Shown in pieces: positions 1 to 64,000 of a stretch of 64,000 bases of DNA; the stretch's first letter is position 1, and every line of letters begins with the position of its first letter. The stretch comes from Bacteroidota bacterium. Its GTDB lineage: Bacteria; Bacteroidota; Bacteroidia; Chitinophagales; LD1. The notes under the pieces were generated by a model that searched no databases, had not been told where the DNA came from, and was given only the letters and a program-made list of their open reading frames with translations. Location: contig JAFDYQ010000006.1 of assembly GCA_018267365.1 (NCBI GenBank), positions 62,001-126,000 of the forward strand, given 5' to 3'. Made by a program: the position numbers and the translations under genes.

Positions 1-706
1 CAGGTGTGCTGTACACGCCCGAACCCGGCACCCACCCATTTACGAGCGTAGATTTCTGGCTACCGGTACCGCCAAAATTAGTATATCCCGGCCCTGCGCC
101 GGCGCTATCCAGCGCTGTAAGGAGAGCAGACGAGGTGTCTTGATATACCAGCACATGATGTACAGCAGAGCGGTCTCCCGGTATTACCTCCAGGCTCTTG
201 ATATATTGTGTGCTAGGTAGGGGATTGGTGATCACAAAGCAGCGATAGAGATCATTATTGGTATAGGGTACCACAAAGTCAGGTATCCTGCCGGTCAGGT
301 CCGGATTGGTGATCTGTACATTGCTGGTATATACCGGGGCGGCAGGCGCCTGGGTCGTATCGCCCATAGGCCCCCCGGCATCTACCCAGGCAGCTATGGT
401 CTGGATCTCTGCATCAGACAGCACATGCATATCAGCGTATTTCTGATAGGAAGTATTGGGCAGATAGGGAGGCATGATCTTTTGAGTCACGTCATGTTTC
501 ATAGGTTGCATTTCCATAAATGCATCCGTATACGACATCAGGGAAAAAGGTGCGATACCGGTCGGATTGTGACAGGAGGTACAGTGCGAGTATAAGATGC
601 AAGCGATAGAAGAGGACCACGTAGGTACAGAGTCAGTACCGGCTGCGCTGGTAGCCAGCGGGACCAGCATGCAGGTAGCGATCAATGCGTGGAGAAATTT
701 TTTCAT
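1..706 (-). CDS. Secreted cytochrome c / copper type II monooxygenase-like protein, C-terminus beyond window
   Basis: 235 codons are present; the gene runs off the left edge. It starts at the ATG at 706 with a signal peptide (MKKFLHALIATCMLV, then an Ala/Ser-rich end). About 20 residues further is a haem-binding CxxCH (CTSCH), followed by a Met-Pro-Pro that could supply the axial Met and by an LSDAEIQTIAAWVDAGGP stretch, as in planctomycete-type cytochrome c domains. After a short Pro/Ala linker comes a second domain with IPDFVVPY and PGDRSAVHHVLVYQD. The His-His pair in that setting is what copper type II ascorbate-dependent (PHM/DBM-like) domains use as a copper ligand region. Known for the family: such fusions occur in secreted proteins of Bacteroidota. 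Substrate unknown; the rest of the copper site is not visible. Confidence 0.75.
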   Translation of the reverse strand, partial: MKKFLHALIATCMLVPLATSAAGTDSVPTWSSSIACILYSHCTSCHNPTGIAPFSLMSYTDAFMEMQPMKHDVTQKIMPPYLPNTSYQKYADMHVLSDAEIQTIAAWVDAGGPMGDTTQAPAAPVYTSNVQITNPDLTGRIPDFVVPYTNNDLYRCFVITNPLPSTQYIKSLEVIPGDRSAVHHVLVYQDTSSALLTALDSAGAGPGYTNFGGTGSQKSTLVNGWVPGSGVYSTP

Positions 707-938
707 GCAATTTTTTTTGGTATGATTTAAAAATAACGAAAAGGTTTAAGATGATCTGACTTTCGTCATCATTTTGTCTGCACGCTAAGTTCGTCTAAGC
801 GCCGCCTGCTATTTTACGAATCTGCCAGCGATGAGTTTTACAGGCTCAATCCCGGATCAGCTATATATTCATAGATAAAAAGCCCGCTTTGGTGGTAGTC
901 TGAGGTATAAAGCTCCAAATCAGGTATTTTTAGTTTTG

Positions 939-1934
939 ATGAAAGGCTTTTCTATAGTACAGCAGGTCGGGTTCTGGTTCTTTCTGTTATTTTCCATGAT
1001 CCTGATCACTCAGTCAGCACTGACCTGGGCGGGTGCTCTGGAGCGTAGCCTGGTCATGGCGGTCTGCTATGCTGTCAATTTCTATCTCTGCTTCCTGTTG
1101 TTCACTCCTTACTTTTTTGAGCGCCAGCGTTATGCGGAGTTCGTAGCTTATATGCTGCTGATGCAGTTTGTGCTGCTGATAGTGCGCTTTCACCTCGATG
1201 CACGCTTTCCCCATCATCTGGTAGATACGCGCGGCAAGAAGTTTTTTGTGATCATCTTTACCAATATTACCGTTTCCTCTTTCAGTGTAATGCTGCGCCT
1301 CTCACTCTCCCGCCTGGACTATGAGCGCAAATATGCGGAGAAGGAAAAGGAGCAGGTCAGCACAGAGTTGCTGCTACTCAAGTCTCAGATTCAGCCTCAT
1401 TTCCTTTTCAATACACTCAATAACCTCTATACACTCATACTCCAAAAATCGGATAAAGCTGCAGATGCGCTCATGCGACTCTCAGATTTGCTGCGCTATC
1501 TGCTGTATGAGTGTGACGCACCCCGGGTACAGCTGCGCAAAGAGATCGACGCTATGCGCTCATTTATAGCGCTGTACCAGCTGAAATATGAATATCCCGC
1601 CAATGTGCATGTGGCCGAAACAGGTGTGACAGAGGGAGTACTCATAGAGCCTATGCTGCTCATTCCGCTCATTGAGAATGCCTTTAAATATTCGGACATA
1701 GACTACAATCCCGTAGGCTATATACGCGTGGAGGTAGAGGTGACCGCCGGCAGCCTGCGCATCTCTATCCGCAATACGACCGATACCGTCAAAGTTCACG
1801 CAAATGAGGTAGGAGGTATAGGCCTGCGCAATGTGCGCAGAAGATTAGACCTGTCTTATGGCAAAGAGTATAATATGGAAGTGACTGACCTTGACAATTT
1901 TTTCTCTGTACATCTGACCATACCAAAGCGATGA
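939..1934 (+). CDS. LytS/YehU-family membrane sensor histidine kinase
   Basis: 331 residues from the ATG at 939; a TTG one codon earlier is less likely. The first ~125 residues hold about four hydrophobic membrane segments, followed by a short coiled region (ERKYAEKEKEQVSTELLLLKSQ). The phospho-acceptor box is SQIQPHFLFNTLNNLY with His near residue 153. The ATPase part has the N box PLIENAFKYS and a G box GGIGLRNVRRRL, as in the His_kinase (PF06580) family that partners LytTR regulators. The stop overlaps the start of the response regulator by 4 bp (ATGA), so the two are translationally coupled. Signal unknown. A TAGTTTTG -7-like box (931-938) abuts the start codon, which is unusual: either transcription begins inside the annotated gene or the box is coincidental. 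Confidence 0.93.
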   Translation: MKGFSIVQQVGFWFFLLFSMILITQSALTWAGALERSLVMAVCYAVNFYLCFLLFTPYFFERQRYAEFVAYMLLMQFVLLIVRFHLDARFPHHLVDTRGKKFFVIIFTNITVSSFSVMLRLSLSRLDYERKYAEKEKEQVSTELLLLKSQIQPHFLFNTLNNLYTLILQKSDKAADALMRLSDLLRYLLYECDAPRVQLRKEIDAMRSFIALYQLKYEYPANVHVAETGVTEGVLIEPMLLIPLIENAFKYSDIDYNPVGYIRVEVEVTAGSLRISIRNTTDTVKVHANEVGGIGLRNVRRRLDLSYGKEYNMEVTDLDNFFSVHLTIPKR

Positions 1935-2617
1935 GACTCAAGACGATCGTAATAGATGACGAATTTCTCGCACAGCAACTGATGGATGTCTACGTGAAGC
2001 GTCTGCCGGATATTCACCTGCTTAAAGTTTTTGGCAAGCCCAAAGAGGCATTTGAGTATATGAATACGCATCCTGTAGATCTGCTCATCACAGATATCCA
2101 GATGCCACAGATCAATGGCATAGACCTGGTCAATAACCTCAAATCAAAGCCGCTGGTCATATTTACTACAGCCAATCCGCAGTATGCAGTACAAGCTTTT
2201 GAGCTCAATGTGATAGACTTTGTGGTCAAGCCCATCTCTTTTGAGCGTTTTGAGAATGCCGTGGGCCGGGCGGTAAGGCAGTATCAACTCATACAGGCTA
2301 GTGCTGCGGTGATCGGAGGGCCGTTTATCACCGTCAAGGCCGACTACAAAGATATCAAGGTCTTCCTTCACGAGATCATCTACATGGAGGGCTGGGGCGA
2401 GTATATCAAGATCATTACCGAGACGGAGACGATCATCACGCTCAACTCCCTCAAGCGTATGGAGGAGCAGCTGCCCATAGATCAGTTTCGCCGCATACAT
2501 AAGTCGTATATAGTTTCTCTGCCCAGGGTCAAATCTTACAACCTATCTGAGGTAGTGATGAGCAATAAAGCCGTAGTGCCCATGGGCAAGAACTTCCGTC
2601 AGGACTTCGACTTCTAG
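1931..2617 (+). CDS. LytTR-family response regulator
   Basis: 228 residues. The N-terminal receiver domain shows the acidic pair (VIDDEF), the phospho-accepting Asp near residue 55 (LLITDIQMPQING) and the Lys of VVKPISF. The C-terminal ~100 residues are a LytTR DNA-binding domain (FITVKADYKDIKVFLHEIIYMEGWGEYIKI, then FRRIHKSYIVSLPRVKSYN). It overlaps the kinase gene by 4 bp and is the obvious partner. LytTR regulators bind direct repeats upstream of target genes; no target site could be identified here. It ends 4 bp inside the convergent ceramidase-like gene. Confidence 0.95.
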   Translation: MRLKTIVIDDEFLAQQLMDVYVKRLPDIHLLKVFGKPKEAFEYMNTHPVDLLITDIQMPQINGIDLVNNLKSKPLVIFTTANPQYAVQAFELNVIDFVVKPISFERFENAVGRAVRQYQLIQASAAVIGGPFITVKADYKDIKVFLHEIIYMEGWGEYIKIITETETIITLNSLKRMEEQLPIDQFRRIHKSYIVSLPRVKSYNLSEVVMSNKAVVPMGKNFRQDFDF

Positions 2618-3537
2618 CGGCTGCGCAGATCCCGACGCAGCGTGTCAAACTCGGGATCATACCGCTCACTTCTGATGTACAGATACAAAAAGAAGATCGA
2701 CATCCCATTGAAGATATGCCACAGGCTGTGAGGCGTGACTCTGCCAAATCCTGTGCAGAAGATGTGCTTGATATCCATCTCAAAGAGGATACCGGCTATC
2801 ACGATACTTACAAAGGTGGCTATCAGGTAATCTTTATTGGTCTGGCCGGGGTCTTTCATCTCCAGGTACACCCCCGCTATGACCAGCAGGCCCACTATGA
2901 TAGCCACTGCCGGATGTATGATGTGCATCTCCAGGTGAAAAGTGAGGAATACATAAAGAGCGGAGAAGATAGCTATGAAAACTAATCGCTCTGTAGACCT
3001 GCGCACATTGGTTGGCTTCTTCATCACGGTCAGTACCACCCGGTGTGTAAAGTACATCAACGGGAACAGCGAAATGCTATACACAGCCGAAAAGTCCATA
3101 TCTGAGAAAAAGTCTATCAGCGAGGAGTGGAAGAGCGTACTGCCTATGAAAGTATAGAGTGCTACTGCGGAGAGCGTAAAGGAGTAAAACCTGTTGGCGG
3201 TGATGAGGTTGTAGGCGCGTTTCTTTTTGATATCCTCCATTCCCTTGCTAAAGCAGAAGATCGCTATGATCAGGTAGATGAAGTTGGTAAAGGTATTGAA
3301 CGGCTGGCGCACAATCCGCTTCATGTCTGTAAACTCGCAAAAGAACTTATCTATGCCGGCCTCAGCCTGGTACCGCTCCCAGAATCCATGTCCGTAGTAC
3401 AAATAATTGAGCAGGGCGATGAGCATCGCAAAAAGGAATGTGGCGACAATGCTCAGCAAGATGCGCTCTCTGTATGCCTCCCAGAATAACCTGCTCAGGA
3501 ATACGAGGTGCCGCCTGAGCCTATATCTCCATGTCAT
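2614..3537 (-). CDS. Ceramidase-like integral membrane hydrolase (CREST superfamily)
   Basis: 307 residues with about seven or eight membrane segments. Conserved polar positions match the CREST superfamily (alkaline ceramidases, Per1, PAQR receptors): an early Glu/Asn (FCEF, then RQPFNTFTNFIYL), a Ser-His-Asp set (GSTLFHSSLIDFFSDMD) and a late His pair (PHSLWHIFNGMS). In that family these residues bind a zinc ion and hydrolyse amide bonds in the membrane, for example of ceramide. Bacteroidota make sphingolipids, so a ceramide-type substrate is reasonable but inferred. It is convergent with the response regulator (4-bp overlap) and divergent from the phosphatase gene. Could also be a related hydrolase with a different lipid substrate. 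Confidence 0.7.
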   Translation of the reverse strand: MTWRYRLRRHLVFLSRLFWEAYRERILLSIVATFLFAMLIALLNYLYYGHGFWERYQAEAGIDKFFCEFTDMKRIVRQPFNTFTNFIYLIIAIFCFSKGMEDIKKKRAYNLITANRFYSFTLSAVALYTFIGSTLFHSSLIDFFSDMDFSAVYSISLFPLMYFTHRVVLTVMKKPTNVRRSTERLVFIAIFSALYVFLTFHLEMHIIHPAVAIIVGLLVIAGVYLEMKDPGQTNKDYLIATFVSIVIAGILFEMDIKHIFCTGFGRVTPHSLWHIFNGMSIFFLYLYIRSERYDPEFDTLRRDLRSR

Positions 3538-3694
3538 GATCTAAAACAATAACGAGTAAACGAGCTACAAATTACAATACTTTAGGAGAAGTACCATAAA
3601 TGTGCTCATGCTACCGATGCTGAGTGCATAGTCACTGAATATCAGTTTCCTCTTTTGGGCCTTTCATTTATATTAGGCTCCTCAATCATAGATC

Positions 3695-5005
3695 TTGAAA
3701 TACTTTTTCTGGTTGTTGCTCCTCGTCTCCGCCTCACTGCATGCCGCTTCGCAGAAGGCTAAACTATACGCCGGGCCTGTAGTAGGCTCTGTGACCAGTA
3801 CATCAGCCCGTGTCTGGATAGGCTATAGCGGCAAGGGCAAAAACGCTGTGGTGCTGGGAGATACCTCTTCTAAGCGTATCATCTACCCTAGCAATTATAG
3901 CTATCTGGCAGAAAAGGGCATCGTATCGCTCACATTTGAATTTACCGGCTTGCAGCCGGGCCATACCTACAATGTACTGGTATCCATAGAAGGCTGGAAG
4001 ACGAACGTAAGGACGAGCTTCCGTACGCAGGATTCGGTAGCTGTCAGGGATTTTGCCTTTAATACCGGCTCTTGTGCGCTACTCTGTACGGACTGGATGC
4101 GACCAGTATTCCCAGGGGCCAAGAGCAATATCTTCACTACTATGCGAAAGCATCCTGCCGACTTTATGCTCTGGCTGGGCGATAATATATACTACCTGAC
4201 AGGCAAGGACTATAAGAGCATGGATGCCATGTTCATGCACAATATGCGCATACGTCGCAGCTTTCATCAGTACAAAAATTTTCTGGCGTCTACGCCCCAC
4301 TATGCCATCTGGGATGATCATGACTATGGCCCCAATGATGCAGACCGCACCTGGGCGCTAAAAGATTCAGCCCTGATGGTATTCAAGAGCTTCTGGCCCA
4401 ATACCTATCCGGAGCAGAAACAGTTTAATGGTAATTACTTCTCCTTTCGCTACTATGACACGGAATTTTTTATGACCGATGACCGTTATTTTCGCGACGC
4501 GCCCGGAGATTCTGCTGCACATTTTCTGGGGGAGACGCAGATGGTCTGGCTGAAAAATAAGCTGCAACTGTCCGATGCAGCATTCAAATTCATCTGCATC
4601 GGTACCCAAGTGCTCAATGACAATAAATTTGGGGAGACCTACAAGCAATATCCTAAGGAGCGTGAGGACCTGTTTGACTTTATCGTAAAGAATAACATCA
4701 AGGGAGTCATCTTTCTGACAGGAGACAAGCACTACAGTGAGATCTGCAAAAAGGATGTGAGTGGCTATCCCATGTATGATTTTACCTGCTCGCCCCTCAC
4801 ATCGCCGGTGTTGCCCAGGAGGCTCTTTGGTGCCTACAGCAATGCTACACGTATACCTGGTACTGACCTGAGCCGGCACAACTATGGCCGCATCAGCATC
4901 ACAGGCACCGCAGGTGACCGCACCTGTATCATAGAGATACATGGCCGCTATGGCAAGAAGCGTCGCGAACTACGGATACCACAAAGTGAACTCCAGCGCA
5001 AATAG
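3695..5005 (+). CDS. PhoD-like secreted alkaline phosphatase / phosphodiesterase
   Basis: 436 residues. The start is a TTG at 3695; no in-frame ATG lies nearby, and the reading frame begins at once with a clean signal peptide (KYFFWLLLLVSASLHAAS), which supports this start. An N-terminal fibronectin-like part (GPVVGSVTSTSARVWIGYSG) precedes the metallophosphatase domain. Metal and active-site motifs are LGDNIYY, WDDHDYGPND, DDRYFRDA and LTGDKHYSEI. Family knowledge: PhoD enzymes release phosphate from phosphodiesters and monoesters using Ca and Fe. It is predicted to be periplasmic or released; no T9SS tail is seen. The acyltransferase gene begins 2 bp after its stop, so the two form an operon. 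Confidence 0.9.
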   Translation: MKYFFWLLLLVSASLHAASQKAKLYAGPVVGSVTSTSARVWIGYSGKGKNAVVLGDTSSKRIIYPSNYSYLAEKGIVSLTFEFTGLQPGHTYNVLVSIEGWKTNVRTSFRTQDSVAVRDFAFNTGSCALLCTDWMRPVFPGAKSNIFTTMRKHPADFMLWLGDNIYYLTGKDYKSMDAMFMHNMRIRRSFHQYKNFLASTPHYAIWDDHDYGPNDADRTWALKDSALMVFKSFWPNTYPEQKQFNGNYFSFRYYDTEFFMTDDRYFRDAPGDSAAHFLGETQMVWLKNKLQLSDAAFKFICIGTQVLNDNKFGETYKQYPKEREDLFDFIVKNNIKGVIFLTGDKHYSEICKKDVSGYPMYDFTCSPLTSPVLPRRLFGAYSNATRIPGTDLSRHNYGRISITGTAGDRTCIIEIHGRYGKKRRELRIPQSELQRK

Positions 5006-5007
5006 CC

Positions 5008-5892
5008 ATGCTACTATATATAATGGTCCTACCGTTTCTCTACCTGCTGTCGCTGTTGCCCACAGGGGCACTGTATGTGCTGGCAGACGGAATGGCCTGG
5101 CTGCTGGAAAGGGTGGTACGCTACAGGCGTACAGTGATCTATACCAATCTGCGCAACTCCTTTCCGGATAAAAACGAAAAGGAAATCAAACTGCTGGCGC
5201 ACGAGTTCTACGGCCATTTTGCAGATATGCTGGTAGAGAATATCAAGGCCCTGACTATCAGTCCTGAAGAACTACAGAAGCGTATCTCTGTGCCGGGCGT
5301 CAGAGAGGTATTCCAACCCTACTGGGATCAGAAGCGCAATGTGGTCGTAGTACTGGGCCATGCCGGTGCCTGGCAGTGGGCGGGTCTGGTAGCGCCCTCA
5401 CTCATACCGCAGCGGCTTTTTGCTTTTTACAATCCGCTCACTAATAAGTATTTTGACAGCTATATCAAGCAGACTCGCAGCCGCTATGGTATGCACCTGG
5501 TGTCCATGCGCGACTACCTGCGCCATGTGCGCGGGCAGTATAGTGATGTTTCGTCGTTACACTTCTTCCTTTTCGATCAGGGCCCTGTCAATGTACGCAA
5601 GGCATACTGGACTAGCTTTCTGCATCAGGATACGGCCTTCTACCTGGGGCCGGCACATTTCGCTCAGGAGCATGACTGCGCGGTGCTGTATGTGGCGGTG
5701 AAGTATCAAAGCCGGGGCAAGTACCTCGCCACGATCACAGAGGTAGTAGAAGATGCCCGATCAGTCTCTGATCGGGAGATCATAGAGCGCTGTGTGCGTC
5801 TGCTGGAGCAGCAGATAGAGGCCGACCCGTCAGACTGGCTTTGGTCCCACCGCCGATGGAAGCGGAAGCGGCCAGCAATCGCGGATAAATAG
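5008..5892 (+). CDS. LpxL/HtrB-like lysophospholipid (lipid A) acyltransferase
   Basis: 294 residues with an N-terminal membrane anchor (LLYIMVLPFLYLLSLLPTGA). The family blocks are all recognisable: NLRNSFPDKNEKEI, the HX4(D/E) region (GHAGAWQW), NPLTNKYFDSYIKQTRSRYG, FDQGPVN and a C-terminal WLWSHRRWKR. In the family the His and the acidic residue five positions later form the catalytic pair of lipid A secondary acyltransferases. Here that acidic position is Gln (H-A-G-A-W-Q), which departs from the rule and could mean altered activity. It lies 2 bp behind the PhoD-like gene. Membrane, cytoplasmic face. The identity of the acyl acceptor is inferred only. Confidence 0.88.
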   Translation: MLLYIMVLPFLYLLSLLPTGALYVLADGMAWLLERVVRYRRTVIYTNLRNSFPDKNEKEIKLLAHEFYGHFADMLVENIKALTISPEELQKRISVPGVREVFQPYWDQKRNVVVVLGHAGAWQWAGLVAPSLIPQRLFAFYNPLTNKYFDSYIKQTRSRYGMHLVSMRDYLRHVRGQYSDVSSLHFFLFDQGPVNVRKAYWTSFLHQDTAFYLGPAHFAQEHDCAVLYVAVKYQSRGKYLATITEVVEDARSVSDREIIERCVRLLEQQIEADPSDWLWSHRRWKRKRPAIADK

Positions 5893-5960
5893 GCTAAGTA
5901 TTGTTTATCAGCTGATTACGTTATGTAATGAGTTGCTTTTGCACAGGATCGGACAGGATA

Positions 5961-5992
5961 TTTGGTAAATAGGACGGAGATGTATATATTTG
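5961..5992 (+). promoter_or_regulatory. Bacteroidota-type promoter for rpmE2
   Basis: TTTG at 5961-5964 and TATATTTG at 5985-5992 with a 20-bp spacer match the Bacteroidota sigma-A consensus (TTTG, ~19-21 bp, TAnnTTTG). The expected start point is around 5998-6000, giving a short leader before the ATG at 6016. Confidence 0.8.
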
Positions 5993-6015
5993 CAGTCCTC
6001 AAAAAAGAAACGACA

Positions 6016-6261
6016 ATGAAAGAAGGAATTCATCCTACAGAATACAGGACAGTAGTTTTCAAGGACATCTCTTGCGACAAGGCATTCCTCACTAAGTCTG
6101 CTGCCCGCTCTAAGGAGACTATCGTATGGGAAGATGGCAACGAATACCCACTGGTCAAGGTGGAAATCTCTAACGAGTCTCACCCTTTCTTTACCGGCAA
6201 GAGCAAGTTTGTAGATACTGCCGGCCGTATCGACAAGTTTAAGAAGAAGTACGCTAAATAA
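6016..6261 (+). CDS. rpmE2: Ribosomal protein L31, type B
   Basis: 81 residues from the ATG at 6016. Longer in-frame readings begin upstream of the promoter and are not credible. The sequence ([17 protein letters not shown], later [24 protein letters not shown]) is typical of type B L31, part of the large-subunit central protuberance contacting the small subunit. It lacks the CxxC pairs of zinc-binding type A L31, so it is the zinc-independent form. Monocistronic: own promoter at 5961-5992 and terminator at 6282-6308. Confidence 0.97.
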
Positions 6262-6281
6262 ATTAGTTATCAATACATTAG

Positions 6282-6308
6282 AAGCCTCGTTCACGCGGGG
6301 CTTTTTTT
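6282..6308 (+). terminator. Intrinsic terminator after rpmE2
   Basis: A 7-bp stem (AGCCTCG pairing with CGGGGCT, one G-T wobble) with a six-base loop is followed by a run of seven T, about 20 bp after the rpmE2 stop. Confidence 0.85.
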
Positions 6309-6385
6309 ATTTCCACATGCTATCGGACTTAACATTGGCTTAACTTTGCCTCCATACATTTGGCTCGTCTTTAAAATCAACCAAT

Positions 6386-7033
6386 ATGGCATTAGAATCC
6401 ATTCTTTCTTTCTTCATTCCCAAGGACAAAAAATTTTTCGACCTCTTTGAAAAGGCTTCCAAAAACCTCGTAGACATAGCGCGTGTATTTAATGAACTCC
6501 TTAACACAGGTGCGCCGGACCGCCGCGTGGAGCTGATCAAATCTATATCCGACCTCGAGCACGTAGGTGATAATATCACTCATGAGATATTCACGGAGCT
6601 GAGTACTAACTTTATTACACCATTTGACCGTGAGGACATCCACTACCTGGCATCTTCACTGGATGATATCGTAGACTATATACATGGCTCTGCCAAAAGG
6701 CTCCAGCTCTACAAGATAGAGGAATACACACTGGAGATGCAGCAGCTGGCAGAGGTCATAGAGAAATCTGCCATAGAGGTACATGCGGCCGTATCTACCC
6801 TAAAGGGGATGAAAGATGTGGTGCGCCTCAAGGAAGCACTGGTGCGTATCAATAGCCTGGAAAATCAGGCCGATGATATTTTTGATGGTGCTATAGCTTC
6901 GCTCTTTATCAGCGAAAAGGACGCGGTCAAGATCATCAAGGTAAAAGAAGTACTGGCAAATATGGAAACTGCTACCGACAAGTGCGAAGATGTAGCCAAT
7001 GTGATCGAGACTATCCTTATCAAAAACTCATAG
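6386..7033 (+). CDS. DUF47 family PhoU-like regulator of phosphate transport
   Basis: 215 residues, all helical in character, with the DUF47/PhoU-like pattern: FFDLFEKASKNLVDIARVFNELL, then SISDLEHVGDNITHEIF with the E-x2-x-D-x3-H metal-binding type motif, FDREDIHYLASSLDDIVDYI and a second ENQADDIFDGAI repeat. Cytoplasmic. Family knowledge: DUF47 proteins are co-encoded with Pit transporters and thought to control them. The pit gene follows after 20 bp, as expected. A TAACTTTG -7 box lies at 6341-6348; no clear -33 partner is seen. Confidence 0.93.
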   Translation: MALESILSFFIPKDKKFFDLFEKASKNLVDIARVFNELLNTGAPDRRVELIKSISDLEHVGDNITHEIFTELSTNFITPFDREDIHYLASSLDDIVDYIHGSAKRLQLYKIEEYTLEMQQLAEVIEKSAIEVHAAVSTLKGMKDVVRLKEALVRINSLENQADDIFDGAIASLFISEKDAVKIIKVKEVLANMETATDKCEDVANVIETILIKNS

Positions 7034-7053
7034 TCCTGACCTAACCGACACTC

Positions 7054-8070
7054 ATGACACTGCTCATCATTCTGATCATTCTTGCATTTATTTTTGATTT
7101 CATCAATGGGTTTCACGACTCAGCCAACTCTATAGCGACCGTCGTATCTACACGGGTACTCACACCGCTACAGGCTGTAGTCTGGGCCGCATTCTTCAAC
7201 TTCATAGCCTTTTATTTTTTCAAAAGCCACGGCGTGGCAGATACCGTAAAGGGCATGGTGCACGGCAATATCATTACCATACCGCTGCTCATAGGCGCTA
7301 TGCTCGGTGCCACTGTCTGGAACCTGCTGACCTGGTATTGGGGCCTGCCCAGCAGCTCGTCTCATGCCCTGCTGGGTGGGTTTACAGGTGCAGCACTGGT
7401 CAAGGCCGGCACAGACGCCATCGTGATGGATAAGCTGCTCAAAGTACTGGCCTTCATCCCCCTGGCACCGCTGATCGGTATGGTGGCTACCTATGTGATC
7501 GCTGTCATTATCATCAATATCTGCAAGAACCTACCCGTCACCAAGGTAGACAAGTATTTCCGCCGGCTGCAGCTGGTTTCCTCTGCGCTTTTCTCCGTAG
7601 GCCACGGTGGCAATGATGCCCAAAAGACAATGGGTATCATCTGGGCCGGATTGATCTGCTATAGTGCACAGCATCCTGACGCTCCGGGTTTCTTTAATGT
7701 AAAGGAAGGTGGCGCGCTGCCTACATGGGCAGCTGTAGGCTGCTACGTAGCTATGGGCCTCGGTACTATGCTCGGGGGGTGGCGTATCGTAAAGACCATG
7801 GGCCAGCGTATCACTGCACTCAAGCCATTTGAGGGATTCTGTGCAGAAACCGCAGGTGCCTTTACGCTATTCCTCGTCACTAGCCTCAAGATACCTGTCA
7901 GTACTACCCACACCATCACTGGCAGCATCATGGGAGCAGGTATGACCAAGCGTCTCAGCGCGGTGCGCTGGGGGGTAGCGGGCAATATCGTTTGGGCCTG
8001 GATACTCACCATACCTGCCTCAGCAGTGATGGGTGCTATAGCCTACTACGTATTTGAGAAACTGGCATAA
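7054..8070 (+). CDS. pit: Pit-family low-affinity inorganic phosphate transporter
   Basis: 338 residues with about ten membrane helices. The two inverted Pit signature repeats are clear: DFINGFHDSANSIATVV near the N-terminus and GGNDAQKTMGI in the middle. SSSSHALLGG and VSTTHTITGSIMGAG are the matching half-motifs. Family knowledge: Pit proteins carry phosphate (or metal-phosphate) with H+ or Na+ across the inner membrane. It is co-transcribed with the DUF47 gene 20 bp upstream. The short loop between the two halves is of the bacterial type, without the long insert of eukaryotic PiT proteins. Confidence 0.95.
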   Translation: MTLLIILIILAFIFDFINGFHDSANSIATVVSTRVLTPLQAVVWAAFFNFIAFYFFKSHGVADTVKGMVHGNIITIPLLIGAMLGATVWNLLTWYWGLPSSSSHALLGGFTGAALVKAGTDAIVMDKLLKVLAFIPLAPLIGMVATYVIAVIIINICKNLPVTKVDKYFRRLQLVSSALFSVGHGGNDAQKTMGIIWAGLICYSAQHPDAPGFFNVKEGGALPTWAAVGCYVAMGLGTMLGGWRIVKTMGQRITALKPFEGFCAETAGAFTLFLVTSLKIPVSTTHTITGSIMGAGMTKRLSAVRWGVAGNIVWAWILTIPASAVMGAIAYYVFEKLA

Positions 8071-8157
8071 AACAGCCCGCGAACTTTCCAATTTTTATTC
8101 CTCCTGTTCGTTTATATGTTTAGACGTATATTTGCAGCTTGATTTTGTGTTTCCTTT

Positions 8158-9921
8158 ATGAAGTTACTCCTACACTACCTTTCCAAATACCGCGGCCTGG
8201 TCATCATCACCTTTGTGCTAGCGGCTATCAACCAGACCTTCTCTATGCTCGATCCTGTCATCTTCGGCAAGGTGATAGACCTCGTGGGCAAAAACAGCCA
8301 GAAACCCGTTGACGATTTCACCAGGAATGCGCTCCTTCTGATACTCGGTAGTATCAGCGTAGCGATGGTCAGCCGCATCGCCAAAGCGTTTCAGGACTAT
8401 ACGACTAATCTGGTGATCCAGCGTTTCGGTGCTGATGTCTATACTGACGGGCTGAAGCACTCCCTCCAGTTGCCATATCAGGATTTTGAAGATAAGCAGA
8501 GTGGCTCGACACTCAATATACTCCAGCGCCTGCGCACAGACTCCGAAAAGTTTATCCTGAGCTTCGTCAATGTAGTATTCATGGGCATCGTAGGGATCGT
8601 ATTTGTAGTTGTAGTGTCTTTTCTGATCTATGGCTATATGGTGATCGTCTATGTGATAGCCAGTACGATATTGTATTTCAGCATCCGCTTTCTCTCGCAA
8701 AAGATCAAAGAGGTACAGGCTACGATCGTGCGCGAGACAAACGTGCTGGCCGGCGCTACTACGGAGAGCCTGCGAAATATCGAACTGATCAAAAGCCTCG
8801 GCCTGACCAATCAGGAGGTCCAGCGCCTCAATACTGCTACCTATCGTATTCTCAAACTGGAGCTGAAGAAGGTGCGCAACCTCCGTAGTATCAGCTTCGT
8901 GCAGGGCACACTGGTCAATTTTCTCCGTCAGTGTATTCTGTTCGTCGTGCTGTATGCGGCCTTCCGCGGGCATATCAGTGTGGGCACAGTCGTTACTTTC
9001 CAGTTCTTTTCTTTCTTTATCTTCAATCCGCTGCAGGAGATGGGCAATGCCCTGCTGAGTTATCGTGAGGCAGAGGCATCGCTGAATAATTTCCAGACAA
9101 TACTTGATTCACCACTGGAGCCTCGCGCAGCATCACCGGTGGCAGTTTCACATGTAGATCAGCTGAAGTTTGAAGGTGTAGCCTTCCAGCACAAAACGGC
9201 TAAAAAACCCGCTGTACAAGGAATAAACTTTGAGGTGTCGTCAGGCGAAACGATAGCCTTTGTCGGTCCCAGTGGCTCGGGCAAGACCACTCTGGTCAAG
9301 CTGCTGGTAGGCCTCTATCGTCCGCATCAGGGGCATATACGTTATAATGGCATTGACTCTACTCAGGTAGACATAGACCAGCTACGCAATCAGATCGGCT
9401 TTGTCACGCAGGATACACAGCTCTTTGCCGGCACGATACGCGAGAATCTTCTCTTCGTAAAACCTGATGCCACAGATGAGATGCTGCTGGATGTACTGGC
9501 CAAGGCATCCTGCGTCGGCCTGCTGGCGCGTGCAGATAATGGCCTGGATACTTTCATCGGTGAGGGTGGTATGCGCGTATCCGGCGGCGAGAAGCAGCGC
9601 CTCTCTATAGCGCGCGCCTTGCTGCGCGATCCATCGCTGCTGGTATTTGACGAGGCTACCTCCGCACTGGACTCGATCACAGAGGAAGAGATCACCCGCA
9701 CTATACGCACTATCTCGGGCACTCGCAGCCGTATCACCGTACTCATAGCGCACCGCCTGTCTACCATCATGCATGCAGATCGTATCTACGTACTGGAGCG
9801 GGGCCGTATCATCGAGACCGGCGCGCATCATGACCTGCTGGCAGACAAGGGCCTCTACTACGCCATGTGGCGCCAGCAGATAGGGGAGCGTCAGGAGGAA
9901 GAGGCACTGCACGAAGCATGA
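8158..9921 (+). CDS. ABC transporter, fused permease and ATPase (exporter type)
   Basis: 587 residues. The first ~310 form a six-helix exporter membrane domain, and the last ~240 a complete ATPase: Walker A GPSGSGKTTLV, Q-loop QIGFVTQDTQLF, signature VSGGEKQRLSIARA, Walker B LLVFDEATSALD and switch His in IAHRLST. It is a half-transporter expected to work as a homodimer, exporting a lipid, peptide or drug; the substrate cannot be told. A TATATTTG -7 box is at 8127-8134, 23 bp before the ATG. It stands alone and is closed by a hairpin at 9928-9947. Confidence 0.95.
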   Translation: MKLLLHYLSKYRGLVIITFVLAAINQTFSMLDPVIFGKVIDLVGKNSQKPVDDFTRNALLLILGSISVAMVSRIAKAFQDYTTNLVIQRFGADVYTDGLKHSLQLPYQDFEDKQSGSTLNILQRLRTDSEKFILSFVNVVFMGIVGIVFVVVVSFLIYGYMVIVYVIASTILYFSIRFLSQKIKEVQATIVRETNVLAGATTESLRNIELIKSLGLTNQEVQRLNTATYRILKLELKKVRNLRSISFVQGTLVNFLRQCILFVVLYAAFRGHISVGTVVTFQFFSFFIFNPLQEMGNALLSYREAEASLNNFQTILDSPLEPRAASPVAVSHVDQLKFEGVAFQHKTAKKPAVQGINFEVSSGETIAFVGPSGSGKTTLVKLLVGLYRPHQGHIRYNGIDSTQVDIDQLRNQIGFVTQDTQLFAGTIRENLLFVKPDATDEMLLDVLAKASCVGLLARADNGLDTFIGEGGMRVSGGEKQRLSIARALLRDPSLLVFDEATSALDSITEEEITRTIRTISGTRSRITVLIAHRLSTIMHADRIYVLERGRIIETGAHHDLLADKGLYYAMWRQQIGERQEEEALHEA

Positions 9922-9927
9922 AAAAAA

Positions 9928-9947
9928 GGTAAGCCACCAGGCTTACC
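9928..9947. terminator. Bidirectional intrinsic terminator
   Basis: A perfect 8-bp stem (GGTAAGCC / GGCTTACC, loop ACCA) lies between two convergent genes. On the minus strand it is followed by seven T, on the plus strand by a weaker T-rich tail (TCCTTGTTTT), so it can serve both genes and best serves the minus-strand one. Confidence 0.85.
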
Positions 9948-9976
9948 TCCTTGTTTTGATTACAAAACAAACCCAA

Positions 9977-11233
9977 TTATCTGGCTACTGCTATCATCCG
10001 GCTCACAGTACCCGAGGCAGTATTTATCGAGAGAATATAGTTGCCCGACTGGAGTATTGCTGTATTGAAAGAAATATGATTTAGACCGGCTGTGAGCGCA
10101 TGGCTCTCTGCGATCAATGCCCTGCCTGCTACATCGGTCACACTGATCGTGCCGGCATAGGCAGTGGCTGATGCCAGGCTGATGTGCACCACATCTGATG
10201 CCGGTACGGGATAGACCGTGAGAGCTCCATCTGCTGCTACATCAGTGATACCCGTAGCGCAGGATGAGGTGCTGGTAGTGAAGGCCATCTGGCCCGTATA
10301 GCTACCGCCAAAATAATTCATCACAAATCTGTATGCAGTCTGTGATGAGCCGTCTGCAGCCACGTAGTAGGTGAGGCTGTCCGGAGAGGTGCTCTGCATC
10401 CAGGTTTTGCCTATCGCATTGATATAGGTCGAGTAGGGACCGTTATAGCATGGCTGAGTAGCCACGCTGCTGGCCATGGCTCCCACTACTCTGCTGTCAT
10501 TGGTCAGTACGCCCATATCCTGGCTCAGGTTGCCGGCGTCATAGTTTGTATTATTATACCTGGTGAAGACCATATCCCAGTCAGTGATGGCTGGTTCTTT
10601 GTCCATCACGCTCTTTGCACTCAGGCTGTAGTAGACAAACATTTTGTTGCTATAGGGACGCTTGCGTACCTGACCGGTAGTGAGGTCAGAGTTATCCAGT
10701 TTATCAAAAATGAAATTGTAAGCTGTGTCATATTGCAGGTTGAGGATCGCTATTTTGCGAAAGGAGCCATCAGGCATTTTCAGCAGGTACACAGATGAGT
10801 CTCCTATCACGCTATGAGGGCCGAAGTTATAGCTGCCCCAGCCATAGTTGTAATCATTGCTAAAGTCTTTATTGACATTGAAGGCTCCGATAGTCCAGGT
10901 CGTATCGGGGTTATGCATCCGCTGCCAACCGGTCCAGCCTGTCGTATCAAAGCTGCTCCAGCTGCTCACTTTCTGAGATGGGCTTTTGTACAATTCTACG
11001 CCTATGGCTTCATTGATACGGATCGCTGCCGCCTGGTTGGTCTTGTACGGCGGTATGGCAGAGCGTACACCAAAGGCCAGGTGCCAGTCCAGATTAGAGG
11101 CATGAGTCTTAGTCCGTGTCGCGGCATTGTAAAAGACCATATCGGTAGCACCGGCACTTAGATCAGCGGTGTCAGTTTGTGCTACAGCAGCTATAGAAAA
11201 ACATAAAGAAAGAACAGTAAAAAGCTTTTTCAT
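9977..11233 (-). CDS. T9SS cargo protein, possibly HmuY-like
   Basis: 418 residues from the ATG at 11233, which is followed directly by a signal peptide (MKKLFTVLSLCFSIAAVAQ); an ATG three codons upstream is less likely. The body contains WHLAFGVRSAI near residue 55 and DWDMVFTRYNNTNYD near residue 225, reminiscent of the two-part beta-sandwich of HmuY-type haem-binding proteins, but the match is only by eye. The last ~80 residues are a T9SS type A sorting domain (LTVYPVPASDVVHISL, VTDVAGRAL, LQSGNYILSI, ending SRMIAVAR). It should be exported to the periplasm and then across the outer membrane, with removal of this tail. No neighbouring TonB receptor supports a haem role, so function is open. 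Confidence 0.8.
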   Translation of the reverse strand: MKKLFTVLSLCFSIAAVAQTDTADLSAGATDMVFYNAATRTKTHASNLDWHLAFGVRSAIPPYKTNQAAAIRINEAIGVELYKSPSQKVSSWSSFDTTGWTGWQRMHNPDTTWTIGAFNVNKDFSNDYNYGWGSYNFGPHSVIGDSSVYLLKMPDGSFRKIAILNLQYDTAYNFIFDKLDNSDLTTGQVRKRPYSNKMFVYYSLSAKSVMDKEPAITDWDMVFTRYNNTNYDAGNLSQDMGVLTNDSRVVGAMASSVATQPCYNGPYSTYINAIGKTWMQSTSPDSLTYYVAADGSSQTAYRFVMNYFGGSYTGQMAFTTSTSSCATGITDVAADGALTVYPVPASDVVHISLASATAYAGTISVTDVAGRALIAESHALTAGLNHISFNTAILQSGNYILSINTASGTVSRMIAVAR

Positions 11234-11288
11234 TAATAACATTTATATCAGGCCGCAAAGTTCAGCTACCTATCTCGGATTTTGTCAC

Positions 11289-11296
11289 TACTTTTG
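11289..11296 (+). promoter_or_regulatory. -7 box (TACTTTTG) for the 11315 gene
   Basis: An exact TAnnTTTG element with its last base 19 bp before the chosen TTG start at 11315. It lies downstream of the longest possible start (11282), so that earlier start would not be transcribed. No convincing -33 box was found. Confidence 0.5.
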
Positions 11297-11314
11297 TCAT
11301 TAAATTGTCATAAG

Positions 11315-11818
11315 TTGGAATTTTTCACCACATTACCACCTTCTGCCCGTGTCTGGATCTACCAGGCAGACAGGGCTTTCACCACTGCAGAGGCTACACA
11401 GATGGCTGATGATATCACAGCTTTCGTATCTCAGTGGCTGGCGCACAAGGCTAAAGTAATAGGGGATGGGGCCTTGCTCTATGATCGCTTTGTGATACTC
11501 GCGGCAGATGAGGAGAAACTGGCCGTGAGCGGCTGCTCCATAGATAGTACGGTACGGTTTATCAAAGATCTCGGAGCAAAATATGGAGTCAATTTCTTTG
11601 ATCGCTTTTACACCTGCTATCTCGAGAATGGCAAGGTAAAAGGCGCTGATTTTGATACTTTCAAAAAGCTAATGGCAGATGGTGAAGTAAACGAGCGCAC
11701 CGTCGTCTTTAATAATCTGGTCAATACAATAGGTACTATGCAGACACAGTGGCAGGTGCCGCTCTCCGATAGCTGGCAGAGCCGCGTAGCTGTACCTGAT
11801 ACAGCACTGAAACTTTGA
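11315..11818 (+). CDS. Conserved Bacteroidota protein of unknown function (often misnamed ABC transporter ATPase)
   Basis: 167 residues starting at TTG 11315. This start places MEFFTTLPPSARVWIYQADR at the N-terminus, the usual beginning of this family, and sits downstream of a -7 box at 11289-11296; a TTG at 11282 would add 11 residues before the promoter. The conserved core is GCSIDSTVRFIKDL, FFDRFYTCYLENG, TVVFNNLVNTIG and VPLSDSWQSR. Homologues are widespread in Bacteroidota and in databases are often labelled ABC transporter ATPase, but there is no Walker A or signature motif here, so that label is not supported. Predicted cytoplasmic. Function unknown. Confidence 0.8.
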   Translation: MEFFTTLPPSARVWIYQADRAFTTAEATQMADDITAFVSQWLAHKAKVIGDGALLYDRFVILAADEEKLAVSGCSIDSTVRFIKDLGAKYGVNFFDRFYTCYLENGKVKGADFDTFKKLMADGEVNERTVVFNNLVNTIGTMQTQWQVPLSDSWQSRVAVPDTALKL

Positions 11819-11839
11819 CCAGCTTGCACTGACAGAAAA

Positions 11840-11865
11840 GCCCCGTATGCTTTCGCAGACGGGGC
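11840..11865. terminator. Hairpin between convergent genes
   Basis: A 7-bp GC-rich stem (GCCCCGT / ACGGGGC) with a 12-base loop that can form three more pairs. The flanks are only weakly T-rich (CTTTTC on the minus strand), so termination efficiency is uncertain. Confidence 0.5.
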
Positions 11866-11898
11866 CTTCACCTATTGAGTGTAACAAAATCCGTTTTC

Positions 11899-13278
11899 TT
11901 ATTCCTTCACAAACTTGCTGCGGCTGAAAGCGCCGTTGATATTCAGCTCCAGTACGTAGATGCCGGCACTGAGTTTTGATACATTGATCTGGTTCGTATT
12001 GGCCTTGATATCCATCACCAGTTGACCTTTGATATCATATATCTTCTGCTCGTCTACACGCTCAGTAGTGCGTATGGTCAGCACATCTGTAGCGGGATTA
12101 GGATAGATGGTCACCTGTGCATCAGATGAGATGTCATGGATGCCATTAGGCCCCTGTATGGTCAGGTGAGACATCGGGCCGCCGTTGGTCTTGAATACAT
12201 AGAATGAAGAGTCGCAGTAGGTATCGTAGCAGGTAGTACCAGGCGTGCCCACGGTCAGGCAGATGGTATAATTGCCCGGAGTAGCATAGGTATGGGTAGG
12301 ATATGGGCTGGTAGAGGTCGAGCCATCACCAAATGACCAGAGCACATTTTGGCCATAGTTGCCTGTCGAGAGATTGATACCGGTGTAGTATCCCTGAGCG
12401 CTATTGACAGAGTCAGGATAGATCACAAAGTATGACTGGCAGCCACCGCCTGTCGCCGAGCCACCCAGCGTGATACAGTCACTGGCCGTGCAGCCTGTAG
12501 CATCTGTCACGGCTACGCATATCGTAGGGCGCAGCGCCAGCGCGGCAGAGTCTATCACCACCGTAGCGGTACCACTACCGGCTATGGTATTATTACCATA
12601 GGTCCACACATAGCTGGAGCTACCGGAGTTGAGCGCTGATACACTGAATGTATAAGTGCTGTCCTGCTGTCCGGTCAGAGTGATGTAGGCGCTGCAGTTA
12701 GTAGACGGATTAGATACCGTATCAAAGACATACACACAGGTCGTGGCTGCACAGCCGCTACTGTCAGTGATATTGACGCATACAGTATAATAGGTATTGA
12801 TGGGAGCCAGGGCGATAGTAGGTGAGGCCAGTGTAGATGCCTGCTGGCCATCTACTGTCCAGCTATAGGTATATGGGCCGGTGCCGGTGGAGGTGGCAGC
12901 AAAGGTATAGTCCCTGCCGGAGTCGGTATAGCTGATGGTAGCACTGCAGGCGGTGCCGCCACCGAGGTTGATCGTATCGCAGGTAGTAGTACTGCAGCCG
13001 CCGCCGGCTGTATCATGGGCAGATAGGCATACTGTGTAGGAGCCGATCAGCGCATTGTACTGATGCGCTATCTGAGAGCTGGTGCCGCTGGTACCATCTC
13101 CAAAACTCCAGGTGTAGACTGTAGTGGCAGCATTGAGACCTATAGTACTGTCTACGTAGAATGTAACCCAGCCGCCCGTAGGGGTCGTGCTGTATGAAAA
13201 CTGTGCAGCGCACTGCGCATAGGCGCTGCCAATACTAAAGCAGCAGGCCAGAAGTGCGAGTATCAATTTTGATTTCAT
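11899..13278 (-). CDS. T9SS cargo protein with PKD-like repeats
   Basis: 459 residues from the ATG at 13278, directly followed by a signal peptide (MKSKLILALLACCFSIGSAYAQ). A 23-residue upstream extension is possible in frame but would start at the promoter itself. The body has an N-terminal PKD fold (VYTWSFGDGTSGTSSQIAHQY), three Cys-rich Ig-like repeats each ending in a TTxC/SDC pattern, and a second PKD (VLWSFGDGSTSTSPYPTHTY). The tail is a T9SS type A domain (VTIYPNPATDVLTI, IYDIKGQLV, LSAGIYVLEL, SKFVKE). Secreted and probably surface-attached; PKD domains usually mediate protein or carbohydrate contacts. No enzymatic domain seen. Confidence 0.87.
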   Translation of the reverse strand: MKSKLILALLACCFSIGSAYAQCAAQFSYSTTPTGGWVTFYVDSTIGLNAATTVYTWSFGDGTSGTSSQIAHQYNALIGSYTVCLSAHDTAGGGCSTTTCDTINLGGGTACSATISYTDSGRDYTFAATSTGTGPYTYSWTVDGQQASTLASPTIALAPINTYYTVCVNITDSSGCAATTCVYVFDTVSNPSTNCSAYITLTGQQDSTYTFSVSALNSGSSSYVWTYGNNTIAGSGTATVVIDSAALALRPTICVAVTDATGCTASDCITLGGSATGGGCQSYFVIYPDSVNSAQGYYTGINLSTGNYGQNVLWSFGDGSTSTSPYPTHTYATPGNYTICLTVGTPGTTCYDTYCDSSFYVFKTNGGPMSHLTIQGPNGIHDISSDAQVTIYPNPATDVLTIRTTERVDEQKIYDIKGQLVMDIKANTNQINVSKLSAGIYVLELNINGAFSRSKFVKE

Positions 13279-13316
13279 GTGATTTGTTTTTTTAGTTTCT
13301 AATTGTGTTGACGATA

Positions 13317-13347
13317 CAAATGTATGCAGTTTGATAGCGGGTATCAA
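13317..13347 (-). promoter_or_regulatory. Bacteroidota-type promoter for the PKD protein
   Basis: On the minus strand TACATTTG (13324-13317) has a TTG -33 core at 13347-13345, a 20-bp spacer. Transcription would begin near 13310, about 30 bp before the ATG at 13278, which supports that start. Confidence 0.7.
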
Positions 13348-13381
13348 CCTATAATCTTACTTTTCTTAGGCGTCCAAATGC

Positions 13382-14881
13382 TTATTTTTGTTTGAGATAT
13401 TTGCTCTTAAAGGAGGCATTTCTGAAGTGTTTGGCTAGCCAAAGGTTGTATTTTATGATCTCGGAATCTTCCCTGTCCAGTGTGTTTTCTGCCGCCCACA
13501 GAGAGGCTGCTTTACGCTGGATCTGTGCATCTCTGCGGTAGTCCGGAGAGTGGTTCATATCCGTGAGCAGCGACAATATCTTAAACTCCCGCTGCAGGGA
13601 TTTATCCCCCTCGAGGTCTGCCGCGGTCTTATTCACTTGCTTCAGCCGGTATGCCAGCGTCTCTCTATCGCCGGACTCAAATGTAATGATCAGTTCAGAT
13701 ACCTCTATCTTGAGTCTGAAGGCCGCATCGGCAGAGCGGTAGCCATCGCTGATATACAGGCGCACCAGGCTCTTTAGTGACTCCTTGTACCGGCCCAGGT
13801 CATATAGTAGTGTAGCGCGGTTTAGGTAGATGTAAAAATCATACGCGGTACTATTGCGGCGCTTCATGTCGGCCTCCAGCGCATCTATCACAGGTAGCGC
13901 TTTAGATGGCTCTACAAAAGCATAATTATATACCAGCAGGCTCCGGTGAAAGAAAAGATACTTTTCATACAGGAACTTATCGTATGCATTTATCTCTGTG
14001 CCCAGTCGCTCCGCATAGGAGAGGGATTCTTTGTACTTCTGGTTTTTAAAAAGGGCATTGGCTGCATAGGTCAGCACCTGCAGTTTCAGCTCATGGTTAT
14101 CCTTGTCAAACCACTTTTCCTTTTCAAACTTCTGGAAGGTATCGATAGCCAGTTTGGCCAGCGCTTCATAGTTGTGCTGCTGCAGAAATATTTTGTTCAG
14201 CGCATTATAGATACGTGCTTCCAGATTCTTACCAAAATCAGAAGTAGTGCGCGAGGATACCGCCTTCACCTTAGCCTGCAGTGTTTTCATGAGGCTCTGA
14301 TCCACTGTCACGATATTCTGAGATCGCCGCAGTCGGTAGGAGAGGGCGGCCAGGGCATTATCCATTTCCCGCAGGTCAGTCACTACATCGGCATTTTGCT
14401 CCCTTCGCCTGATGTACTCATCCGGATCTATCTCGGGCATATCAGAGCTGAGGCGTATATACTCACTATAGATCACATCCAGCATTTCGTAGCTCTCTGT
14501 GGCCTTTGCGCATTTTTCAGCCTTGCGCAGGTAGCTGTGAGCCACCTTGAGCAGATGCCGGGAGCGGTAGATGTGTGAGAGCTGCAGGTATTGATGCACC
14601 TCATAGAGTGGATCTTTGTGCGTATTGAGTAGTACGAGACTATCTCCTATGTTCTCCATCAGGCGATTTTTGAGCTGATAGTAGCGGTTTTTGGAGGCGT
14701 CAGTATATGCCAGCTTTTTGATGGCCTTTTCTTCGTCAAATTTCTCACCGCTGCTGCGCATATAGTCCAGCAGGATCAGATCCTTGCGCTCTGCTGTATT
14801 ATCTCCGTACTCCGACAGCAGCCGAAACTTCCTCAGCTCTTCTTTATTAAGCTTATCCACTATCTGGTTGAGAAGATCCAT
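13382..14881 (-). CDS. Conserved helical-repeat protein, unknown function
   Basis: 499 residues with no signal peptide or membrane segment; predicted cytoplasmic. It is highly charged and almost entirely helical, with pairs of helices such as YLQLSHIYRSRHLLKVAHSYL, YEALAKLAIDTFQKF and YIYLNRATLLYDLGRYKESL, the kind of pattern seen in TPR-like superhelices. I do not recognise a named family; similar-length proteins of unknown role occur in Bacteroidota. TATCTTAG at 14907-14900 (minus) resembles a variant -7 box. Upstream of the PKD gene on the same strand, but that gene has its own promoter. Confidence 0.85.
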   Translation of the reverse strand: MDLLNQIVDKLNKEELRKFRLLSEYGDNTAERKDLILLDYMRSSGEKFDEEKAIKKLAYTDASKNRYYQLKNRLMENIGDSLVLLNTHKDPLYEVHQYLQLSHIYRSRHLLKVAHSYLRKAEKCAKATESYEMLDVIYSEYIRLSSDMPEIDPDEYIRRREQNADVVTDLREMDNALAALSYRLRRSQNIVTVDQSLMKTLQAKVKAVSSRTTSDFGKNLEARIYNALNKIFLQQHNYEALAKLAIDTFQKFEKEKWFDKDNHELKLQVLTYAANALFKNQKYKESLSYAERLGTEINAYDKFLYEKYLFFHRSLLVYNYAFVEPSKALPVIDALEADMKRRNSTAYDFYIYLNRATLLYDLGRYKESLKSLVRLYISDGYRSADAAFRLKIEVSELIITFESGDRETLAYRLKQVNKTAADLEGDKSLQREFKILSLLTDMNHSPDYRRDAQIQRKAASLWAAENTLDREDSEIIKYNLWLAKHFRNASFKSKYLKQK

Positions 14882-14965
14882 TTTGGTGCTTTTGGATAGC
14901 TAAGATATAAATTAAATGTGCTATGGCGCTTTGCTGAAATACGTACCTTTATAAAAAGTTTTATC

Positions 14966-15679
14966 ATGAGAATGATCCGATATATACTCGCAGTGGTTTT
15001 GCTGTCCGTTTCGGCAGGCGCTCAGGCGCAGTTGAGCCTCTATGTAGATCCACATGCTTTTGACTCGATAGCCAATAGGTCGTACGAACTGAATAGTAAT
15101 AATGCGATCAATACACCTACCGTACCTTTGATGGTGACCAACCAGACCGGGACAACTTTTTCAGATAGTATTTATTTCGGATACACAGTGACTGGCGGCG
15201 GGCGTACGGATGCTTATGCTTCTGATACTACTGTATCATCCGGTATCTACTATCCTGTCAGCCTGGTCTCGCTACCACCACAGGGCCCCGCAGCCGTAGG
15301 ATCGGTTGTATTTCATATCACCAGTCCGGTTTTTGTGGTCGGATCCTCTCTGGTGGTCATCTGGCCCATCGTAAAGGGGCACGGAGCGCAGGTAGACTCT
15401 GTCACTATCCTTCTGGATATCACTGCGCCCAATAGCATTGCAGCCACAGTAGTGCCGCGTCAAAAGGTATATATGAGTGGCTCTGATCTTATAATAAGGG
15501 ATGCGGATAATTTGCTTGGAGGCATAAGAATTTACGATCTGACAGGACAGCTTGTTATATCAGAAGTCTTACATGGGGATGCCCGCATCCCTATGCACCA
15601 CCTGGCAGATGGTATGTACACCGTAGAGACTGCCAGCACAAGCGGCGACATAAAAGTTTGTAAAGTGCTGAAACAATAA
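14966..15679 (+). CDS. Small secreted protein with T9SS-like C-terminal domain
   Basis: 237 residues from the ATG at 14966, followed by a signal peptide (MIRYILAVVLLSVSAGAQAQ); an in-frame extension to 14918 is unlikely because it would bury the signal peptide. The first ~150 residues look like an Ig-type beta-sandwich (TPTVPLMVTNQTGTTFSDSIYFGYTV). The last ~70 residues carry T9SS type A tail features (GIRIYDLTGQLVISE, LADGMYTVE, KVCKVLKQ), though the usual YPNP start is missing, so secretion by T9SS is likely but not certain. Convergent with the SDR gene, 8 bp apart. Function unknown. Confidence 0.78.
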   Translation: MRMIRYILAVVLLSVSAGAQAQLSLYVDPHAFDSIANRSYELNSNNAINTPTVPLMVTNQTGTTFSDSIYFGYTVTGGGRTDAYASDTTVSSGIYYPVSLVSLPPQGPAAVGSVVFHITSPVFVVGSSLVVIWPIVKGHGAQVDSVTILLDITAPNSIAATVVPRQKVYMSGSDLIIRDADNLLGGIRIYDLTGQLVISEVLHGDARIPMHHLADGMYTVETASTSGDIKVCKVLKQ

Positions 15680-15687
15680 ACCAGCTA

Positions 15688-16461
15688 CTACTTCTTGCTC
15701 CAAACATAGGCTGAGCGCTGCGCGGTGGGGTAGATCACCATATTAGTGATATTGACATGTGGTGGGGCACTGCAGATATAGAGCGCAGCGTCGGCTATAT
15801 CCTCTGGGTGCAGCGGTTCGTAGCCATCATACACTTTGGCAGCTTTATCTTTATCCCCGTGAAAGCGCACCTCTGAGAACTCGGTCTCGCAGGCTCCCGG
15901 ATCGATAGAGGCACAGCGTAGCTCAGTACCCACCAGATCCAGGTTGATCGCTTCATTCAGCGCCTTTACGGCAAATTTTGATGCATTGTATACGTTGCCC
16001 TCCGGGTAGACTATATGGCCAGCCGTGCTGCCTATATTGATGATATGGCCTTCATTGCGCGCTACCATCATAGGCAGTACGGCACGTGTGATGTAGAGCA
16101 GGCCCTTGATATTGGTGTCTATCATCTTCTCCCAGTCGCTGATCAGGCCCTCATAGATCTTATCTTTGCCTGAGGCCAGGCCGGCATTATTGATCAGTAT
16201 GTCTGGTAAGATCTCAGACTCCTGCAGGTCATTGGCCATCTTGACCGCCTCGGGAAACTGGCGCACATCAAAGTTGTAGGTACGGACTTTCACGCCGTAT
16301 TTCTCCTCCAGTATATGCTGTGCAGACTCCAGCCGCTCTGCCCGGCGGCCGGTCAGGATCAGGCTGGCACCATTCTTAGCAAACAGCTCTGCACAGGCAC
16401 GTCCTATACCAGAGGTGGCACCCGTGATCAGCACCCATTTGCCATGTACACCATTACTCAT
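15688..16461 (-). CDS. SDR-family NAD(P)-dependent oxidoreductase (YdfG-like)
   Basis: 257 residues from the ATG at 16461 (MSNGVHGKWVLITG); an upstream in-frame ATG would add 11 unrelated residues. Classical short-chain dehydrogenase motifs: TGATSGIG cofactor loop, RRAERL after beta-2 (Arg favouring NADP), NNAGLA, catalytic Ser in GSTAGH, and YNASK with catalytic Tyr and Lys. The overall pattern resembles YdfG-type 3-hydroxy acid (serine) dehydrogenases. Cytoplasmic. Substrate is not determined by the sequence. The upstream region toward the thioesterase contains a heptamer repeat tract (16493-16520). Confidence 0.92.
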   Translation of the reverse strand: MSNGVHGKWVLITGATSGIGRACAELFAKNGASLILTGRRAERLESAQHILEEKYGVKVRTYNFDVRQFPEAVKMANDLQESEILPDILINNAGLASGKDKIYEGLISDWEKMIDTNIKGLLYITRAVLPMMVARNEGHIINIGSTAGHIVYPEGNVYNASKFAVKALNEAINLDLVGTELRCASIDPGACETEFSEVRFHGDKDKAAKVYDGYEPLHPEDIADAALYICSAPPHVNITNMVIYPTAQRSAYVWSKK

Positions 16462-16492
16462 GATATGAAAATAGAAAAAAGAGAGGACAGGC

Positions 16493-16520
16493 AAGAATCA
16501 AGAGCCAAGAATCAAAGCGT
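16493..16520. repeat. Degenerate heptamer tract
   Basis: Four successive 7-base units begin at 16493, 16500, 16507 and 16514; units 1 and 3 are AAGAATC, unit 2 AAGAGCC, unit 4 AAAGCGT. Intergenic, between the SDR and thioesterase genes. It has the same period as tracts at 19960, 25186 and 38843. Confidence 0.75.
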
Positions 16521-16555
16521 GCTTTAGACTTCTGTATTCATCTAAACTCCACTCA

Positions 16556-17026
16556 TTACTTCATATATGCCTCCATCTCGTCTTCTATGCCCTTGCGGAG
16601 CTCCATGAGTCGGATGGCGTACTGCTGGAGTTGCTTCTCCTCATCAGTCTCAGCCGTGTAGACAGGTACATTGACAGGCTTGCCATCCGGACCTACTGAT
16701 ACGAAAATGATGACGCAGTGCGTATTGCGCACCCACTCATCAGACTGCGGGCTCTTGCTGAATACATCTACAGAGATATGCATGGAGCTATTGCCGGTAT
16801 GGATCAGGCGCGCGCGTAGCTCTACCAGGTAGCCTATCAGCATCGGCTTGAAGAAGCGGATACCGCCTACATATACCGTCACGGCATAGCCACCGCACCA
16901 GTTGGCCGCGCAGGCATAGCCCGCCTGGTCTATCCATTTCATCACGGAGCCGCCATGAACCTTGCCACCAAAGTTCACATTGACCGGCTCAGCCAGAAAG
17001 CGCAGCGTTATAGTTTTCTCTTGCAT
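16556..17026 (-). CDS. Acyl-CoA thioesterase, hotdog fold (YciA/BACH type)
   Basis: 156 residues forming a single hotdog domain: FLAEPVNVNFGGKVHGGSVMKWIDQAGYACA with the catalytic-region HGG, TVYVGGIRFFKPMLIGYLVEL, and the HTGNSSMHISVDVF strand. Family knowledge: these cytoplasmic hexameric enzymes hydrolyse acyl-CoA to free acid and CoA, with broad chain-length range. It lies upstream of the SDR gene on the same strand with ~95 bp between; whether they are co-transcribed is unclear. Confidence 0.92.
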   Translation of the reverse strand: MQEKTITLRFLAEPVNVNFGGKVHGGSVMKWIDQAGYACAANWCGGYAVTVYVGGIRFFKPMLIGYLVELRARLIHTGNSSMHISVDVFSKSPQSDEWVRNTHCVIIFVSVGPDGKPVNVPVYTAETDEEKQLQQYAIRLMELRKGIEDEMEAYMK

Positions 17027-17071
17027 GGCATGAATATATAAATCACAAACGTTAAGAGCATATAAATAAGC

Positions 17072-17093
17072 AAAGGCGACCGAAGCCGCCTTT
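17072..17093 (-). terminator. Hairpin downstream of the first cyclophilin-FKBP gene
   Basis: AAAGGCG pairs with CGCCTTT around loop ACCGAAGC. On the minus strand it is followed by TTTGCTTATTTA, about 50 bp after the stop at 17146. A near-identical hairpin with one more pair occurs at 18784-18807. Confidence 0.6.
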
Positions 17094-17112
17094 GTAGTAT
17101 CATTTGTATTAG

Positions 17113-17131
17113 CCCTCTCCTTTGGAGAGGG
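17113..17131. repeat. REP-like hairpin
   Basis: A perfect 8-bp inverted repeat (CCCTCTCC / GGAGAGGG, loop TTT) lies just 3' of the first cyclophilin-FKBP gene. Sequences of this kind recur as short dispersed palindromes in many genomes; only one copy was seen in this window. Confidence 0.5.
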
Positions 17132-17145
17132 TTGTGAGAGGTGTC

Positions 17146-18102
17146 TTATTTCACACCGATCATCTCTACATCAAAGATCAGGTCAGACTTAGCCGGCAGC
17201 GGTCCGCGTGCCTGGTCGCCATAGGCGAGGAAATAAGGGATAATGAGCTTTGCCTTAGTGCCTACTTTCAGCAGGCCAAAGCCCTCATCCCAGCCGGCTA
17301 TCACACGGCCCATGCCTACCGGAAACTCAAACTCTTTACCACGATCACGCGAGGAGTCAAACTTATTGCCATCCCAGAAGGTGCCCGTGTAGTGTGCTAC
17401 GACGGTTTGGCCTTTGCTGGCTACAGCACCTGTACCTTCTTTCTCGGTGACGATATAGAGCCCCGTACCTGTAGGTACCGCATCAGGAAACTTCTCTTTT
17501 ACTTTCTGCTCCCAGGCAGCCTTCAGCCCTTCGCGGGCCTTCTCTACTTTCTGGCGGAGCAGGTTGTCTCGATCATTGAAGGTGGCGATGGCGTCAAACT
17601 TAGTCGCTGCGTCACCTACGCGCACGATCTCCAGATTGCTGATGGTATCACCCTGGCCTATCGCATTTACCACATCCATGCCCTCTACTACGTGACCAAA
17701 TACAGTATGCTTATCATCCAGCCAGGCTGTAGGTACATGGGTGATAAAGAACTGTGAACCATTGGTGCCCGGACCGGCATTGGCCATAGACAGTACACCC
17801 GGACCTACGTGGCGCAGTGTAGGGTCAAACTCATCACCAAAGCGGTAGCCGGGGCTGCCCGAGCCGCTGCCCGTATGGTCACCGCCCTGTATCATAAACT
17901 TAGGGATGACACGGTGGAAACTCAGTCCATCGTAAAATGGCTTACCCTTCTTGATATTGGCCGCAGGGTGATTGCCCTCGGCGAGCGCTATAAAGTTGGC
18001 TACAGTCACGGGAGTCTTCTCAAACTCCAGGCTGCAGATGATCTTTCCTTTGCTGGTATTAAATACGGCGTAGAGGCCGGGTTGTGATAGTGCTTCTGAC
18101 AT
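17146..18102 (-). CDS. Cyclophilin-FKBP fusion peptidyl-prolyl isomerase, cytoplasmic paralogue
   Basis: 318 residues from the ATG at 18102 ([14 protein letters not shown]); there is no signal peptide, so it should be cytoplasmic. Residues ~8-165 are a cyclophilin domain with the catalytic block [14 protein letters not shown] and [15 protein letters not shown]. After a charged helical linker, residues ~210-318 are an FKBP domain ([37 protein letters not shown]). Both isomerase types therefore sit on one chain. It is one of three paralogues in the same orientation (next at 18838 and 20008), separated from the second by a GNAT gene on the other strand. Role inferred: folding of proline-containing proteins. 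Confidence 0.95.
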
Positions 18103-18196
18103 GTATGTATGTTTTATTGAGGCAGCATAGTTAACCATTTACCGCCAAAAGCCCTAGGCGGAGGCATGCTTGTGGGTTATTGCTTATCTTCATCAC

Positions 18197-18781
18197 ATGT
18201 CACCACATATCCGGGCCGGCGAGATACTGGCAGATGCTTTTCACCACTATCCGCTTATGCAGTATGCCTTTGCCGGCCGCACAGAGGAGGCGCGCCACAG
18301 AGGTCTTTTGCAGCTCTATACGCGCTGCGCCTCGGCCGCTTGCCGCTATGGAGGTGTAGTGCTGAATGATACCAACGATGGTGCGCTGATATGGCTGCCT
18401 GGTAGCAGTTTCCCACTCACACTCGGGCAGGAGATCAGGTCAGGTATGGGGCTTATTCCGTTTACAGTAGGTCCGCGTGCTACGCTGCGCCTGGTCAGGC
18501 ATGATGGCGCATCTGAGGGATGGGTGCGCGAGCATGCGGGGGAGAAGATGGGCTATATCTGGTGCCTCGGCGTAGCAGCCTCACAGCGGGGCAAGGGCTA
18601 TAGCCGCGCTCTGATAGGACGTGCCATAGAGCAGATGCGGGCGCAGGGCATGGATACCTTCTGGCTGAAGACCGAGGATCCTAAGAATGTAGAGATATAC
18701 AAACGGATCGGCTTTGAGCTGATGAATGAGATGGTGGTACCCAGCAGCGGCATACGCAGCTGGGCCATGAGGCGGCGATAA
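18197..18781 (+). CDS. GNAT-family N-acetyltransferase
   Basis: 194 residues from the ATG at 18197 (MSPHIRAGEILADAF); a TTG nine codons upstream is possible. The acetyl-CoA binding region is typical: IWCLGVAASQRGKGYSRALIGRAI (Q/RxxGxG/A motif), followed by FWLKTEDPKNVEIYKRIGFEL, the beta6-alpha4-beta7 end of GNAT domains. The N-terminal half is more divergent and probably binds the substrate. Cytoplasmic. Its insertion on the opposite strand between two cyclophilin-FKBP paralogues makes no obvious functional sense. Substrate unknown. Confidence 0.9.
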   Translation: MSPHIRAGEILADAFHHYPLMQYAFAGRTEEARHRGLLQLYTRCASAACRYGGVVLNDTNDGALIWLPGSSFPLTLGQEIRSGMGLIPFTVGPRATLRLVRHDGASEGWVREHAGEKMGYIWCLGVAASQRGKGYSRALIGRAIEQMRAQGMDTFWLKTEDPKNVEIYKRIGFELMNEMVVPSSGIRSWAMRRR

Positions 18782-18783
18782 AA

Positions 18784-18807
18784 AAAGGGCGACCGCAGCC
18801 GCCCTTT
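18784..18807. terminator. Terminator between convergent GNAT and isomerase genes
   Basis: An 8-bp stem (AAAGGGCG / CGCCCTTT, loop ACCGCAGC) sits directly after the GNAT stop. On the minus strand it is followed by a run of six T, so it can end the minus-strand isomerase transcript. Confidence 0.75.
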
Positions 18808-18813
18808 GTATTG

Positions 18814-18836
18814 GTATTGTCTAATGTCTCAAGTCT
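18814..18836. repeat. 23-bp repeat, copy 1 (3' of second isomerase gene)
   Basis: Positions 18814-18836 are identical to 19953-19975. Both copies lie just beyond the stop codon of a cyclophilin-FKBP gene. The sequence itself is made of heptamer units (CTAATGT, CTCAAGT). Confidence 0.85.
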
Positions 18837-18837
18837 C

Positions 18838-19914
18838 TTATTTCACTCCCAGCATCTCTACCTCAAATACGAGGTCGGCCTTAGGGGGGATCACGCCGCC
18901 TGCACCACGATCACCGTAGGCCAGGTAGTATGGTATGATCAGTTTACCCTTGCTGCCTACGTTGAAGAGGCCAAAACCTTCATCCCAGCCTGCTATGACG
19001 CGGTGCTGGCCGAGAGGAAACTCAAACGGCTGACCACGATCTACAGAAGAGTCAAACTTCTTACCATCTTCAAACAGGGTACCTGTGTAGTGCGCTACTA
19101 CAGTCTGGCCCGGCTGTGCCTTAGGGCCTGTGCCTTGCGTCTCTATGGTATAGTAGAGGCCTGAGGCCGTTTTGATAGCGGTAGGGTACTTGGCTTTCAC
19201 CTTGGCGTCCCAGGCTGCCTGCTCTGCTTTACGCTGCGCTTCTTCTTTCTTTTTCAGGTTTTCCTCACCGTCTACAAATGCCTTGACTGCGTCAAAGTTT
19301 TTAGCAGCCTTGCCCACGCGTACGATACGTACGGTGCGCATAGTGTCATTTTGTGCGATAGCATTGACCACAGACTGGCCTAGTACCACGTGGCCAAAGA
19401 TAGTGTGCTTGTCGTTCAGCCATGGGGTAGCCACGTGCGTGATAAAAAACTGTGAGCCATTGGTGCCCGGACCGGCGTTAGCCATAGAGAGTACACCGGG
19501 ACCGGAGTGGCGCAGGGAGGCATCAAACTCATCAGGGAATTTGTAGCCCGGATCGCCCATACCGCTACCCATCGGGTCGCCGCCTTGTATCATAAAATTA
19601 GGGATGACACGGTGAAATTTCAGGCCATCGTAGAATGGCTCACCTTTGCGCACATTGGTCTTAGGGTTCTTGCCCTCTACCAGCGAGACAAAGTTGCCTA
19701 CCGTCATAGGTACTTTGGTATACTCCAGCTGGCATACGATCTTGCCTTTATTGGTATTGAATACGGCATAGAGGCCATCTGTTTTTTCCCAGTTAGGATT
19801 TTCTGCGGCAGCAGGAGCAGCAGCTGGTTTAGCAGCGCCTGCCTGTGCAAAGGCACCTGTAGTACTCAGCAGCGTGGCTACAGCCAGCAGGCCAGTCTTG
19901 ATCGTTCTTATCAT
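18838..19914 (-). CDS. Cyclophilin-FKBP fusion peptidyl-prolyl isomerase, exported paralogue
   Basis: 358 residues with a cleavable signal peptide (MIRTIKTGLLAVATLLSTTGAFAQ) and an Ala/Pro-rich linker, so it is expected in the periplasm. The cyclophilin domain (~45-205) has FHRVIPNFMIQGGD and [16 protein letters not shown] strongly charged helix (EENLKKKEEAQRKAEQAAW) leads to the FKBP domain (~250-358: [39 protein letters not shown]). All core active-site residues of both folds appear intact. Nearest relatives are the flanking paralogues at 17146 and 20008. Likely a folding factor for exported or outer-membrane proteins, by inference from location. Confidence 0.95.
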   Translation of the reverse strand: MIRTIKTGLLAVATLLSTTGAFAQAGAAKPAAAPAAAENPNWEKTDGLYAVFNTNKGKIVCQLEYTKVPMTVGNFVSLVEGKNPKTNVRKGEPFYDGLKFHRVIPNFMIQGGDPMGSGMGDPGYKFPDEFDASLRHSGPGVLSMANAGPGTNGSQFFITHVATPWLNDKHTIFGHVVLGQSVVNAIAQNDTMRTVRIVRVGKAAKNFDAVKAFVDGEENLKKKEEAQRKAEQAAWDAKVKAKYPTAIKTASGLYYTIETQGTGPKAQPGQTVVAHYTGTLFEDGKKFDSSVDRGQPFEFPLGQHRVIAGWDEGFGLFNVGSKGKLIIPYYLAYGDRGAGGVIPPKADLVFEVEMLGVK

Positions 19915-19952
19915 GTTGGTTTTGATTTTTATGAATTTGGTTAAAGCTTCTT

Positions 19953-20007
19953 GTATTGTCTAATGTCTCAAGTCTAGTGCCTGCCTGCCGGTAGGCAGGT
20001 CTCGTGT
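19953..20007. repeat. Heptamer tract with embedded 20-bp palindrome; contains 23-bp repeat copy 2
   Basis: Units of seven bases beginning CT run at 19960, 19967 and 19974 (CTAATGT, CTCAAGT, CTAGTGC) and again at 20001 (CTCGTGT). Between them, 19980-19999 reads CCTGCCTGCCGGTAGGCAGG, an imperfect palindrome found identically at 30986-31005. Positions 19953-19975 repeat 18814-18836. At copy 1 the corresponding site has no palindrome, so the palindrome looks like an insertion into the heptamer tract. The element ends exactly at the stop codon of the third isomerase gene. Confidence 0.85.
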
Positions 20008-21180
20008 CTATTTCACTCCGATCATCTGCACGTCAAACACGAGGTCGGCGCGTGCAGGTATCACCGGCGGTGAACCCTGGTCACCGTAGCCGAGATAGAA
20101 TGGTATGATCAGTTTGCCCTTAGACCCTACAGGAAAGTAGCCAAAGCCCTCATCCCAGCCGTCTATGACCTGATGGCCACCGAGCGTAAATTCAAACGGA
20201 TTGCCACGATCCAGAGAGGAGTCAAATTTTTTGCCATCCCACAGTGTACCCGTATAGTGGGCTACTACGATCTGTCCGGGTTTTGCCTTAGGGCCGGTGC
20301 CGGGTGTAGTGATCAGATAGTACAGGCCGGATGCAGTGCGCCTGGCGCCCGGATATTTTGCTTTCACTTTGGCATCCCACTGCGGGTAGGTGGCCGCCAT
20401 CTGGGCTACCTGCGCCTGATGCTGTTTGATAGCAGCCTGCATTTTTGCATCCCTTTCTTTTTTCTGGTCTTCTATGATCTTTGCGCATTCAGCCATCTTC
20501 TTATTGAATGTAGCTACCGCATCCCAAGCCTCGGCATCTTTTCCTACGCGTACGATAGTGACAGAGTCCATTTTGTCTCCCACGGTAGTCGCGTTTACCA
20601 CCTTCATGCCTGACACTACATAGCCAAATACATTGTATTTGCCATCCAGCATCGGTGTTGGCTGCTTGGTGATGTAGATCTGGCTGCCGTTTGTATTAGG
20701 ACCGGCATTGGCCATAGCCAGTGTACCGGCACGGTTGTGTGTGAGGGTCGGGTCTACCTCATTGATAAACTCATAGCCCGGACCACCACGACCTGTGCCC
20801 TCCGGATCACCGCCTTGTATCACAAAGTCAGGCTCTACACGGTGCCAGGTCAGCCCATTGAAATATGGCTTACCCTTGCGGAAATTCGTTTTAGGATTGG
20901 TGCCCTCCGCCAGTGTCACAAAGTTGGCCACGGTCAGTGGGGCTTTAGTGTACTCCAGCTTGCAGACTATCTGTCCCTTCGCATTGCTAAAGACAGCATA
21001 GATACCATCCTCACTGCGCCAGTTGGCATCGTCCTGAGATACCGGTGCAGGTGCTGCAGGAGTAGTATCTACGGGTAGTGTCTGCTGCGCCTCATCAGCC
21101 GGTTTGTTGTTATTGCACGATGAGAAGAGCGCTGTCAGGGCGATCAGCAGCATCGGCACAGTTTGTTTCAGTTGCTTCAT
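20008..21180 (-). CDS. Cyclophilin-FKBP fusion peptidyl-prolyl isomerase, lipoprotein paralogue
   Basis: 390 residues. The N-terminus is a lipoprotein signal (MKQLKQTVPMLLIALTALFSSC, Cys at residue 22) followed by a Pro/Ala-rich tether. Residues ~55-215 are a cyclophilin domain with WHRVEPDFVIQGGD and MANAGPNTNGSQIYI; the usual Phe-Phe after SQ is Ile-Tyr here, a change in the proline pocket. A long charged helix (MAECAKIIEDQKKERDAKMQAAIKQHQ) is followed by the FKBP domain (~290-390: [38 protein letters not shown]). Expected to be anchored in the inner or outer membrane facing the periplasm. Third member of the local paralogue set. Confidence 0.95.
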   Translation of the reverse strand: MKQLKQTVPMLLIALTALFSSCNNNKPADEAQQTLPVDTTPAAPAPVSQDDANWRSEDGIYAVFSNAKGQIVCKLEYTKAPLTVANFVTLAEGTNPKTNFRKGKPYFNGLTWHRVEPDFVIQGGDPEGTGRGGPGYEFINEVDPTLTHNRAGTLAMANAGPNTNGSQIYITKQPTPMLDGKYNVFGYVVSGMKVVNATTVGDKMDSVTIVRVGKDAEAWDAVATFNKKMAECAKIIEDQKKERDAKMQAAIKQHQAQVAQMAATYPQWDAKVKAKYPGARRTASGLYYLITTPGTGPKAKPGQIVVAHYTGTLWDGKKFDSSLDRGNPFEFTLGGHQVIDGWDEGFGYFPVGSKGKLIIPFYLGYGDQGSPPVIPARADLVFDVQMIGVK

Positions 21181-21200
21181 GTACGGTCTTTACTTTTTGT

Positions 21201-22211
21201 TTATTGAAAGAGCTCTTTGGAGAGTTCTATAAATCGTTTTTCGGTTTCTTCCATATTCAGCAGGCTCTTGCCTCCGGAGGCATTGCGGTGGCCGCCGCCT
21301 TCATAGTATTTCCGCGCAAAGGCATTGACATCTATGTCATCCTTAGAGCGGAAGGATATCTTCACTTTGTCGCGCTCCTCAGAGAAGAGCACCGACAGCT
21401 TCACACTGGATATTTTAAAGGCATAGTTGACCAGGCCTTCATTATCTCCCAGCTGCAAATTAAATCTTCTGGCTTCACTCTGCCCTATCGAAATGTAGGC
21501 CACGCGCCCATCATTTACAACTTTTAACTTTTCCAGTAATGCGTACCCAAAGTAGTGCAGCCTGCGCTCGTCAAAGACGTTGTTGATCTTGTCACTCACA
21601 TAGTCAGGAGAGGCACCATGCGCTATCAGGCCGCTGGCTACTTTAAATACATTGGGGGTCGTATTGCTATGCTGAAAGAAGCCCGTATCCGCTACGAGGC
21701 CGGCATAGAGATCTTCGGCTATATCGGCATCTATCAGCGCCTCATCTCCCAGAGCACATATCACATCATAGACCATCTCTGCCGTAGCGGCATAGGTAGT
21801 ATCAGAAAAAGTGATCGCCGCAAAGCCTTCCGGCTGCTGGTGGTGGTCTATCATCACTTTGGCAGCTGTACTCTGTACGAGCAGGTCGGCCATCTTCTCG
21901 GCACGCGCCTGTACATTAAAGTCGAGTACAAAGATCACCTCTGCCTCTGCTACCTTCTGGCGGGCTATGCGGTTTTGCTTTTCGTCTTCGTAGTCCAGCA
22001 GGTGCTCCGTACCCTTGATCCAGGCCAGGTTGGCCGTGTAGTGGGTAGGAGAGATGAAGGTAGCGCTGTGGCCCTTCAGCTCCAGGTAGCGGCGCCAGCC
22101 CAGGCTGGAGCCTATGGCATCGGCATCCGGGCGCGGGTGGGTCACGATCACACACCGGCGCGGCGTGCTCAGCAGCATGCGCAGTGCATGGATATTGTCA
22201 TGATTGATCAT
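21201..22211 (-). CDS. nrnA: DHH-DHHA1 phosphoesterase, NrnA-like oligoribonuclease / pAp phosphatase
   Basis: 336 residues. DHH-domain motifs in order: VTHPRPDADAIGSSLGW, VIFVLDFN, VMIDHHQQ with the name-giving Asp-His-His, and ADTGFFQHSNTT. The C-terminal DHHA1 domain carries the RNA-binding GGGHRNASGGK. Length and order fit NrnA, which degrades nanoRNA and dephosphorylates pAp using Mn2+. Cytoplasmic. It lies 20 bp upstream of the lipoprotein isomerase gene on the same strand and is probably co-transcribed with it; a functional tie is not evident. Confidence 0.92.
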   Translation of the reverse strand: MINHDNIHALRMLLSTPRRCVIVTHPRPDADAIGSSLGWRRYLELKGHSATFISPTHYTANLAWIKGTEHLLDYEDEKQNRIARQKVAEAEVIFVLDFNVQARAEKMADLLVQSTAAKVMIDHHQQPEGFAAITFSDTTYAATAEMVYDVICALGDEALIDADIAEDLYAGLVADTGFFQHSNTTPNVFKVASGLIAHGASPDYVSDKINNVFDERRLHYFGYALLEKLKVVNDGRVAYISIGQSEARRFNLQLGDNEGLVNYAFKISSVKLSVLFSEERDKVKISFRSKDDIDVNAFARKYYEGGGHRNASGGKSLLNMEETEKRFIELSKELFQ

Positions 22212-22376
22212 CAGGCGGCAAAAGTGCTAAATAAATGGCGGTTTCAAAATTTACTACTAGTCAAGGCTGTATGTATGCTTACTAAGGAGCAGGCAAGGAA
22301 GCTTTTTGTTCAGCTTGTTAATTTTAACAATCTATTGTACCTTACGTTGCCTTTCTGATCACCCTAATCCAGCATT

Positions 22377-24491
22377 ATGAGATTTTACCTCGCCGCTCTA
22401 TGCCTGGTACTAGCTATCAGGGTATCCGCACAAAACAATGTCGGCATCGGGATACCTAATCCTGATCGCTCCGCGATACTCGATATCACCTCCCGCGACA
22501 AAGGTCTGCTCATACCGCGCCTGCGTAGTATAGATCGCACGGGCATTGTAGCGCCTGCCACTGCACTACTGGTGTTTGATACTGACTCCGGCTGTTTCTT
22601 TTATTTCGCCGGTAGCTGGCAGTCATTGTGTCGTGGTGGTGCAGGCGCAGCCGGCGCTACAGGACCTGCCGGCGCACCGGGTACCGGTGTTTCGTCTATC
22701 GTGAATAACAACAACGGCACGCTGACTATCACCTACTCTGACGGCACTACTAGTACTATTTCTTCTGGCGGTACCACAGGTCCTACGGGTCCGACAGGTA
22801 CGGGCGTGACAGGTCCTACAGGCGTGGGCATCTCCTCTATAGTCAATAATGGCAGCGGTACTATCACGATCACCTATAGCGATGGTACTACAAGTACCAT
22901 TACCTCTGCCGGGACTACTGGCCCTACTGGCCCCACAGGTAGCAATGGCACAGGTGGTGGCGCTACCGGCCCCACCGGGCCTACAGGAGCTACCGGGATA
23001 GCTGGTAGCACTGGCCCTACCGGCGCGGCTGGCTCCAGCGGAACAGGCGGTGGCGCTACGGGACCCACCGGGCCTACAGGAGCTACCGGGATAGCTGGTA
23101 GCACCGGCCCTACCGGCTCCACAGGTGGCAATGGCACCGGCGGTGGCGCTACAGGGCCTACCGGGCCTACTGGCGCTACCGGTATGGCTGGTAGCACCGG
23201 CCCTACCGGCGCAGCTGGCTCCAGTGGTACAGGCGGTGGCGCTACCGGACCCACAGGTGCGACAGGGGCTACAGGCATAGCTGGCAGCACCGGCCCTACC
23301 GGCCCTGCTGGCTCCAGTGGCATAGGCGGAGGCGCTACGGGACCCACAGGCCCTACAGGTGCTACAGGGATGGCTGGTAGCACTGGACCTACCGGCCCTG
23401 CCGGCTCCAGTGGCACAGGCGGAGGCACAGGACCTACCGGACCGACCGGAGCCACAGGTAGCACGGGGCCCGCAGGTGCAGGCACCACCGGGCCTACAGG
23501 GCCGTCAGGCAGTGGATCAGCAGGCGCTACGGGACCTACGGGGCCAGGTTCTATTTGCGCTACAGCGGTGACCAACCAAGTCGTAAAGTTCACCAGCAGC
23601 TCTGCGATCTGCAACTCGATCATTTATGATAACGGCACCAATGTGGGTATTTCGCAGACCAGTCCCACAGCTAAGCTGGACATCAATCAGACCGGCACCG
23701 CCAGAGCCCTATACGCTACACAAAACAATACAACAGATGTCGCCCGATTTGTGCAAAATGGTACGGGTACCGGCGTATATGCCTCCACACCTGTCAATGG
23801 TGGCATTCCAATAGCGGCGGCCGGTCAGGGCCTTGCCCCCTTTACTACGGTATCACTCACACTCACAGCACCGGGCATAAATATTTCCACCAACTATCAG
23901 CCGGGCACAGGTATTTCTACCATAGGCAGAGGACATGGTATCATATCCATAGGCAAGGATGACGTGGGAAGCTATGACCACGATGGAGGTTTTTTTGCCG
24001 TGGCACAGCCAAGCTCCAATACAGGTATAGCGATATCCAGTGTGGCTGCTCTGATCAATAATACCGTCTATAAGATCGTAGGCATCGGTATCGTATCTAC
24101 TATAGTGAAGGATACCTTAGAAAAGGCTGTGGCCATGGCCTGCCCTGAAGCGCCCGAACCATTGTTTCAAGATCTGGGCACAGGGCGGCTCAAAAATGGT
24201 TTTTGCCATGTCACACTCGACCCGATATTATCCAAAAACATAATAGTAGACGAGAGGCATCCCATCAAAGTATTCGTGCAGGTAGAGGATATGTGCTATG
24301 GTGTTTGCGTGAAAAATAAGAGCGCCTACGGATTTGATGTCTACGAGCTCAATGGCGGCAGGTCTGATACGCCGTTCTCCTGGTACGTCAGTGCCAATAG
24401 GTCCAATACGGAGATCAACGGCTTCACCTCTGACTATGAGTCCTTCCGCTTTCGACAGCTCGGCACGAGTAGCTTCGGAGGTTTGAAATAG
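22377..24491 (+). CDS. Secreted collagen-like (Gly-Pro-Thr) repeat surface protein
   Basis: 704 residues with a signal peptide ([19 protein letters not shown]). A short N-terminal domain ([23 protein letters not shown]) typical of Bacteroidota fibre-like proteins is followed by two copies of a [24 protein letters not shown] module and then about 180 residues of Gly-X-Y repeats rich in GPT and GAT. Five of these units are 31 residues long and nearly identical (22953-23417). The C-terminal ~300 residues hold a beta-rich domain ending in [20 protein letters not shown] and [10 protein letters not shown]. Gly-X-Thr collagen-like stalks are glycosylated in other bacteria; here that is inference. 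No T9SS tail is seen. A second, differently built member lies at 34325. Confidence 0.88.
22953..23417 (+). repeat. Five tandem 93-bp coding repeats in the collagen-like gene
   Basis: Units start at 22953, 23046, 23139, 23232 and 23325, each 93 bp (31 codons beginning Gly-Gly-Gly-Ala-Thr-Gly), followed by a partial unit. They differ at few positions (Ile/Met, Ala-Ala/Pro-Ala, Ser-Ser-Gly/Gly-Asn-Gly). Near-identity at DNA level indicates recent duplication or ongoing recombination. Not a CRISPR array: there are no spacers and the reading frame is continuous. Confidence 0.9.
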
Positions 24492-24563
24492 TATTTACTG
24501 CGAAATATATCAATGCTACCTCGAAAATGAAGGTAGGAGGTGTGTTAGGGTTAAATATGATAC

Positions 24564-24584
24564 ACCTGCCTACTGCTGGCAGGT
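24564..24584. repeat. Degenerate relative of the dispersed palindrome
   Basis: ACCTGCC and GGCAGGT form an inverted repeat around TACTGCT, in the intergenic space between the collagen-like gene and def. Arms match those of the palindromes at 19980, 30986 and 38859, the centre does not. It may also act as a weak terminator. Confidence 0.5.
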
Positions 24585-24606
24585 CGGCCATTTCTAATCG
24601 CGTTTC

Positions 24607-25164
24607 TTACTTCTTCGGAAACTTCATCCTGTAGCTCACGTCTACGTCGCCTTTGGATATTTTCTCCAGCTTGCTTTTCAGCAGGCTGCGGCGCAGCGGC
24701 TTGAGGTGGTCTATGAAGAGTTTGCCCTCTATATGATCATACTCGTGCTGTATCACGCGGGCATTCATATCATCAAACTCCTTCTCTTGTTCTTGCCAGT
24801 TGCGGTCAAAGTAGCGGATACGGACCGTCGGTTTGCGCGATACGTCTTCGCGGATGCCGGGTATGCTCAGGCAGCCCTCCTCGTAGGCCCACTCTGATCC
24901 GGCTTCTTTGATGATCTCGGCGTTGATGAAAACCTCCCGTACGCCTTTGTGCTCCTCCTCCTCGTCATACATCTTGGTGCTGTCTATCACAAAGAGGCGG
25001 ATAGCTTTGCCTACCTGCGGAGCGGCCAGGCCTACACCTTTACTCTTCTCCATGGTCTCAAACATATCTTCTATGAGCTTGTCCAGGCCCGGATAGTCCT
25101 TATCTATCTCTGCGCCCATCTTTCTCAGTACAGGGTCTCCGTATGCTACTATCGGTAGGAACAT
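24607..25164 (-). CDS. def: Peptide deformylase
   Basis: 185 residues with all three deformylase motifs: GVGLAAPQVG, EEGCLSIPGIREDV (metal-binding Cys) and IQHEYDHIEGKLFIDHL (HExxH-like, here HEYDH). Family knowledge: removes the formyl group from the initiator Met of new proteins, with Fe2+ as the metal. Cytoplasmic. It lies downstream of ruvX on the same strand, separated by a 94-bp spacer filled with short tandem repeats (25186-25257). Confidence 0.97.
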   Translation of the reverse strand: MFLPIVAYGDPVLRKMGAEIDKDYPGLDKLIEDMFETMEKSKGVGLAAPQVGKAIRLFVIDSTKMYDEEEEHKGVREVFINAEIIKEAGSEWAYEEGCLSIPGIREDVSRKPTVRIRYFDRNWQEQEKEFDDMNARVIQHEYDHIEGKLFIDHLKPLRRSLLKSKLEKISKGDVDVSYRMKFPKK

Positions 25165-25185
25165 CTTCTTATTTCTGATTTACGT

Positions 25186-25257
25186 GATTTCGGATTTCGG
25201 ATGTTTGATTTCGGTTGTGCAATCATTTCCCAATTTTCAAATCAGCACATTTGCACA
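25186..25257. repeat. Heptamer and octamer tandem tracts between ruvX and def
   Basis: 7-base units start at 25186, 25193, 25200, 25207 and 25214, three of them GATTTCG. A separate 8-base series follows at 25234, 25242 and 25250 (TTTTCAAA, TCAGCACA, TTTGCACA). Together they fill most of the 94-bp intergenic space. No coding capacity or promoter recognised. Confidence 0.75.
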
Positions 25258-25258
25258 T

Positions 25259-25672
25259 TCACCCTCTGCTTTCCATATAGTTTTGCAAGATAATCGTTGC
25301 GCTTATTTTGTCTAAATTTTCTTTCTTCTGCCGGTCTTTTTTCTTCATGCCGCCCTGTATCATGGCCTCCATAGCCATGCGCGAGGTGAAGCTCTCATCT
25401 GCTTTCACCACCGGTATCTGGGGATAGAGTTTTTGTAGCTGCCCTATGAACTTTGTGATGTGAGGTATCACAGGGTTCTCTTTGAAGCCATCATTGTACG
25501 GCCAGCCTACTACAAAGGTCTCCACTTGCTCACGGGCCAGATAGGTTTTGATCCAGTCATAGATGCTCTTGGTCTCTATCGTATCCACTGCACTGGCTAT
25601 GATCTGTAGCGGGTCTGTGGCAGCCACGCCCACTCGTCTCTGTCCGTAGTCAAATGCCAGGATACGAGCCAT
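25259..25672 (-). CDS. ruvX: Putative Holliday junction resolvase / pre-16S rRNA nuclease (YqgF/RuvX)
   Basis: 137 residues, the normal family length. RNase H-like motifs: MARILAFDYGQRRVGVA with the first catalytic Asp, VVGWPYNDG, VVKADESFTSRMA with a catalytic Asp/Glu pair, and the final KISATIILQNYME. Family knowledge: YqgF acts in 16S rRNA 5'-end maturation and has been proposed as a junction resolvase. Its ATG overlaps the stop of the upstream DUF1573 gene by one base (TAATG), so they are coupled. Confidence 0.93.
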   Translation of the reverse strand: MARILAFDYGQRRVGVAATDPLQIIASAVDTIETKSIYDWIKTYLAREQVETFVVGWPYNDGFKENPVIPHITKFIGQLQKLYPQIPVVKADESFTSRMAMEAMIQGGMKKKDRQKKENLDKISATIILQNYMESRG

Positions 25673-26205
25673 TACTTCGTGATATATGGGTTACTCTTTA
25701 CCGTCAGGACATTCTCAGATGGCTCCGTATTGGTCGTCACGGCTATCTGCTTTAGCTGCTCACCGGCGCGTCCCTTAGAGTCAAACTCTATATCTATCGT
25801 GCCTGACTGGCCCGGTTTGATAGGCTCTGCAGAGTAGGTCGGCACTGTACAGCCGCAGGAGGCTTTCGCATTGCTGACGATCAGGTCTTCTTTGCCGGTA
25901 TTGGTAAACTTAAAAGACGTCTTGTATACCGGACCGGATGGCACCCTGCCAAAGTCATGGAGCGTACGCTCAAAGCTGATGGTGGTCACAGGGCCGGTCA
26001 CGATGCTGTTAGAGCTCTTCATCGGGTCCTCTGATATATTATCAAAAGGGCTTGGTTCATCTTTTTTGGCAGCCGCAGCAGAATCCCTGGCCGCCTGCGC
26101 TGCCGCTTGCTCTTTGAGCTGTACATCGCGCTGGTGGTCTTTGTAAAATAATACACCCACGCCTATAGCGATAGCGAGTAGCAGAATGGTATTGATGTAT
26201 TTCAT
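25672..26205 (-). CDS. Membrane-anchored DUF1573 protein
   Basis: 177 residues from the ATG at 26205 (MKYINTILLLAIAIGVGVLFY); an in-frame ATG seven codons upstream is less likely. One N-terminal membrane anchor, an Ala/Asp/Lys-rich linker, then a DUF1573 beta-sandwich (ISFERTLHDFGRVPSGPVYKTSFKFTNTG, ASCGCTVPTYS, IKPGQSGTIDIEFDSKGRAG). The conserved CGC is the family hallmark. Periplasmic domain by inference. Role unknown. A TACCTTTG -7 box is at 26231-26224 (minus), close to the start. Co-transcribed with ruvX. Confidence 0.88.
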   Translation of the reverse strand: MKYINTILLLAIAIGVGVLFYKDHQRDVQLKEQAAAQAARDSAAAAKKDEPSPFDNISEDPMKSSNSIVTGPVTTISFERTLHDFGRVPSGPVYKTSFKFTNTGKEDLIVSNAKASCGCTVPTYSAEPIKPGQSGTIDIEFDSKGRAGEQLKQIAVTTNTEPSENVLTVKSNPYITK

Positions 26206-26286
26206 ACGGATAAAAACTGGCGCCAAAGGTAAGGCAAATCCAGGTCATAATATCTACCCGCGTGTCACGGTTTAGTCTTTTTTAGA

Positions 26287-27930
26287 CTAATCCTTTACCA
26301 CTTTCCGCACAGCTACCTGATGGCCCTGGCTTGTAGCCTTGACCATGTAGATGCCCTGCGCGTAGCCTGACAGGTCTATAGAGGTATGCTCTGTCTGTGC
26401 TTCTGATCTGTACACTTCATTTCCTACCATGTCGTACAGGCTCAGGGTCACGGGACTATTAGGTGGGGTCTGTATATGCAGCAGTCCTGTAGTCGGGTTA
26501 GGGTATACCTCCAGGTAGGAGAGTGTTCCCACATTGTCCAGGCCATTAGGTCCTCCGGGCCGTGTGGTCACGAGGCCGCTGCGCACCTGACTCATTGCAG
26601 CATTGGTAAAGACTGTCTTGCCTCCACTACGGCTTGGGTCGCAGGTATTATTGAGGTTGTAGCCCAGCATATAGTCCATGTGCTGCGAGGTAGGGTAGCG
26701 GTCTACATAGGTCACCTGTAGGTTGGTGCCCGTGATGCCAAATATGCTGTCTATCACCTGCCATGAGCCTCCCTGCTCACGTGCCAGCACATAGATGGAG
26801 CTGTAGGTGACTGGTAGTTGCAGCGGCCAGCTCAGTTGGGGATAGCCAGAGGTAGTAGAGTCTACCGTCAGTATCGAGTACTGGCTATAAGACACGTTGA
26901 TCAGATTGGAGGCTATGGCACCACTGCAATATGTTCCGGCTACTCTGTAGTAGCCATGTATCATAGTATCATGGAAAATAGCTTGGCTGTATGCCATCAA
27001 TGTACTTATTGGCGTATCTACACTGACCGAAGCAGTGTTTGAGGCAAAAAGTGTATAGGAGTCAGCAGTGTGGAAAGCATCATTGCGCTGCACAGCCACT
27101 ATCACATTGGCATATGGGACTGAAGTGTCAGTAGTAAAATAGCAAATTTGCGGTGCCAGTACAGCACCATTTGACGTCATCACTAATTGTAGTGTGCCTG
27201 TACAGCCAGCGGTATCTATTGCCCGCAGGTTGAGGATCGGATCAGGATTATTGGACCAGGTGAAGGTCGAGTTGTATCCAGTATCATTGCTCAGATACCA
27301 CATTTGCGATTGATACGCTGCTGCTGTACCTACAGTGATAGCACTCGCGCCCGTACATGGTGTGGCAGGGGATATTTGTACTACTTGTGGTACAAAGGTA
27401 CATGGAGCGTGTCCGCCACAGGCGGTGAGCAGGGTGCCCACTCCATGGCTGCAGGCAGCTGTGGGTTGTTTTACAAATACATAGAAATTACCCCAAAACG
27501 TGTTCAGCGATCCTCCAAAGGCACCAAATGGTGTGTAGGCGGTGCCGTAGAGTCCCAGCGAATACGTGCCTGCCGCATCTGTAGAGGTGCCGGAGATATT
27601 GATGCAGCCGCGCTCGTTGGCAGCAAAGGTCAGTGAAGGTTTATTGGCAGACCAGCATAGCCCGCAGGGCAGGTTGGTGATCGAGTCTATACGTACGCTA
27701 TCCACGGTGGCGTTAAAGCCATTGTAAGAGATAGAAGCGGGCACGTATATCTGCATATTCTCGGAGAAGGGTACGCCACTGGATACACACGGGAAGTTGT
27801 GGTAATCTGTCAGGCCGGGCTGCGCCAGGCTGCTATCAGGTGCACAGGAGGCAGATGAGGAGTGCCCGCAATATTGCGCCCACAGGCCCATAGAAAAAAG
27901 CATAGCTAAGGAGAGAAGAAGTGTTCTCAT
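26287..27930 (-). CDS. T9SS cargo protein, Cys-rich, unknown function
   Basis: 547 residues with a signal peptide (MRTLLLSLAMLFSMGLWAQ). The N-terminal ~160 residues (FPCVSSGVPFSENMQIYVPASI, LPCGLCWSANKPSLTF) recur in Bacteroidota secreted proteins, often following the signal peptide. The middle has beta-rich Ig/fibronectin-like stretches, including YPQLSWPLQLPVTYSSIYVLARE and the following ITGTNLQVTYVDRYP. The tail is a T9SS type A domain (LEVYPNPTTGLLHI, LYDMVGNEVYRSE, YAQGIYMVKA, VRKVVKD). Exported and probably surface-exposed. A TATATTAG box (27954-27947, minus) sits 17 bp before the ATG. No enzymatic motif seen. Confidence 0.85.
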   Translation of the reverse strand: MRTLLLSLAMLFSMGLWAQYCGHSSSASCAPDSSLAQPGLTDYHNFPCVSSGVPFSENMQIYVPASISYNGFNATVDSVRIDSITNLPCGLCWSANKPSLTFAANERGCINISGTSTDAAGTYSLGLYGTAYTPFGAFGGSLNTFWGNFYVFVKQPTAACSHGVGTLLTACGGHAPCTFVPQVVQISPATPCTGASAITVGTAAAYQSQMWYLSNDTGYNSTFTWSNNPDPILNLRAIDTAGCTGTLQLVMTSNGAVLAPQICYFTTDTSVPYANVIVAVQRNDAFHTADSYTLFASNTASVSVDTPISTLMAYSQAIFHDTMIHGYYRVAGTYCSGAIASNLINVSYSQYSILTVDSTTSGYPQLSWPLQLPVTYSSIYVLAREQGGSWQVIDSIFGITGTNLQVTYVDRYPTSQHMDYMLGYNLNNTCDPSRSGGKTVFTNAAMSQVRSGLVTTRPGGPNGLDNVGTLSYLEVYPNPTTGLLHIQTPPNSPVTLSLYDMVGNEVYRSEAQTEHTSIDLSGYAQGIYMVKATSQGHQVAVRKVVKD

Positions 27931-27978
27931 TGGTAAAATTTTGCGGCTAATATAATGAAAGCAGAACAGATGGCCAGG

Positions 27979-29394
27979 TTAGCACTCCGGCAGGCTCAGT
28001 GGCACGGTCTCGGCCAGGCCGCCATCTGCGGTTTCTTTGTATTTGGAGTTCATATCCAGTGCTGTCTCCCACATGGTCTTGATCACGGCATCGAGAGATA
28101 CTTTGGCCACGTCAGGATTGCTCTGTAGTGCCAGCTGTGCAGCTGTGATAGCCTTGATAGCTCCCATCGTATTGCGCTCTATGCAGGGTATCTGCACCAG
28201 CCCTCCTATAGGGTCACAGGTCATGCCCAGGTGATGCTCCATAGCTATCTCTGCGGCCTGTAGCACCTGGCCCGCATCGCCACCGAGGCACTCTGTGAGC
28301 GCACCGGCAGCCATAGCAGATGATACACCTATCTCAGCCTGGCAGCCACCCATAGCGGCTGATATGGTAGCCCCTCTTTTAAAGAGGGCACCGATCTCAG
28401 AGGCCGTAGCTACGAAGCGTACGATCTCCTGCTCCGCACCTTTGCCAAAGACAATATGATACATCAGTACAGCGGGTACTACACCGGCGGCACCATTGGT
28501 GGGAGCCGTCACTACACGGCCAAAGGCCGCATTCTCCTCATTCACCGCCAGGGCAAAGCAACTCACCCAGTTCAGCACGTCCTGAAAGGTAGTAGCAGTA
28601 GCCTGTATCGCAGCGATCCATTCTTCTTTAGTGTTATAAGAACGGCCTTTAAGAAGCTTCTTATTCATCTGTGCCGCGCGGCGGGATACATTCAGCCCGC
28701 CGGGCAGGATGCCCGTACTATGGCAGCCGCGCCAGATGCAGTCGAGCATCGTATCCCAGATGCGCATGATACCGGCACGGGTATCGGCAGGAGTGCGCCA
28801 GGCCACTTCATTATCCAGCACGAGATCTGAGATACTGAGGCCGCGGCCCATACAGTTTTGCAGTAGCTCGTCAGCATCACTCACGTCATAGCGCACGCGT
28901 ATCAGGGGTTTGCGGCTGTTGTCTTCTCCCTCCTTCACTACAAAGCCGCCACCTATGCTGTAGTATGTTTCAGACTGCTCAGTACCATCGGCAAAGAATG
29001 CCGTGAGCCGCAGCGCATTGGGGTGAAAGGGGAGGCTTTCGCGCTTCAGGAAGAGCAGGTCCGTGTTGTAGTCAAATGGCACGTCTCTGACCCCTTTTAT
29101 CCGGATCACTTTGTCACTTTTGATCTTATCTATAGTGGGGGTGAGCAGCGCCGTATCAAAAGTGACAGGGTCTGCGCCACTCAGTCCCATCATCACCGCT
29201 ATATCTGTGCCGTGCCCCTTGCCCGTCTTGGCCAGAGAGCCATAGAGATCTATATGCACCTTAGTGATGCGGCCTACATCACCTACCTCCTGCAGAAATC
29301 GCTCTGCTGCACGCCAGGGTCCGAGTGTATGTGAGCTGGATGGCCCTACGCCTATCTTGAAAATATCAAATATGCTTAGCTGTTCTTTCTGCAT
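27979..29394 (-). CDS. sdaA: L-serine ammonia-lyase (serine dehydratase), Fe-S type, single chain
   Basis: 471 residues joining the beta domain ([24 protein letters not shown]) and alpha domain of Fe-S serine dehydratases. Conserved glycines and Cys residues of the 4Fe-4S enzyme are present: [24 protein letters not shown] and [19 protein letters not shown]. Reaction: L-serine to pyruvate and ammonia, oxygen-sensitive. Cytoplasmic. A TATATTTG -7 box lies at 29435-29428 (minus), 34 bp before the ATG, so the gene has its own promoter downstream of the Nudix gene. Confidence 0.96.
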
Positions 29395-29454
29395 AATATT
29401 GCGGCCTGTGCCGCCCTCATTTACTCACAAATATACGATTGAGCCTGCTTTTGT

Positions 29455-29940
29455 TTACGGATTAGGTATCCGGAACCCCACCTTGTGGTGCCCCTCTATG
29501 AGTTTGTCTACCACTACGCGGTCTATGGGCAGGTTTACATCTGTCTCCAGGTCCAGGTCTGCCATAGGCACCCAGCGGAATGCCTCAGCGTCCAGGCCTG
29601 GCTTGACCACAAAGTCAAATTTTTTGTCTGACGTCCTGATCTGCTGCCAGGCAGGGCAGGAGCAGCGGTAGTATACGGAGATCACCTGACTCTCATCATC
29701 AAAGTCGGATGGGACAAAAAAATCAGTAGTATAATAGTGATCCTCCACTACCACCTGTACGCCACACTCCTCGTGAAACTCGCGTATCAGCCCGTCTATC
29801 AGGCCCTCGCCCAGCTCCAGCCCGCCACCGGGAAATTTAGTAGTGTATTTACCTCTGATCAGTTCATCAGCCACCAGTATCTGGTCGTGCTCATTGACCA
29901 GCAGGCCATAGACGCGCACATTAAACCTTCTCAATATCAT
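29455..29940 (-). CDS. Nudix hydrolase
   Basis: 161 residues containing a full Nudix box (GX5EX7REUXEEXGU) in GGGLELGEGLIDGLIREFHEECGV. The N-terminus (FNVRVYGLLVNEHDQILVADELIRG) is the usual first strand pair of the fold. Family knowledge: Mg2+-dependent hydrolysis of nucleoside diphosphate-linked compounds; the actual substrate cannot be predicted. Cytoplasmic, transcribed in the same direction as the serine dehydratase gene but separated from it by 60 bp containing a promoter. Confidence 0.93.
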   Translation of the reverse strand: MILRRFNVRVYGLLVNEHDQILVADELIRGKYTTKFPGGGLELGEGLIDGLIREFHEECGVQVVVEDHYYTTDFFVPSDFDDESQVISVYYRCSCPAWQQIRTSDKKFDFVVKPGLDAEAFRWVPMADLDLETDVNLPIDRVVVDKLIEGHHKVGFRIPNP

Positions 29941-30036
29941 CGGGAGTGTTTTGTGCAGGTAAATGTAGTCAGGAAATGCATATGGCCTGCATGCCTGAGG
30001 ACTATCAAAAAAAATACACTGGCCACGTAGTTGCTC

Positions 30037-30066
30037 TTGTTAATTTCAGATCCTATTCTATTTTTG
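30037..30066 (+). promoter_or_regulatory. Bacteroidota-type promoter for the 30092 gene
   Basis: TTG at 30037-30039 and TATTTTTG at 30059-30066 with a 19-bp spacer match the consensus. The ATG at 30092 lies 25 bp beyond. Confidence 0.72.
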
Positions 30067-30091
30067 TACCCGCAAAAAAATATTTTGAACT

Positions 30092-30838
30092 ATGATCAGA
30101 TACATTCTGCTTCTATCTCTGCTGCTCACTACCGGAGTAGCTTCAGCCCAGGCTCATATGGACGAGGTGGTTTACCTCAAAAACGGCACTTCCGTACGAG
30201 GTCTCATTATCGAGTGGGTGCCCGGCACCTCTATCAGTATCAGGGATAAAGCCGGAGAGATGCACACCTACACTATGGCCGAGGTAGAGCGCATCCGCCG
30301 CGAGACCGGCACTAAGCCGCCACCGCCTCCGTTTTATGCGGCTATAGAGGCCGGGATCACAGATTTTTACACGCCGCATCACAATGTATACCGTACTAAT
30401 ATCGCATACGGGTCGGTGACAGCAATAGCCGGAGCTCACTTCTCAAAGGTGGTTTCTGCGGGGCTAGGTTTCGGTGCGGACATTTACCAGCCCAAAGTGT
30501 ATATGCTTTCCGCTTTTGCGCACATGCGCGTATTGTTTACCAAAAAGAAAATAGCCCCGTATATAGAGCTAAATGGCGGCTATGCCGGAATCGTTTTTTA
30601 CGATGAATATAGTGCCTATACCAGAGTGATCACCAAAAGCATCCATGCGAGTGGTATCATGGCCAATCCCTCTATTGGGGTGAAATTTAATGTGTCCAAG
30701 AAAGTGGCATTGACACTGTCTGCCGGCTATAAAGCGGTAGCCTTTCCGGGGGACAATCAGCGCGCGCACTTTTTCTACAGCGATAGTGACAACAATCTGG
30801 GCAACGCCTTTACGGTCAGGGCGGGTGTTGCTTTCTAG
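30092..30838 (+). CDS. Outer-membrane beta-barrel protein with N-terminal small beta domain
   Basis: 248 residues with a signal peptide (MIRYILLLSLLLTTGVASAQ). Residues ~22-70 (DEVVYLKNGTSVRGLIIEWVPGTSISIRDKAGEMHTYTMAEVERI) form a small SH3-like strand pattern found in many Bacteroidota secreted proteins. After a Pro-rich linker (KPPPPP), alternating hydrophobic strands resemble an eight-stranded outer-membrane barrel, ending VRAGVAF with the terminal Phe expected for barrel insertion. Own promoter at 30037-30066. Function unknown; could be structural. Confidence 0.82.
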   Translation: MIRYILLLSLLLTTGVASAQAHMDEVVYLKNGTSVRGLIIEWVPGTSISIRDKAGEMHTYTMAEVERIRRETGTKPPPPPFYAAIEAGITDFYTPHHNVYRTNIAYGSVTAIAGAHFSKVVSAGLGFGADIYQPKVYMLSAFAHMRVLFTKKKIAPYIELNGGYAGIVFYDEYSAYTRVITKSIHASGIMANPSIGVKFNVSKKVALTLSAGYKAVAFPGDNQRAHFFYSDSDNNLGNAFTVRAGVAF

Positions 30839-30925
30839 GGGTTGGACATAGGTTTATGATAATCAGTCTCGTGTGCTGTGCATGTGGCTGACCCCGGCAG
30901 CGGCAAATTAAATAGGCGCATCCGT

Positions 30926-30955
30926 TTTGAAAATCAAGGCTTATTCATATATTTG
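30926..30955 (+). promoter_or_regulatory. Strong promoter of the tRNA-Trp-secE-nusG block
   Basis: TTTG at 30926-30929 and TATATTTG at 30948-30955 with an 18-bp spacer. The expected transcript start is near 30962, followed by a small hairpin (CCCGTT / AACGGG, 30959-30976) and the nested palindrome at 30978-31017 before the tRNA. Confidence 0.8.
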
Positions 30956-30977
30956 CGTCCCGTTTTAGCGAACGGGA

Positions 30978-31017
30978 GAAAAGGACCTGCCTGCCGGTAG
31001 GCAGGGTTTGCCTTTTC
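30978..31017 (+). repeat. Dispersed palindrome inside the tRNA-Trp leader
   Basis: CCTGCCTGCCGGTAGGCAGG at 30986-31005 is identical to 19980-19999. It is enclosed by a second inverted repeat, GAAAAGG (30978-30984) with CCTTTTC (31011-31017), so the transcript leader can fold into one long two-part hairpin ending about 10 bases before the tRNA. Confidence 0.8.
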
Positions 31018-31027
31018 GGTAGTATTT

Positions 31028-31098
31028 ACGGGAATAGTTCAATGGTAGAATAGAGGTCTCCAAAACCTTTGATCAGGGTTCGAATCCTTGTTCCCGTG
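31028..31098 (+). tRNA. tRNA-Trp (anticodon CCA)
   Basis: The acceptor stem ACGGGAA pairs with TTCCCGT (31091-31097), discriminator G at 31098. The anticodon loop CTCCAAA gives anticodon CCA, closed by GAGGT / ACCTT. The T arm contains GTTCGAATC. The 3' CCA is not encoded. It precedes secE, the usual place for tRNA-Trp in bacteria. Confidence 0.97.
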
Positions 31099-31154
31099 CA
31101 CCTTTTAAAAAATCACTCGGCCAGCCTCTCGCGGCCGCCAATAAAATTGGGAAG

Positions 31155-31358
31155 ATGAATAAGATCGTATTGTACGTAGAGGAGGCTTATGATGAGCTCG
31201 TGCATAAGGTGTCATGGCCTACATGGGCAGAGCTGCAGCAGAGCGCGATAGTAGTACTGGTAGCAGCCGTGATCATGGCGCTGCTCGTACTGGCTATGGA
31301 TGTAGTCTCTAAGTACGGCGCTATGGGTATATATAATGTGATCCACGGTAAATCATAA
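31155..31358 (+). CDS. secE: Preprotein translocase subunit SecE
   Basis: 67 residues, the short one-helix form of SecE. The amphipathic conserved region YDELVHKVSWPTWAELQQS leads into one membrane helix (AIVVLVAAVIMALLVLAMDVV). With SecY and SecG it forms the protein-conducting channel of the inner membrane. It follows tRNA-Trp by 56 bp, and nusG starts 5 bp after its stop. Confidence 0.97.
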   Translation: MNKIVLYVEEAYDELVHKVSWPTWAELQQSAIVVLVAAVIMALLVLAMDVVSKYGAMGIYNVIHGKS

Positions 31359-31363
31359 AGAAG

Positions 31364-31912
31364 ATGGCAGAAGAAAAAAAGTGGTTTGTGATGCGTGTGA
31401 TCAGTGGGCAGGAGCGCAAGATCCGCGAGCACCTGATGCTCGAGATCAGCCGCAGTGGCCTGGATCATATCATATCTACGGTACTGGTGCCTACTGAGAA
31501 GGTATACACCATCAAGAATGGCAAGAAGTCTATCAAGGAGAAGAACCTTTTCCCGGGATATCTGTATCTGGAGGTAGAGGAAAAGCTGATGTCTGCAGAG
31601 ATCATCCAGCAGCTACGCCAGGTACATGGCAATCTCGGTTTCCTCGGTGGCAAGACACCTGAGGCACTCCGCGGCTCTGAGGTCAAGAAGCTGCTCGGTA
31701 CAGTAGACGAAATGCTCGACTCCGGTGAGACTATGGCAGAGCCATTTATCATCAATGAGGAGGTGAAGATCATAGACGGACCGTTCAATGACTTCATGGG
31801 CACTATAGAAGAGATCAATAATGAGAAGAAGAAGCTCAAGGTGACTGTCAAGATCTTTGGCCGTAAGACGCCGGTAGAAGTCAACTTTGTGCAAGTGGAA
31901 AAGATAGCATAA
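31364..31912 (+). CDS. nusG: Transcription termination/antitermination protein NusG
   Basis: 182 residues: N-terminal NGN domain (WFVMRVISGQERKIREHL, FPGYLYLEVE, GNLGFLGGKTPEAL) and C-terminal KOW domain (VKIIDGPFNDFMGTIEEINNEKKKL, then KIFGRKTPVEVNFVQVEKI). It binds RNA polymerase and links it to Rho or ribosomes. Start ATG 31364 is 5 bp after secE, same operon. The following 130 bp before rplK hold an A/G-rich tract and no gene. Confidence 0.97.
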   Translation: MAEEKKWFVMRVISGQERKIREHLMLEISRSGLDHIISTVLVPTEKVYTIKNGKKSIKEKNLFPGYLYLEVEEKLMSAEIIQQLRQVHGNLGFLGGKTPEALRGSEVKKLLGTVDEMLDSGETMAEPFIINEEVKIIDGPFNDFMGTIEEINNEKKKLKVTVKIFGRKTPVEVNFVQVEKIA

Positions 31913-32042
31913 CTAAAAACAGAGTAAAACACAGAGATAGAAAAGCAGGAAGGAGAGAGGGCACAGCTTCCGTATCTGACCTCCCGATGGCGTGACAAGA
32001 CATCTCTTCATTATTCATAAACAACAAATAACATAAGCTACA

Positions 32043-32486
32043 ATGGCTAAGGAAATACAAACGTTCATCAAGCTCCAGGTAAAGGGAGGACAAGCAAACC
32101 CAGCTCCACCTATCGGTCCGGCACTCGGCTCGAAGGGTGTGAACATCATGGAGTTTTGCAAGCAGTTTAACGCTCGTACACAAGACAAGCAAGGCAAGAT
32201 CCTGCCATGCGTGATCACGGTCTATACTGACAAGTCTTTTGACTTTGTGATCAAAACTCCTCCTGCTCACGCGCTGATCATGGAGCTCACTAAGAAGACT
32301 GCCGGCTCTGCTGAGCCTAACCGTAAGAAGGTGGGCGCTATCAGCTGGGATATCATCCGCAAGATAGCTGAAGAGAAAATGCCTGACCTCAACTGCTTTA
32401 CCGTAGAGTCTGCCATGAGCATGGTAGCCGGCTCGGCCAAGAGCGCTGGCTTCACTATCGATGGCCCGGCTCCTTGGGAGAAATAA
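32043..32486 (+). CDS. rplK: Ribosomal protein L11
   Basis: 147 residues, typical L11: [39 protein letters not shown], then the RNA-binding C-terminal half with [17 protein letters not shown] and [13 protein letters not shown]. It forms the GTPase-associated centre with 23S rRNA. It is followed by a hairpin with a T-rich tail (32492-32538) that could end or attenuate transcription before rplA. Confidence 0.98.
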
Positions 32487-32491
32487 GAAAC

Positions 32492-32538
32492 AAGCTGGTT
32501 AAAGGTGCACTGGTCAAACCAGCGCACCTTTAGCTTTT
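32492..32538 (+). terminator. Terminator-like hairpin / possible attenuator between rplK and rplA
   Basis: AAAGGTGC-A-CTGGT pairs with ACCAG-C-GCACCTTT around a CAA loop (32501-32531, one A/C mismatch). Outer arms AAGCT (32492-32496) and AGCTT (32532-32536) can extend it, and TTTTAATATTTTTTAT follows. A competing pairing exists: CTGGTT (32495-32500) can instead pair with AACCAG (32517-32522). A strong terminator-like structure between two normally co-transcribed genes suggests partial termination. Confidence 0.65.
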
Positions 32539-32555
32539 AATATTTTTTATATCAC

Positions 32556-32586
32556 GTGGGAGAGCTCCATTGGCTCGCCTGACCAC
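32556..32586 (+). promoter_or_regulatory. Candidate ribosomal protein L1 autoregulatory site before rplA
   Basis: GTGG (32556-32559) pairs with CCAC (32583-32586), and GAGC (32562-32565) with GCTC (32573-32576), leaving an asymmetric internal loop (GA against GCCTGA). L1-binding sites in 23S rRNA and in leader mRNAs have two short helices joined by such an asymmetric loop. The site lies 14 bp before the rplA (L1) start codon. Assignment rests on resemblance only. Confidence 0.4.
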
Positions 32587-32600
32587 AAAACAACAACACA

Positions 32601-33296
32601 ATGAAACTCACAAAAAAGAGGAAAGCAGTAGCAGGCCTCGTCTCTAAGGACAAAAACTACTCGCTCACTGAGGCAGCAGGCCTCGTGAAGAAAGTCAACA
32701 CTACCAAGTTTGACGCATCTGTGGATCTCCACATCATGCTGGGTGTAGACCCTAAGAAGGCCGACCAGGCTATCCGTGGTACTGCAGCCCTGCCTCACGG
32801 CACAGGCAAGACCAAGCGCGTACTCGTACTCACCACACCTGACAAGGAAGACGAAGCCCGCAAGGCAGGTGCTGACTTCGTAGGTCTGGAGGAGTTTGTA
32901 CAAAAGATCGAAGGCGGCTGGATGGATTTCGAAGTAGTGATCGCTACGCCAAACGTAATGGCCAAGATCGCTAAGCTCGGTAAGGTACTCGGCCCGCGCA
33001 ACCTGATGCCAAACCCTAAGTCTGGTACCGTATCACCGGAAGTAGGCAAAGCGGTAGAAGAAGTAAAGAAGGGTAAGATCGCATTCAAGGTAGACAAGTT
33101 TGGTATCGTACACGCTTCTGTAGGCCGTGTATCCTTCTCTGCGCAGCAGATAGAGGAGAACGCAGCATCTCTGCTCGGCGTGATCTCTAAGATGAAGCCA
33201 TCATCTGCCAAGGGGGTATACTTCAAGGGTATCTCCCTCGCATCTACTATGAGCCCTGGTATCAATGTCGATTACAAGACCGTATCTGGCCTCTAA
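32601..33296 (+). CDS. rplA: Ribosomal protein L1
   Basis: 231 residues, standard L1: [83 protein letters not shown] and the closing [13 protein letters not shown]. It binds the L1 stalk of 23S rRNA and, in many bacteria, represses its own mRNA. A matching structure is visible just upstream (32556-32586). Separated from rplK by 114 bp including a terminator-like hairpin. Confidence 0.98.
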
Positions 33297-33337
33297 TTTC
33301 TTAAACCAATTTTCAGAACATTTTAAATAGATATAAA

Positions 33338-33862
33338 ATGGATAAGGCTCAAAAAAATCAGGAAATAGCCGAACTTAAAGATAAATTCAGCAATACAAAC
33401 TTCTTCTATATCTGCGATGCATCTTCTCTCACCGTAGAAAAGATCAACGCATTCCGCCGCCTCTGCTTCAGCAAGGGTGTAGAATACCGCGTAGCAAAGA
33501 ACACTCTCATCCAGAAGGCTCTGGAGCAGGTAGGTCCGGGCTACACTTCAGTATTCCCGCTGCTGCATGGCGTGACCGGTGTGATGTTCTCTACTGAGGG
33601 CGCTGTACCTGCCAAGATCCTCAAGGAATTTCGCGAGAAGAATGACAAGCCGGTACTCAAGGGTGCATACATAGATGGTGACACCTTCGTAGGTGACAAC
33701 CAGATTGCTGTACTCGCAGCACTCAAGAGCAAGAACGAACTCATCGGCGATATCATCGCCCTGCTCCAGTCACCAGCCAAGAACGTCATCAGCGGCCTGC
33801 AAGGCAGCGCTGGCAACAAGATCGCCGGCCTGGTCAAGGCGCTGGAAGAGCGTGGTGCATAA
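33338..33862 (+). CDS. rplJ: Ribosomal protein L10
   Basis: 174 residues: AELKDKFSNTNFFYICDASSLTVEKINAFRRLC, VEYRVAKNTLIQKAL, a short variable part and the C-terminal helix that normally holds L7/L12 dimers (SPAKNVISGLQGSAGNKIAGLVKALEERGA). rplA ends 41 bp upstream. A strong terminator (33891-33916) follows and no rplL, rpoB or rpoC is found, which is unusual because L10 and L7/L12 genes are nearly always adjacent. Confidence 0.97.
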   Translation: MDKAQKNQEIAELKDKFSNTNFFYICDASSLTVEKINAFRRLCFSKGVEYRVAKNTLIQKALEQVGPGYTSVFPLLHGVTGVMFSTEGAVPAKILKEFREKNDKPVLKGAYIDGDTFVGDNQIAVLAALKSKNELIGDIIALLQSPAKNVISGLQGSAGNKIAGLVKALEERGA

Positions 33863-33890
33863 TCAGCCGCTTTTTAAGCTATCATATGAG

Positions 33891-33916
33891 AAAGCCTCTC
33901 CGTTTGGAGGGGCTTT
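33891..33916 (+). terminator. Intrinsic terminator after rplJ
   Basis: An 11-bp stem (AAAGCCTCTCC / GGAGGGGCTTT, one G-T pair, loop GTTT) followed by TATATTTATA, 28 bp after the rplJ stop. Confidence 0.88.
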
Positions 33917-34324
33917 TATATTTATACCCTTTGATGCTAAAAGAGTTATACTCAAAAATGAACGACTATGCAGAAAGTTAGTTTTTGAACTTTATCTTAG
34001 GGGTTACAACCGGTTTCTTAGATACAAAACCCTACTTCAAAACCCAAGGGGACCGCCTGCCACCCTATCACGGCAGACATCGATGAAAACCTTTTCTATG
34101 AACAAGAACCAGATAACCTAAACTTCTACTCCCCAATAGTTAACCCCAAGCTTTCGGCTGTCCTCACAGCCATGCGTTAGCGACTTTACCGACACACATC
34201 TGATGCCACACGCTGAATCAAGCAGTGCTGGATAAGTATTGGCTGCCGGTATATGAACCCTTATGAAGGGGAATAGCCGAAAACCCCATTTTACAAGGTA
34301 GGCGATGAAACTTAATTACCTAAT
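33917..34324 (+). other. Gene-free leader region with several hairpins
   Basis: About 400 bp with no convincing gene. Visible structures: GGCTGT / ACAGCC (34156-34171, loop CCTC); a nested pair in 34229-34275 with outer GGCT / AGCC and inner CCCTT / AAGGG; and AGGTA / TACCT close to the start codon of the collagen-like gene. A 12-codon open frame (MKTFSMNKNQIT) lies at 34084-34122. Could be a structured 5' leader for the 34325 gene or the remains of something lost. No known riboswitch class recognised. Confidence 0.4.
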
Positions 34325-36670
34325 ATGAAAAGGAGTTTATTTATCATTTCTTTATTTTGGGGCTTTGCCAGTAATGTCTGCATTGGGCAAGTGCAGATAA
34401 TAAGCACTACCCCAAGTATATCTACGGCACCGATCGGTGGCGCTATGACAGTAGTGGGTGGTGGTGCTAGCGCGATCGGCAGCGAAGGAACTAATATAGG
34501 GGCCAATGCTGGCCGCAATAATGCTCCTGTCGGTTCCATAAGATTTAATACCAATATCGGAATTCATGCAGGATACATAGGTCAAGGAACTTCGATAGGT
34601 ACTACAAACATTGGTGCATTTGCGGGTTCCACTTCAGATTATACATACTTCGGAACGGCGGCTATTAACTATAATACACATATAGGGTACTATGCAGGTT
34701 TAAATGATTCTGCTACTGGTAATGTGACTATAGGACCTCAAGCGGGGAAAAATTATAAGCCGGCTGGAGCAACGACTCTGACTAATGGCTCGAATAATGT
34801 GACAATCGGCAATGCCGCTGTCAATTCTAGTAGCTTTACGGGTGGTGCAAATGTATTTATAGGAGCATCGGCTGCTAGCGCTGCCAAAGGAGGCGGAGAG
34901 AATGTGGCGATAGGGGCTAATTCTTGCGGCCCGCTACAACCTGGATCAAACAATAATTGTTTTATAGGGTGGGCCTCTGGCTCTTCTATGAATGGAGCTG
35001 CAGCGACCTTTAATACTTTCGTAGGATCTTCTGCTGGTAATCAGCAGGCATCGGGGGCAGGAAATTGTTTTATTGGCGATAGGTCGGGCAGTGATGGTTA
35101 TAATAACAGTAGCTCAAACAACACGTGTCTTGGCAGCCAAGCGACCGTAGCTGGTTCTGCCGGTCCATTTACATACGCTACAGCTATCGGTTCAGGAGCC
35201 ACTGTGTCGGGTTCTCATTCAGTTGTGCTAGGACGCACCTCACCTTTCTACACCAACTCGGATAATATAGGAATCGGCATAGTGACACCTTACTCAGCTA
35301 GTGGGATCACTGGCCCTACCGGGTCACTTATTGCTAGAGATGCTAAACTGCACGTCAAACTTCAAACGGGTACCTACTCGGGAGCTCCGTACGAGCAAAC
35401 CATTCGACTGGAGGGCGTGACAGGAGCTTCTGGCACTGTGAGCTATCTGGTGCTGGATGCGAATAATGATGTACGCAAGGCAACAAGTTTACCCGCAGGC
35501 CCTACCGGCCCTACCGGTCCTTCAGGAGGTCCTACCGGTCCTACCGGTCCCCAAGGCGCTACAGGTCCGTCAGGAGGTCCTGCAGGCCCTACTGGAGCAA
35601 ACGGTGTGACTGGTGCTACAGGCCCTACTGGTAATGTTGGCGCTACAGGAGCAGATGGTGCCGTTGGTGCTACAGGACCGATAGGTCTGCCGGGTGCCGA
35701 TGGTGTCAATGGTGCAAACGGTGCCACTGGCCCGGCAGGTGCTACAGGAGCCGATGGTGCTACTGGCACCGCAGGTCCCACTGGGCCCACGGGGGTTATT
35801 GTAGATTGCAATTCTTCAAACTTCCTGCCATATTGGAATAGCAGCAATAATTTAGGCTGTAGTATCATAGAAGAAGATCTCCTATCAGGCTGCACTGGCT
35901 CTATCAAAAGTATCGGCATGAATGGCGCATCGGCGGGCACTTATTATTCATCTGGCGGTACGGTGTGTAATGACCTTACACTGACAGTAAATGGCAACTC
36001 ACTGACCACAGGTACAGCCTGGATCACCTCTGATCAGAAATTCAAAAAGGATGTCCAGGAGATACCTTCTGCTCTCGCCACTGTGTCGCAGCTACGCGGC
36101 GTGACATATGCGTACAAAACAGATGAATATAAGGGTATGCATTTCCCACAGGGGCGTACCTATGGCTTTATAGCACAGGAGGTACAGCGGCAAATGCCTG
36201 ATGCAGTTATGAAGACCAATAAGGACTACCTGGCGGTAAACTATATTGCGATCATCCCTGTCCTCGCCGAGGCTATCAAAGAGCTAAACGCGAAAGTGGA
36301 CAAAACCGAAAAGGAAAACGCTGACCTCCGCCAGCAGCTCAATGATATCTGCTCCAATGGCTGCGCGGGACTGCGTGGCTCTGGCAGCAGTGATGTAGCG
36401 GCTCCGGGCAATCAACTCCTGCAGAATGTACCTAATCCATACTCTGCAGAGACTACGATAGGCTATGTGATCAATACCGGCAGCACATCATACATCAATG
36501 TAAATGCCATAGACGGTAAGATCATAAAGCACGTAGAGATCAATACCAAAGGTGCTGGCTCTATCACGATGAGTGGTAGCGAATTCAGCGCTGGTACCTA
36601 TACCTACTCTCTCTATGTAGATGGCAAGGTGATAGACACCAAGATCATGGTGATCTCTGCTACTAAGTAA
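34325..36670 (+). CDS. Collagen-like surface fibre protein with S74 chaperone domain and T9SS-like tail
   Basis: 781 residues, signal peptide MKRSLFIISLFWGFASNVCIG. Residues ~30-320 are short repeats (NTHIGYYAGLNDSATGNVTIGPQAGKN and similar GNxxIGxxAG units) like the head repeats of trimeric adhesins. Then a collagen-like stalk of ~100 residues ([14 protein letters not shown] and so on). Near residue 565 begins an S74 endosialidase-chaperone domain (SDQKFKKDVQEI, YGFIAQEVQRQMPDAV, NYIAIIPVLAEAIKELNAKVDKTEKEN, ending in a coiled coil), as in phage tail fibres. The last ~75 residues resemble a T9SS type A tail (NVPNPYSAETTIGYVI, GTYTYSLYVDGK, KIMVISATK). Probably a trimeric surface fibre. Preceded by a ~400-bp gene-free leader. 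Confidence 0.87.
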   Translation: MKRSLFIISLFWGFASNVCIGQVQIISTTPSISTAPIGGAMTVVGGGASAIGSEGTNIGANAGRNNAPVGSIRFNTNIGIHAGYIGQGTSIGTTNIGAFAGSTSDYTYFGTAAINYNTHIGYYAGLNDSATGNVTIGPQAGKNYKPAGATTLTNGSNNVTIGNAAVNSSSFTGGANVFIGASAASAAKGGGENVAIGANSCGPLQPGSNNNCFIGWASGSSMNGAAATFNTFVGSSAGNQQASGAGNCFIGDRSGSDGYNNSSSNNTCLGSQATVAGSAGPFTYATAIGSGATVSGSHSVVLGRTSPFYTNSDNIGIGIVTPYSASGITGPTGSLIARDAKLHVKLQTGTYSGAPYEQTIRLEGVTGASGTVSYLVLDANNDVRKATSLPAGPTGPTGPSGGPTGPTGPQGATGPSGGPAGPTGANGVTGATGPTGNVGATGADGAVGATGPIGLPGADGVNGANGATGPAGATGADGATGTAGPTGPTGVIVDCNSSNFLPYWNSSNNLGCSIIEEDLLSGCTGSIKSIGMNGASAGTYYSSGGTVCNDLTLTVNGNSLTTGTAWITSDQKFKKDVQEIPSALATVSQLRGVTYAYKTDEYKGMHFPQGRTYGFIAQEVQRQMPDAVMKTNKDYLAVNYIAIIPVLAEAIKELNAKVDKTEKENADLRQQLNDICSNGCAGLRGSGSSDVAAPGNQLLQNVPNPYSAETTIGYVINTGSTSYINVNAIDGKIIKHVEINTKGAGSITMSGSEFSAGTYTYSLYVDGKVIDTKIMVISATK

Positions 36671-36693
36671 TACCGCCATTTTGAACCTTACCT

Positions 36694-36728
36694 ACTATCC
36701 CTGCCCCTACAGGCGGGGATAGTTTTTT
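36694..36728 (+). terminator. Intrinsic terminator after the fibre gene
   Basis: ACTATCCC pairs with GGGATAGT (36716-36723) with an inner GCC / GGC pair and a T-G mismatch, followed by TTTTTTAT. The T-run overlaps a TATATTAG box (36728-36735) that may be the promoter of the next gene. Confidence 0.85.
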
Positions 36729-36739
36729 ATATTAGTGCC

Positions 36740-37636
36740 ATGAGGGACCTGATCCGCCAGTATTTGCTCTATACACGCTCGCAGCGGTGGGCGGTGCTGC
36801 TGCTGGTGGCGCTGATACTGGTAGTGCTTGGCGGTACCCGCGCCTATCACTATTACATCCACCACCAGCCTGTGGCAGCGGATAGCGCCCTGCAGCGCGA
36901 GGTGGCCGAAGCAATGATAGCTCCTACTGAGAAGATGGCAGACACTGACGAAGCTGCTGCGCCGGACGAGGAGGTAGCTGATATTTCAAAGAACGAGAAG
37001 GGCCTTTTCTATTTTGATCCCAATACGATAGGTATAGCAGACTGGCTGCGCCTGGGTCTCTCAGAGAAACAAGCCAACGGTATAGAGCGCTACAAGGCCA
37101 AAGGGGGCACTTTCCGCGCAGCGGCTGACCTGAACCGCCTCTACTCCCTGACCGACTCTGACAAAGCCCGCCTGATACCCTATGTGCGGATCACTGCTGC
37201 CGGTGTACAGCAGCGCGAGGCCACCACTCGTCAGCATCAGACCCCTATCGAGATCAATACGGCAGACTCTGCGGCCTGGGAGAGCCTGTGGGGCATAGGG
37301 CCGGTACTGTCTGTGCGTATCATCAGATACCGGGAGGCGCTGGGCGGTTTCTATAGCGTAGACCAGGTGGCAGAGGTGCGGGGTATCAGTGACACGGTCT
37401 ATGCCGCTATACGGCCGCGGCTCACAGTGAATGTGACCTTAATCCATAAGCTCTCACTCAATACCTCTGACTACGAGACCCTGCGCCGGCATCCGTATAT
37501 CCACGCCCGCATCGCCAAAGGCATAACCGGCTACAGAGAGCGGCAGGGTGATTTCCAGCGGATAGAGCAACTAAAAGAACTCAATACCGTAACACCTGAG
37601 ATGTACGACCGGCTGGTGCCCTACCTCGGCCTTTGA
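36740..37636 (+). CDS. Membrane-anchored helix-hairpin-helix (ComEA-like) protein
   Basis: 298 residues. One membrane helix near residues 17-40 (WAVLLLVALILVVLGG), an acidic linker, then three helix-hairpin-helix motifs: near residue 100 (IADWLRLGLSEKQANGIERYKAKGGTF), near 180 (IEINTADSAAWESLWGIGPVLSVRIIRYREALGGF) and near 250 (YETLRRHPYIHARIAKGITGYRERQGDF). Each has the ComEA-type signature in which a GI/P turn binds the DNA backbone. In Gram-negative bacteria similar proteins help pull in DNA during transformation; here that is only a possibility. A TATATTAG box ends 4 bp before the ATG, so the transcript may be nearly leaderless or start later. Confidence 0.87.
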   Translation: MRDLIRQYLLYTRSQRWAVLLLVALILVVLGGTRAYHYYIHHQPVAADSALQREVAEAMIAPTEKMADTDEAAAPDEEVADISKNEKGLFYFDPNTIGIADWLRLGLSEKQANGIERYKAKGGTFRAAADLNRLYSLTDSDKARLIPYVRITAAGVQQREATTRQHQTPIEINTADSAAWESLWGIGPVLSVRIIRYREALGGFYSVDQVAEVRGISDTVYAAIRPRLTVNVTLIHKLSLNTSDYETLRRHPYIHARIAKGITGYRERQGDFQRIEQLKELNTVTPEMYDRLVPYLGL

Positions 37637-37726
37637 TGTGCCATTTGGTTAAAAATTCAGCTTGCCTGAGCATCGGGTTGGTATACATAAATACATTTCC
37701 TAAACTTGCCTTAAATAATCCATAAC

Positions 37727-38839
37727 ATGGCCAAATCAAACGGGAAGGCTGCAAATAAAAAGCCTTCTATCCTGACCAAAGAAGACGTCATATTTTTTGA
37801 AGCCTATATCAATAATGCATCCCCCACCGGATTTGAAGCTGAAGGCCAGAAGCTCTGGCTGAACTATATCAAGCCTGCTATAGACGAATACCATGTAGAT
37901 AACTATGGTACTGTGTATGGCGTGATCAATCCCAAGGCCGAATTTAAAGTAGTGATAGAGGCGCATGCAGATGAGATCAGCTGGTTTGTGAGCTATATCA
38001 GCCCGGACGGCCTGATCTATGTGAAGCGCAACGGGGGCTCCGACCATATGATCGCGCCATCTATGCGCGTCTTTATCCATACTAAGAATGGCCGGGTGCC
38101 GGCTGTATTTGGCTGGCCTGCTATCCATACACGCAAGCCCGGCTCTGAAAAGACGCCGGCTGTCGATAACATATTCCTGGACTGCGGCTGTACCTCTAAG
38201 AAGGAGGTGGAGGACAAGGGCATCCATGTGGGCTGCGTCATCACCTACCGCGATGAGTTCTTTACGCTGAATGACCGGTACTTTGGTGGGCGTGCGCTGG
38301 ACAATAGGGCAGGGGGCTTTATGATAGCTAAGGTGGCCCGCATGCTGAAGGAGAACAAGAAGAAGCTCCCCTTTGCACTCTACGTAGTCAACTCTGTGCA
38401 GGAGGAGGTAGGCCTGCGTGGCGCTGAGATGGTGGTGCAGAGCATCCGGCCAAACTGCTGCATCATCACAGACGTGGCGCACGATACTACCACGCCGATG
38501 ATAGACAAGACGGTGGAGGGCGAGTTTAAGTGTGGCGATGGGCCGCTGCTCACAGTAGGGCCTGCGGTACACAATAAACTCCTGGGCCTGATACGCGACA
38601 CGGCAGACAAGAACAAGATACCCTACCAGATGGATGCGGCAAGCCGCAGCACGGGTACGGACACTGATGCCTTCGCCTATGCCAATGGCGGTATACCATC
38701 TGCCCTGATATCGCTGCCGCTGCGCTACATGCACACCACCGTAGAGATGGTACACCAGGAGGACCTGGAGAATGTGGTCAAGCTGATCTATGAGTCCCTG
38801 CTGGTGCTGACGCCTAAGTTTAACTTTAAGTATCTATAA
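37727..38839 (+). CDS. M42-family metallopeptidase (glutamyl/leucyl aminopeptidase type)
   Basis: 370 residues. Di-metal ligands and catalytic residues of family M42 are in place: His in EAHADEI, bridging Asp in RALDNRAG, catalytic Glu pair in SVQEEVGLRGAE, Asp in TDVAHD and the late His in RYMHTTVEMVH. Family knowledge: cytoplasmic tetrahedral dodecamers that trim peptides from the N-terminus. The N-terminus is Lys-rich (KSNGKAANKKPS). TACATTTC at 37692-37699 is a near-consensus -7 box. A terminator lies at 38896-38935. Confidence 0.95.
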   Translation: MAKSNGKAANKKPSILTKEDVIFFEAYINNASPTGFEAEGQKLWLNYIKPAIDEYHVDNYGTVYGVINPKAEFKVVIEAHADEISWFVSYISPDGLIYVKRNGGSDHMIAPSMRVFIHTKNGRVPAVFGWPAIHTRKPGSEKTPAVDNIFLDCGCTSKKEVEDKGIHVGCVITYRDEFFTLNDRYFGGRALDNRAGGFMIAKVARMLKENKKKLPFALYVVNSVQEEVGLRGAEMVVQSIRPNCCIITDVAHDTTTPMIDKTVEGEFKCGDGPLLTVGPAVHNKLLGLIRDTADKNKIPYQMDAASRSTGTDTDAFAYANGGIPSALISLPLRYMHTTVEMVHQEDLENVVKLIYESLLVLTPKFNFKYL

Positions 38840-38842
38840 GAT

Positions 38843-38896
38843 GGTATTTAGTAGTTAGCCTGCCTACCGGCAGGTAGGTATTAAGTATTTAGATGA
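38843..38896. repeat. Heptamer tract with embedded palindrome, second example
   Basis: 7-base units GGTATTT and AGTAGTT (38843, 38850) precede, and AGGTATT, AAGTATT and TAGATGA (38876, 38883, 38890) follow, the palindrome CCTGCCTACCGGCAGGTAGG (38859-38878). Read on the other strand this palindrome differs at one base from the copies at 19980 and 30986. It lies between the M42 stop and its terminator. Confidence 0.8.
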
Positions 38897-38935
38897 TCCA
38901 CTGTCGACGGTCAATGCCCGACGGTGGATTTTCTT
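38896..38935 (+). terminator. Intrinsic terminator after the M42 gene
   Basis: ATCCAC-T-GTCG pairs with CGAC-G-GTGGAT (38919-38929) around a 12-base loop, followed by TTTCTTTTT. Confidence 0.85.
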
Positions 38936-38959
38936 TTTGCGGGACAAGGTCTAAGAGAA

Positions 38960-38977
38960 TTGTTTTTGAACCGGAGC
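38960..38977. repeat. 18-bp direct repeat, copy 1
   Basis: Positions 38960-38977 (TTGTTTTTGAACCGGAGC) recur exactly at 39291-39308, inside the C-terminal part of the terminase-like gene. A chance 18-base repeat in a window of this size is unlikely. Confidence 0.7.
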
Positions 38978-39078
38978 AGCTATCTGAAATTTTAATAATG
39001 CTTTACTTCACTGCCGTCCCGACATCGGGTGATAGTGCACCATGTACGTGTGGACATGAGCGTGCCGGCAAGCATCTG

Positions 39079-39705
39079 CTATAGTGGCGAGAAAAGGTCC
39101 TCAGCGATCTTCACATAGTTGCCGCGCACGGGTACTTTGGCGGTGTAGAGGTGGGGATGCTTGCGTGCATCGGCGCGAAACCACTTCATCTGTTCGTCAT
39201 CTGTAGGGCGGTCGCTAAAATCCTTGTAGGCCGGGTCATTGATATAGTCCAGTTCGGCCTGAGTATAAGGCACTTTACCATTATCTTTTTTTGTTTTTGA
39301 ACCGGAGCGGGGTTTTTCATCCGATGCTGTTTCCGCCGATGCAAATTCGCCGCGCAGGTAGGATGGTAGCTCTTGTTCGCCTTTGGTATTGTAGCCGTAG
39401 TTGGTCCTCAAAATGAAATGGCAGGTGGAGGTGTTGAGGCGTTTGAAAAGGGCGCCCTGTTCCAGTTTCTCAATAAAAAGGGACTCGATGAAATAGATCT
39501 GGTCCATGATGTCTTCATCATTTTCCCATTTCCTTTTCCAGTAGCTCCAGAGCTGCTTGTAGCAGCGGACTTTATTCAGCGCCTGGGTGAGGGTGTAGAC
39601 GGTGGAGAATTCATCAAGGGCGATGGCCTCGATCTTATTTAATAGCTGGAGGGTGGTTTCGCGAGTCCAGCGGGCCGCGTTGGTGTTGCCGATAGGAGCG
39701 GACAT
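39079..39705 (-). CDS. Terminase-small-subunit-like protein (isolated phage-type gene)
   Basis: 208 residues from the ATG at 39705 (MSAPIGNTNAARWTRETT). A longer in-frame reading would run back through a dispersed repeat (39746-39780) and is rejected. The N-terminal GNTNAARW, a helix-turn-helix-like stretch (YTLTQALNKVRCYKQLWSYWKRKW) and KLEQGALFKRLNTSTCHFILRTNYGYNTKGE resemble DNA-packaging small subunits, which recognise phage DNA through such a domain. The C-terminal third is Lys/Ser-rich and unrelated. No large terminase or other phage genes are near, so it may be a remnant or a domesticated DNA-binding protein. Assignment is by pattern only. Confidence 0.55.
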   Translation of the reverse strand: MSAPIGNTNAARWTRETTLQLLNKIEAIALDEFSTVYTLTQALNKVRCYKQLWSYWKRKWENDEDIMDQIYFIESLFIEKLEQGALFKRLNTSTCHFILRTNYGYNTKGEQELPSYLRGEFASAETASDEKPRSGSKTKKDNGKVPYTQAELDYINDPAYKDFSDRPTDDEQMKWFRADARKHPHLYTAKVPVRGNYVKIAEDLFSPL

Positions 39706-39745
39706 AGGTGATTGATTTTTTATTTGAAGTGAAAGAATACAGGTC

Positions 39746-39780
39746 TCCATCCAAACCTTCCTCCGAGGGGAAGGCGTTAA
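39746..39780. repeat. Dispersed repeat, CCATCC-type hairpin element, copy 1
   Basis: CCATCCAAACCTTCC, CTCCGAGGGG and AAGGC: a short inverted repeat (CCTTCC / GGGGAAGG) that recurs at 53320-53355 and, degenerate and reversed, at 42563-42593. Confidence 0.7.
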
Positions 39781-39809
39781 TGCACGGGGCTGAGCCAATA
39801 CAAATGCAA

Positions 39810-39840
39810 CCCTCTAAATCTCCCTAAAGGGAGACTTTAA
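39810..39840. repeat. 31-bp dispersed hairpin repeat, copy 1
   Basis: Positions 39810-39840 are identical to 42497-42527. The core TCTCCCTAAAGGGAGA is a perfect palindrome. Related, diverged copies lie at 42029-42084. Intergenic REP-like element. Confidence 0.8.
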
Positions 39841-39849
39841 ATACCAAAA

Positions 39850-40140
39850 TGTCTGAATCAGAATTTACTGAATTTTAGAATTTGCAGAATGAATACAGAA
39901 TACATTTTAGCCACATAGAAACATAAGGACATAGAAATGCATGTTCTGAATTGAGCATTTTCAGATTTTAGGAATAAGATGTAAAAACACTTATGCCACG
40001 TAGAACTCATAGCTAAAGGCAGCGATGAATGCTGTATGGCCCTGATGCAAAGGTGTGTGAAAAGTGCGACTTTTAGCGGAGGAATTATTCACAAAAGTGG
40101 TTTTGAGGATAAGTATTTTTGCGTGCTCCATGTGCTCGTA
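39850..40140. other. Gene-free AT-rich spacer with short-period repeats
   Basis: No gene seen. GAAT recurs seven times between 39855 and 39901, and three successive 8-base units (ACATAGAA, ACATAAGG, ACATAGAA) occur around 39913-39937. These are degenerate short tandem repeats of the kind seen elsewhere in this window. The rest is AT-rich without recognisable signals. Confidence 0.5.
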
Positions 40141-40165
40141 GGAAACGGGGCCGCAAGGAAAATGG

Positions 40166-40606
40166 CTATGCCATGGTGATGATCTCCCAGGTGTGGTCGG
40201 CGAGGAGCTTGACGGTGGCCTCAAACCGGAAGGGTGACCGTGGGCCCCACTCCTCGGGGCTGATGAGGCTGAGGAGCTTGCCACCGTCAGGCTTGGTGTA
40301 GAGGTGGTAGCGCTGGCTGATGTTTGGTTTGAAGCGGCACTCAGCGAGGTAGATGGACTCTGATATGCGGATGCGGTCGTGTATCTCCTGCGCCTGAGAG
40401 ATGAGCAGCTCTACCTGCCGCTTGATCTGTGTGAGCTGGGTGTCTGTCTGCTCATACATGGCCTGCATAGCCTCGCCGCGCGTGCGGCCCTGGTCTATGG
40501 GGCGAATGATGGCGCTGCCTACAGTATGAGCATAGGGCAGGAGACTCGGTATATCTGTGACCTTGTCCCTGCTGATCGGATTTTGAAATTCTTTGTCTTC
40601 GGACAT
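40166..40606 (-). CDS. DUF2452 family protein
   Basis: 146 residues matching the DUF2452 pattern: FQNPISRDKVTDIPSLLPYAHTVGSAIIRPIDQGRTRGEAMQAMYEQTDTQLTQIKRQVELL, then HLYTKPDGGKLLSLISPEEWG. Predicted soluble, with a central coiled helix. Function unknown; the family is found mostly in Bacteroidota. A TACCTTTG -7 box lies at 40633-40626 (minus), 20 bp before the ATG. Confidence 0.88.
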   Translation of the reverse strand: MSEDKEFQNPISRDKVTDIPSLLPYAHTVGSAIIRPIDQGRTRGEAMQAMYEQTDTQLTQIKRQVELLISQAQEIHDRIRISESIYLAECRFKPNISQRYHLYTKPDGGKLLSLISPEEWGPRSPFRFEATVKLLADHTWEIITMA

Positions 40607-40702
40607 GATGCTACTATCTGTACTGCAAAGGTAACAGATATCGGAGAGGAATGTTGTGAAGGCAGAGAGGATTTATGTGTCCGGTGTCAGAGTACAAAAA
40701 AA

Positions 40703-40728
40703 CAGGATACCCGATATCGGATATCCTG
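40703..40728 (-). terminator. Intrinsic terminator after the small lipoprotein gene
   Basis: CAGGATA / TATCCTG encloses a self-complementary CCGATATCGG. On the minus strand it is followed by seven T. The lipoprotein stop is at 40751. Confidence 0.82.
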
Positions 40729-40750
40729 CTTTTGTTTTGACATTAAACAA

Positions 40751-40960
40751 TTACTTGATGCTACAGGTCGTGGTGACACCGAGTACGGTGCTTTCGTAGC
40801 TTTTGCATTTATTGCGGGCATTGACCAGTGTTTCGTTGTCTATCTCATGCGTGGTACTCTGGCCGGCAGTATCGCACTCGCAGGCCCAGTCTTTCTTGCA
40901 GGATGAGAATGATGTAACTGCTATAGCAGATACGATCAAGATAAAGAGTTTGTTTTTCAT
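40751..40960 (-). CDS. Small lipoprotein, unknown function
   Basis: 69 residues. Lipoprotein signal MKNKLFILIVSAIAVTSFSSC with Cys at residue 21, then a 48-residue mature part with four more Cys (WACECD, NKCKSY, TTTCSIK), so disulphides are likely once exported. Monocistronic with its own terminator. Similar tiny Cys-rich lipoproteins are common in Bacteroidota; no function can be assigned. Confidence 0.82.
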   Translation of the reverse strand: MKNKLFILIVSAIAVTSFSSCKKDWACECDTAGQSTTHEIDNETLVNARNKCKSYESTVLGVTTTCSIK

Positions 40961-41184
40961 GATGCTGTGGTTTTTACTCCGAGAGAGTCAAAAGCTGTAC
41001 CACGGCAGTTTACTGTATTTTTATGGTCATAGTGGGTAAGAGATACCCAATAGATGGGGAACTGTATGGGACGGATCAGGGCATTTGCATCTTAACCCCT
41101 TGCAATATGGCACTCATTAATCTGAAGGATTAATAGCGCGAGGCAACAGAATCTACTATCAGAGAAGCTGTGTGCCGGCAAGCA

Positions 41185-42009
41185 TTACCAATACAATGGC
41201 TCCGTACCCAGGTACTTCTCTATGATGGGCTGATAGTAGGCTTTCATGCTATCGAGGTCGAAGGACTCGGGTCGCTTGGTGTAGAGGTCAAAGCGGTTGA
41301 AGGATTTGATCCACTCTTTGTATTGCGCGTCTTTCTCAGATAGTAGCTCGGTGTAGCTATTGCCTGTGTGCCATGGATAGAAGGAGTGGTAGCGCACGGA
41401 GACCATGCCCTGCTCAGGGATGGTGTTGCCTTTGTGGTTTTTGAGTACCTGATACAGGTACTCGTCGTGGCCCCAGGCCAGCTCGAGATTGTCGAGGCCG
41501 CAGTGCGGCTGATACATACCTGTCGGAGTATTATAGCGTGGGTCCTGCATATCGGGGTTGAGTTCGTTGAACTGAGGGTAGACGCAGCTGTCTGGCAGGC
41601 GTGCCCCTACCACAAAGATATCTCCTACGAGGCCCCACTGCTCGGCCTGGCTGGTGCCGTCTTCATCACTGCCCCAGAGGTACATCACTTTGCCCATATC
41701 GTGTATGAGCGCTACGAGCTGCATCCAGTCCGGTTCGCCCGCCTCTCGGGCGCCCTCGGCAGCCTGTATCAGGTGCTGCACATTAGGCAGGTCCAGGTCC
41801 GGGTCACTCACGTCTACGAGGGCGTTGAGGCGCTCCATGGCATCCCAGACATGCATCGGCTTGTCAAAGGTCAGGTACTTCTTTTTCATGCGCTGTACGT
41901 AGTCTACCGTCTGACGCTCGCGCATCTTGCGGTAGTGATCACGTACGGCGAGGGAGATGGTATCCGCCTTGGCATAGTCGCGGAACTGTGGTGCTGCTTC
42001 TGTAGACAT
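41185..42009 (-). CDS. Inositol oxygenase (MIOX)
   Basis: 274 residues matching inositol oxygenase throughout: FRDYAKADTISLAVRDHYRKMRERQTVDYVQRMKKKY, WDAMERLNALVDVSDPD, the di-iron HD motif in LIHDMGKVMYLWGSDEDG, VVGARLPDSCVYPQF, GLDNLELAWGHDEYLYQVLKNH, VRYHSFYPWH. Reaction: myo-inositol plus O2 to D-glucuronate using a mixed-valent di-iron centre. MIOX is best known from eukaryotes but occurs in some Bacteroidota. A sodium-solute symporter is encoded just beyond on the same strand, upstream of two short genes, and could import the substrate. No uronate pathway genes are seen next to it. Confidence 0.93.
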   Translation of the reverse strand: MSTEAAPQFRDYAKADTISLAVRDHYRKMRERQTVDYVQRMKKKYLTFDKPMHVWDAMERLNALVDVSDPDLDLPNVQHLIQAAEGAREAGEPDWMQLVALIHDMGKVMYLWGSDEDGTSQAEQWGLVGDIFVVGARLPDSCVYPQFNELNPDMQDPRYNTPTGMYQPHCGLDNLELAWGHDEYLYQVLKNHKGNTIPEQGMVSVRYHSFYPWHTGNSYTELLSEKDAQYKEWIKSFNRFDLYTKRPESFDLDSMKAYYQPIIEKYLGTEPLYW

Positions 42010-42028
42010 GGCGTGAAAATACTACTAA

Positions 42029-42084
42029 GCCCCTGAATCCCCAAAGGGTCGGCCCCTAAATCCCCAAAGGGGACTTAACAGCCA
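42029..42084. repeat. Two diverged copies of the 31-bp hairpin repeat
   Basis: GCCCCTGAATCCCCAAAGGG (from 42029) and GCCCCTAAATCCCCAAAGGGG (from 42052) are related to the elements at 39810 and 42497. The second copy and the one at 42497 are both followed by TTAACAGCCAA, so the repeat unit extends beyond the hairpin. Confidence 0.65.
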
Positions 42085-42101
42085 ACCACTACACTGTAAT
42101 C

Positions 42102-42134
42102 TTTGCAAGCATACTCAGATATTTTGTAGTTTTG
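42102..42134 (+). promoter_or_regulatory. Bacteroidota-type promoter for the 42156 gene
   Basis: TTTG at 42102-42105 and TAGTTTTG at 42127-42134 with a 21-bp spacer; the ATG lies 21 bp after. Confidence 0.72.
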
Positions 42135-42155
42135 TATTGAATCAAAAACATTAAA

Positions 42156-42446
42156 ATGGAAACGAAAGTGCCAGTAAGCGCTCAATCTTTATTGGGTATG
42201 CGGGGAGCTGTAACGTTGAACTTCATCAATGGACAATCTCGTCCTGCCGTCATCGAAAAAATAGATCAAGACAACAATCAACTTTACTGCTTAACCAATA
42301 ATGATCTGTCAAGGATTATTTCCAAGGACACCGATTATTTAAGTCTGAATCCTACTGATTTTGATGTGGTAGACATTTCTTCTTTAGAATCAGTAACATC
42401 ATGTACTATTAGAGGATCGCTCCGGTCACTACGGCAGCGTGAGTGA
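42156..42446 (+). CDS. Small protein of unknown function
   Basis: 96 residues, no signal peptide or membrane segment. The sequence (GMRGAVTLNFINGQSRPAVIEKIDQDNNQLYCLTNNDLSRII) suggests a small beta-barrel, perhaps Sm/SH3-like. A well-formed promoter directly upstream supports it as a real gene. Its base composition is more AT-rich than its neighbours and it lies between repeat elements, which may point to later arrival. No family recognised. Confidence 0.6.
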   Translation: METKVPVSAQSLLGMRGAVTLNFINGQSRPAVIEKIDQDNNQLYCLTNNDLSRIISKDTDYLSLNPTDFDVVDISSLESVTSCTIRGSLRSLRQRE

Positions 42447-42496
42447 GATTTGACAAGTTTCTAAAAATTGTTGAATCTGTATGCGTGGAGCAGCGA

Positions 42497-42527
42497 CCCT
42501 CTAAATCTCCCTAAAGGGAGACTTTAA
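42497..42527. repeat. 31-bp dispersed hairpin repeat, copy 2
   Basis: Identical to 39810-39840, 2.7 kb away, and again intergenic. Confidence 0.8.
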
Positions 42528-42597
42528 CAGCCAATGAGCAGAGCTCTATGTATTTGTATTTAGGCCTCCCTTCACCGAGGTTTGGAGGGTTTGTATT

Positions 42598-42792
42598 CTA
42601 CGCATCTGCTGCATCGCCGCGTGCGAACATCAGCAGCATAAACAACCCAAACAGGAGCATGACGCCGCCGGCGTAGAGGTTCATCTGCGGATGGTTGGTC
42701 TGCTCTATGGCAAAGTAGGTGCCTAGTAGCACCACACCACTCAGGCTGAAGAAGAGCCCGATGATAAAACGGAGGTCGGTGAGCTTTTGCAT
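42598..42792 (-). CDS. Small two-helix membrane protein next to the symporter
   Basis: 64 residues with two membrane helices (FIIGLFFSLSGVVLLGTYFAI and LYAGGVMLLFGLFMLLMFA). Its start overlaps the symporter stop by one base, so the two are co-translated. Small membrane proteins in this place are seen beside SSS symporters in Bacteroidota; an accessory role is inferred from position only. Confidence 0.8.
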   Translation of the reverse strand: MQKLTDLRFIIGLFFSLSGVVLLGTYFAIEQTNHPQMNLYAGGVMLLFGLFMLLMFARGDAADA

Positions 42793-44432
42793 CAGAAGAA
42801 GAGGAGGTTTAAGATGATGCCGAGGATGATCATGGCAATAGCGAGATAGACGGGGTTCTTAGGATCTTTGAGGCGCGGGGTGAGGCTGTAGACCAGGCCC
42901 TCGAGTTCTTTTTCTTCTTTCGGCTTCGTGAGGAGGCTCACCAGGATGGAGAAGACAAAGCAGCAGACCCACGCCACCGTAGCAACGCCAAAGGCTTGCC
43001 CCATGCCGCTGTGAAACTCGTAAATATTCAAACCAAGCCAGCCGCCTTTGCCCTCTGCCACCGTGACGCCGTGGAAGATACCCGCGAAGACAGTACCAAG
43101 CAGCAGGCCCCAGAAGGCACCATGGCCTGTGGTCCGCTTCCAGAACATGCCCAGCAAGAACGTAGCAAACAGCGGCCCATTCACAAAACTGAAGACGAGC
43201 TGGAGAAAGTCGTTGAGGTTATTGAAGCCCGCAGTGAGATAGGCCGTGCCGATAGAGGCGAGGATGCCAAAGACGGTAGCCAGTTTGCCTACCAGCAGGT
43301 AGTGCTCGTCGGTGCCGTCTTTCTTGATATGCGCCTGATAGATGTCAAAGGTGAAGACGGTGTTGAAGGCCGTCACATTGCCCGCCATGCCGCTCATGAA
43401 AGATGCCAGCAGCGCTGTGACACCCACACCGAGCAGCCCTGATGGATAGTAGTGCGCTATGAGCGATGGCAGCGCCATATCAAAGTCTGTGCGCCCGTCA
43501 GGTTTCAGCGGCAGCGAGAAGTCAGCATGTGCATTGGTCAGCGCCATAGCGATCAGGCCCGGTGCAATCACGATAAAGGGCATCAGCATCTTGGGAAATG
43601 ATGCGATGATGGGTGTGCGGCGTGCGGCAGACATATTGCGTGCGATCATGGCGCGCTGCACTACGAGGAAGTCTGTACACCAATAGCCAAACGACATCAC
43701 AAAGCCCAATCCCATGGCCATGCCCCAGCCGTTCACGCCCATCGGATTGTCGTTTACGCTGCCCATGTTCTTCCAGGTGTGTAGCATATTGTCCGGCAGG
43801 TTTCGGGCTATGCCGGACCAGCCGCCGGCCTCATGCAGGCCTATGAATACTACCGGCGCGATACCGAGTACGATAAGGAAGAACTGCAATACTTCATTGT
43901 ACACGGCACTTGTGAGGCCACCAAGGAAAGTATAGATCAGCACGATACCCGCCGCCATAAAGACCGAGAACTCAAAGCTCCACCCGAGGATGATCTTCAT
44001 GAGTAGCGCGAGTGCATAGAGTGATATACCAGATGAGAAAATGGTCATCACGGCAAAGGCCACCGCATTCAGGCTACGTGTCTTGTCGTCAAAACGTAAG
44101 GCCAGGTACTCCGGCACTGAGCGCGCACGGCTGCCGTAGTAGAAGGGCATCATAAAGATACCGAGAAAGACCATGGCCGGTATGGCGCCGAGCCAATAGA
44201 AGTGCGAGGTCATGATGCCGTACTTGGCGCCTGACGCGGCCATGCCTATCACCTCCTGCGCGCCGAGATTGGCAGAGATAAAGGCAAGGCTCGTGATCCA
44301 CAGCGGCACACTGCGGCTGCTCATGAGGAAGTCGTTGGTCGTTTTGATCTTGTACTTGATCATAAACCCCACCGTGAGCACTACTGCAAAGTAGAGCAGG
44401 ATGATGAGGTAGTCGGGCAGCGCTAAGTGCAT
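42792..44432 (-). CDS. Sodium:solute symporter (SSS family)
   Basis: 546 residues from the ATG at 44432 (MHLALPDYLIILLYFAVVLTVGFM); an in-frame extension to 44546 would add 38 polar residues and is unlikely. About 13-14 helices. SSS features include FLMSSRSVPLWITSLAFISANLGAQEVIG at helix 1, GLTSAVYNEVLQFFLIVLG, and LASFMSGMAGNVTAFNTVFTFDIY in the helix 8/9 sodium-site region. The sequence is vSGLT-like, so a sugar or polyol is the likely cargo. Neighbouring inositol oxygenase makes myo-inositol a candidate. Coupled to a 64-residue membrane protein. Confidence 0.92.
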   Translation of the reverse strand: MHLALPDYLIILLYFAVVLTVGFMIKYKIKTTNDFLMSSRSVPLWITSLAFISANLGAQEVIGMAASGAKYGIMTSHFYWLGAIPAMVFLGIFMMPFYYGSRARSVPEYLALRFDDKTRSLNAVAFAVMTIFSSGISLYALALLMKIILGWSFEFSVFMAAGIVLIYTFLGGLTSAVYNEVLQFFLIVLGIAPVVFIGLHEAGGWSGIARNLPDNMLHTWKNMGSVNDNPMGVNGWGMAMGLGFVMSFGYWCTDFLVVQRAMIARNMSAARRTPIIASFPKMLMPFIVIAPGLIAMALTNAHADFSLPLKPDGRTDFDMALPSLIAHYYPSGLLGVGVTALLASFMSGMAGNVTAFNTVFTFDIYQAHIKKDGTDEHYLLVGKLATVFGILASIGTAYLTAGFNNLNDFLQLVFSFVNGPLFATFLLGMFWKRTTGHGAFWGLLLGTVFAGIFHGVTVAEGKGGWLGLNIYEFHSGMGQAFGVATVAWVCCFVFSILVSLLTKPKEEKELEGLVYSLTPRLKDPKNPVYLAIAMIILGIILNLLFF

Positions 44433-44546
44433 AAATTGGGTCGCGTCGGATTTAGAATAACGGGAAGGTAGGAAAATTTGGCTGAGAAGGAAATATTGCG
44501 GGATGCTGCCGTTGCAAACGTCAGGCATTGTAGCCACGCGATGCAA

Positions 44547-45152
44547 TCACGCGGTAAAGGAGGGAAGGTGAAGAGGTTGCGCTTCTTTTTGTCGAGTGAC
44601 TGGTATAACAGGTTTTCTAGAGCGAGGGCCATGATAGATCGTCTGTGGTGACTTCCTTATTTAGTAAAATCCGTCGATCTCAGTTGCTAGCACTTGTTCT
44701 CTTGTATGATTTGGGCACTGGCGTTGCAAACGCGATGCGGGGAGTCACGCTTTATAATCGCGCGATAGAGAGGGACTATTTCATAAGCGAACTTTGAATG
44801 CCATTGAGGGCTTTGAGGCTAGTAAAAATACTTCACTATCGTTCAGGATGACAAAATTCGTGATGCTGAGGGTAGATTTGCAAAGAGAATGCATTTCAAA
44901 GTTGAAGATTGCTTCGAAAAATCACACTTCTAATTTTTACGGGAATTTTTCTCGCAAACGATCTGTTTTATTGGTTTTATCATGTGAGTGGGAGGGAAGG
45001 ATATTTGAGTTTCGATGAGAGCTTTACGGCTAGTAAAGATGCTTCACTATCGCTCAGCATGACAAGATCTTAAAGGGGACGATCTTTCAGCCCGTGGCTG
45101 GGGCGTAGCTCACACTCGCCGGAGGCGAGCGAGGGTGAGGAATAAAGATATG
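44547..45152. other. Gene-free, repeat-rich spacer (~600 bp)
   Basis: No credible gene. It contains two copies of a ~38-bp repeat (44817-44855 and 45028-45065, GGCTAGTAAA...CTTCACTATCG...CAG.ATGACAA), one copy of a ~77-bp repeat (44892-44969) whose partner is at 46461-46537, and a hairpin CTCGCC / GGCGAG (45115-45129). Short open frames here are translations of the repeats. Confidence 0.65.
44892..44969. repeat. ~77-bp dispersed repeat, copy 1
   Basis: Begins CATTTCAAAG and ends near CTGTTT. It matches 46461-46537 over its whole length with roughly a dozen differences, the best-conserved parts being GCTTCGAAAAAT and TTTTTCTCGCAAA. Confidence 0.75.
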
Positions 45153-45752
45153 CTACTTTATGATCCACGACTCTATCTCCGGATCAAGAGGGATACGGCC
45201 TATTTTATATGAAAACGCTTTTTTCTCATTCGGATTAACGAAGTAAGCCAAATGCACGAGGGTGCCGAATCCCGAAAAAACTTCTATCCCGGATATCACA
45301 AACCCTTTTTTCAGCTTCGGGATTAAAACATGGTTGTTATTTAAACTATGTTGACTTTTTACGACCGTGAATCCCAGGCCGGTCAGCTCTATGATGAGCT
45401 GATGAAGCAGTGCAGTATATATTCCCTGGCCCTGATGCTCCGGGAGTATGCCTGTATTGATCATATTAAATGTGCGGGCCTTTTCTTGTATACCGTAAAA
45501 CCAACCTATTGGTTCATTATCTTTAAAAATACAGCGGCAGATATAAAAACATTGCGCCTGAAAGTTGCTGAAATTCCTATTCCAGTCAGAGGTGATGGTG
45601 TCTTCGGATAGCGGAATCCTGAGTTGCGGGGCATCTTGAAATACTTTGTTGGAGTAGGCCTTCATCAATTTTGAATACTCTTCGAAAGAAATATCGCCGC
45701 ATGATACTGAACCGGTGAGAATGACAGGAGGCGTCTTTGTGGGTATATACAT
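45153..45752 (-). CDS. GNAT-family N-acetyltransferase
   Basis: 199 residues. The GNAT core is in the middle: a strand pair CRCIFKDNEPIGWFYGIQE, then MINTGILPEHQGQGIYTALLHQLI with the acetyl-CoA binding QGQGI and following helix. The C-terminal half (VVKSQHSLNNNHVLIPKLKKGFVISGIE) fits the closing beta-alpha-beta. The coding sequence is AT-rich relative to most of the window and lies between repeat-rich spacers, so it may be horizontally acquired. Substrate unknown. Confidence 0.83.
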   Translation of the reverse strand: MYIPTKTPPVILTGSVSCGDISFEEYSKLMKAYSNKVFQDAPQLRIPLSEDTITSDWNRNFSNFQAQCFYICRCIFKDNEPIGWFYGIQEKARTFNMINTGILPEHQGQGIYTALLHQLIIELTGLGFTVVKSQHSLNNNHVLIPKLKKGFVISGIEVFSGFGTLVHLAYFVNPNEKKAFSYKIGRIPLDPEIESWIIK

Positions 45753-45923
45753 CTTTTAAAATTTAATTAGAAATTCCCGGAAGCTTTTATAGCGAAGGTT
45801 CTTGCTGCTCAGGCTTATAGTTATATAATTACTGAAGTATAGTATTAGTGGTTTGTGAAAACAGGAAAGTATATCTCTTTGGGAGAAATAAGAGAAATGA
45901 GAGCCAAGTTCTTTACTTCGCCC

Positions 45924-45948
45924 GTGGTCGGCGTCCTCGCCGAACCAC
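45924..45948. repeat. REP-like hairpin in a gene-free spacer
   Basis: GTGGT-CGGCG pairs with CGCCG-(A)-ACCAC around loop TCCT. A partial echo (GGTCGGCGGGGACGCCG) lies about 40 bp on. The 45753-46077 spacer otherwise shows nothing recognisable; an open frame through it is not credible. Confidence 0.6.
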
Positions 45949-46077
45949 AAGTGTAGCGCTGCAATAATGGTCGGCGGGGACGCCGCGAATGACAAGTGCC
46001 ATTTTTCATCAGATCGGTTTGGCCAGCAGGCAGCTGGCAGGTAAACTTTGTATAATGGTGTCGAGTGCTTCTTCGCC

Positions 46078-46434
46078 CTAACCATCTTCTCCCTCCTTCA
46101 GTTCACAAACTTTTTGTGTCATACGGTAGATAACGATATACTTTTTTGATGTGGCACTTCGCATGCTGAACCTTCTTTTGCTTGTATATACCTTGAGATC
46201 TGCTATCGCGATAGGCTCATGGTACGGGATCATAAAGGAGGACCAGGTAATATCCAGCTGATCAAGTGTGACACTGATAGCCTTTGCTCGCGGCAGCATA
46301 TGCCTGATCAGCACATATAGTGTAGCTGCCGCGATGCCTGCTAATATACCTCCACAACAAACGCATATAGTGATGCCTAGTGCGAGATAAAACAGTTCGG
46401 TGGAATAGTCGCGTTTATTGTATGTGACAGTCAT
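46078..46434 (-). CDS. Small membrane protein, unknown function
   Basis: 118 residues. One long or two short membrane helices near residues 14-46 (LFYLALGITICVCCGGILAGIAAATLYVLI), then a positively charged beta-rich part (ISVTLDQLDITWSSFMIPYHEPIAIADLKVYTSKRRFSM) that resembles small PH-like domains of bacterial membrane proteins. No named family recognised. Flanked on both sides by repeats. Confidence 0.65.
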   Translation of the reverse strand: MTVTYNKRDYSTELFYLALGITICVCCGGILAGIAAATLYVLIRHMLPRAKAISVTLDQLDITWSSFMIPYHEPIAIADLKVYTSKRRFSMRSATSKKYIVIYRMTQKVCELKEGEDG

Positions 46435-46460
46435 CGATCATAAGTATTAGAGCACGAAAA

Positions 46461-46537
46461 CATTTCAAAGTAGAAGGTCGCTTCGAAAAATGACGTTTCT
46501 ATTTTTACGAGGATTTTTCTCGCAAATGAGCTGTTTA
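46461..46537. repeat. ~77-bp dispersed repeat, copy 2
   Basis: Partner of 44892-44969. Its right end runs up to and includes the stop codon of the OmpA-family gene (46535-46537). Confidence 0.75.
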
Positions 46538-48607
46538 TTTTTTGTCAGGTGTTGCCGGCACAGTATCCTGCGCAGGCTCACTCTCCACCGGTACATCAGC
46601 AGGCTCTACGGACTCTATAGGCTGTTTGGAGCCTACGATGCGGAAGGTGGTGCGTCGGTTTAGGACGTGCTCGGCCTCGGTACATGGTACGCCGTTGGCA
46701 CATTTGTTCACCAGCTTGGTCTCGCCATAGCCGGTGGCTATGAGGCGGTCGCGGTTGATGCCTTTCTCTACGAGGTAGTCTACTACGGATTGTGCGCGGG
46801 CCTGTGAGAGCTTGAGATTGTAGGCATCGCTACCGCGGCTATCGGTGTGAGAGCCGATCTCGATGGTGAGGTCTTTATTGTCTTTGAAGAAAGCGAGCAC
46901 GGAGTCGAGTACCACCTTAGACTCAGGGCGCAGGGTGGCCTTGTCATAGTCATAGTAGATATTTGGTATCACGATCATCTTCGTCTTGAAGATCTTGTCT
47001 AGTTCCAGGTCCTGATGGAGGGTGATATAGACAGAGTCCTGATGGCGCTTGCCTTTGGTAGTAACGCTTTCATTTTTATTGAAGTAGTCGTACTTGCTGC
47101 CGGTCAGCTTGTAGTCGCGCTCTGACTCCAGAGAGAAGGTATAGTTGCCACCTTTGTCAGAGAGGGCAGAGGCGATCACGGTATCAGTGATGGGGTCTTT
47201 CAGCTCTACACGTACACCGGGTAGTGGCAGTATGCCCAGCATCTTACTGTCCGGGTCTTCGGGGTTCTCGTATTGCTTAGCCAGCGTCTTGCCTTTCAGC
47301 GTGAAATAATTCACCCAGCGATCCTGGAAGTAGTAGATATCGTCCTGCCCCTTGCCACCCGGGCGCGAGGAGGTAAAGTAACCTGCAAAAAGGATACTGT
47401 CATCAGCATCTTTGGGTTTGTATTTTTCTATCACGAGGCCGAAGTCATCTGCGCCGCTATTGATCGGTGCGCGCAGATTAGTGGCGTCTTTCCAGACAGT
47501 CTTGCCTTTTACAGCCTTGAAAATATCAAAGCCGCCCATGCCGGGGAGGCCGTTAGAGGCGAAGTAGAGGTTATTGCGCTCATCGAGCCAGGGGAAGCAC
47601 TCATCACCCGAGGTGTTGATGGCATTGCCGGCATTGTGAGGGCCGGCCCAGCCGCTGTCTGTCTTGGTAAAGTAGTAGAGGTCCCTGCCGCCAAAGCCTG
47701 CACGGAGATCAGAGGATACGAAGAGTATCTTGCCATCGCGCGAGAGGGCAGGCTCACGTACATTTACAGTATCGTCAAAGAGCCTGATCAGCTCCGGCTC
47801 AGACCAGTTGCCACTGTTCTGCCGGCTGTAGTAGATATGACAGTAGGCATTGGCGCTAGGGCGATTTTTAGCATCATCATTATCAAAGACGCCGCAGCGG
47901 GTAAAGTACATCTCATTGCCGTCTTTGGTGAAGGTGCAGGAGCCCTCGTCATCTTTGGTATCTATGGCTGTGCTAAACTTGTCTGTATGCGCCTGAGGAT
48001 CGAGATCTGAGATGTAGATGTCGCCGGGCTTGCCGCCGGTCCAGGCATCAGGTATGCTGCCGGTAGCATCTTCTCTATTTGAGGCTATGACTATGCGGCC
48101 TTTGTACAATACCGGGCTCCAGTCACTCTGAGGTGTATTGAGCCAGGAGAGATTTGTGATGTGTGTGCGGATCACGTTCTTCTTCCAGTCCAGTGCATTC
48201 TTGATATTGCGGAGCTGTGATATGGCTATACTCTTGCTGGTAGCGTCACGCTGGCCGTATTTCTCAAAGGTCTTCTGCGCCTCGTCATACTGCTCATTCA
48301 TCATCTGCATGCGGCCGAGCATGTACAGGGACTCCTCATGGCCCAGGTCTGCAGCAGTCTTGTACCACTGCGCGGCGGCTGTCGTATTGCCATAGTGGCG
48401 GTATGACTCGGCTATCTGGTACGCCAGGTCTTTTTTGCGGGAGGGATCACGTTCTGCGCCAAAGTCTTTCTGCAGCATTTCTGCTGAGTTATTGTATTGC
48501 TTCAAGTCATACGCTATGGGGCCGGTGAGCGGCGCTTGTTTCGTTTTGCACGCAGGGATCAGCAGCAGGGACAGGAAGACAGTAAATAGACTATAGCGGA
48601 GGCTCAT
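46535..48607 (-). CDS. OmpA-family lipoprotein with TPR, beta-propeller and carboxypeptidase-regulatory-like domains (T9SS PorE-like)
   Basis: 690 residues. Lipoprotein signal MSLRYSLFTVFLSLLLIPAC. Domains in order: TPR-like helices (~35-135), PD40/WD40-like propeller blades (~160-400: IVIASNREDATGSIPDAW, ILFVSSDLRAGFGGRDLYYF, NLYFASNGLPGMGGFDIFKA, ILFAGYFTSSRPGGKGQDDIYYF), a carboxypeptidase-regulatory-like domain (~430-510) and an OmpA peptidoglycan-binding domain (~530-660: IYYDYDKATLRPESKVVLDSV, GSHTDSRGSDAYNLKLSQARAQSVVDYL). This set and order is that of PorE, which ties the type IX secretion machinery to peptidoglycan. The same architecture also occurs beside PorP/SprF genes, so the precise identity is open. 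Confidence 0.85.
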   Translation of the reverse strand: MSLRYSLFTVFLSLLLIPACKTKQAPLTGPIAYDLKQYNNSAEMLQKDFGAERDPSRKKDLAYQIAESYRHYGNTTAAAQWYKTAADLGHEESLYMLGRMQMMNEQYDEAQKTFEKYGQRDATSKSIAISQLRNIKNALDWKKNVIRTHITNLSWLNTPQSDWSPVLYKGRIVIASNREDATGSIPDAWTGGKPGDIYISDLDPQAHTDKFSTAIDTKDDEGSCTFTKDGNEMYFTRCGVFDNDDAKNRPSANAYCHIYYSRQNSGNWSEPELIRLFDDTVNVREPALSRDGKILFVSSDLRAGFGGRDLYYFTKTDSGWAGPHNAGNAINTSGDECFPWLDERNNLYFASNGLPGMGGFDIFKAVKGKTVWKDATNLRAPINSGADDFGLVIEKYKPKDADDSILFAGYFTSSRPGGKGQDDIYYFQDRWVNYFTLKGKTLAKQYENPEDPDSKMLGILPLPGVRVELKDPITDTVIASALSDKGGNYTFSLESERDYKLTGSKYDYFNKNESVTTKGKRHQDSVYITLHQDLELDKIFKTKMIVIPNIYYDYDKATLRPESKVVLDSVLAFFKDNKDLTIEIGSHTDSRGSDAYNLKLSQARAQSVVDYLVEKGINRDRLIATGYGETKLVNKCANGVPCTEAEHVLNRRTTFRIVGSKQPIESVEPADVPVESEPAQDTVPATPDKK

Positions 48608-48694
48608 GCTCGGTTTTGTAGTTTAAATATATCAAACTAAAGCGGAGCTGTGAAATGGGTTAGGATTATTTAGCGCCCGATGAAGAGCAGTGAG

Positions 48695-49303
48695 CTACCC
48701 TATGCCGTGCCGTGCCAGTGCCGCTATGACCTGATCATATGAAGATACTACGGCAGTCTGCATCCCCATGACGGCTGCACTGGTCGTATACTCTATATTG
48801 TCGTCGAGAAAAAGAATATGACCAGCGGGCAGCTGTAGATAATCAATAACGGTCCGGAAGGCGCGTGGCTCAGGTTTTCTCGCAGCTATTTCATAAGAGC
48901 TGAAAACCTTATCAAAATGCCGAAGTACCGTCGCATATTTTTCCTTCCAAACCTGGGCGTGGATCTGGTTTGTATTAGTCAGGGCTACGAGCTTGTAGTC
49001 TGTGCTCAGTGCGGCGAGCAGGTGCTCCATACCGGGGATAGGATCTCTATAGATAGCATTCCACCCTTTTTCAAAAGTATAGTCATCAAACATATAGCCC
49101 ATCTGGGCAGACACGGCAGCTATAAACTCCTGCGGTCTGATATCGCCGCGCTCAAAACGCTCAAAGTTTTCTGAAAAGTGCAACTGTAACTTGATATCCG
49201 ATGCCGGCCTATTCATGATCTCCGACCATGCCTCGTATGCCGCCTCAAAGGAATAGTCAAATACTACACCCCCAAGGTCAAAAATCAATGCTTCAATTTG
49301 CAT
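48695..49303 (-). CDS. HAD-superfamily hydrolase (subfamily IA, YihX-like)
   Basis: 202 residues. HAD motif I LIFDLGGVVFDYS (nucleophile Asp; the second Asp of DxD is Gly, as in YihX-type members), motif II VALTNTNQ, motif III Lys in AARKPEPRAF and motif IV ILFLDDNIEYTTSA. A helical cap follows motif I. Such cytoplasmic enzymes dephosphorylate sugar phosphates or related small molecules. Substrate unknown. Confidence 0.9.
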   Translation of the reverse strand: MQIEALIFDLGGVVFDYSFEAAYEAWSEIMNRPASDIKLQLHFSENFERFERGDIRPQEFIAAVSAQMGYMFDDYTFEKGWNAIYRDPIPGMEHLLAALSTDYKLVALTNTNQIHAQVWKEKYATVLRHFDKVFSSYEIAARKPEPRAFRTVIDYLQLPAGHILFLDDNIEYTTSAAVMGMQTAVVSSYDQVIAALARHGIG

Positions 49304-49345
49304 GACCGGTTAGTTAGAGATTCGGTGCTGACGATCAGTCAGAGA

Positions 49346-49933
49346 TCATCTGGTCCTTTTGATATGCAGGGTAGCGATGGAGGTATGGCACTCTACCTCT
49401 GCTATCTGCCCATTTTTGAAATGGTAGACGTTGCGGTTGCCATCAGAGCTTTTAAATTCTATCACATTAGCCTGCGGAAAGGATAATTCATTAAAGTCAG
49501 CCTGGGCTTCATTAAAGAAGCGCTTCTTATTGGGAGCATAGCCATCGCAGTACATGGTGCCGATACCGTGTGTGGGGGCCTCTGTCCAGGTTTTTTTGCC
49601 CATGTAGGTATCAGCGCTATACTGGTGGCCGTCAAACTTTATATTGCTCCATTTGTCCTTCTTGCCGTTATTGATCTCATAGTATACAGAGGATTGAAGT
49701 TTGCCGTCTTTGTATACAGCCTCGTAGTGGGTATGATTCTCACGCGTGACCCAGAGTATTTTAGCTTTGGCATAAGTGTCTAGTACGTAGACATCGCCGG
49801 CTGCCTCATGTTTTTTTGTGATTTTGGTACTGCCTATGCTATCGCCAAAGAGGTAAAGTGTAAAGGCGAGATTCTGGGCCTGCGTGTGCAACGCCAGGAG
49901 GGTAAATAGCAGGAAGGTAACAGACCGGATCAT
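49346..49933 (-). CDS. Secreted DUF6134 family protein
   Basis: 195 residues from the ATG at 49933, followed by a signal peptide (MIRSVTFLLFTLLALHTQAQ). The mature protein is a meander of beta strands with the family pattern AKAKILWVTRENHTHYEAVYKDGKL, IKFDGHQYSADTYMGKKTWTEAPTHGIGTMY and the final EFKSSDGNRNVYHFKNGQIAEVECHTSIATLHI. Periplasmic or outer-membrane associated by inference. Function unknown. It lies 42 bp upstream of the HAD gene on the same strand. Confidence 0.85.
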   Translation of the reverse strand: MIRSVTFLLFTLLALHTQAQNLAFTLYLFGDSIGSTKITKKHEAAGDVYVLDTYAKAKILWVTRENHTHYEAVYKDGKLQSSVYYEINNGKKDKWSNIKFDGHQYSADTYMGKKTWTEAPTHGIGTMYCDGYAPNKKRFFNEAQADFNELSFPQANVIEFKSSDGNRNVYHFKNGQIAEVECHTSIATLHIKRTR

Positions 49934-50146
49934 GTATGCAGGAGTATATATCATGTGACGTTTAGCATATATACTTATTTTATGGAAAAGCGGGATGTGG
50001 GAATAATAAAAAACAGGTGAGTCTCAAGTGGGATTCGGTGAAAGTATAGATTTCATTTGTCGCATAGTAAAAAACACATGAGCGAGAGGCCAGCCAGCAG
50101 TGGTGAATAGGAATGATTTATACCTTTGGGGATAGCTCAAGGAAAG

Positions 50147-50180
50147 CCGCATACCAGCCGTGATCAGGGCTGGTATGCGG
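50147..50180 (-). terminator. Intrinsic terminator after the delta-60 repeat gene
   Basis: A perfect 13-bp stem (CCGCATACCAGCC / GGCTGGTATGCGG) with an 8-base loop, followed on the minus strand by CTTTCCTTG, 17 bp after the stop at 50197. The rest of 49934-50146 shows no gene. Confidence 0.82.
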
Positions 50181-50196
50181 TGAAAACTAAGTGTGG

Positions 50197-51783
50197 TCAT
50201 CTGGCTATAACAAAGCTACGATCGATCGCAGTGCCTGGGGCGTGGATGCGCAGCGTATATATGCCGGGCGCGAGGTGCTCCACATCGATGTCTGTACTGA
50301 TACCTGCAAAAGGATGGCTGAGTAGCTCCTGGCCTGTGACAGCATAGATAGTACAGGTGGCCTGTGAGGCAGCTGTACCTAGTGATACGTGGAGACGCGT
50401 GGCAGCAGGGTCAGGATAAGTCTGAAGTACGGCCCCATGGAGACCGACCGTACCAGTAGTAGGCAGTGAGTAGTAGTAGCGCTGCATGCCTACCAGTACA
50501 TTGCCGGGCTGCGAGGATGATCCGGCTACTACTATGCGGCCATCAGACTGTGTCATGACAGAATACATCCTGTCATCACCCCTTTCCCCATTCATGCTAT
50601 TGTATGTCCGGCCCTGTGATGACCACTGTATATATGGGTTGCCATCACTATTGCTGATACAGGTAGCTACGTGGTCTACAAAATTGGAATAATGCCTGCC
50701 TGTCATGATGACCTGATCGGTAGCGTTGATCGTCATGCCGTAGCCTTCATCATCCCTATTCTCAAAGTCTACAAGAGATATCCCATTGAAGCCATAGGTA
50801 CTGTCTATCCTGCCATCTGGTGTATAGCGCCAGGAGGCAAAGTCTGAACCATAGCTACCGCCGGTCTGTGCCGTACCTGCCACTATGATAGAGCCATCAG
50901 ACTGCAGACCTACTGCCCGCACCAGGTCATAGCCCACTATCCTGCTGATACTTTTGATCACCCGGCCATTGGTACCAAAGGTCAGATCGGGGCTACCCGA
51001 TGCAGTGTAGCGCGCCAGCACAGAGGTGCGCGAGTAGGGAGAGCTGAGCGGCTGCGTGAAGGCGATGCCTGCCACCAGTATCTGACCATCCGGCTGCACA
51101 GCCAGCGCATATACCTGATCATCATAGCCAGCTACAGCGGCGGTCACTACTCCATATGTGCCGAAGCTCTGGTCCAGAGTGCCGTCAGATGCGTTGAGGC
51201 GGGCTATCATGAATTGTCTGACACCTGAGCCGGTGGTCATATAGCCACCTACCAGTATCTGGTCATCAGCCTGTACAGTGATGGCGCGGGCCAGAAGACT
51301 GCGGCTGCCGGAGGAGAGCTCCAGCCTGCCACCTGTACCAAAGGTCTGGTCTACCGAGCCGTCCACATTGTAGCGAACCACCAGCACATGATATGGCTGA
51401 AGCGCCGCGCTGGCTGTGAGGCCGGCTGCGAGTATCTTGCCATCACTCTGGCGCGCTATGGCCATGATCGAGTCGCGCACGTAGCCATTGCCCGGGGCCA
51501 CATAGCCGCCACCAGCAAAGGTATAGTCTACACTGCCATTGCTATTGAAGCGCATGACAAAGCCATGCTTTTCATAGGCGCTGTCTACCGTGCCGGCTAC
51601 TACTATCTTGTCATCCGGCTGTACCAGGGCCGCCGCAAAGCGCAGGCTGTACTGATTGCCGAGGTTGCCCAGGGCGAGACCATTGGCGCCAAAAGTAGGA
51701 TCGAGAAAATTATTAAGAAGCTGGGCTAGTACGCTAAAGCGTATGAGCAGCGTCATTATGCTTAGGGTTAGGATCTTTTTCAT
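50197..51783 (-). CDS. T9SS cargo with delta-60 repeat (DUF5122) beta-propeller
   Basis: 528 residues, signal peptide MKKILTLSIMTLLIRFSVLAQ. The body has about seven delta-60 repeats, each with a DPTFGANG or DQTFGTGG type loop and a QPDDKIVVAG or QSDGKILAAG strand, building a beta-propeller. The last ~75 residues form a T9SS type A tail (LQTYPDPAATRLHVSL, IYAVTGQELL, LAPGIYTLRI, DRSFVIAR). Exported to the cell surface by inference. Such propellers are usually binding or scaffold modules; no catalytic site is seen. Closed by a strong hairpin at 50147-50180. Confidence 0.9.
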   Translation of the reverse strand: MKKILTLSIMTLLIRFSVLAQLLNNFLDPTFGANGLALGNLGNQYSLRFAAALVQPDDKIVVAGTVDSAYEKHGFVMRFNSNGSVDYTFAGGGYVAPGNGYVRDSIMAIARQSDGKILAAGLTASAALQPYHVLVVRYNVDGSVDQTFGTGGRLELSSGSRSLLARAITVQADDQILVGGYMTTGSGVRQFMIARLNASDGTLDQSFGTYGVVTAAVAGYDDQVYALAVQPDGQILVAGIAFTQPLSSPYSRTSVLARYTASGSPDLTFGTNGRVIKSISRIVGYDLVRAVGLQSDGSIIVAGTAQTGGSYGSDFASWRYTPDGRIDSTYGFNGISLVDFENRDDEGYGMTINATDQVIMTGRHYSNFVDHVATCISNSDGNPYIQWSSQGRTYNSMNGERGDDRMYSVMTQSDGRIVVAGSSSQPGNVLVGMQRYYYSLPTTGTVGLHGAVLQTYPDPAATRLHVSLGTAASQATCTIYAVTGQELLSHPFAGISTDIDVEHLAPGIYTLRIHAPGTAIDRSFVIAR

Positions 51784-51828
51784 TGTCTTCAGGTATTAAA
51801 GGAGACTACGGAATGGCGCCTGTACAGG

Positions 51829-53073
51829 TTATTCTTTGGTAAATTTAATCACAGCTGAGCGGCTGCCATCTGTGACAGACATCATGTACATACCTGCGCT
51901 GAGCGGGGCTACATTGATATCAAAATCGGCTTTGGCCGAGATATCTGCCAGGAGCATGCGGCCGCTGAGGTCAGATACCTCATAGTGTACCGTCTCACAC
52001 GAAAAGTCCGAACTGATATGCAGCACACCGGTAGCAGGGTTAGGGTACAGCCTTGCCGCCGGGGCCTCTATAGCTATGACTCCTGTGGCAGGTGAGCCGT
52101 TTGTCTTGTATACACAGCTCATACCTGAGATATAGCCTTCGCCATTGAGGAAAGAAATACCATAGAAGTCGCAACCGCCTGTACCGGTAGAATTGAGCTG
52201 AGTCCATGTCTGCCCGCCATCGGTGGTCTTGTAGATGAGCTCTGGACCCGAAGAATTGCGCGGAGCGAAGAGGATACCTACGGCATAGCCGGTAGTGGCG
52301 TCCTGAAAGTCCATATCAGTAATGTACTCAGACGTATTGGCCTGGACGGTAGTCCATGTAGCGCCGCCATCTGTAGAGCGGACTATGAGGCCATCCTGAT
52401 GAGTGGTAGATGTAGCAGATGCCAGGGCTACGGTAGTGTTCAGGTACTTCACGGAGGAGATGGTGTAGTCCGCAGTCAGCTGATTGGGCGTGGTAGCCTG
52501 GGTCCATGTGCTACCGCCGTCAGTCGTGTAGTATATACGGCCATTTTTGGATCCTATGCTACCGATGGTGCTGGAGGCAAAAGACACCGCTTGAAAGTCA
52601 GTGGCATTGCCCGCGCCGGATACACTGACATCATTCCAGGTAGATCCCCCATTGACGGTGATCTGCAGCTGGCCATCATCTTGTACTACCCATCCGCGAT
52701 TGTCATTGATAAAGAAAACGTCATTCAGTATATGGCCGCCGGAGGTGCCATTGGATACAAAGGTAGATCCCCCGTCAAAGCTGACATAAATGTGGGTCTG
52801 AGAGATGGCGATGAGATGCGTGGCCGAGGGTGCTGCCATATCTACCAGGCTGCCGGCTGCCCCTGTCACAGACTGCCAGGTAGACCCGCCATCTGTAGTA
52901 TAGTGTGAGCCGGCCAGGGAGCATGCTATGCCATACTGAGAGGTGGCCATGGTCAGTTTGGTTGCATTGACAGAGCTAAGAAAAGTCCAGTCACCTATGG
53001 TCTGTGCATGGCTGGTGAGTGAAAATACTGTGGCGAGACACGAAAGAATGAGAGCGCTAAGTTTGTTTTGCAT
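51829..53073 (-). CDS. T9SS cargo with BNR/Ycf48-like beta-propeller
   Basis: 414 residues, signal peptide MQNKLSALILSCLATVFSLTSHAQ. Repeated blades with the Asp-box type motif TTDGGSTWxxV (TTDGGSTWQSVTG, TVNGGSTWNDVSV, TTDGGSTWTQAT, STDGGATWTTV, TTDGGQTWTQL) point to a sialidase-like or Ycf48-like propeller, without the catalytic Arg triad of sialidases. Tail: T9SS type A (ARLYPNPATGVLHI, VSDLSGRMLL, LSAGMYMMSV, SAVIKFTKE). Upstream TATATTTG -7 box on the minus strand at 53109-53102. Surface or secreted, binding role likely. Confidence 0.9.
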   Translation of the reverse strand: MQNKLSALILSCLATVFSLTSHAQTIGDWTFLSSVNATKLTMATSQYGIACSLAGSHYTTDGGSTWQSVTGAAGSLVDMAAPSATHLIAISQTHIYVSFDGGSTFVSNGTSGGHILNDVFFINDNRGWVVQDDGQLQITVNGGSTWNDVSVSGAGNATDFQAVSFASSTIGSIGSKNGRIYYTTDGGSTWTQATTPNQLTADYTISSVKYLNTTVALASATSTTHQDGLIVRSTDGGATWTTVQANTSEYITDMDFQDATTGYAVGILFAPRNSSGPELIYKTTDGGQTWTQLNSTGTGGCDFYGISFLNGEGYISGMSCVYKTNGSPATGVIAIEAPAARLYPNPATGVLHISSDFSCETVHYEVSDLSGRMLLADISAKADFDINVAPLSAGMYMMSVTDGSRSAVIKFTKE

Positions 53074-53101
53074 AAATGTTCAATTTGGTTTATTAAAGCC
53101 G

Positions 53102-53109
53102 CAAATATA
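53102..53109 (-). promoter_or_regulatory. -7 box (TATATTTG) for the BNR-propeller gene
   Basis: An exact consensus -7 element on the minus strand, 29 bp before the ATG at 53073. No clear -33 partner was found. Confidence 0.6.
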
Positions 53110-53319
53110 TCATTAAGATTTTATAATGACAGGTAGTACAAATCTTTAGGTGGCGTAGTGGTATCCGGTTTTGAAAGCTCACCCTGATCCTACCTAACCA
53201 GGCGACCTTTTAGATAAGTATAGGGATATGGTTTCACTGCGATTTATATTAAATAAAAACAGGCGGGCCGCAGGCGATGTCGGTCAAAATACATCCCTGC
53301 GCCCGCCTTTAATAACGGC

Positions 53320-53355
53320 CCCATCCAAACCTTCCCCGAAAGGGGAAGGCTTCAA
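53320..53355. repeat. Dispersed repeat, CCATCC-type hairpin element, copy 2
   Basis: CCATCCAAACCTTCCCC, GAAAGGGGAAGGC and TTCAATAC; matches 39746-39780. The CCTTCCCC / GGGGAAGG hairpin is perfect here. It lies in the spacer between the TonB gene and the propeller gene. Confidence 0.7.
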
Positions 53356-53439
53356 TACAAATACAGTGAATTACATTAGTGAGCTGTTCGAGTGCTCTCA
53401 GAGAGCGCCTAAAGGTAGGCAGGGGTGTAGGGCCAGAGC

Positions 53440-54276
53440 CTAGCTCAGCCTGTACATGATAGGCAGGGTGAACCGAACGCGCACCGGTTTTCCATTTTGT
53501 GAGCCGGGTTTGAAGCGCTTGAGTTTGCGCACTACGCGGATGGACTCTTCATCCAGAGAGCGATTGAGGCCGCGTACTATGCGCACATCGTTTACATTGC
53601 CATTTTCATCTACTATGAAGCCCACCACTACACGGCCCTGTATGTCTATGGCCCTGGCATCATCAGGGTAGTCTATATTGCTAGTGATATAGCGCATCAT
53701 GGCCTCTTCGCCGCCGGGATACTGAGGCATATTGGTAGCCCAGTCTACCACATCTGGTGTGGCGGGAGCAGGCCTGGTCACGATGATGCCGATATCGCCA
53801 TCGGCAGTGCCCTTGAGATCACCGGGTGTGGTGCCGGCCTTATCCTGATCTCCGGGTACGGCAGTGGCCAGCATATCATGACGGGTGATGCTGTCAGTAG
53901 TGTGATCTGTATTGGCAGGGATGAGGATGGCAGTGCTGCGCACAGTGGGCGGGTCTGCTACACCCTTGGGCGCGGCGGCAGCTTTAGGCTTGGGCAGATC
54001 AGGTGTCTTGGGTTTGGTCATCTCTATGGTCTCGACTTTTACATCATGCAGTTCCTGCACGATCTCTACTTTTCTCGGCTGCGCAGCGGGATGATAGTGC
54101 GCCATGAGGGACTGGTAGCTGCAGAGTAGCGCAGCTATACCTAGCGCACCGAGTACGCCCTGCCGGATACGGCGATCATAGGACCGGCGCAGCTCGTAGG
54201 CGCCGTAGGCTTTGTTGCGGCCATCAAAGATGATATCATCCATAGAGAGGCCGTCGTAGTTGGTTGTGTTTTGCAT
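53440..54276 (-). CDS. TonB-family energy transducer
   Basis: 278 residues. The N-terminus MDDIIFDGRNKAYGAYELRRSYDRRI is characteristic of Bacteroidota TonB proteins, followed by one membrane helix (VLGALGIAALLCSYQSLMA), a Pro/Lys-rich spanning region (KPKTPDLPKPKAAAAPKG) and the C-terminal TonB fold (MPQYPGGEEAMMRYITSNIDYPDDARAIDIQGRVVVGFIVDENGNV, ending RVRFTLPIMYRL). It transmits proton-motive force to outer-membrane receptors. No ExbB/ExbD or receptor gene is adjacent. A 12-bp inverted repeat lies upstream (54334-54366). Confidence 0.93.
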   Translation of the reverse strand: MQNTTNYDGLSMDDIIFDGRNKAYGAYELRRSYDRRIRQGVLGALGIAALLCSYQSLMAHYHPAAQPRKVEIVQELHDVKVETIEMTKPKTPDLPKPKAAAAPKGVADPPTVRSTAILIPANTDHTTDSITRHDMLATAVPGDQDKAGTTPGDLKGTADGDIGIIVTRPAPATPDVVDWATNMPQYPGGEEAMMRYITSNIDYPDDARAIDIQGRVVVGFIVDENGNVNDVRIVRGLNRSLDEESIRVVRKLKRFKPGSQNGKPVRVRFTLPIMYRLS

Positions 54277-54333
54277 GATTACTTATTTGACAGTATCATG
54301 CGCGGACGCGGATTCTTCCACAAAAATGATTGT

Positions 54334-54366
54334 CAGTTTTTTGTCAGAAAAAAATGACAAAAACTG
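54334..54366. promoter_or_regulatory. 12-bp inverted repeat upstream of tonB-like gene
   Basis: CAGTTTTTTGTCA and TGACAAAAACTG pair over 12 bp (one bulged T) around an A-rich loop. It lies between the SUMF1 gene stop and the TonB gene start, both on the minus strand. It could be a terminator for the former or an operator for the latter. Confidence 0.5.
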
Positions 54367-54435
54367 TACAGCTAAGGAAGATAATGGCGGTGAAATAAAA
54401 GCAAGGGTACAAGGCCGAGCATGCTACCCCATGCA

Positions 54436-55233
54436 CTACGGGTCAGCGGCTAAACGGAAACCTACATTGTAAAAATGACTATCGGGTGGTAGCTCTGCGC
54501 GCACGGTGACCGCACAGTGTGAAGTGAAAATATTCCACGCACAGCCGCGCAGCACTTTGGTGTTTCCGCTGGGGGGGCCGGGTGGATTCTGTACCGGACT
54601 CTCCCGGTAGTAATCTTCCTTGTACCAGTCGCTACACCATTCCAGGACATTTCCGGTCATGTCGTACAAACCGAGTTCATTAGGATTTTTTTGCCCTACA
54701 GGGTGTGACCTCTTGTCACTGTTATTATCATTCCATCCTATACTGTCCATCTCATCGCTACCGCTGAAGAGATAGTTTTTGCTTTTGCTTCCTCCCTTGG
54801 CAGCATACTCCCACTCTGCCTCAGTAGGCAGCCTATAGTTTCTACCTGTCAGCTTGTTTAACTTTAAGATAAAATCACGGGCATCTGTCCAGCTGACTTT
54901 TTCTACCGGGCAGCTATCACATATGGTAGAACCACTAGGGTTGTGACCCTGGACTGCGGTCCAGAGCGCCTGCGTGACAGCATATCTGGATATCAAAAAG
55001 CTATGGACGTAAACAGTATGCACCGGTCTGGTATCTACCTCGGGTTCTCTATCCGTGGTAGCCCCCATCTGGAAACTGTCACCATGCACCTGTACCATAT
55101 TACGCTGCAGGTCATCTACCAGCAGACGTGCTGCTGGAGACAGGCTCGACCTGGATACCGGGGATGCCGGCTGGCTGATCACAGGCGGTGACCATATGAG
55201 GCCGGACAGCAGTATGAAACATAGAGTTTTCAT
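54436..55233 (-). CDS. Secreted SUMF1 (formylglycine-generating enzyme-like) domain protein
   Basis: 265 residues from the ATG at 55233, followed by a signal peptide (MKTLCFILLSGLIWSPPVIS); a further in-frame ATG 11 codons upstream is less likely. The FGE-sulfatase fold is clear: VQVHGDSFQMGATTDREPEVDTRPVHTVYV, SRYAVTQALWTAV, PVEKVSWTDARDFILKLN, YRLPTEAEWEYAAKGG, ELGLYDMTGNVLEWCSDWY. In true formylglycine enzymes two Cys bind copper in the segment after RGGS(Y/F); here that segment is RGCAWNIFTSHC, keeping only the second Cys position, so sulfatase maturation is unlikely. Periplasmic; role unknown. Next to DUF1501 and DUF1800 genes on the same strand. Confidence 0.88.
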   Translation of the reverse strand: MKTLCFILLSGLIWSPPVISQPASPVSRSSLSPAARLLVDDLQRNMVQVHGDSFQMGATTDREPEVDTRPVHTVYVHSFLISRYAVTQALWTAVQGHNPSGSTICDSCPVEKVSWTDARDFILKLNKLTGRNYRLPTEAEWEYAAKGGSKSKNYLFSGSDEMDSIGWNDNNSDKRSHPVGQKNPNELGLYDMTGNVLEWCSDWYKEDYYRESPVQNPPGPPSGNTKVLRGCAWNIFTSHCAVTVRAELPPDSHFYNVGFRLAADP

Positions 55234-55273
55234 TATTGTGATAGGTATGGTGTGGAGGCGTAGCATCAGGCCA

Positions 55274-56572
55274 TCAGGGTATGAATAGGTCTAATCTCTC
55301 TGCCGGAGCCGTAGGCAGTATAGTTCTGATTTTTTCCTCCGGCAGGCCAAACCACCCTTTGAGAACAGACGCATACACCGCCCTGAAATCTGTGTGATGA
55401 GTCATATTGTCATTTATAGTAGGCTTGTCTGGAAGGACAGGCAAGTCACCTACAAAGTTTTTTTGCAGCCTGGTACCAAACATGATAACTGCCTCTACTG
55501 TACCGTGATCGGTACCGCGGGATTCATTGGAAGCTATGCGGCGCCCAAACTCTGAAAAAGTCATGCCTAATACATTATCCAGTTTGCCCATCAGGCGCAG
55601 GTCATCCTGGAATGCGACGATCGCCTCTGACAGATCGCTCAGCAGGTCTGCGTGCAGGCCCTTGGTAGTATCTGTGCGCGCTACCTGGTCGCCATGTGTA
55701 TCATAGCCGGTTTGATTGACTATATATACCGGGCTCCTCAGATCACCTCCTATGAGGCTAGCTACTAATCTCAATTGATCTGCCAGTAAGTTTTTTTTGG
55801 GCGCTGGATATAGTTTAGATAGATTTTTTTGCCTGCCTACGGCTGATGTGATGCCGGGTACATAGAGTTTCACTTGTTTGACCAAAGACATAATATCTGA
55901 GACATGCCGGCCACCCAGAGTACTGACAGCAGGACTATTGGGAAAATCGGGTGCGAGGTTTTCAAAATCCGACAGATTATTGAATCCTATACCCAGGTCT
56001 GCATTGATCCCTGACGTGATTTTGGGTGATACTTTTCCTATTCGCACCGCCGGCGGGCCGTCTCCCGGGTTTTTAGGAAAGCCCATTGGATAGTCTTCAT
56101 ACCGGGTCTCGAGATACCGGCCTACCCATCCTGTGAGGCAGTGATCAGAACTCTCACCGGTGCCCACATATGCAGTCATCTTTATATCTGTGCCTTTGAA
56201 GTGCGAAAAATCCGGATCAGGATAGCCGACACCATGTACGACTGAGAGTTGTTTGTCTTCGTAGAGCTGCCGCAGCCCTGCCAGCGAGGGGTGAAAGCCG
56301 AATCCGTTGGTAGTCTCGGGGACCAGTATTTTGTTTTCCGGGATTACGATATTTTTCCTCACATTTTGGAGGATAGAATATTGGTGTAGTGGTATGATGG
56401 TGTTTAAGGTATCATTGCCTCCTTCCAGCTGGATGAGTACCAATACGCGGTCCTGATAAGGAGCTTGCAAAGCGATATGCTCAAGGAAGGTAGCGTGAGA
56501 TATGGCAAAAGATGGCAGACCCCAGATCAGGGGTAAAGTGCTTGCGTTTTTGAGAAAGGTTCTGCGGTTCAT
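55274..56572 (-). CDS. DUF1501 family protein with Tat-type signal
   Basis: 432 residues. The N-terminus MNRRTFLKNAS is a twin-arginine motif and is followed by a hydrophobic stretch, so export in folded form is likely. The DUF1501 pattern (alkaline-phosphatase-like fold) is recognisable: VLIQLEGGNDTLNTIIPL, FGFHPSLAGLRQLYEDKQLSVVHGVGYPDPDFSHFKGTDI, YDTHGDQ, MTFSEFGRRIASNESRGTDHGTVEAVIMFG. Function of DUF1501 proteins is not established. It starts 4 bp after the DUF1800 stop, forming the usual DUF1800-DUF1501 pair. Confidence 0.93.
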   Translation of the reverse strand: MNRRTFLKNASTLPLIWGLPSFAISHATFLEHIALQAPYQDRVLVLIQLEGGNDTLNTIIPLHQYSILQNVRKNIVIPENKILVPETTNGFGFHPSLAGLRQLYEDKQLSVVHGVGYPDPDFSHFKGTDIKMTAYVGTGESSDHCLTGWVGRYLETRYEDYPMGFPKNPGDGPPAVRIGKVSPKITSGINADLGIGFNNLSDFENLAPDFPNSPAVSTLGGRHVSDIMSLVKQVKLYVPGITSAVGRQKNLSKLYPAPKKNLLADQLRLVASLIGGDLRSPVYIVNQTGYDTHGDQVARTDTTKGLHADLLSDLSEAIVAFQDDLRLMGKLDNVLGMTFSEFGRRIASNESRGTDHGTVEAVIMFGTRLQKNFVGDLPVLPDKPTINDNMTHHTDFRAVYASVLKGWFGLPEEKIRTILPTAPAERLDLFIP

Positions 56573-56576
56573 GGTT

Positions 56577-58115
56577 TTATCTGATTTTATACTCCGGATA
56601 GGTGAGCAGGTTCTGAAAAATATCCCGTAACCTTTTTTTTATTTCCGTTGATAGCGCCTCATTCTCCGGCGCCAGTATATATTTAGCCCACACTTCATTC
56701 CATGATCCTTTGCACTCGTGGCTGGTATCGGCTAGTTTTTGCAGATATTTCATGGGCGCCTCTCCCGGAGGCAGGGCGTATAGCAGATCTGTGGTCTCGG
56801 CCAGCCATTGTATGGAGTCGGCCGGGTTTGACAGTGCTTTTACAAATGATATAAGGTCCAGGTGAATCGTTTCCTCAGGATTTGTCCTGTCCAGGGTGGT
56901 CACTTTGTCGATCCATACGGCCTGACCAAAAATACCGGAGGTGAGCCATTCCTTGTCAAACAACGGGTCCTCATAGTATGCCGGCCAGCCGGCCACAGTA
57001 GGGGGGCTTCCTATTTCCTGACCCATTCTGCCGGCAGAGACAGCGGCCCAGAATGGTACCTTCATCGGTCCTGTTGGTTCCGGATCCGTTTCATCATTTT
57101 TCAAATCAAACTCCCGCAAGAGAGCAATCATAAAATCTATGGGACTTTTGATGATACCTCCTATCAGGTCGGAGTTGTAAAAAAAATCCGAACTCAGCAG
57201 GGCATGCAAGACGGGTTTCACCTCATAATCTGGCCTGATAAAGATATCTGCCAGTGGCGAGATGATTTTCTTTTCTACCTGGGCATCTATATTGCTATTT
57301 ACAAACCAGCGATATAGTTTTCGGCACATGAATCTTGATACTTCCGGCTGGCGGCAGATCATATCCACCAGCTCATCTATCTCAGTCTGACCCTCAGGTC
57401 CGGCTTTTCCCTTGATCACATGATCGTGATAGAAAGATGAGAAGGTTTTGTCAGTGATATCATGTATATCGGGGTCAAAGCGGGCGGCAAAACTCTCGTG
57501 ATCTACTATCCAGCCAGTCAGCACTTTGGCTGCGGCCTGTACATCTGCCTCGGTGTATCGTGATCCGGGTCCCTTGCCCAGGCTAAAAAGCTCCTGCAGC
57601 TCTCTGGCGTAGTTTTCATTTGGTGCATTTTTGCTGTTTTTATTGCCATCCAGGAAAAGAAGCATTTGCGCATTTGTGGTGATCTCTCTTAGCAGTTGCT
57701 TAAAATTGCCTGTAACATGTTTTCTCAATAACATGAAATATTGCATCGTATATACACCACTCTGGGTAGTCTGGTAGCGCGTGACGAAATGGTTGTGCCA
57801 AAACAACACCATTCGCTCTCCAATGTTTCGTTGCTGATGCATCATAGGCATGAAGCAGGAGATCAATACAGCGGTGAACATTATAAACTTTTCATTGTGA
57901 TGGTCCCATTTGTACTCTTTTATTGTCTCCGTCCTTTGGTCTTCAAAATATACAGGTGGGAAAGGATTAGCTGATGTGTCGAGCAAAATATCGAGACATT
58001 GATCCATGGTCTTGCCCCGAAAAAATCTATAGTCCTCTGGCGTAATGCCAAAAAGAGTGCGGCGCAGCAGGTGTTTGAGTTGCGTATCGGTCCAAGGACC
58101 TTCATATTTTTTCAT
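56577..58115 (-). CDS. DUF1800 family protein
   Basis: 512 residues with DUF1800 blocks: WTDTQLKHLLRRTLFGITPEDY, MVLFWHNHFVTRYQTTQSG, NAQMLLFLDGNKNSKNAPNENYARELQELFSLGKGPGSRYTEADVQAAAKVLTGW, MCRKLYRWFVNSNI and VAGWPAYYEDP. No signal peptide is visible, unlike the DUF1501 partner; it might travel with the Tat substrate. First gene of a probable three-gene unit with DUF1501 and SUMF1. Role unknown. Confidence 0.92.
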   Translation of the reverse strand: MKKYEGPWTDTQLKHLLRRTLFGITPEDYRFFRGKTMDQCLDILLDTSANPFPPVYFEDQRTETIKEYKWDHHNEKFIMFTAVLISCFMPMMHQQRNIGERMVLFWHNHFVTRYQTTQSGVYTMQYFMLLRKHVTGNFKQLLREITTNAQMLLFLDGNKNSKNAPNENYARELQELFSLGKGPGSRYTEADVQAAAKVLTGWIVDHESFAARFDPDIHDITDKTFSSFYHDHVIKGKAGPEGQTEIDELVDMICRQPEVSRFMCRKLYRWFVNSNIDAQVEKKIISPLADIFIRPDYEVKPVLHALLSSDFFYNSDLIGGIIKSPIDFMIALLREFDLKNDETDPEPTGPMKVPFWAAVSAGRMGQEIGSPPTVAGWPAYYEDPLFDKEWLTSGIFGQAVWIDKVTTLDRTNPEETIHLDLISFVKALSNPADSIQWLAETTDLLYALPPGEAPMKYLQKLADTSHECKGSWNEVWAKYILAPENEALSTEIKKRLRDIFQNLLTYPEYKIR

Positions 58116-58484
58116 AGTACGTCAGGTATCGGTTTGAAATACCTTTTCAGTCAAATCTGATAGGTCATCCACAATGGCAAAGACAGGAAAACACGCTATT
58201 GTGAATTTAAAGACTTTTTAATCTTTAAGCGAAAGTTATTTACTACATTTTCAGATCAGAGCAATAAGCATCGTTTACTCACTTTTATAAAAAATGCAGG
58301 GCATGCCAATTCGAATATGTTGTTTATCCTTTCATTGTATATTTAAAATGAAATTATATTTATTGTTGAATAAATCTCAAGATCAATTTTTTTAGATTTT
58401 ATTTTTCATATATTTACCAATGAACAGCGGTTTTTTTCGAGTCAATGATCGTCGGAAATACTGAACCCAGAGAACCCTTTACAC
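58116..58484. other. AT-rich divergent promoter region
   Basis: About 370 bp between divergent genes, strikingly AT-rich compared with both sides. It contains two TATATTTA sequences on the plus strand (58338-58345 and 58409-58416) that resemble -7 boxes, the second ~69 bp before the 58485 start. No gene, repeat or structured RNA recognised. Confidence 0.5.
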
Positions 58485-61271
58485 ATGTCCACAGAACCGA
58501 AGAAGAGGCGACCAGCGCCTGATCGAGCTACTTTTTTCGCCAGATATAAGTGGGAGTGTATCCTTTTTGTTTTCACCTGTCTGCTCTACTGCGCTTCCGT
58601 CTTTAATAACTATAATATGGACGATGAGCTGGTGACCATCCAGCACCGGCTCACCTCCAAAGGTATCTCAGCTATACCGGAGATATTTACCTCCAGCTAC
58701 TATGAAGATGCGTCCGGCTATGCATATGAGTACAGGCCGATAGTCCTGGCCACGTTTGCCGCTGAGCATTCTGTGGCCGGAGACAATCCGCATGTGAGCC
58801 ACCTGGTCAGCCTGCTGCTCTATGCCCTCTGCATCTCCCTGCTGTACCTGCTACTAAAGGCGCTGCTGCCCGATTATTCGCGGCGGCTATTATTTTTTAT
58901 AGTTCTCTTGTTTGCCGCACACCCTGCCCATACCGAGGTGGTGAGCAGTATCAAAAACCGAGATGAGATACTGGCGCTGCTGTTTGGCCTGCTGGCGCTG
59001 TATGCGTCTGTACGGGCTGTGAGCGGGCGGCTGCTGTGGTATGCGGGTGTGCCCATGTTCGCGCTATTGGCGCTGCTGAGCAAAAAGACTGCTGTGCCTT
59101 TTGTACTGATCATACCATGTGCCCTGATACTGTGCCGCCCGGTGCGCCTGAGACCTGTGCTGAATGTGGCGCTGCTGCTGGCGGTACCTTTCTACTGGAT
59201 CATGACAGATACAGTATCTCACAAGGTACTGATGATAGTGTCGCTGCTGTCCTTCATCGTGCTATTCTTTATGCTGGTGCACCCGGCTTACTTTTTTGAG
59301 CGGGTAGCGCGGCTGAGAGCCTATTACAAGAATGAAAAGGCTGCTACGGTGCCCTTTGCTGATCAGAATGACCTGAAGGGCTTTCTGGGTGCAGCAGTGA
59401 GGGACCTGCAGGTAAACTTTGCGTGGCTGCCTATGGGGCTGATGGTACTCTGTCTGCTGCTGTTTTTTGCCGGGCTCTACCTGGGCTACCTGCCGGCGGT
59501 GGCCACTGCGCTCGCACTGCTCACGCTGGGCCTCTGGGGCAATAAGACGATCAACTGGTGGGCCAGCCTCGGTATCTATATATGTGTGACCATATCTATG
59601 ATCCTATTCTCTCCGGGAAACTCTATCTACAGCAACCTGCTCTTTATCTCACTGGCATTTCAGATGCTGTATAGCAGGGGCAGGCTATTCATACCGGCCC
59701 TGGGACTCTACGCAGTGCTGGCCCGGTATGGGTCCATGGCCTCGTACCTCAATCTCGGTGTGTTCATGCTGGTACTATACAGATGGCCCAGGACGCGAAT
59801 CCTGAGCTATGTAGTATTTATGCTGGGCATTTATGACTCAGTGAAGTTATTTATGCTAAACGGCATTTTTAGCCGGGCGAGCATGTATACTACTGCGTAT
59901 AGTGTGTATATGGCGGTAGTGTTTCTCCTGCCGCTGCTGCTAAAGCGCAGTGACAGGCAGCTGCGCAATGCTATCAGCGCGGGTGTCCTGCTCATACTGA
60001 TGATATATACCTGGCCGGGACTGCAGACCAATACTGCGCGGCTGATGAGTATGGTCAGTGCCCGGACATCCGGCCAGGACTCGGGCCTGTACACCACGCC
60101 GGCGGCCAGACAAAACAGACCGCTGGCCTATGTGGAAAATCCGGTGCCGGCAGATGCACCACTGACCGTAAAGGCAGGTACATCTATGGAGGTACTGCTG
60201 CACTATCTGCACAAGGTAGTACTGCCGTATCCTATGGCTTTCTACTACGGCTACCGGTATATCTACCCACAGCGTCTGACAGAGCCGGGGCCACTGCTGG
60301 GTGTGATCTCCTATGTGCTGCTCTGCGTGGGCATACTGCTCAGCCTGCGCCGCAGGAGGGCGCTGGCCCTGGGCCTGCTCATATACCTGCTATCTATCGT
60401 GGCGGTATCGGACTTCTTCTTCCCTATACCCGGTATGGTGGCAGAGCGCTACCTGCTCATCCCATCACTGGGGTGGTGCCTGGTACTGGGCACCGGGCTG
60501 GCATATCTGCTACAGCGCACACTGGTATCAGACAGCAGAGCGCTGCTCCTGCCCGCAGTCAGGTATACTCTGCTCGCTATCTTGCTGCTCTACTCCGGTA
60601 TCACCTTTGCGCGAAACCTGCAGTGGAAAGATGCACTGACGCTGATGCGGCACGATATCAGCTATGTAGACCGCTCTGCTCATGCACATGATCTCCTGGC
60701 CATCAAGCTCATGAAGGGCTCCTACGAAGTGTCCGGTGCAGCGCAGCAGGATATGCAGCTGGAGGCGCTCGGGCACTTCAAACAGGCGCTAGCCATATAC
60801 CCGGGATTTTACAATGCTGCCTATGACCTGGGCAGAGTGTATGCTGCGCTACATATGCCTGACAGCAGTATCGCATTTTTTGATAGGGCTATGGCTATAG
60901 ACTCGGAGAATACGGATCCATCCCTATTCATAGGTGAGATGCGTGTAGAGCAGGGCCAATATGCGGCGGCGATACCTGCACTGGAGTATGTGGTGAGGCA
61001 CCAGCCTCTGAACTATGCTCCGTACTCCCTGCTGAGTATGGCCTATTTCAAAACCGGCAGACCGGAGGAGTCTATAGCTGTAAACCAGGAAGCCATAAGC
61101 CGCTGGCCGGCAGGGTCTGACGCCTATGTGAATATAGCCCGGGTATATATAGCTCAGAGCAGAATGGATAGCGCCATAGCGTACCTGAGTGCAGCGCAGC
61201 GGATAGCGCCCGGAGATCAGGATATCAGCGCTATGATCAGGAGTGTGGAGACGAGTGCAAAATCAAAGTGA
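58485..61271 (+). CDS. GT-C type membrane glycosyltransferase-like protein with C-terminal TPRs (TMTC-like)
   Basis: 928 residues. About 14-16 membrane helices make up the first ~720 residues. The first loop has the GT-C acidic motif FNNYNMDDELVT, followed by YEYRPIVLATFAAEHSV, LLFAAHPAHTEVVSSIKNRDEILALLFGLLAL and LLSKKTAVPFVLI, a pattern shared with TMTC-type O-mannosyltransferases. The last ~170 residues are four to five TPR units (ALGHFKQALAIYPGFYNAAYDLGRVYAAL and so on). Family knowledge: GT-C enzymes use polyprenyl-phosphate sugars on the periplasmic side. Substrate and acceptor unknown. It begins a block of glycan or lipid-related genes. The stop lies 17 bp from the convergent ABC permease. 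Confidence 0.82.
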   Translation: MSTEPKKRRPAPDRATFFARYKWECILFVFTCLLYCASVFNNYNMDDELVTIQHRLTSKGISAIPEIFTSSYYEDASGYAYEYRPIVLATFAAEHSVAGDNPHVSHLVSLLLYALCISLLYLLLKALLPDYSRRLLFFIVLLFAAHPAHTEVVSSIKNRDEILALLFGLLALYASVRAVSGRLLWYAGVPMFALLALLSKKTAVPFVLIIPCALILCRPVRLRPVLNVALLLAVPFYWIMTDTVSHKVLMIVSLLSFIVLFFMLVHPAYFFERVARLRAYYKNEKAATVPFADQNDLKGFLGAAVRDLQVNFAWLPMGLMVLCLLLFFAGLYLGYLPAVATALALLTLGLWGNKTINWWASLGIYICVTISMILFSPGNSIYSNLLFISLAFQMLYSRGRLFIPALGLYAVLARYGSMASYLNLGVFMLVLYRWPRTRILSYVVFMLGIYDSVKLFMLNGIFSRASMYTTAYSVYMAVVFLLPLLLKRSDRQLRNAISAGVLLILMIYTWPGLQTNTARLMSMVSARTSGQDSGLYTTPAARQNRPLAYVENPVPADAPLTVKAGTSMEVLLHYLHKVVLPYPMAFYYGYRYIYPQRLTEPGPLLGVISYVLLCVGILLSLRRRRALALGLLIYLLSIVAVSDFFFPIPGMVAERYLLIPSLGWCLVLGTGLAYLLQRTLVSDSRALLLPAVRYTLLAILLLYSGITFARNLQWKDALTLMRHDISYVDRSAHAHDLLAIKLMKGSYEVSGAAQQDMQLEALGHFKQALAIYPGFYNAAYDLGRVYAALHMPDSSIAFFDRAMAIDSENTDPSLFIGEMRVEQGQYAAAIPALEYVVRHQPLNYAPYSLLSMAYFKTGRPEESIAVNQEAISRWPAGSDAYVNIARVYIAQSRMDSAIAYLSAAQRIAPGDQDISAMIRSVETSAKSK

Positions 61272-61288
61272 CAGATGGCTGGCTAATG

Positions 61289-62128
61289 TCAGACGGCGCG
61301 CTCTCTGCGGCTGAATACATACAGGCCGCTCAGTGACAGAAGCGCGACAACGGCCATGGTGACAAAGTAAGGAAGCGCCGGAAACGGATCTCCGAGCAGG
61401 GCATAGCGATAGCCGCTGATGACGCCAGCCATAGGGTTGAGATAAAGTAAAGGCCGGAAGGAGGCAGGTACCAGCTCTGCCGGATAAAAAACCGGTGTGA
61501 CCCAGATGGCTATACCGATCACGACAGGCATGAGCTGGATGAGATCGTGAAAACGGCTGCTCAATACACTCATCCAGATGGCGATGGCAAAGCCACAGAG
61601 GACATTGTAAAAAAGAAACAACGGCAGCGTGATCAGCCCGCCGGATACAGGAGCGCCGGAGACGGCGATGAGTATGACAAGCATGGCCAGCGAGATAAAA
61701 AACTCCAGAGAGGCCACTACTATTTTGGCCAGGAGGAGGATGACCCTGGGGAAGTAAAGTTTAGAAAAAATATCCTCACCGCGGAGTATAGCTGTAGAGG
61801 CGGTGTTTGAGATCTGAGAAAAGAAGTTCCAGGCTATCATGCCTGTGAAAGCAAAAAGATAATAAGGAGACCGCGTAGGCACATGCATAAACAGACGAAA
61901 TATCATAGTGAATATGAGCAAGGTCATCACTGGCCGTATGATACTCCACAGCAGACCAAAGTATGTTTGCACATAAAGCATGCGGATCTCCTTGGCCGCA
62001 AAGACCCAGATGAGCCAGCTGTAGGATATGATCTCCCGGCAGTAGGCACCAAAGGTGAGCGGGATAGCCGAGAAGACTATGGGGGCGGTCTTCTTGGTAT
62101 CGGTCAGGGTGGGCTCAGGCGGCTGCAT
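61289..62128 (-). CDS. ABC-2 type polysaccharide/polyol-phosphate export permease
   Basis: 279 residues from the ATG at 62128 (MQPPEPTLTDTKKTAP). Six membrane helices and the Wzm/TagG pattern: SWLIWVFAAKEIRMLYVQTYFGLLWSIIRPVMTLLIFTMIF, FSQISNTASTAILRGEDIFSKLYFPRVILLLAKIV, SSRFHDLIQLMPVVIGIAIWVTPVFYP, LNPMAGVISGYRYALLG. Exports lipid-linked glycans together with a separate ATPase (Wzt/TagH). That ATPase gene is not next to it in the window. Divergent from the dioxygenase gene. Confidence 0.9.
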   Translation of the reverse strand: MQPPEPTLTDTKKTAPIVFSAIPLTFGAYCREIISYSWLIWVFAAKEIRMLYVQTYFGLLWSIIRPVMTLLIFTMIFRLFMHVPTRSPYYLFAFTGMIAWNFFSQISNTASTAILRGEDIFSKLYFPRVILLLAKIVVASLEFFISLAMLVILIAVSGAPVSGGLITLPLFLFYNVLCGFAIAIWMSVLSSRFHDLIQLMPVVIGIAIWVTPVFYPAELVPASFRPLLYLNPMAGVISGYRYALLGDPFPALPYFVTMAVVALLSLSGLYVFSRRERAV

Positions 62129-62235
62129 AATATGTTGATTGGCCGGGCAAAGATGCATAAAATAACATGGGACATAAACCTGTGGATACAGACAGGCTTT
62201 GGCCCTCTTTTTATATTTTTATGATAAGTAAGACT

Positions 62236-63138
62236 ATGGATAAGAAATTGACAAGGATCCGGTTTAGAGATGCTGCCATCGAGCAGCAGTTTGAGCGGGA
62301 TGGGTACATAGTGCTCAAGAATTTTGCTGATGCAGCGATGGTAGATAGGATGCGCGCAGTATTTGAGGCGTACTATGTACCTCCTACTGAGAAAATGGTA
62401 TGCTGGAACTCTGCTGTGAATGTGGGCGAAGATGAGAAGAAGCAGATCAGTGCAGAGCTGCTGAAGCTCCTCACCCCACAGCTGCGGCAGCATATCGACT
62501 CCTACATGGACCACTTTGGCTACTTTCTGACGAAGCCTGCCGATGAGACCGCTACAAACCTGGCCATACACCGCGATGCAAGTGCTGTGGATGAAAAGCA
62601 GTTTGAATATCTTATCTTCTGGATGCCGCTGGTGGATATCAATAAGGAGACAGGCTATCTATACCTGATGCCGGGTAGCAATAGGCTGTTTGAATATGAA
62701 TTGCCGTTTGGTGTGAGTTGGCCGTATAAGCACCTGGACTCTGAGTTGCAGAAATATGCTGTGAAACTCGACCTGAAGGCCGGAGATGCAGCTATTTTTT
62801 CGGGCAAGACATTACATGGGTCTTATGCTAATATGAGTGGTGCGCCAAGGCCGGTAGTCTGCTGCGGGCTCGTAGATCCGGCCACAGAGCTGATGTACTA
62901 CTACTATGACCGGGAGAAAAATAATGTGGAAGCCTACACAGTGAGCCCGGACTTCTTCCTGCAGAGTGACTTCTCTCATCCCAAAGAGAAGTATCCGCTG
63001 AGGTTCTCCTTTGAATACCAGCCACCAAAGCTAACCGGCCGGGATATTTCAGATTTCTACAAGAAGAACTGGAGCCTGTACAAAGGCCACTATGGGATGC
63101 TGGATCGAATACGGAAGCGATACTTTAGCTTTGTATGA
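62236..63138 (+). CDS. Phytanoyl-CoA dioxygenase (PhyH)-family Fe(II)/2-oxoglutarate oxygenase
   Basis: 300 residues from the ATG at 62236; an ATG at 62221 five codons upstream is equally open. Fe(II) ligands: HRDAS (HxD) near residue 115 and His in GKTLHGSYAN near 200, with Arg in APRPVV to bind 2-oxoglutarate. The N-terminal FERDGYIVLKNFADAAMVDRMR is the usual PhyH start. Cytoplasmic. Substrate unknown; in this setting it could hydroxylate a sugar or lipid precursor of a surface glycan or a secondary metabolite. Confidence 0.88.
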   Translation: MDKKLTRIRFRDAAIEQQFERDGYIVLKNFADAAMVDRMRAVFEAYYVPPTEKMVCWNSAVNVGEDEKKQISAELLKLLTPQLRQHIDSYMDHFGYFLTKPADETATNLAIHRDASAVDEKQFEYLIFWMPLVDINKETGYLYLMPGSNRLFEYELPFGVSWPYKHLDSELQKYAVKLDLKAGDAAIFSGKTLHGSYANMSGAPRPVVCCGLVDPATELMYYYYDREKNNVEAYTVSPDFFLQSDFSHPKEKYPLRFSFEYQPPKLTGRDISDFYKKNWSLYKGHYGMLDRIRKRYFSFV

Positions 63139-63208
63139 GTATGATATGTGCTGTGTTTTGTATTGGTCACTGCGGGAGCAGCTACGGTTCCTGTCTATAT
63201 GATATAGG

Positions 63209-64000
63209 ATGAGAGTCTGCCTGATCCGCCCGCCCAAGCTGATGATAAAAAATGCGGCTTCTGTAGTGTCATTTCCCCCACTGGGTATGGCATTGATAGC
63301 TGCCGCGCTCAAGGATAGGGGCCACACAGTGCAGGTGATAGACGCCGCCGTGAGCGGTGATGGTGGCTGTCATGACTTTGATGCCTCACAGATACACGGG
63401 AGCCTTCCCGCACAAAACGCCCTGGTCACCAGTGGTCTTTCCTTTGATGCCATCACAGCATCTATTCATCCGGACACGGAGTTGATCGGGTTTAGCTGCA
63501 TGTTTAGTATAGACTGGGTATCAGACCGTGCGCTCATCAATGCCGTCTCTGCACGCTATCCGCATGCCACACTGATAGCTGGCGGAGAGAGTGCCACCGG
63601 TATGCCACAGGTATTTCTGACCCAGTGTCCCGGACTGGCGGCCTGCGTACTGGGTGAGGGCGAGGAGACAGTCACAGACCTGATAGATGCGCTGGCCAGC
63701 GGGCGGCCGCTGAGTACTGTCAGTGGCATCATGCTGCGCTCAGATGGTGCATACATCAAAACAGAGAAGCGCGAACGCATGCGCAAGCTGGACGATATAC
63801 CGGTGCCTGCATGGGAGGAGTTTCCCGTAGAGCTATACCCCCGCCCCCTGCGCCGCGCCGATGCGCCTAATCCTATCACGCTGCCGCTGATCGCCACGAG
63901 GGGGTGCCCCTTCCGGTGTACATTCTGTACCAGCCCTGATATGTGGGGCACGCGATACTACCTCCGGTCGCCGCAGAGCGTGGCTGATGAGATAGCTATG
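63209..64000 (+). CDS. B12-binding radical SAM protein, C-terminus beyond window
   Basis: 264 codons present; the gene runs off the right edge. Start ATG 63209 (MRVCLIRPPKLM). Residues ~1-150 are a B12-binding-like domain (PPLGMALIAAALKDRGHTVQVIDA, TLIAGGESATGMPQVFL, VLGEGEETVTDLIDALASG). The radical SAM domain begins near residue 230 with the 4Fe-4S motif TRGCPFRCTFC (CxxxCxxC). Class B (cobalamin-dependent) radical SAM enzymes methylate inert carbon or rearrange rings. It follows the PhyH gene by 70 bp in the same direction and may act in the same pathway. Confidence 0.92.
   Translation, partial: MRVCLIRPPKLMIKNAASVVSFPPLGMALIAAALKDRGHTVQVIDAAVSGDGGCHDFDASQIHGSLPAQNALVTSGLSFDAITASIHPDTELIGFSCMFSIDWVSDRALINAVSARYPHATLIAGGESATGMPQVFLTQCPGLAACVLGEGEETVTDLIDALASGRPLSTVSGIMLRSDGAYIKTEKRERMRKLDDIPVPAWEEFPVELYPRPLRRADAPNPITLPLIATRGCPFRCTFCTSPDMWGTRYYLRSPQSVADEIAM

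Follow-up and report, generated by a model that had tools for sequence, protein, structure and literature searches.

The 20-bp near-perfect palindrome CCTGCCTGCCGGTAGGCAGG, here called P and located at positions 19980-19999 of the window (the whole 64,000-nucleotide stretch that was analyzed, C66:62001-126000 of genome G000), is likely a very small non-coding element, mobile now or in the past, that forms a hairpin and is inserted precisely, with neither duplication nor deletion of the target site. In size, it seems to rank among the smallest mobile DNA elements on record. As RNA, P gave a hairpin of 8 pairs and a 4-nt loop, with a folding energy of -11.8 kcal/mol. P was present in 8 exact copies in the source genome (G000, 4.6 Mb); distinct sites at ≤1 mismatch numbered 29, up to 3 mismatches on both strands gave 98 matches, and the reversed-pattern control gave 0. 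The preliminary description had argued that the combination of heptamer repeats and palindrome was not chance, and this holds for P itself, with 29 sites at ≤1 mismatch against 0 for the control. Long open frames contained 8 of the 29 copies, as compared with 262 of 300 random positions, indicating that P is mostly intergenic. The features of the window that bear on P are listed in Table 1.

Table 1. Window features associated with P and with the heptamer tracts.
Feature	Position	Strand	Description
Heptamer tract without P	18814..18836	+	Behind the neighboring paralogue
Neighboring paralogue	18838..19914	-	Signal-peptide-like start, judged from sequence
Host tract, left part	19959..19979	+	TCTAATG TCTCAAG TCTAGTG; type ACTTGAG ACATTAG in the sense orientation of the gene
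P copy	19980..19999	+	CCTGCCTGCCGGTAGGCAGG
Host tract, right part	20000..20013	+	TCTCGTG TCTATTT; phase kept once P is removed; continues into the stop codon of the gene on the minus strand
Gene with the tract in its 3' flank	20008..21180	-	Predicted cyclophilin and FKBP-like peptidyl-prolyl isomerase with lipoprotein-like signal; named from sequence
P copy, exact	30986..31005	+	Empty orthologous site GAAAAGGA^GTTTGCC in four relatives
tRNA-Trp (cca)	31028..31099	+	Anchors the orthologous empty site; 22 bp beyond the P copy
Second host tract, left part	38845..38858	+	TATTTAG TAGTTAG
P variant copy	38859..38878	-	CCTACCTGCCGGTAGGCAGG on the minus strand
Second host tract, right part	38879..38892	+	TATTAAG TATTTAG; phase kept once P is removed

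Filled and empty sites

The exact copy of P at 30986, which the preliminary description had overlooked, could be compared with the orthologous tRNA-Trp spacer of four genomes of the same genus (G001, G004, G005, and G006). In all four, the tRNA-Trp was unchanged and P was absent: the relatives read ...AAAAGGA^GTTTG(C/T)CTTTTC..., and the window reads ...AAAAGGA, then P, then GTTTGCCTTTTC.... The filled and empty sites differed by exactly 20 bp, i.e., P, and the target was neither duplicated nor lost. Since the four relatives are all empty and identical at the junction, an insertion in the lineage of the window is more economical than repeated deletion. Another copy, at C22:78908, was common to G000 and G005 at the orthologous place, and so insertions differ in age and some of them are old.

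At 19980, P was found inside GTCTnnn heptamers, window positions 19955-20013 reading ATTG TCTAATG TCTCAAG TCTAGTG CCTGCCTGCCGGTAGGCAGG TCTCGTG TCTATTT. The unit starts given previously (19960, 19967, 19974, and 20001) are these heptamers in the CTnnnGT register; because 20001 minus 20 equals 19974 plus 7, the 7-bp phase is intact once P is cut out, and the reported interruption of a heptamer tract by a 20-bp palindrome was borne out. The tract behind the neighboring paralogue, previously taken as the empty site, matched the left part of the 19980 host tract over 23 bp without a difference and had no P. At the orthologous locus, the tract of G004 was unbroken, of the same unit type, and counted one extra unit relative to the window tract minus P, and those of G001 and G005 were unbroken tracts of a different unit type, again with P absent. 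These three tracts are consistent with an empty site, though none is exact, because the heptamer tract itself changes fast. The earlier claim of an insertion caught against an empty site stands as regards insertion, owing mainly to the site at 30986 that is exactly empty in four relatives; the tracts of the relatives at 19980 agree with it without being exact. The suggested comparison of orthologous loci yielded the exact pair at 30986 and none at 19980; the other P sites tested for an orthologous empty state were rearranged or devoid of the tract.

The second composite, at 38843-38892, has P within a TATTTAG-type tract, also in phase, and its heptamer is unlike the GTCTnnn of 19980. The entire tract was absent from the relatives at this locus. 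Elsewhere in the window, a gene at 22377-24491 has GPTG repeats of collagen-like character, arranged as tandem units of 93 bp.

Targets and distribution of P

As judged from the flanks of its copies, P was found in GTCTnnn heptamers (2 in G000), TATTTAG heptamers, GTTGAAC heptamers, and 8-bp TTnGCGnC repeats; it also split the inverted repeats CCCCTTTGGG^GATTTAGGGG, CTCCCTTCAGGGAG^GTTTGGAGGG, and GATGCCGAAG^GCAGATGGG, and further targets were the AACATTTGCGA^GAGAAAT element, the loop of a hairpin resembling a terminator (L196), and spacers with no repeat. Across the P copies, it was the removal of 19-22 bp that best brought back the 7/8-bp phase. The proposal that heptamer and palindrome form one element type was not supported by these data: when the flanks were scored for 7-bp periodicity, most copies lacked it. 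In a phylum-wide set of 67 non-redundant sites, 8 junctions were periodic, as compared with 3.0% of control positions (p = 9e-4). In addition, the two composites of the window differ in their heptamer, and the kinds of target are many. As targets of P, heptamer tracts show a modest enrichment, but they are not its partner. The base before P was a purine in 90% of the 67 sites and the base after it was T or G in 81%, which amounts to a weak target rule, RAR^K. A perfect hairpin around the junction was slightly enriched (4/67 vs. 1.8%, p = 0.035), and a folding test of hairpin-loop targeting gave no excess.

In most of the target families counted, the empty members were more numerous than the filled: the ratios stood at 10:1 for IR1, 8:0 for IR2, 11:1 for IR3, and 40:2 for TAGTTAG; the exception was GTTGAAC, with one empty and three filled members, the latter being local near copies. 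Some composites have spread as larger units, such as three near-identical copies at C33 and the IR1 trio. On a contig of G003 (L190), a P copy lay within another P-like 20-mer and is apparently a nested insertion. At four loci of other genera (L295, L298, L299, and L301), P was located within tRNA gene fragments, those of tRNA-Leu among them, and intact tRNA genes were present at three of these loci. The interruption of tRNA genes by P was considered and rejected, as the tRNA pieces are fragments and removal of P gives no tRNA.

The AACATTTGCGA^GAGAAAT junction was compared in 11 copies from G000 and G005 (L314 and C7 of G005): four were empty, four contained 20-nt variants of P, and three contained other palindromes of 18-22 nt (CCTGCCTGCCGGCAAAGGCAGG, CCTGCCCGCCGAGGCGGG, and CCTGTCCGCCGGGGCGGA) that have little in common with P beyond a CCTG start. 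Either the slot was filled repeatedly, or the inserted hairpin alters while remaining palindromic. It is conceivable, and we put it forward with some doubt, that P is a member of a class of 18-22-nt palindromes found throughout the phylum, and that an undescribed reaction inserts these palindromes at fixed junctions, perhaps also exchanging them, and leaves the target unduplicated.

The form CCTGCCTnnnnnnAGGCAGG was detected in 46 of 296 sampled Bacteroidota genomes, with a patchy distribution, up to 25 occurrences, and a center that was often GCCGGY; the reversed control was found in eight. Within one genus, the copy number of P ranged from 0 to about 29. In G046, P occurred repeatedly within the larger repeat GAGCACCAGCGAGG^AATCTC, and one region of this genome (L303, G046:C2:1199001-1219000) had eight copies of P clustered within larger repeats, GTCATTCCGAGCACCAGCGAGG^AATC. 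Viral contigs contained P in 41 stretches, among which host DNA is possibly included.

The heptamer tracts themselves were also beyond chance, with 16-48 tracts of three GTCTnnn units per genome in the genus against 0-3 for the control. When read on the sense strand as AGACnnn in G000 and G005, 24 of 29 tracts followed closely on the end of a gene of the same strand, in most cases at no more than 12 nt, and they are thus oriented 3'-flank features; they often finish in ACAATACA. In the relatives (L086/L169, L088/L170, and L087/L171), the tract behind the isomerase gene holds its place and phase while the unit type switches between ACnnKAG and TAnTKAG. Selection of the heptamer units for stop codons was rejected, since 81% of them carry one, a proportion equal to that of column shuffles or expected from base composition. 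STRR are the heptamer repeats of cyanobacteria. Like the host tract, STRR and the TAACTGA direct repeats (PMC4679880), the latter placed mostly before start codons, are intergenic runs of 7-bp units beside genes; the host tract differs from both in its AC nnn AG unit with three variable bases and in its fixed orientation just behind stop codons.

Possible routes of movement and rival readings

In the mechanism that we favor, the heptamer tract that follows the isomerase gene would have been there first and would have received P by precise insertion. P may move as a folded single strand, and an enzyme provided in trans could join the folded DNA into a nick or into a gap on the lagging strand; we regard this single-stranded DNA route as plausible, if a little below an even chance. 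P would be tolerated in heptamer tracts and inverted repeats, or would prefer them, since these do not code and readily unpair. Neither a product of excision nor an intermediate was found for P, and no enzyme dedicated to it. Movement through an RNA copy, in which the hairpin is transcribed, joined to the target, and reverse transcribed, is reportedly a type of route suggested for cyanobacterial SDRs (small dispersed repeats). It would agree with the stable RNA hairpin of P, with its presence in tRNA gene fragments at the four loci mentioned above, and with its mostly intergenic location, where it could be transcribed; however, a near-symmetric P carries little strand information, and we find this route unlikely.

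The natural suspect for the moving enzyme would be a RAYT, a Y1 tyrosine transposase associated with REPs, in which case P would be a REP mobilized in the gamma-proteobacterial style. REP and REPIN sequences with their RAYTs are, like P, short extragenic palindromes of patchy copy number, and their mobility has been proposed to depend on Y1 transposases (PMC3733652, PMC3116915). The 20-bp extragenic palindrome and its insertion without target duplication are as expected for Y1 enzymes, and 11 Y1_Tnp matches were found in G000; Y1_Tnp was also present in 35 of 40 relatives, a distribution that is uninformative because nearly all of them have it. On the other hand, P (at ≤4 mismatches) was absent around all 11 Y1_Tnp genes, in flanks of up to 1.5 kb, and three of the five Y1 genes examined (L076, L077, and L078) were flanked on both sides by unrelated palindromes of their own. 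Moreover, the unpaired GTAG or CGTC end tag that defines the two REP superfamilies (PMC3733652) is missing from the ends of P, no flanking transposase gene was found, P occurs mostly as singlets and not as inverted doublets, no fixed target tetranucleotide was found at its sites, and G005 carries P yet has a single Y1 match. Taken with these observations, a RAYT origin of P seems quite improbable. The palindromes of the three Y1 genes are CCCGGACT/AGTCCGGG, GTTCAAGCG/CGCTTGAAC, and GTTCGTAGTC/GACTACGAAC, and from their sequence these genes are possible local REP systems. P also lacks the target-site duplication of a DDE-transposase MITE, as the filled and empty sites differ by exactly 20 bp.

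Two further readings dispense with mobility of P itself. P could be ancestral in the repeats and precisely deleted in the relatives, or could have spread solely inside bigger repeats by recombination; the near copies among the composites (the C33 and IR1 trios) speak for this, but P is found in many unrelated families and in unique spacers, the same perfect empty site is common to four relatives, and the ends of P have no direct repeats for slippage, so that we give this reading very little credence. It is even harder to sustain that P is an immobile, conserved functional hairpin (a terminator, an mRNA stabilizer, or a protein site) in an incidental heptamer setting. The strong hairpin and the intergenic bias of P would suit such a role; nevertheless, its sites, with one exception, are not common to the relatives, its copy number varies widely inside one genus, and no T run follows P, which is thus not an intrinsic terminator.

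P compared with small dispersed repeats

The SDR elements of Nostoc and its relatives are reportedly mobile, hairpin-forming sequences of 21-27 nt, said to lie often inside heptamer or larger repeats and to be sometimes nested. We know of no enzyme dedicated to SDRs and, to our knowledge, how a gene-less sequence of 20 bp moves has been a question since they were described. Set against this description, P probably belongs with the very small mobile palindromes of an SDR-like kind. It resembles those of Nostoc in being a hairpin of about 20 nt, in its dispersal (20 bp at 29 sites, as in a dispersed multicopy repeat of 20-30 nt), in its clean insertion, seen in one exact filled/empty orthologous pair, in being embedded in heptamer or larger repeats, and in nesting. 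It differs from them in belonging to another phylum, in being a nearly perfect palindrome, and in having near-identical copies in distant Bacteroidota families, and its sequence is, we presume, unrelated to theirs. The SDR work (Elhai et al. 2008, Genome Res 18:1484) is cited by PMC4390886, PMC3116915, and PMC2884548. In the literature searched, no Bacteroidota precedent for P was found, which is weak evidence of its novelty in this phylum.

Sites both filled and empty, together with a weak target rule and the occurrence in a second phylum, make the movement of a gene-less 20-bp sequence a testable question, and a comparison of P-rich genomes with close relatives that have few copies offers a screen for candidate enzymes. 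The variation of intergenic DNA in Bacteroidota is explained in part by P, and short palindromes in the spacers of these bacteria need not be regulatory.
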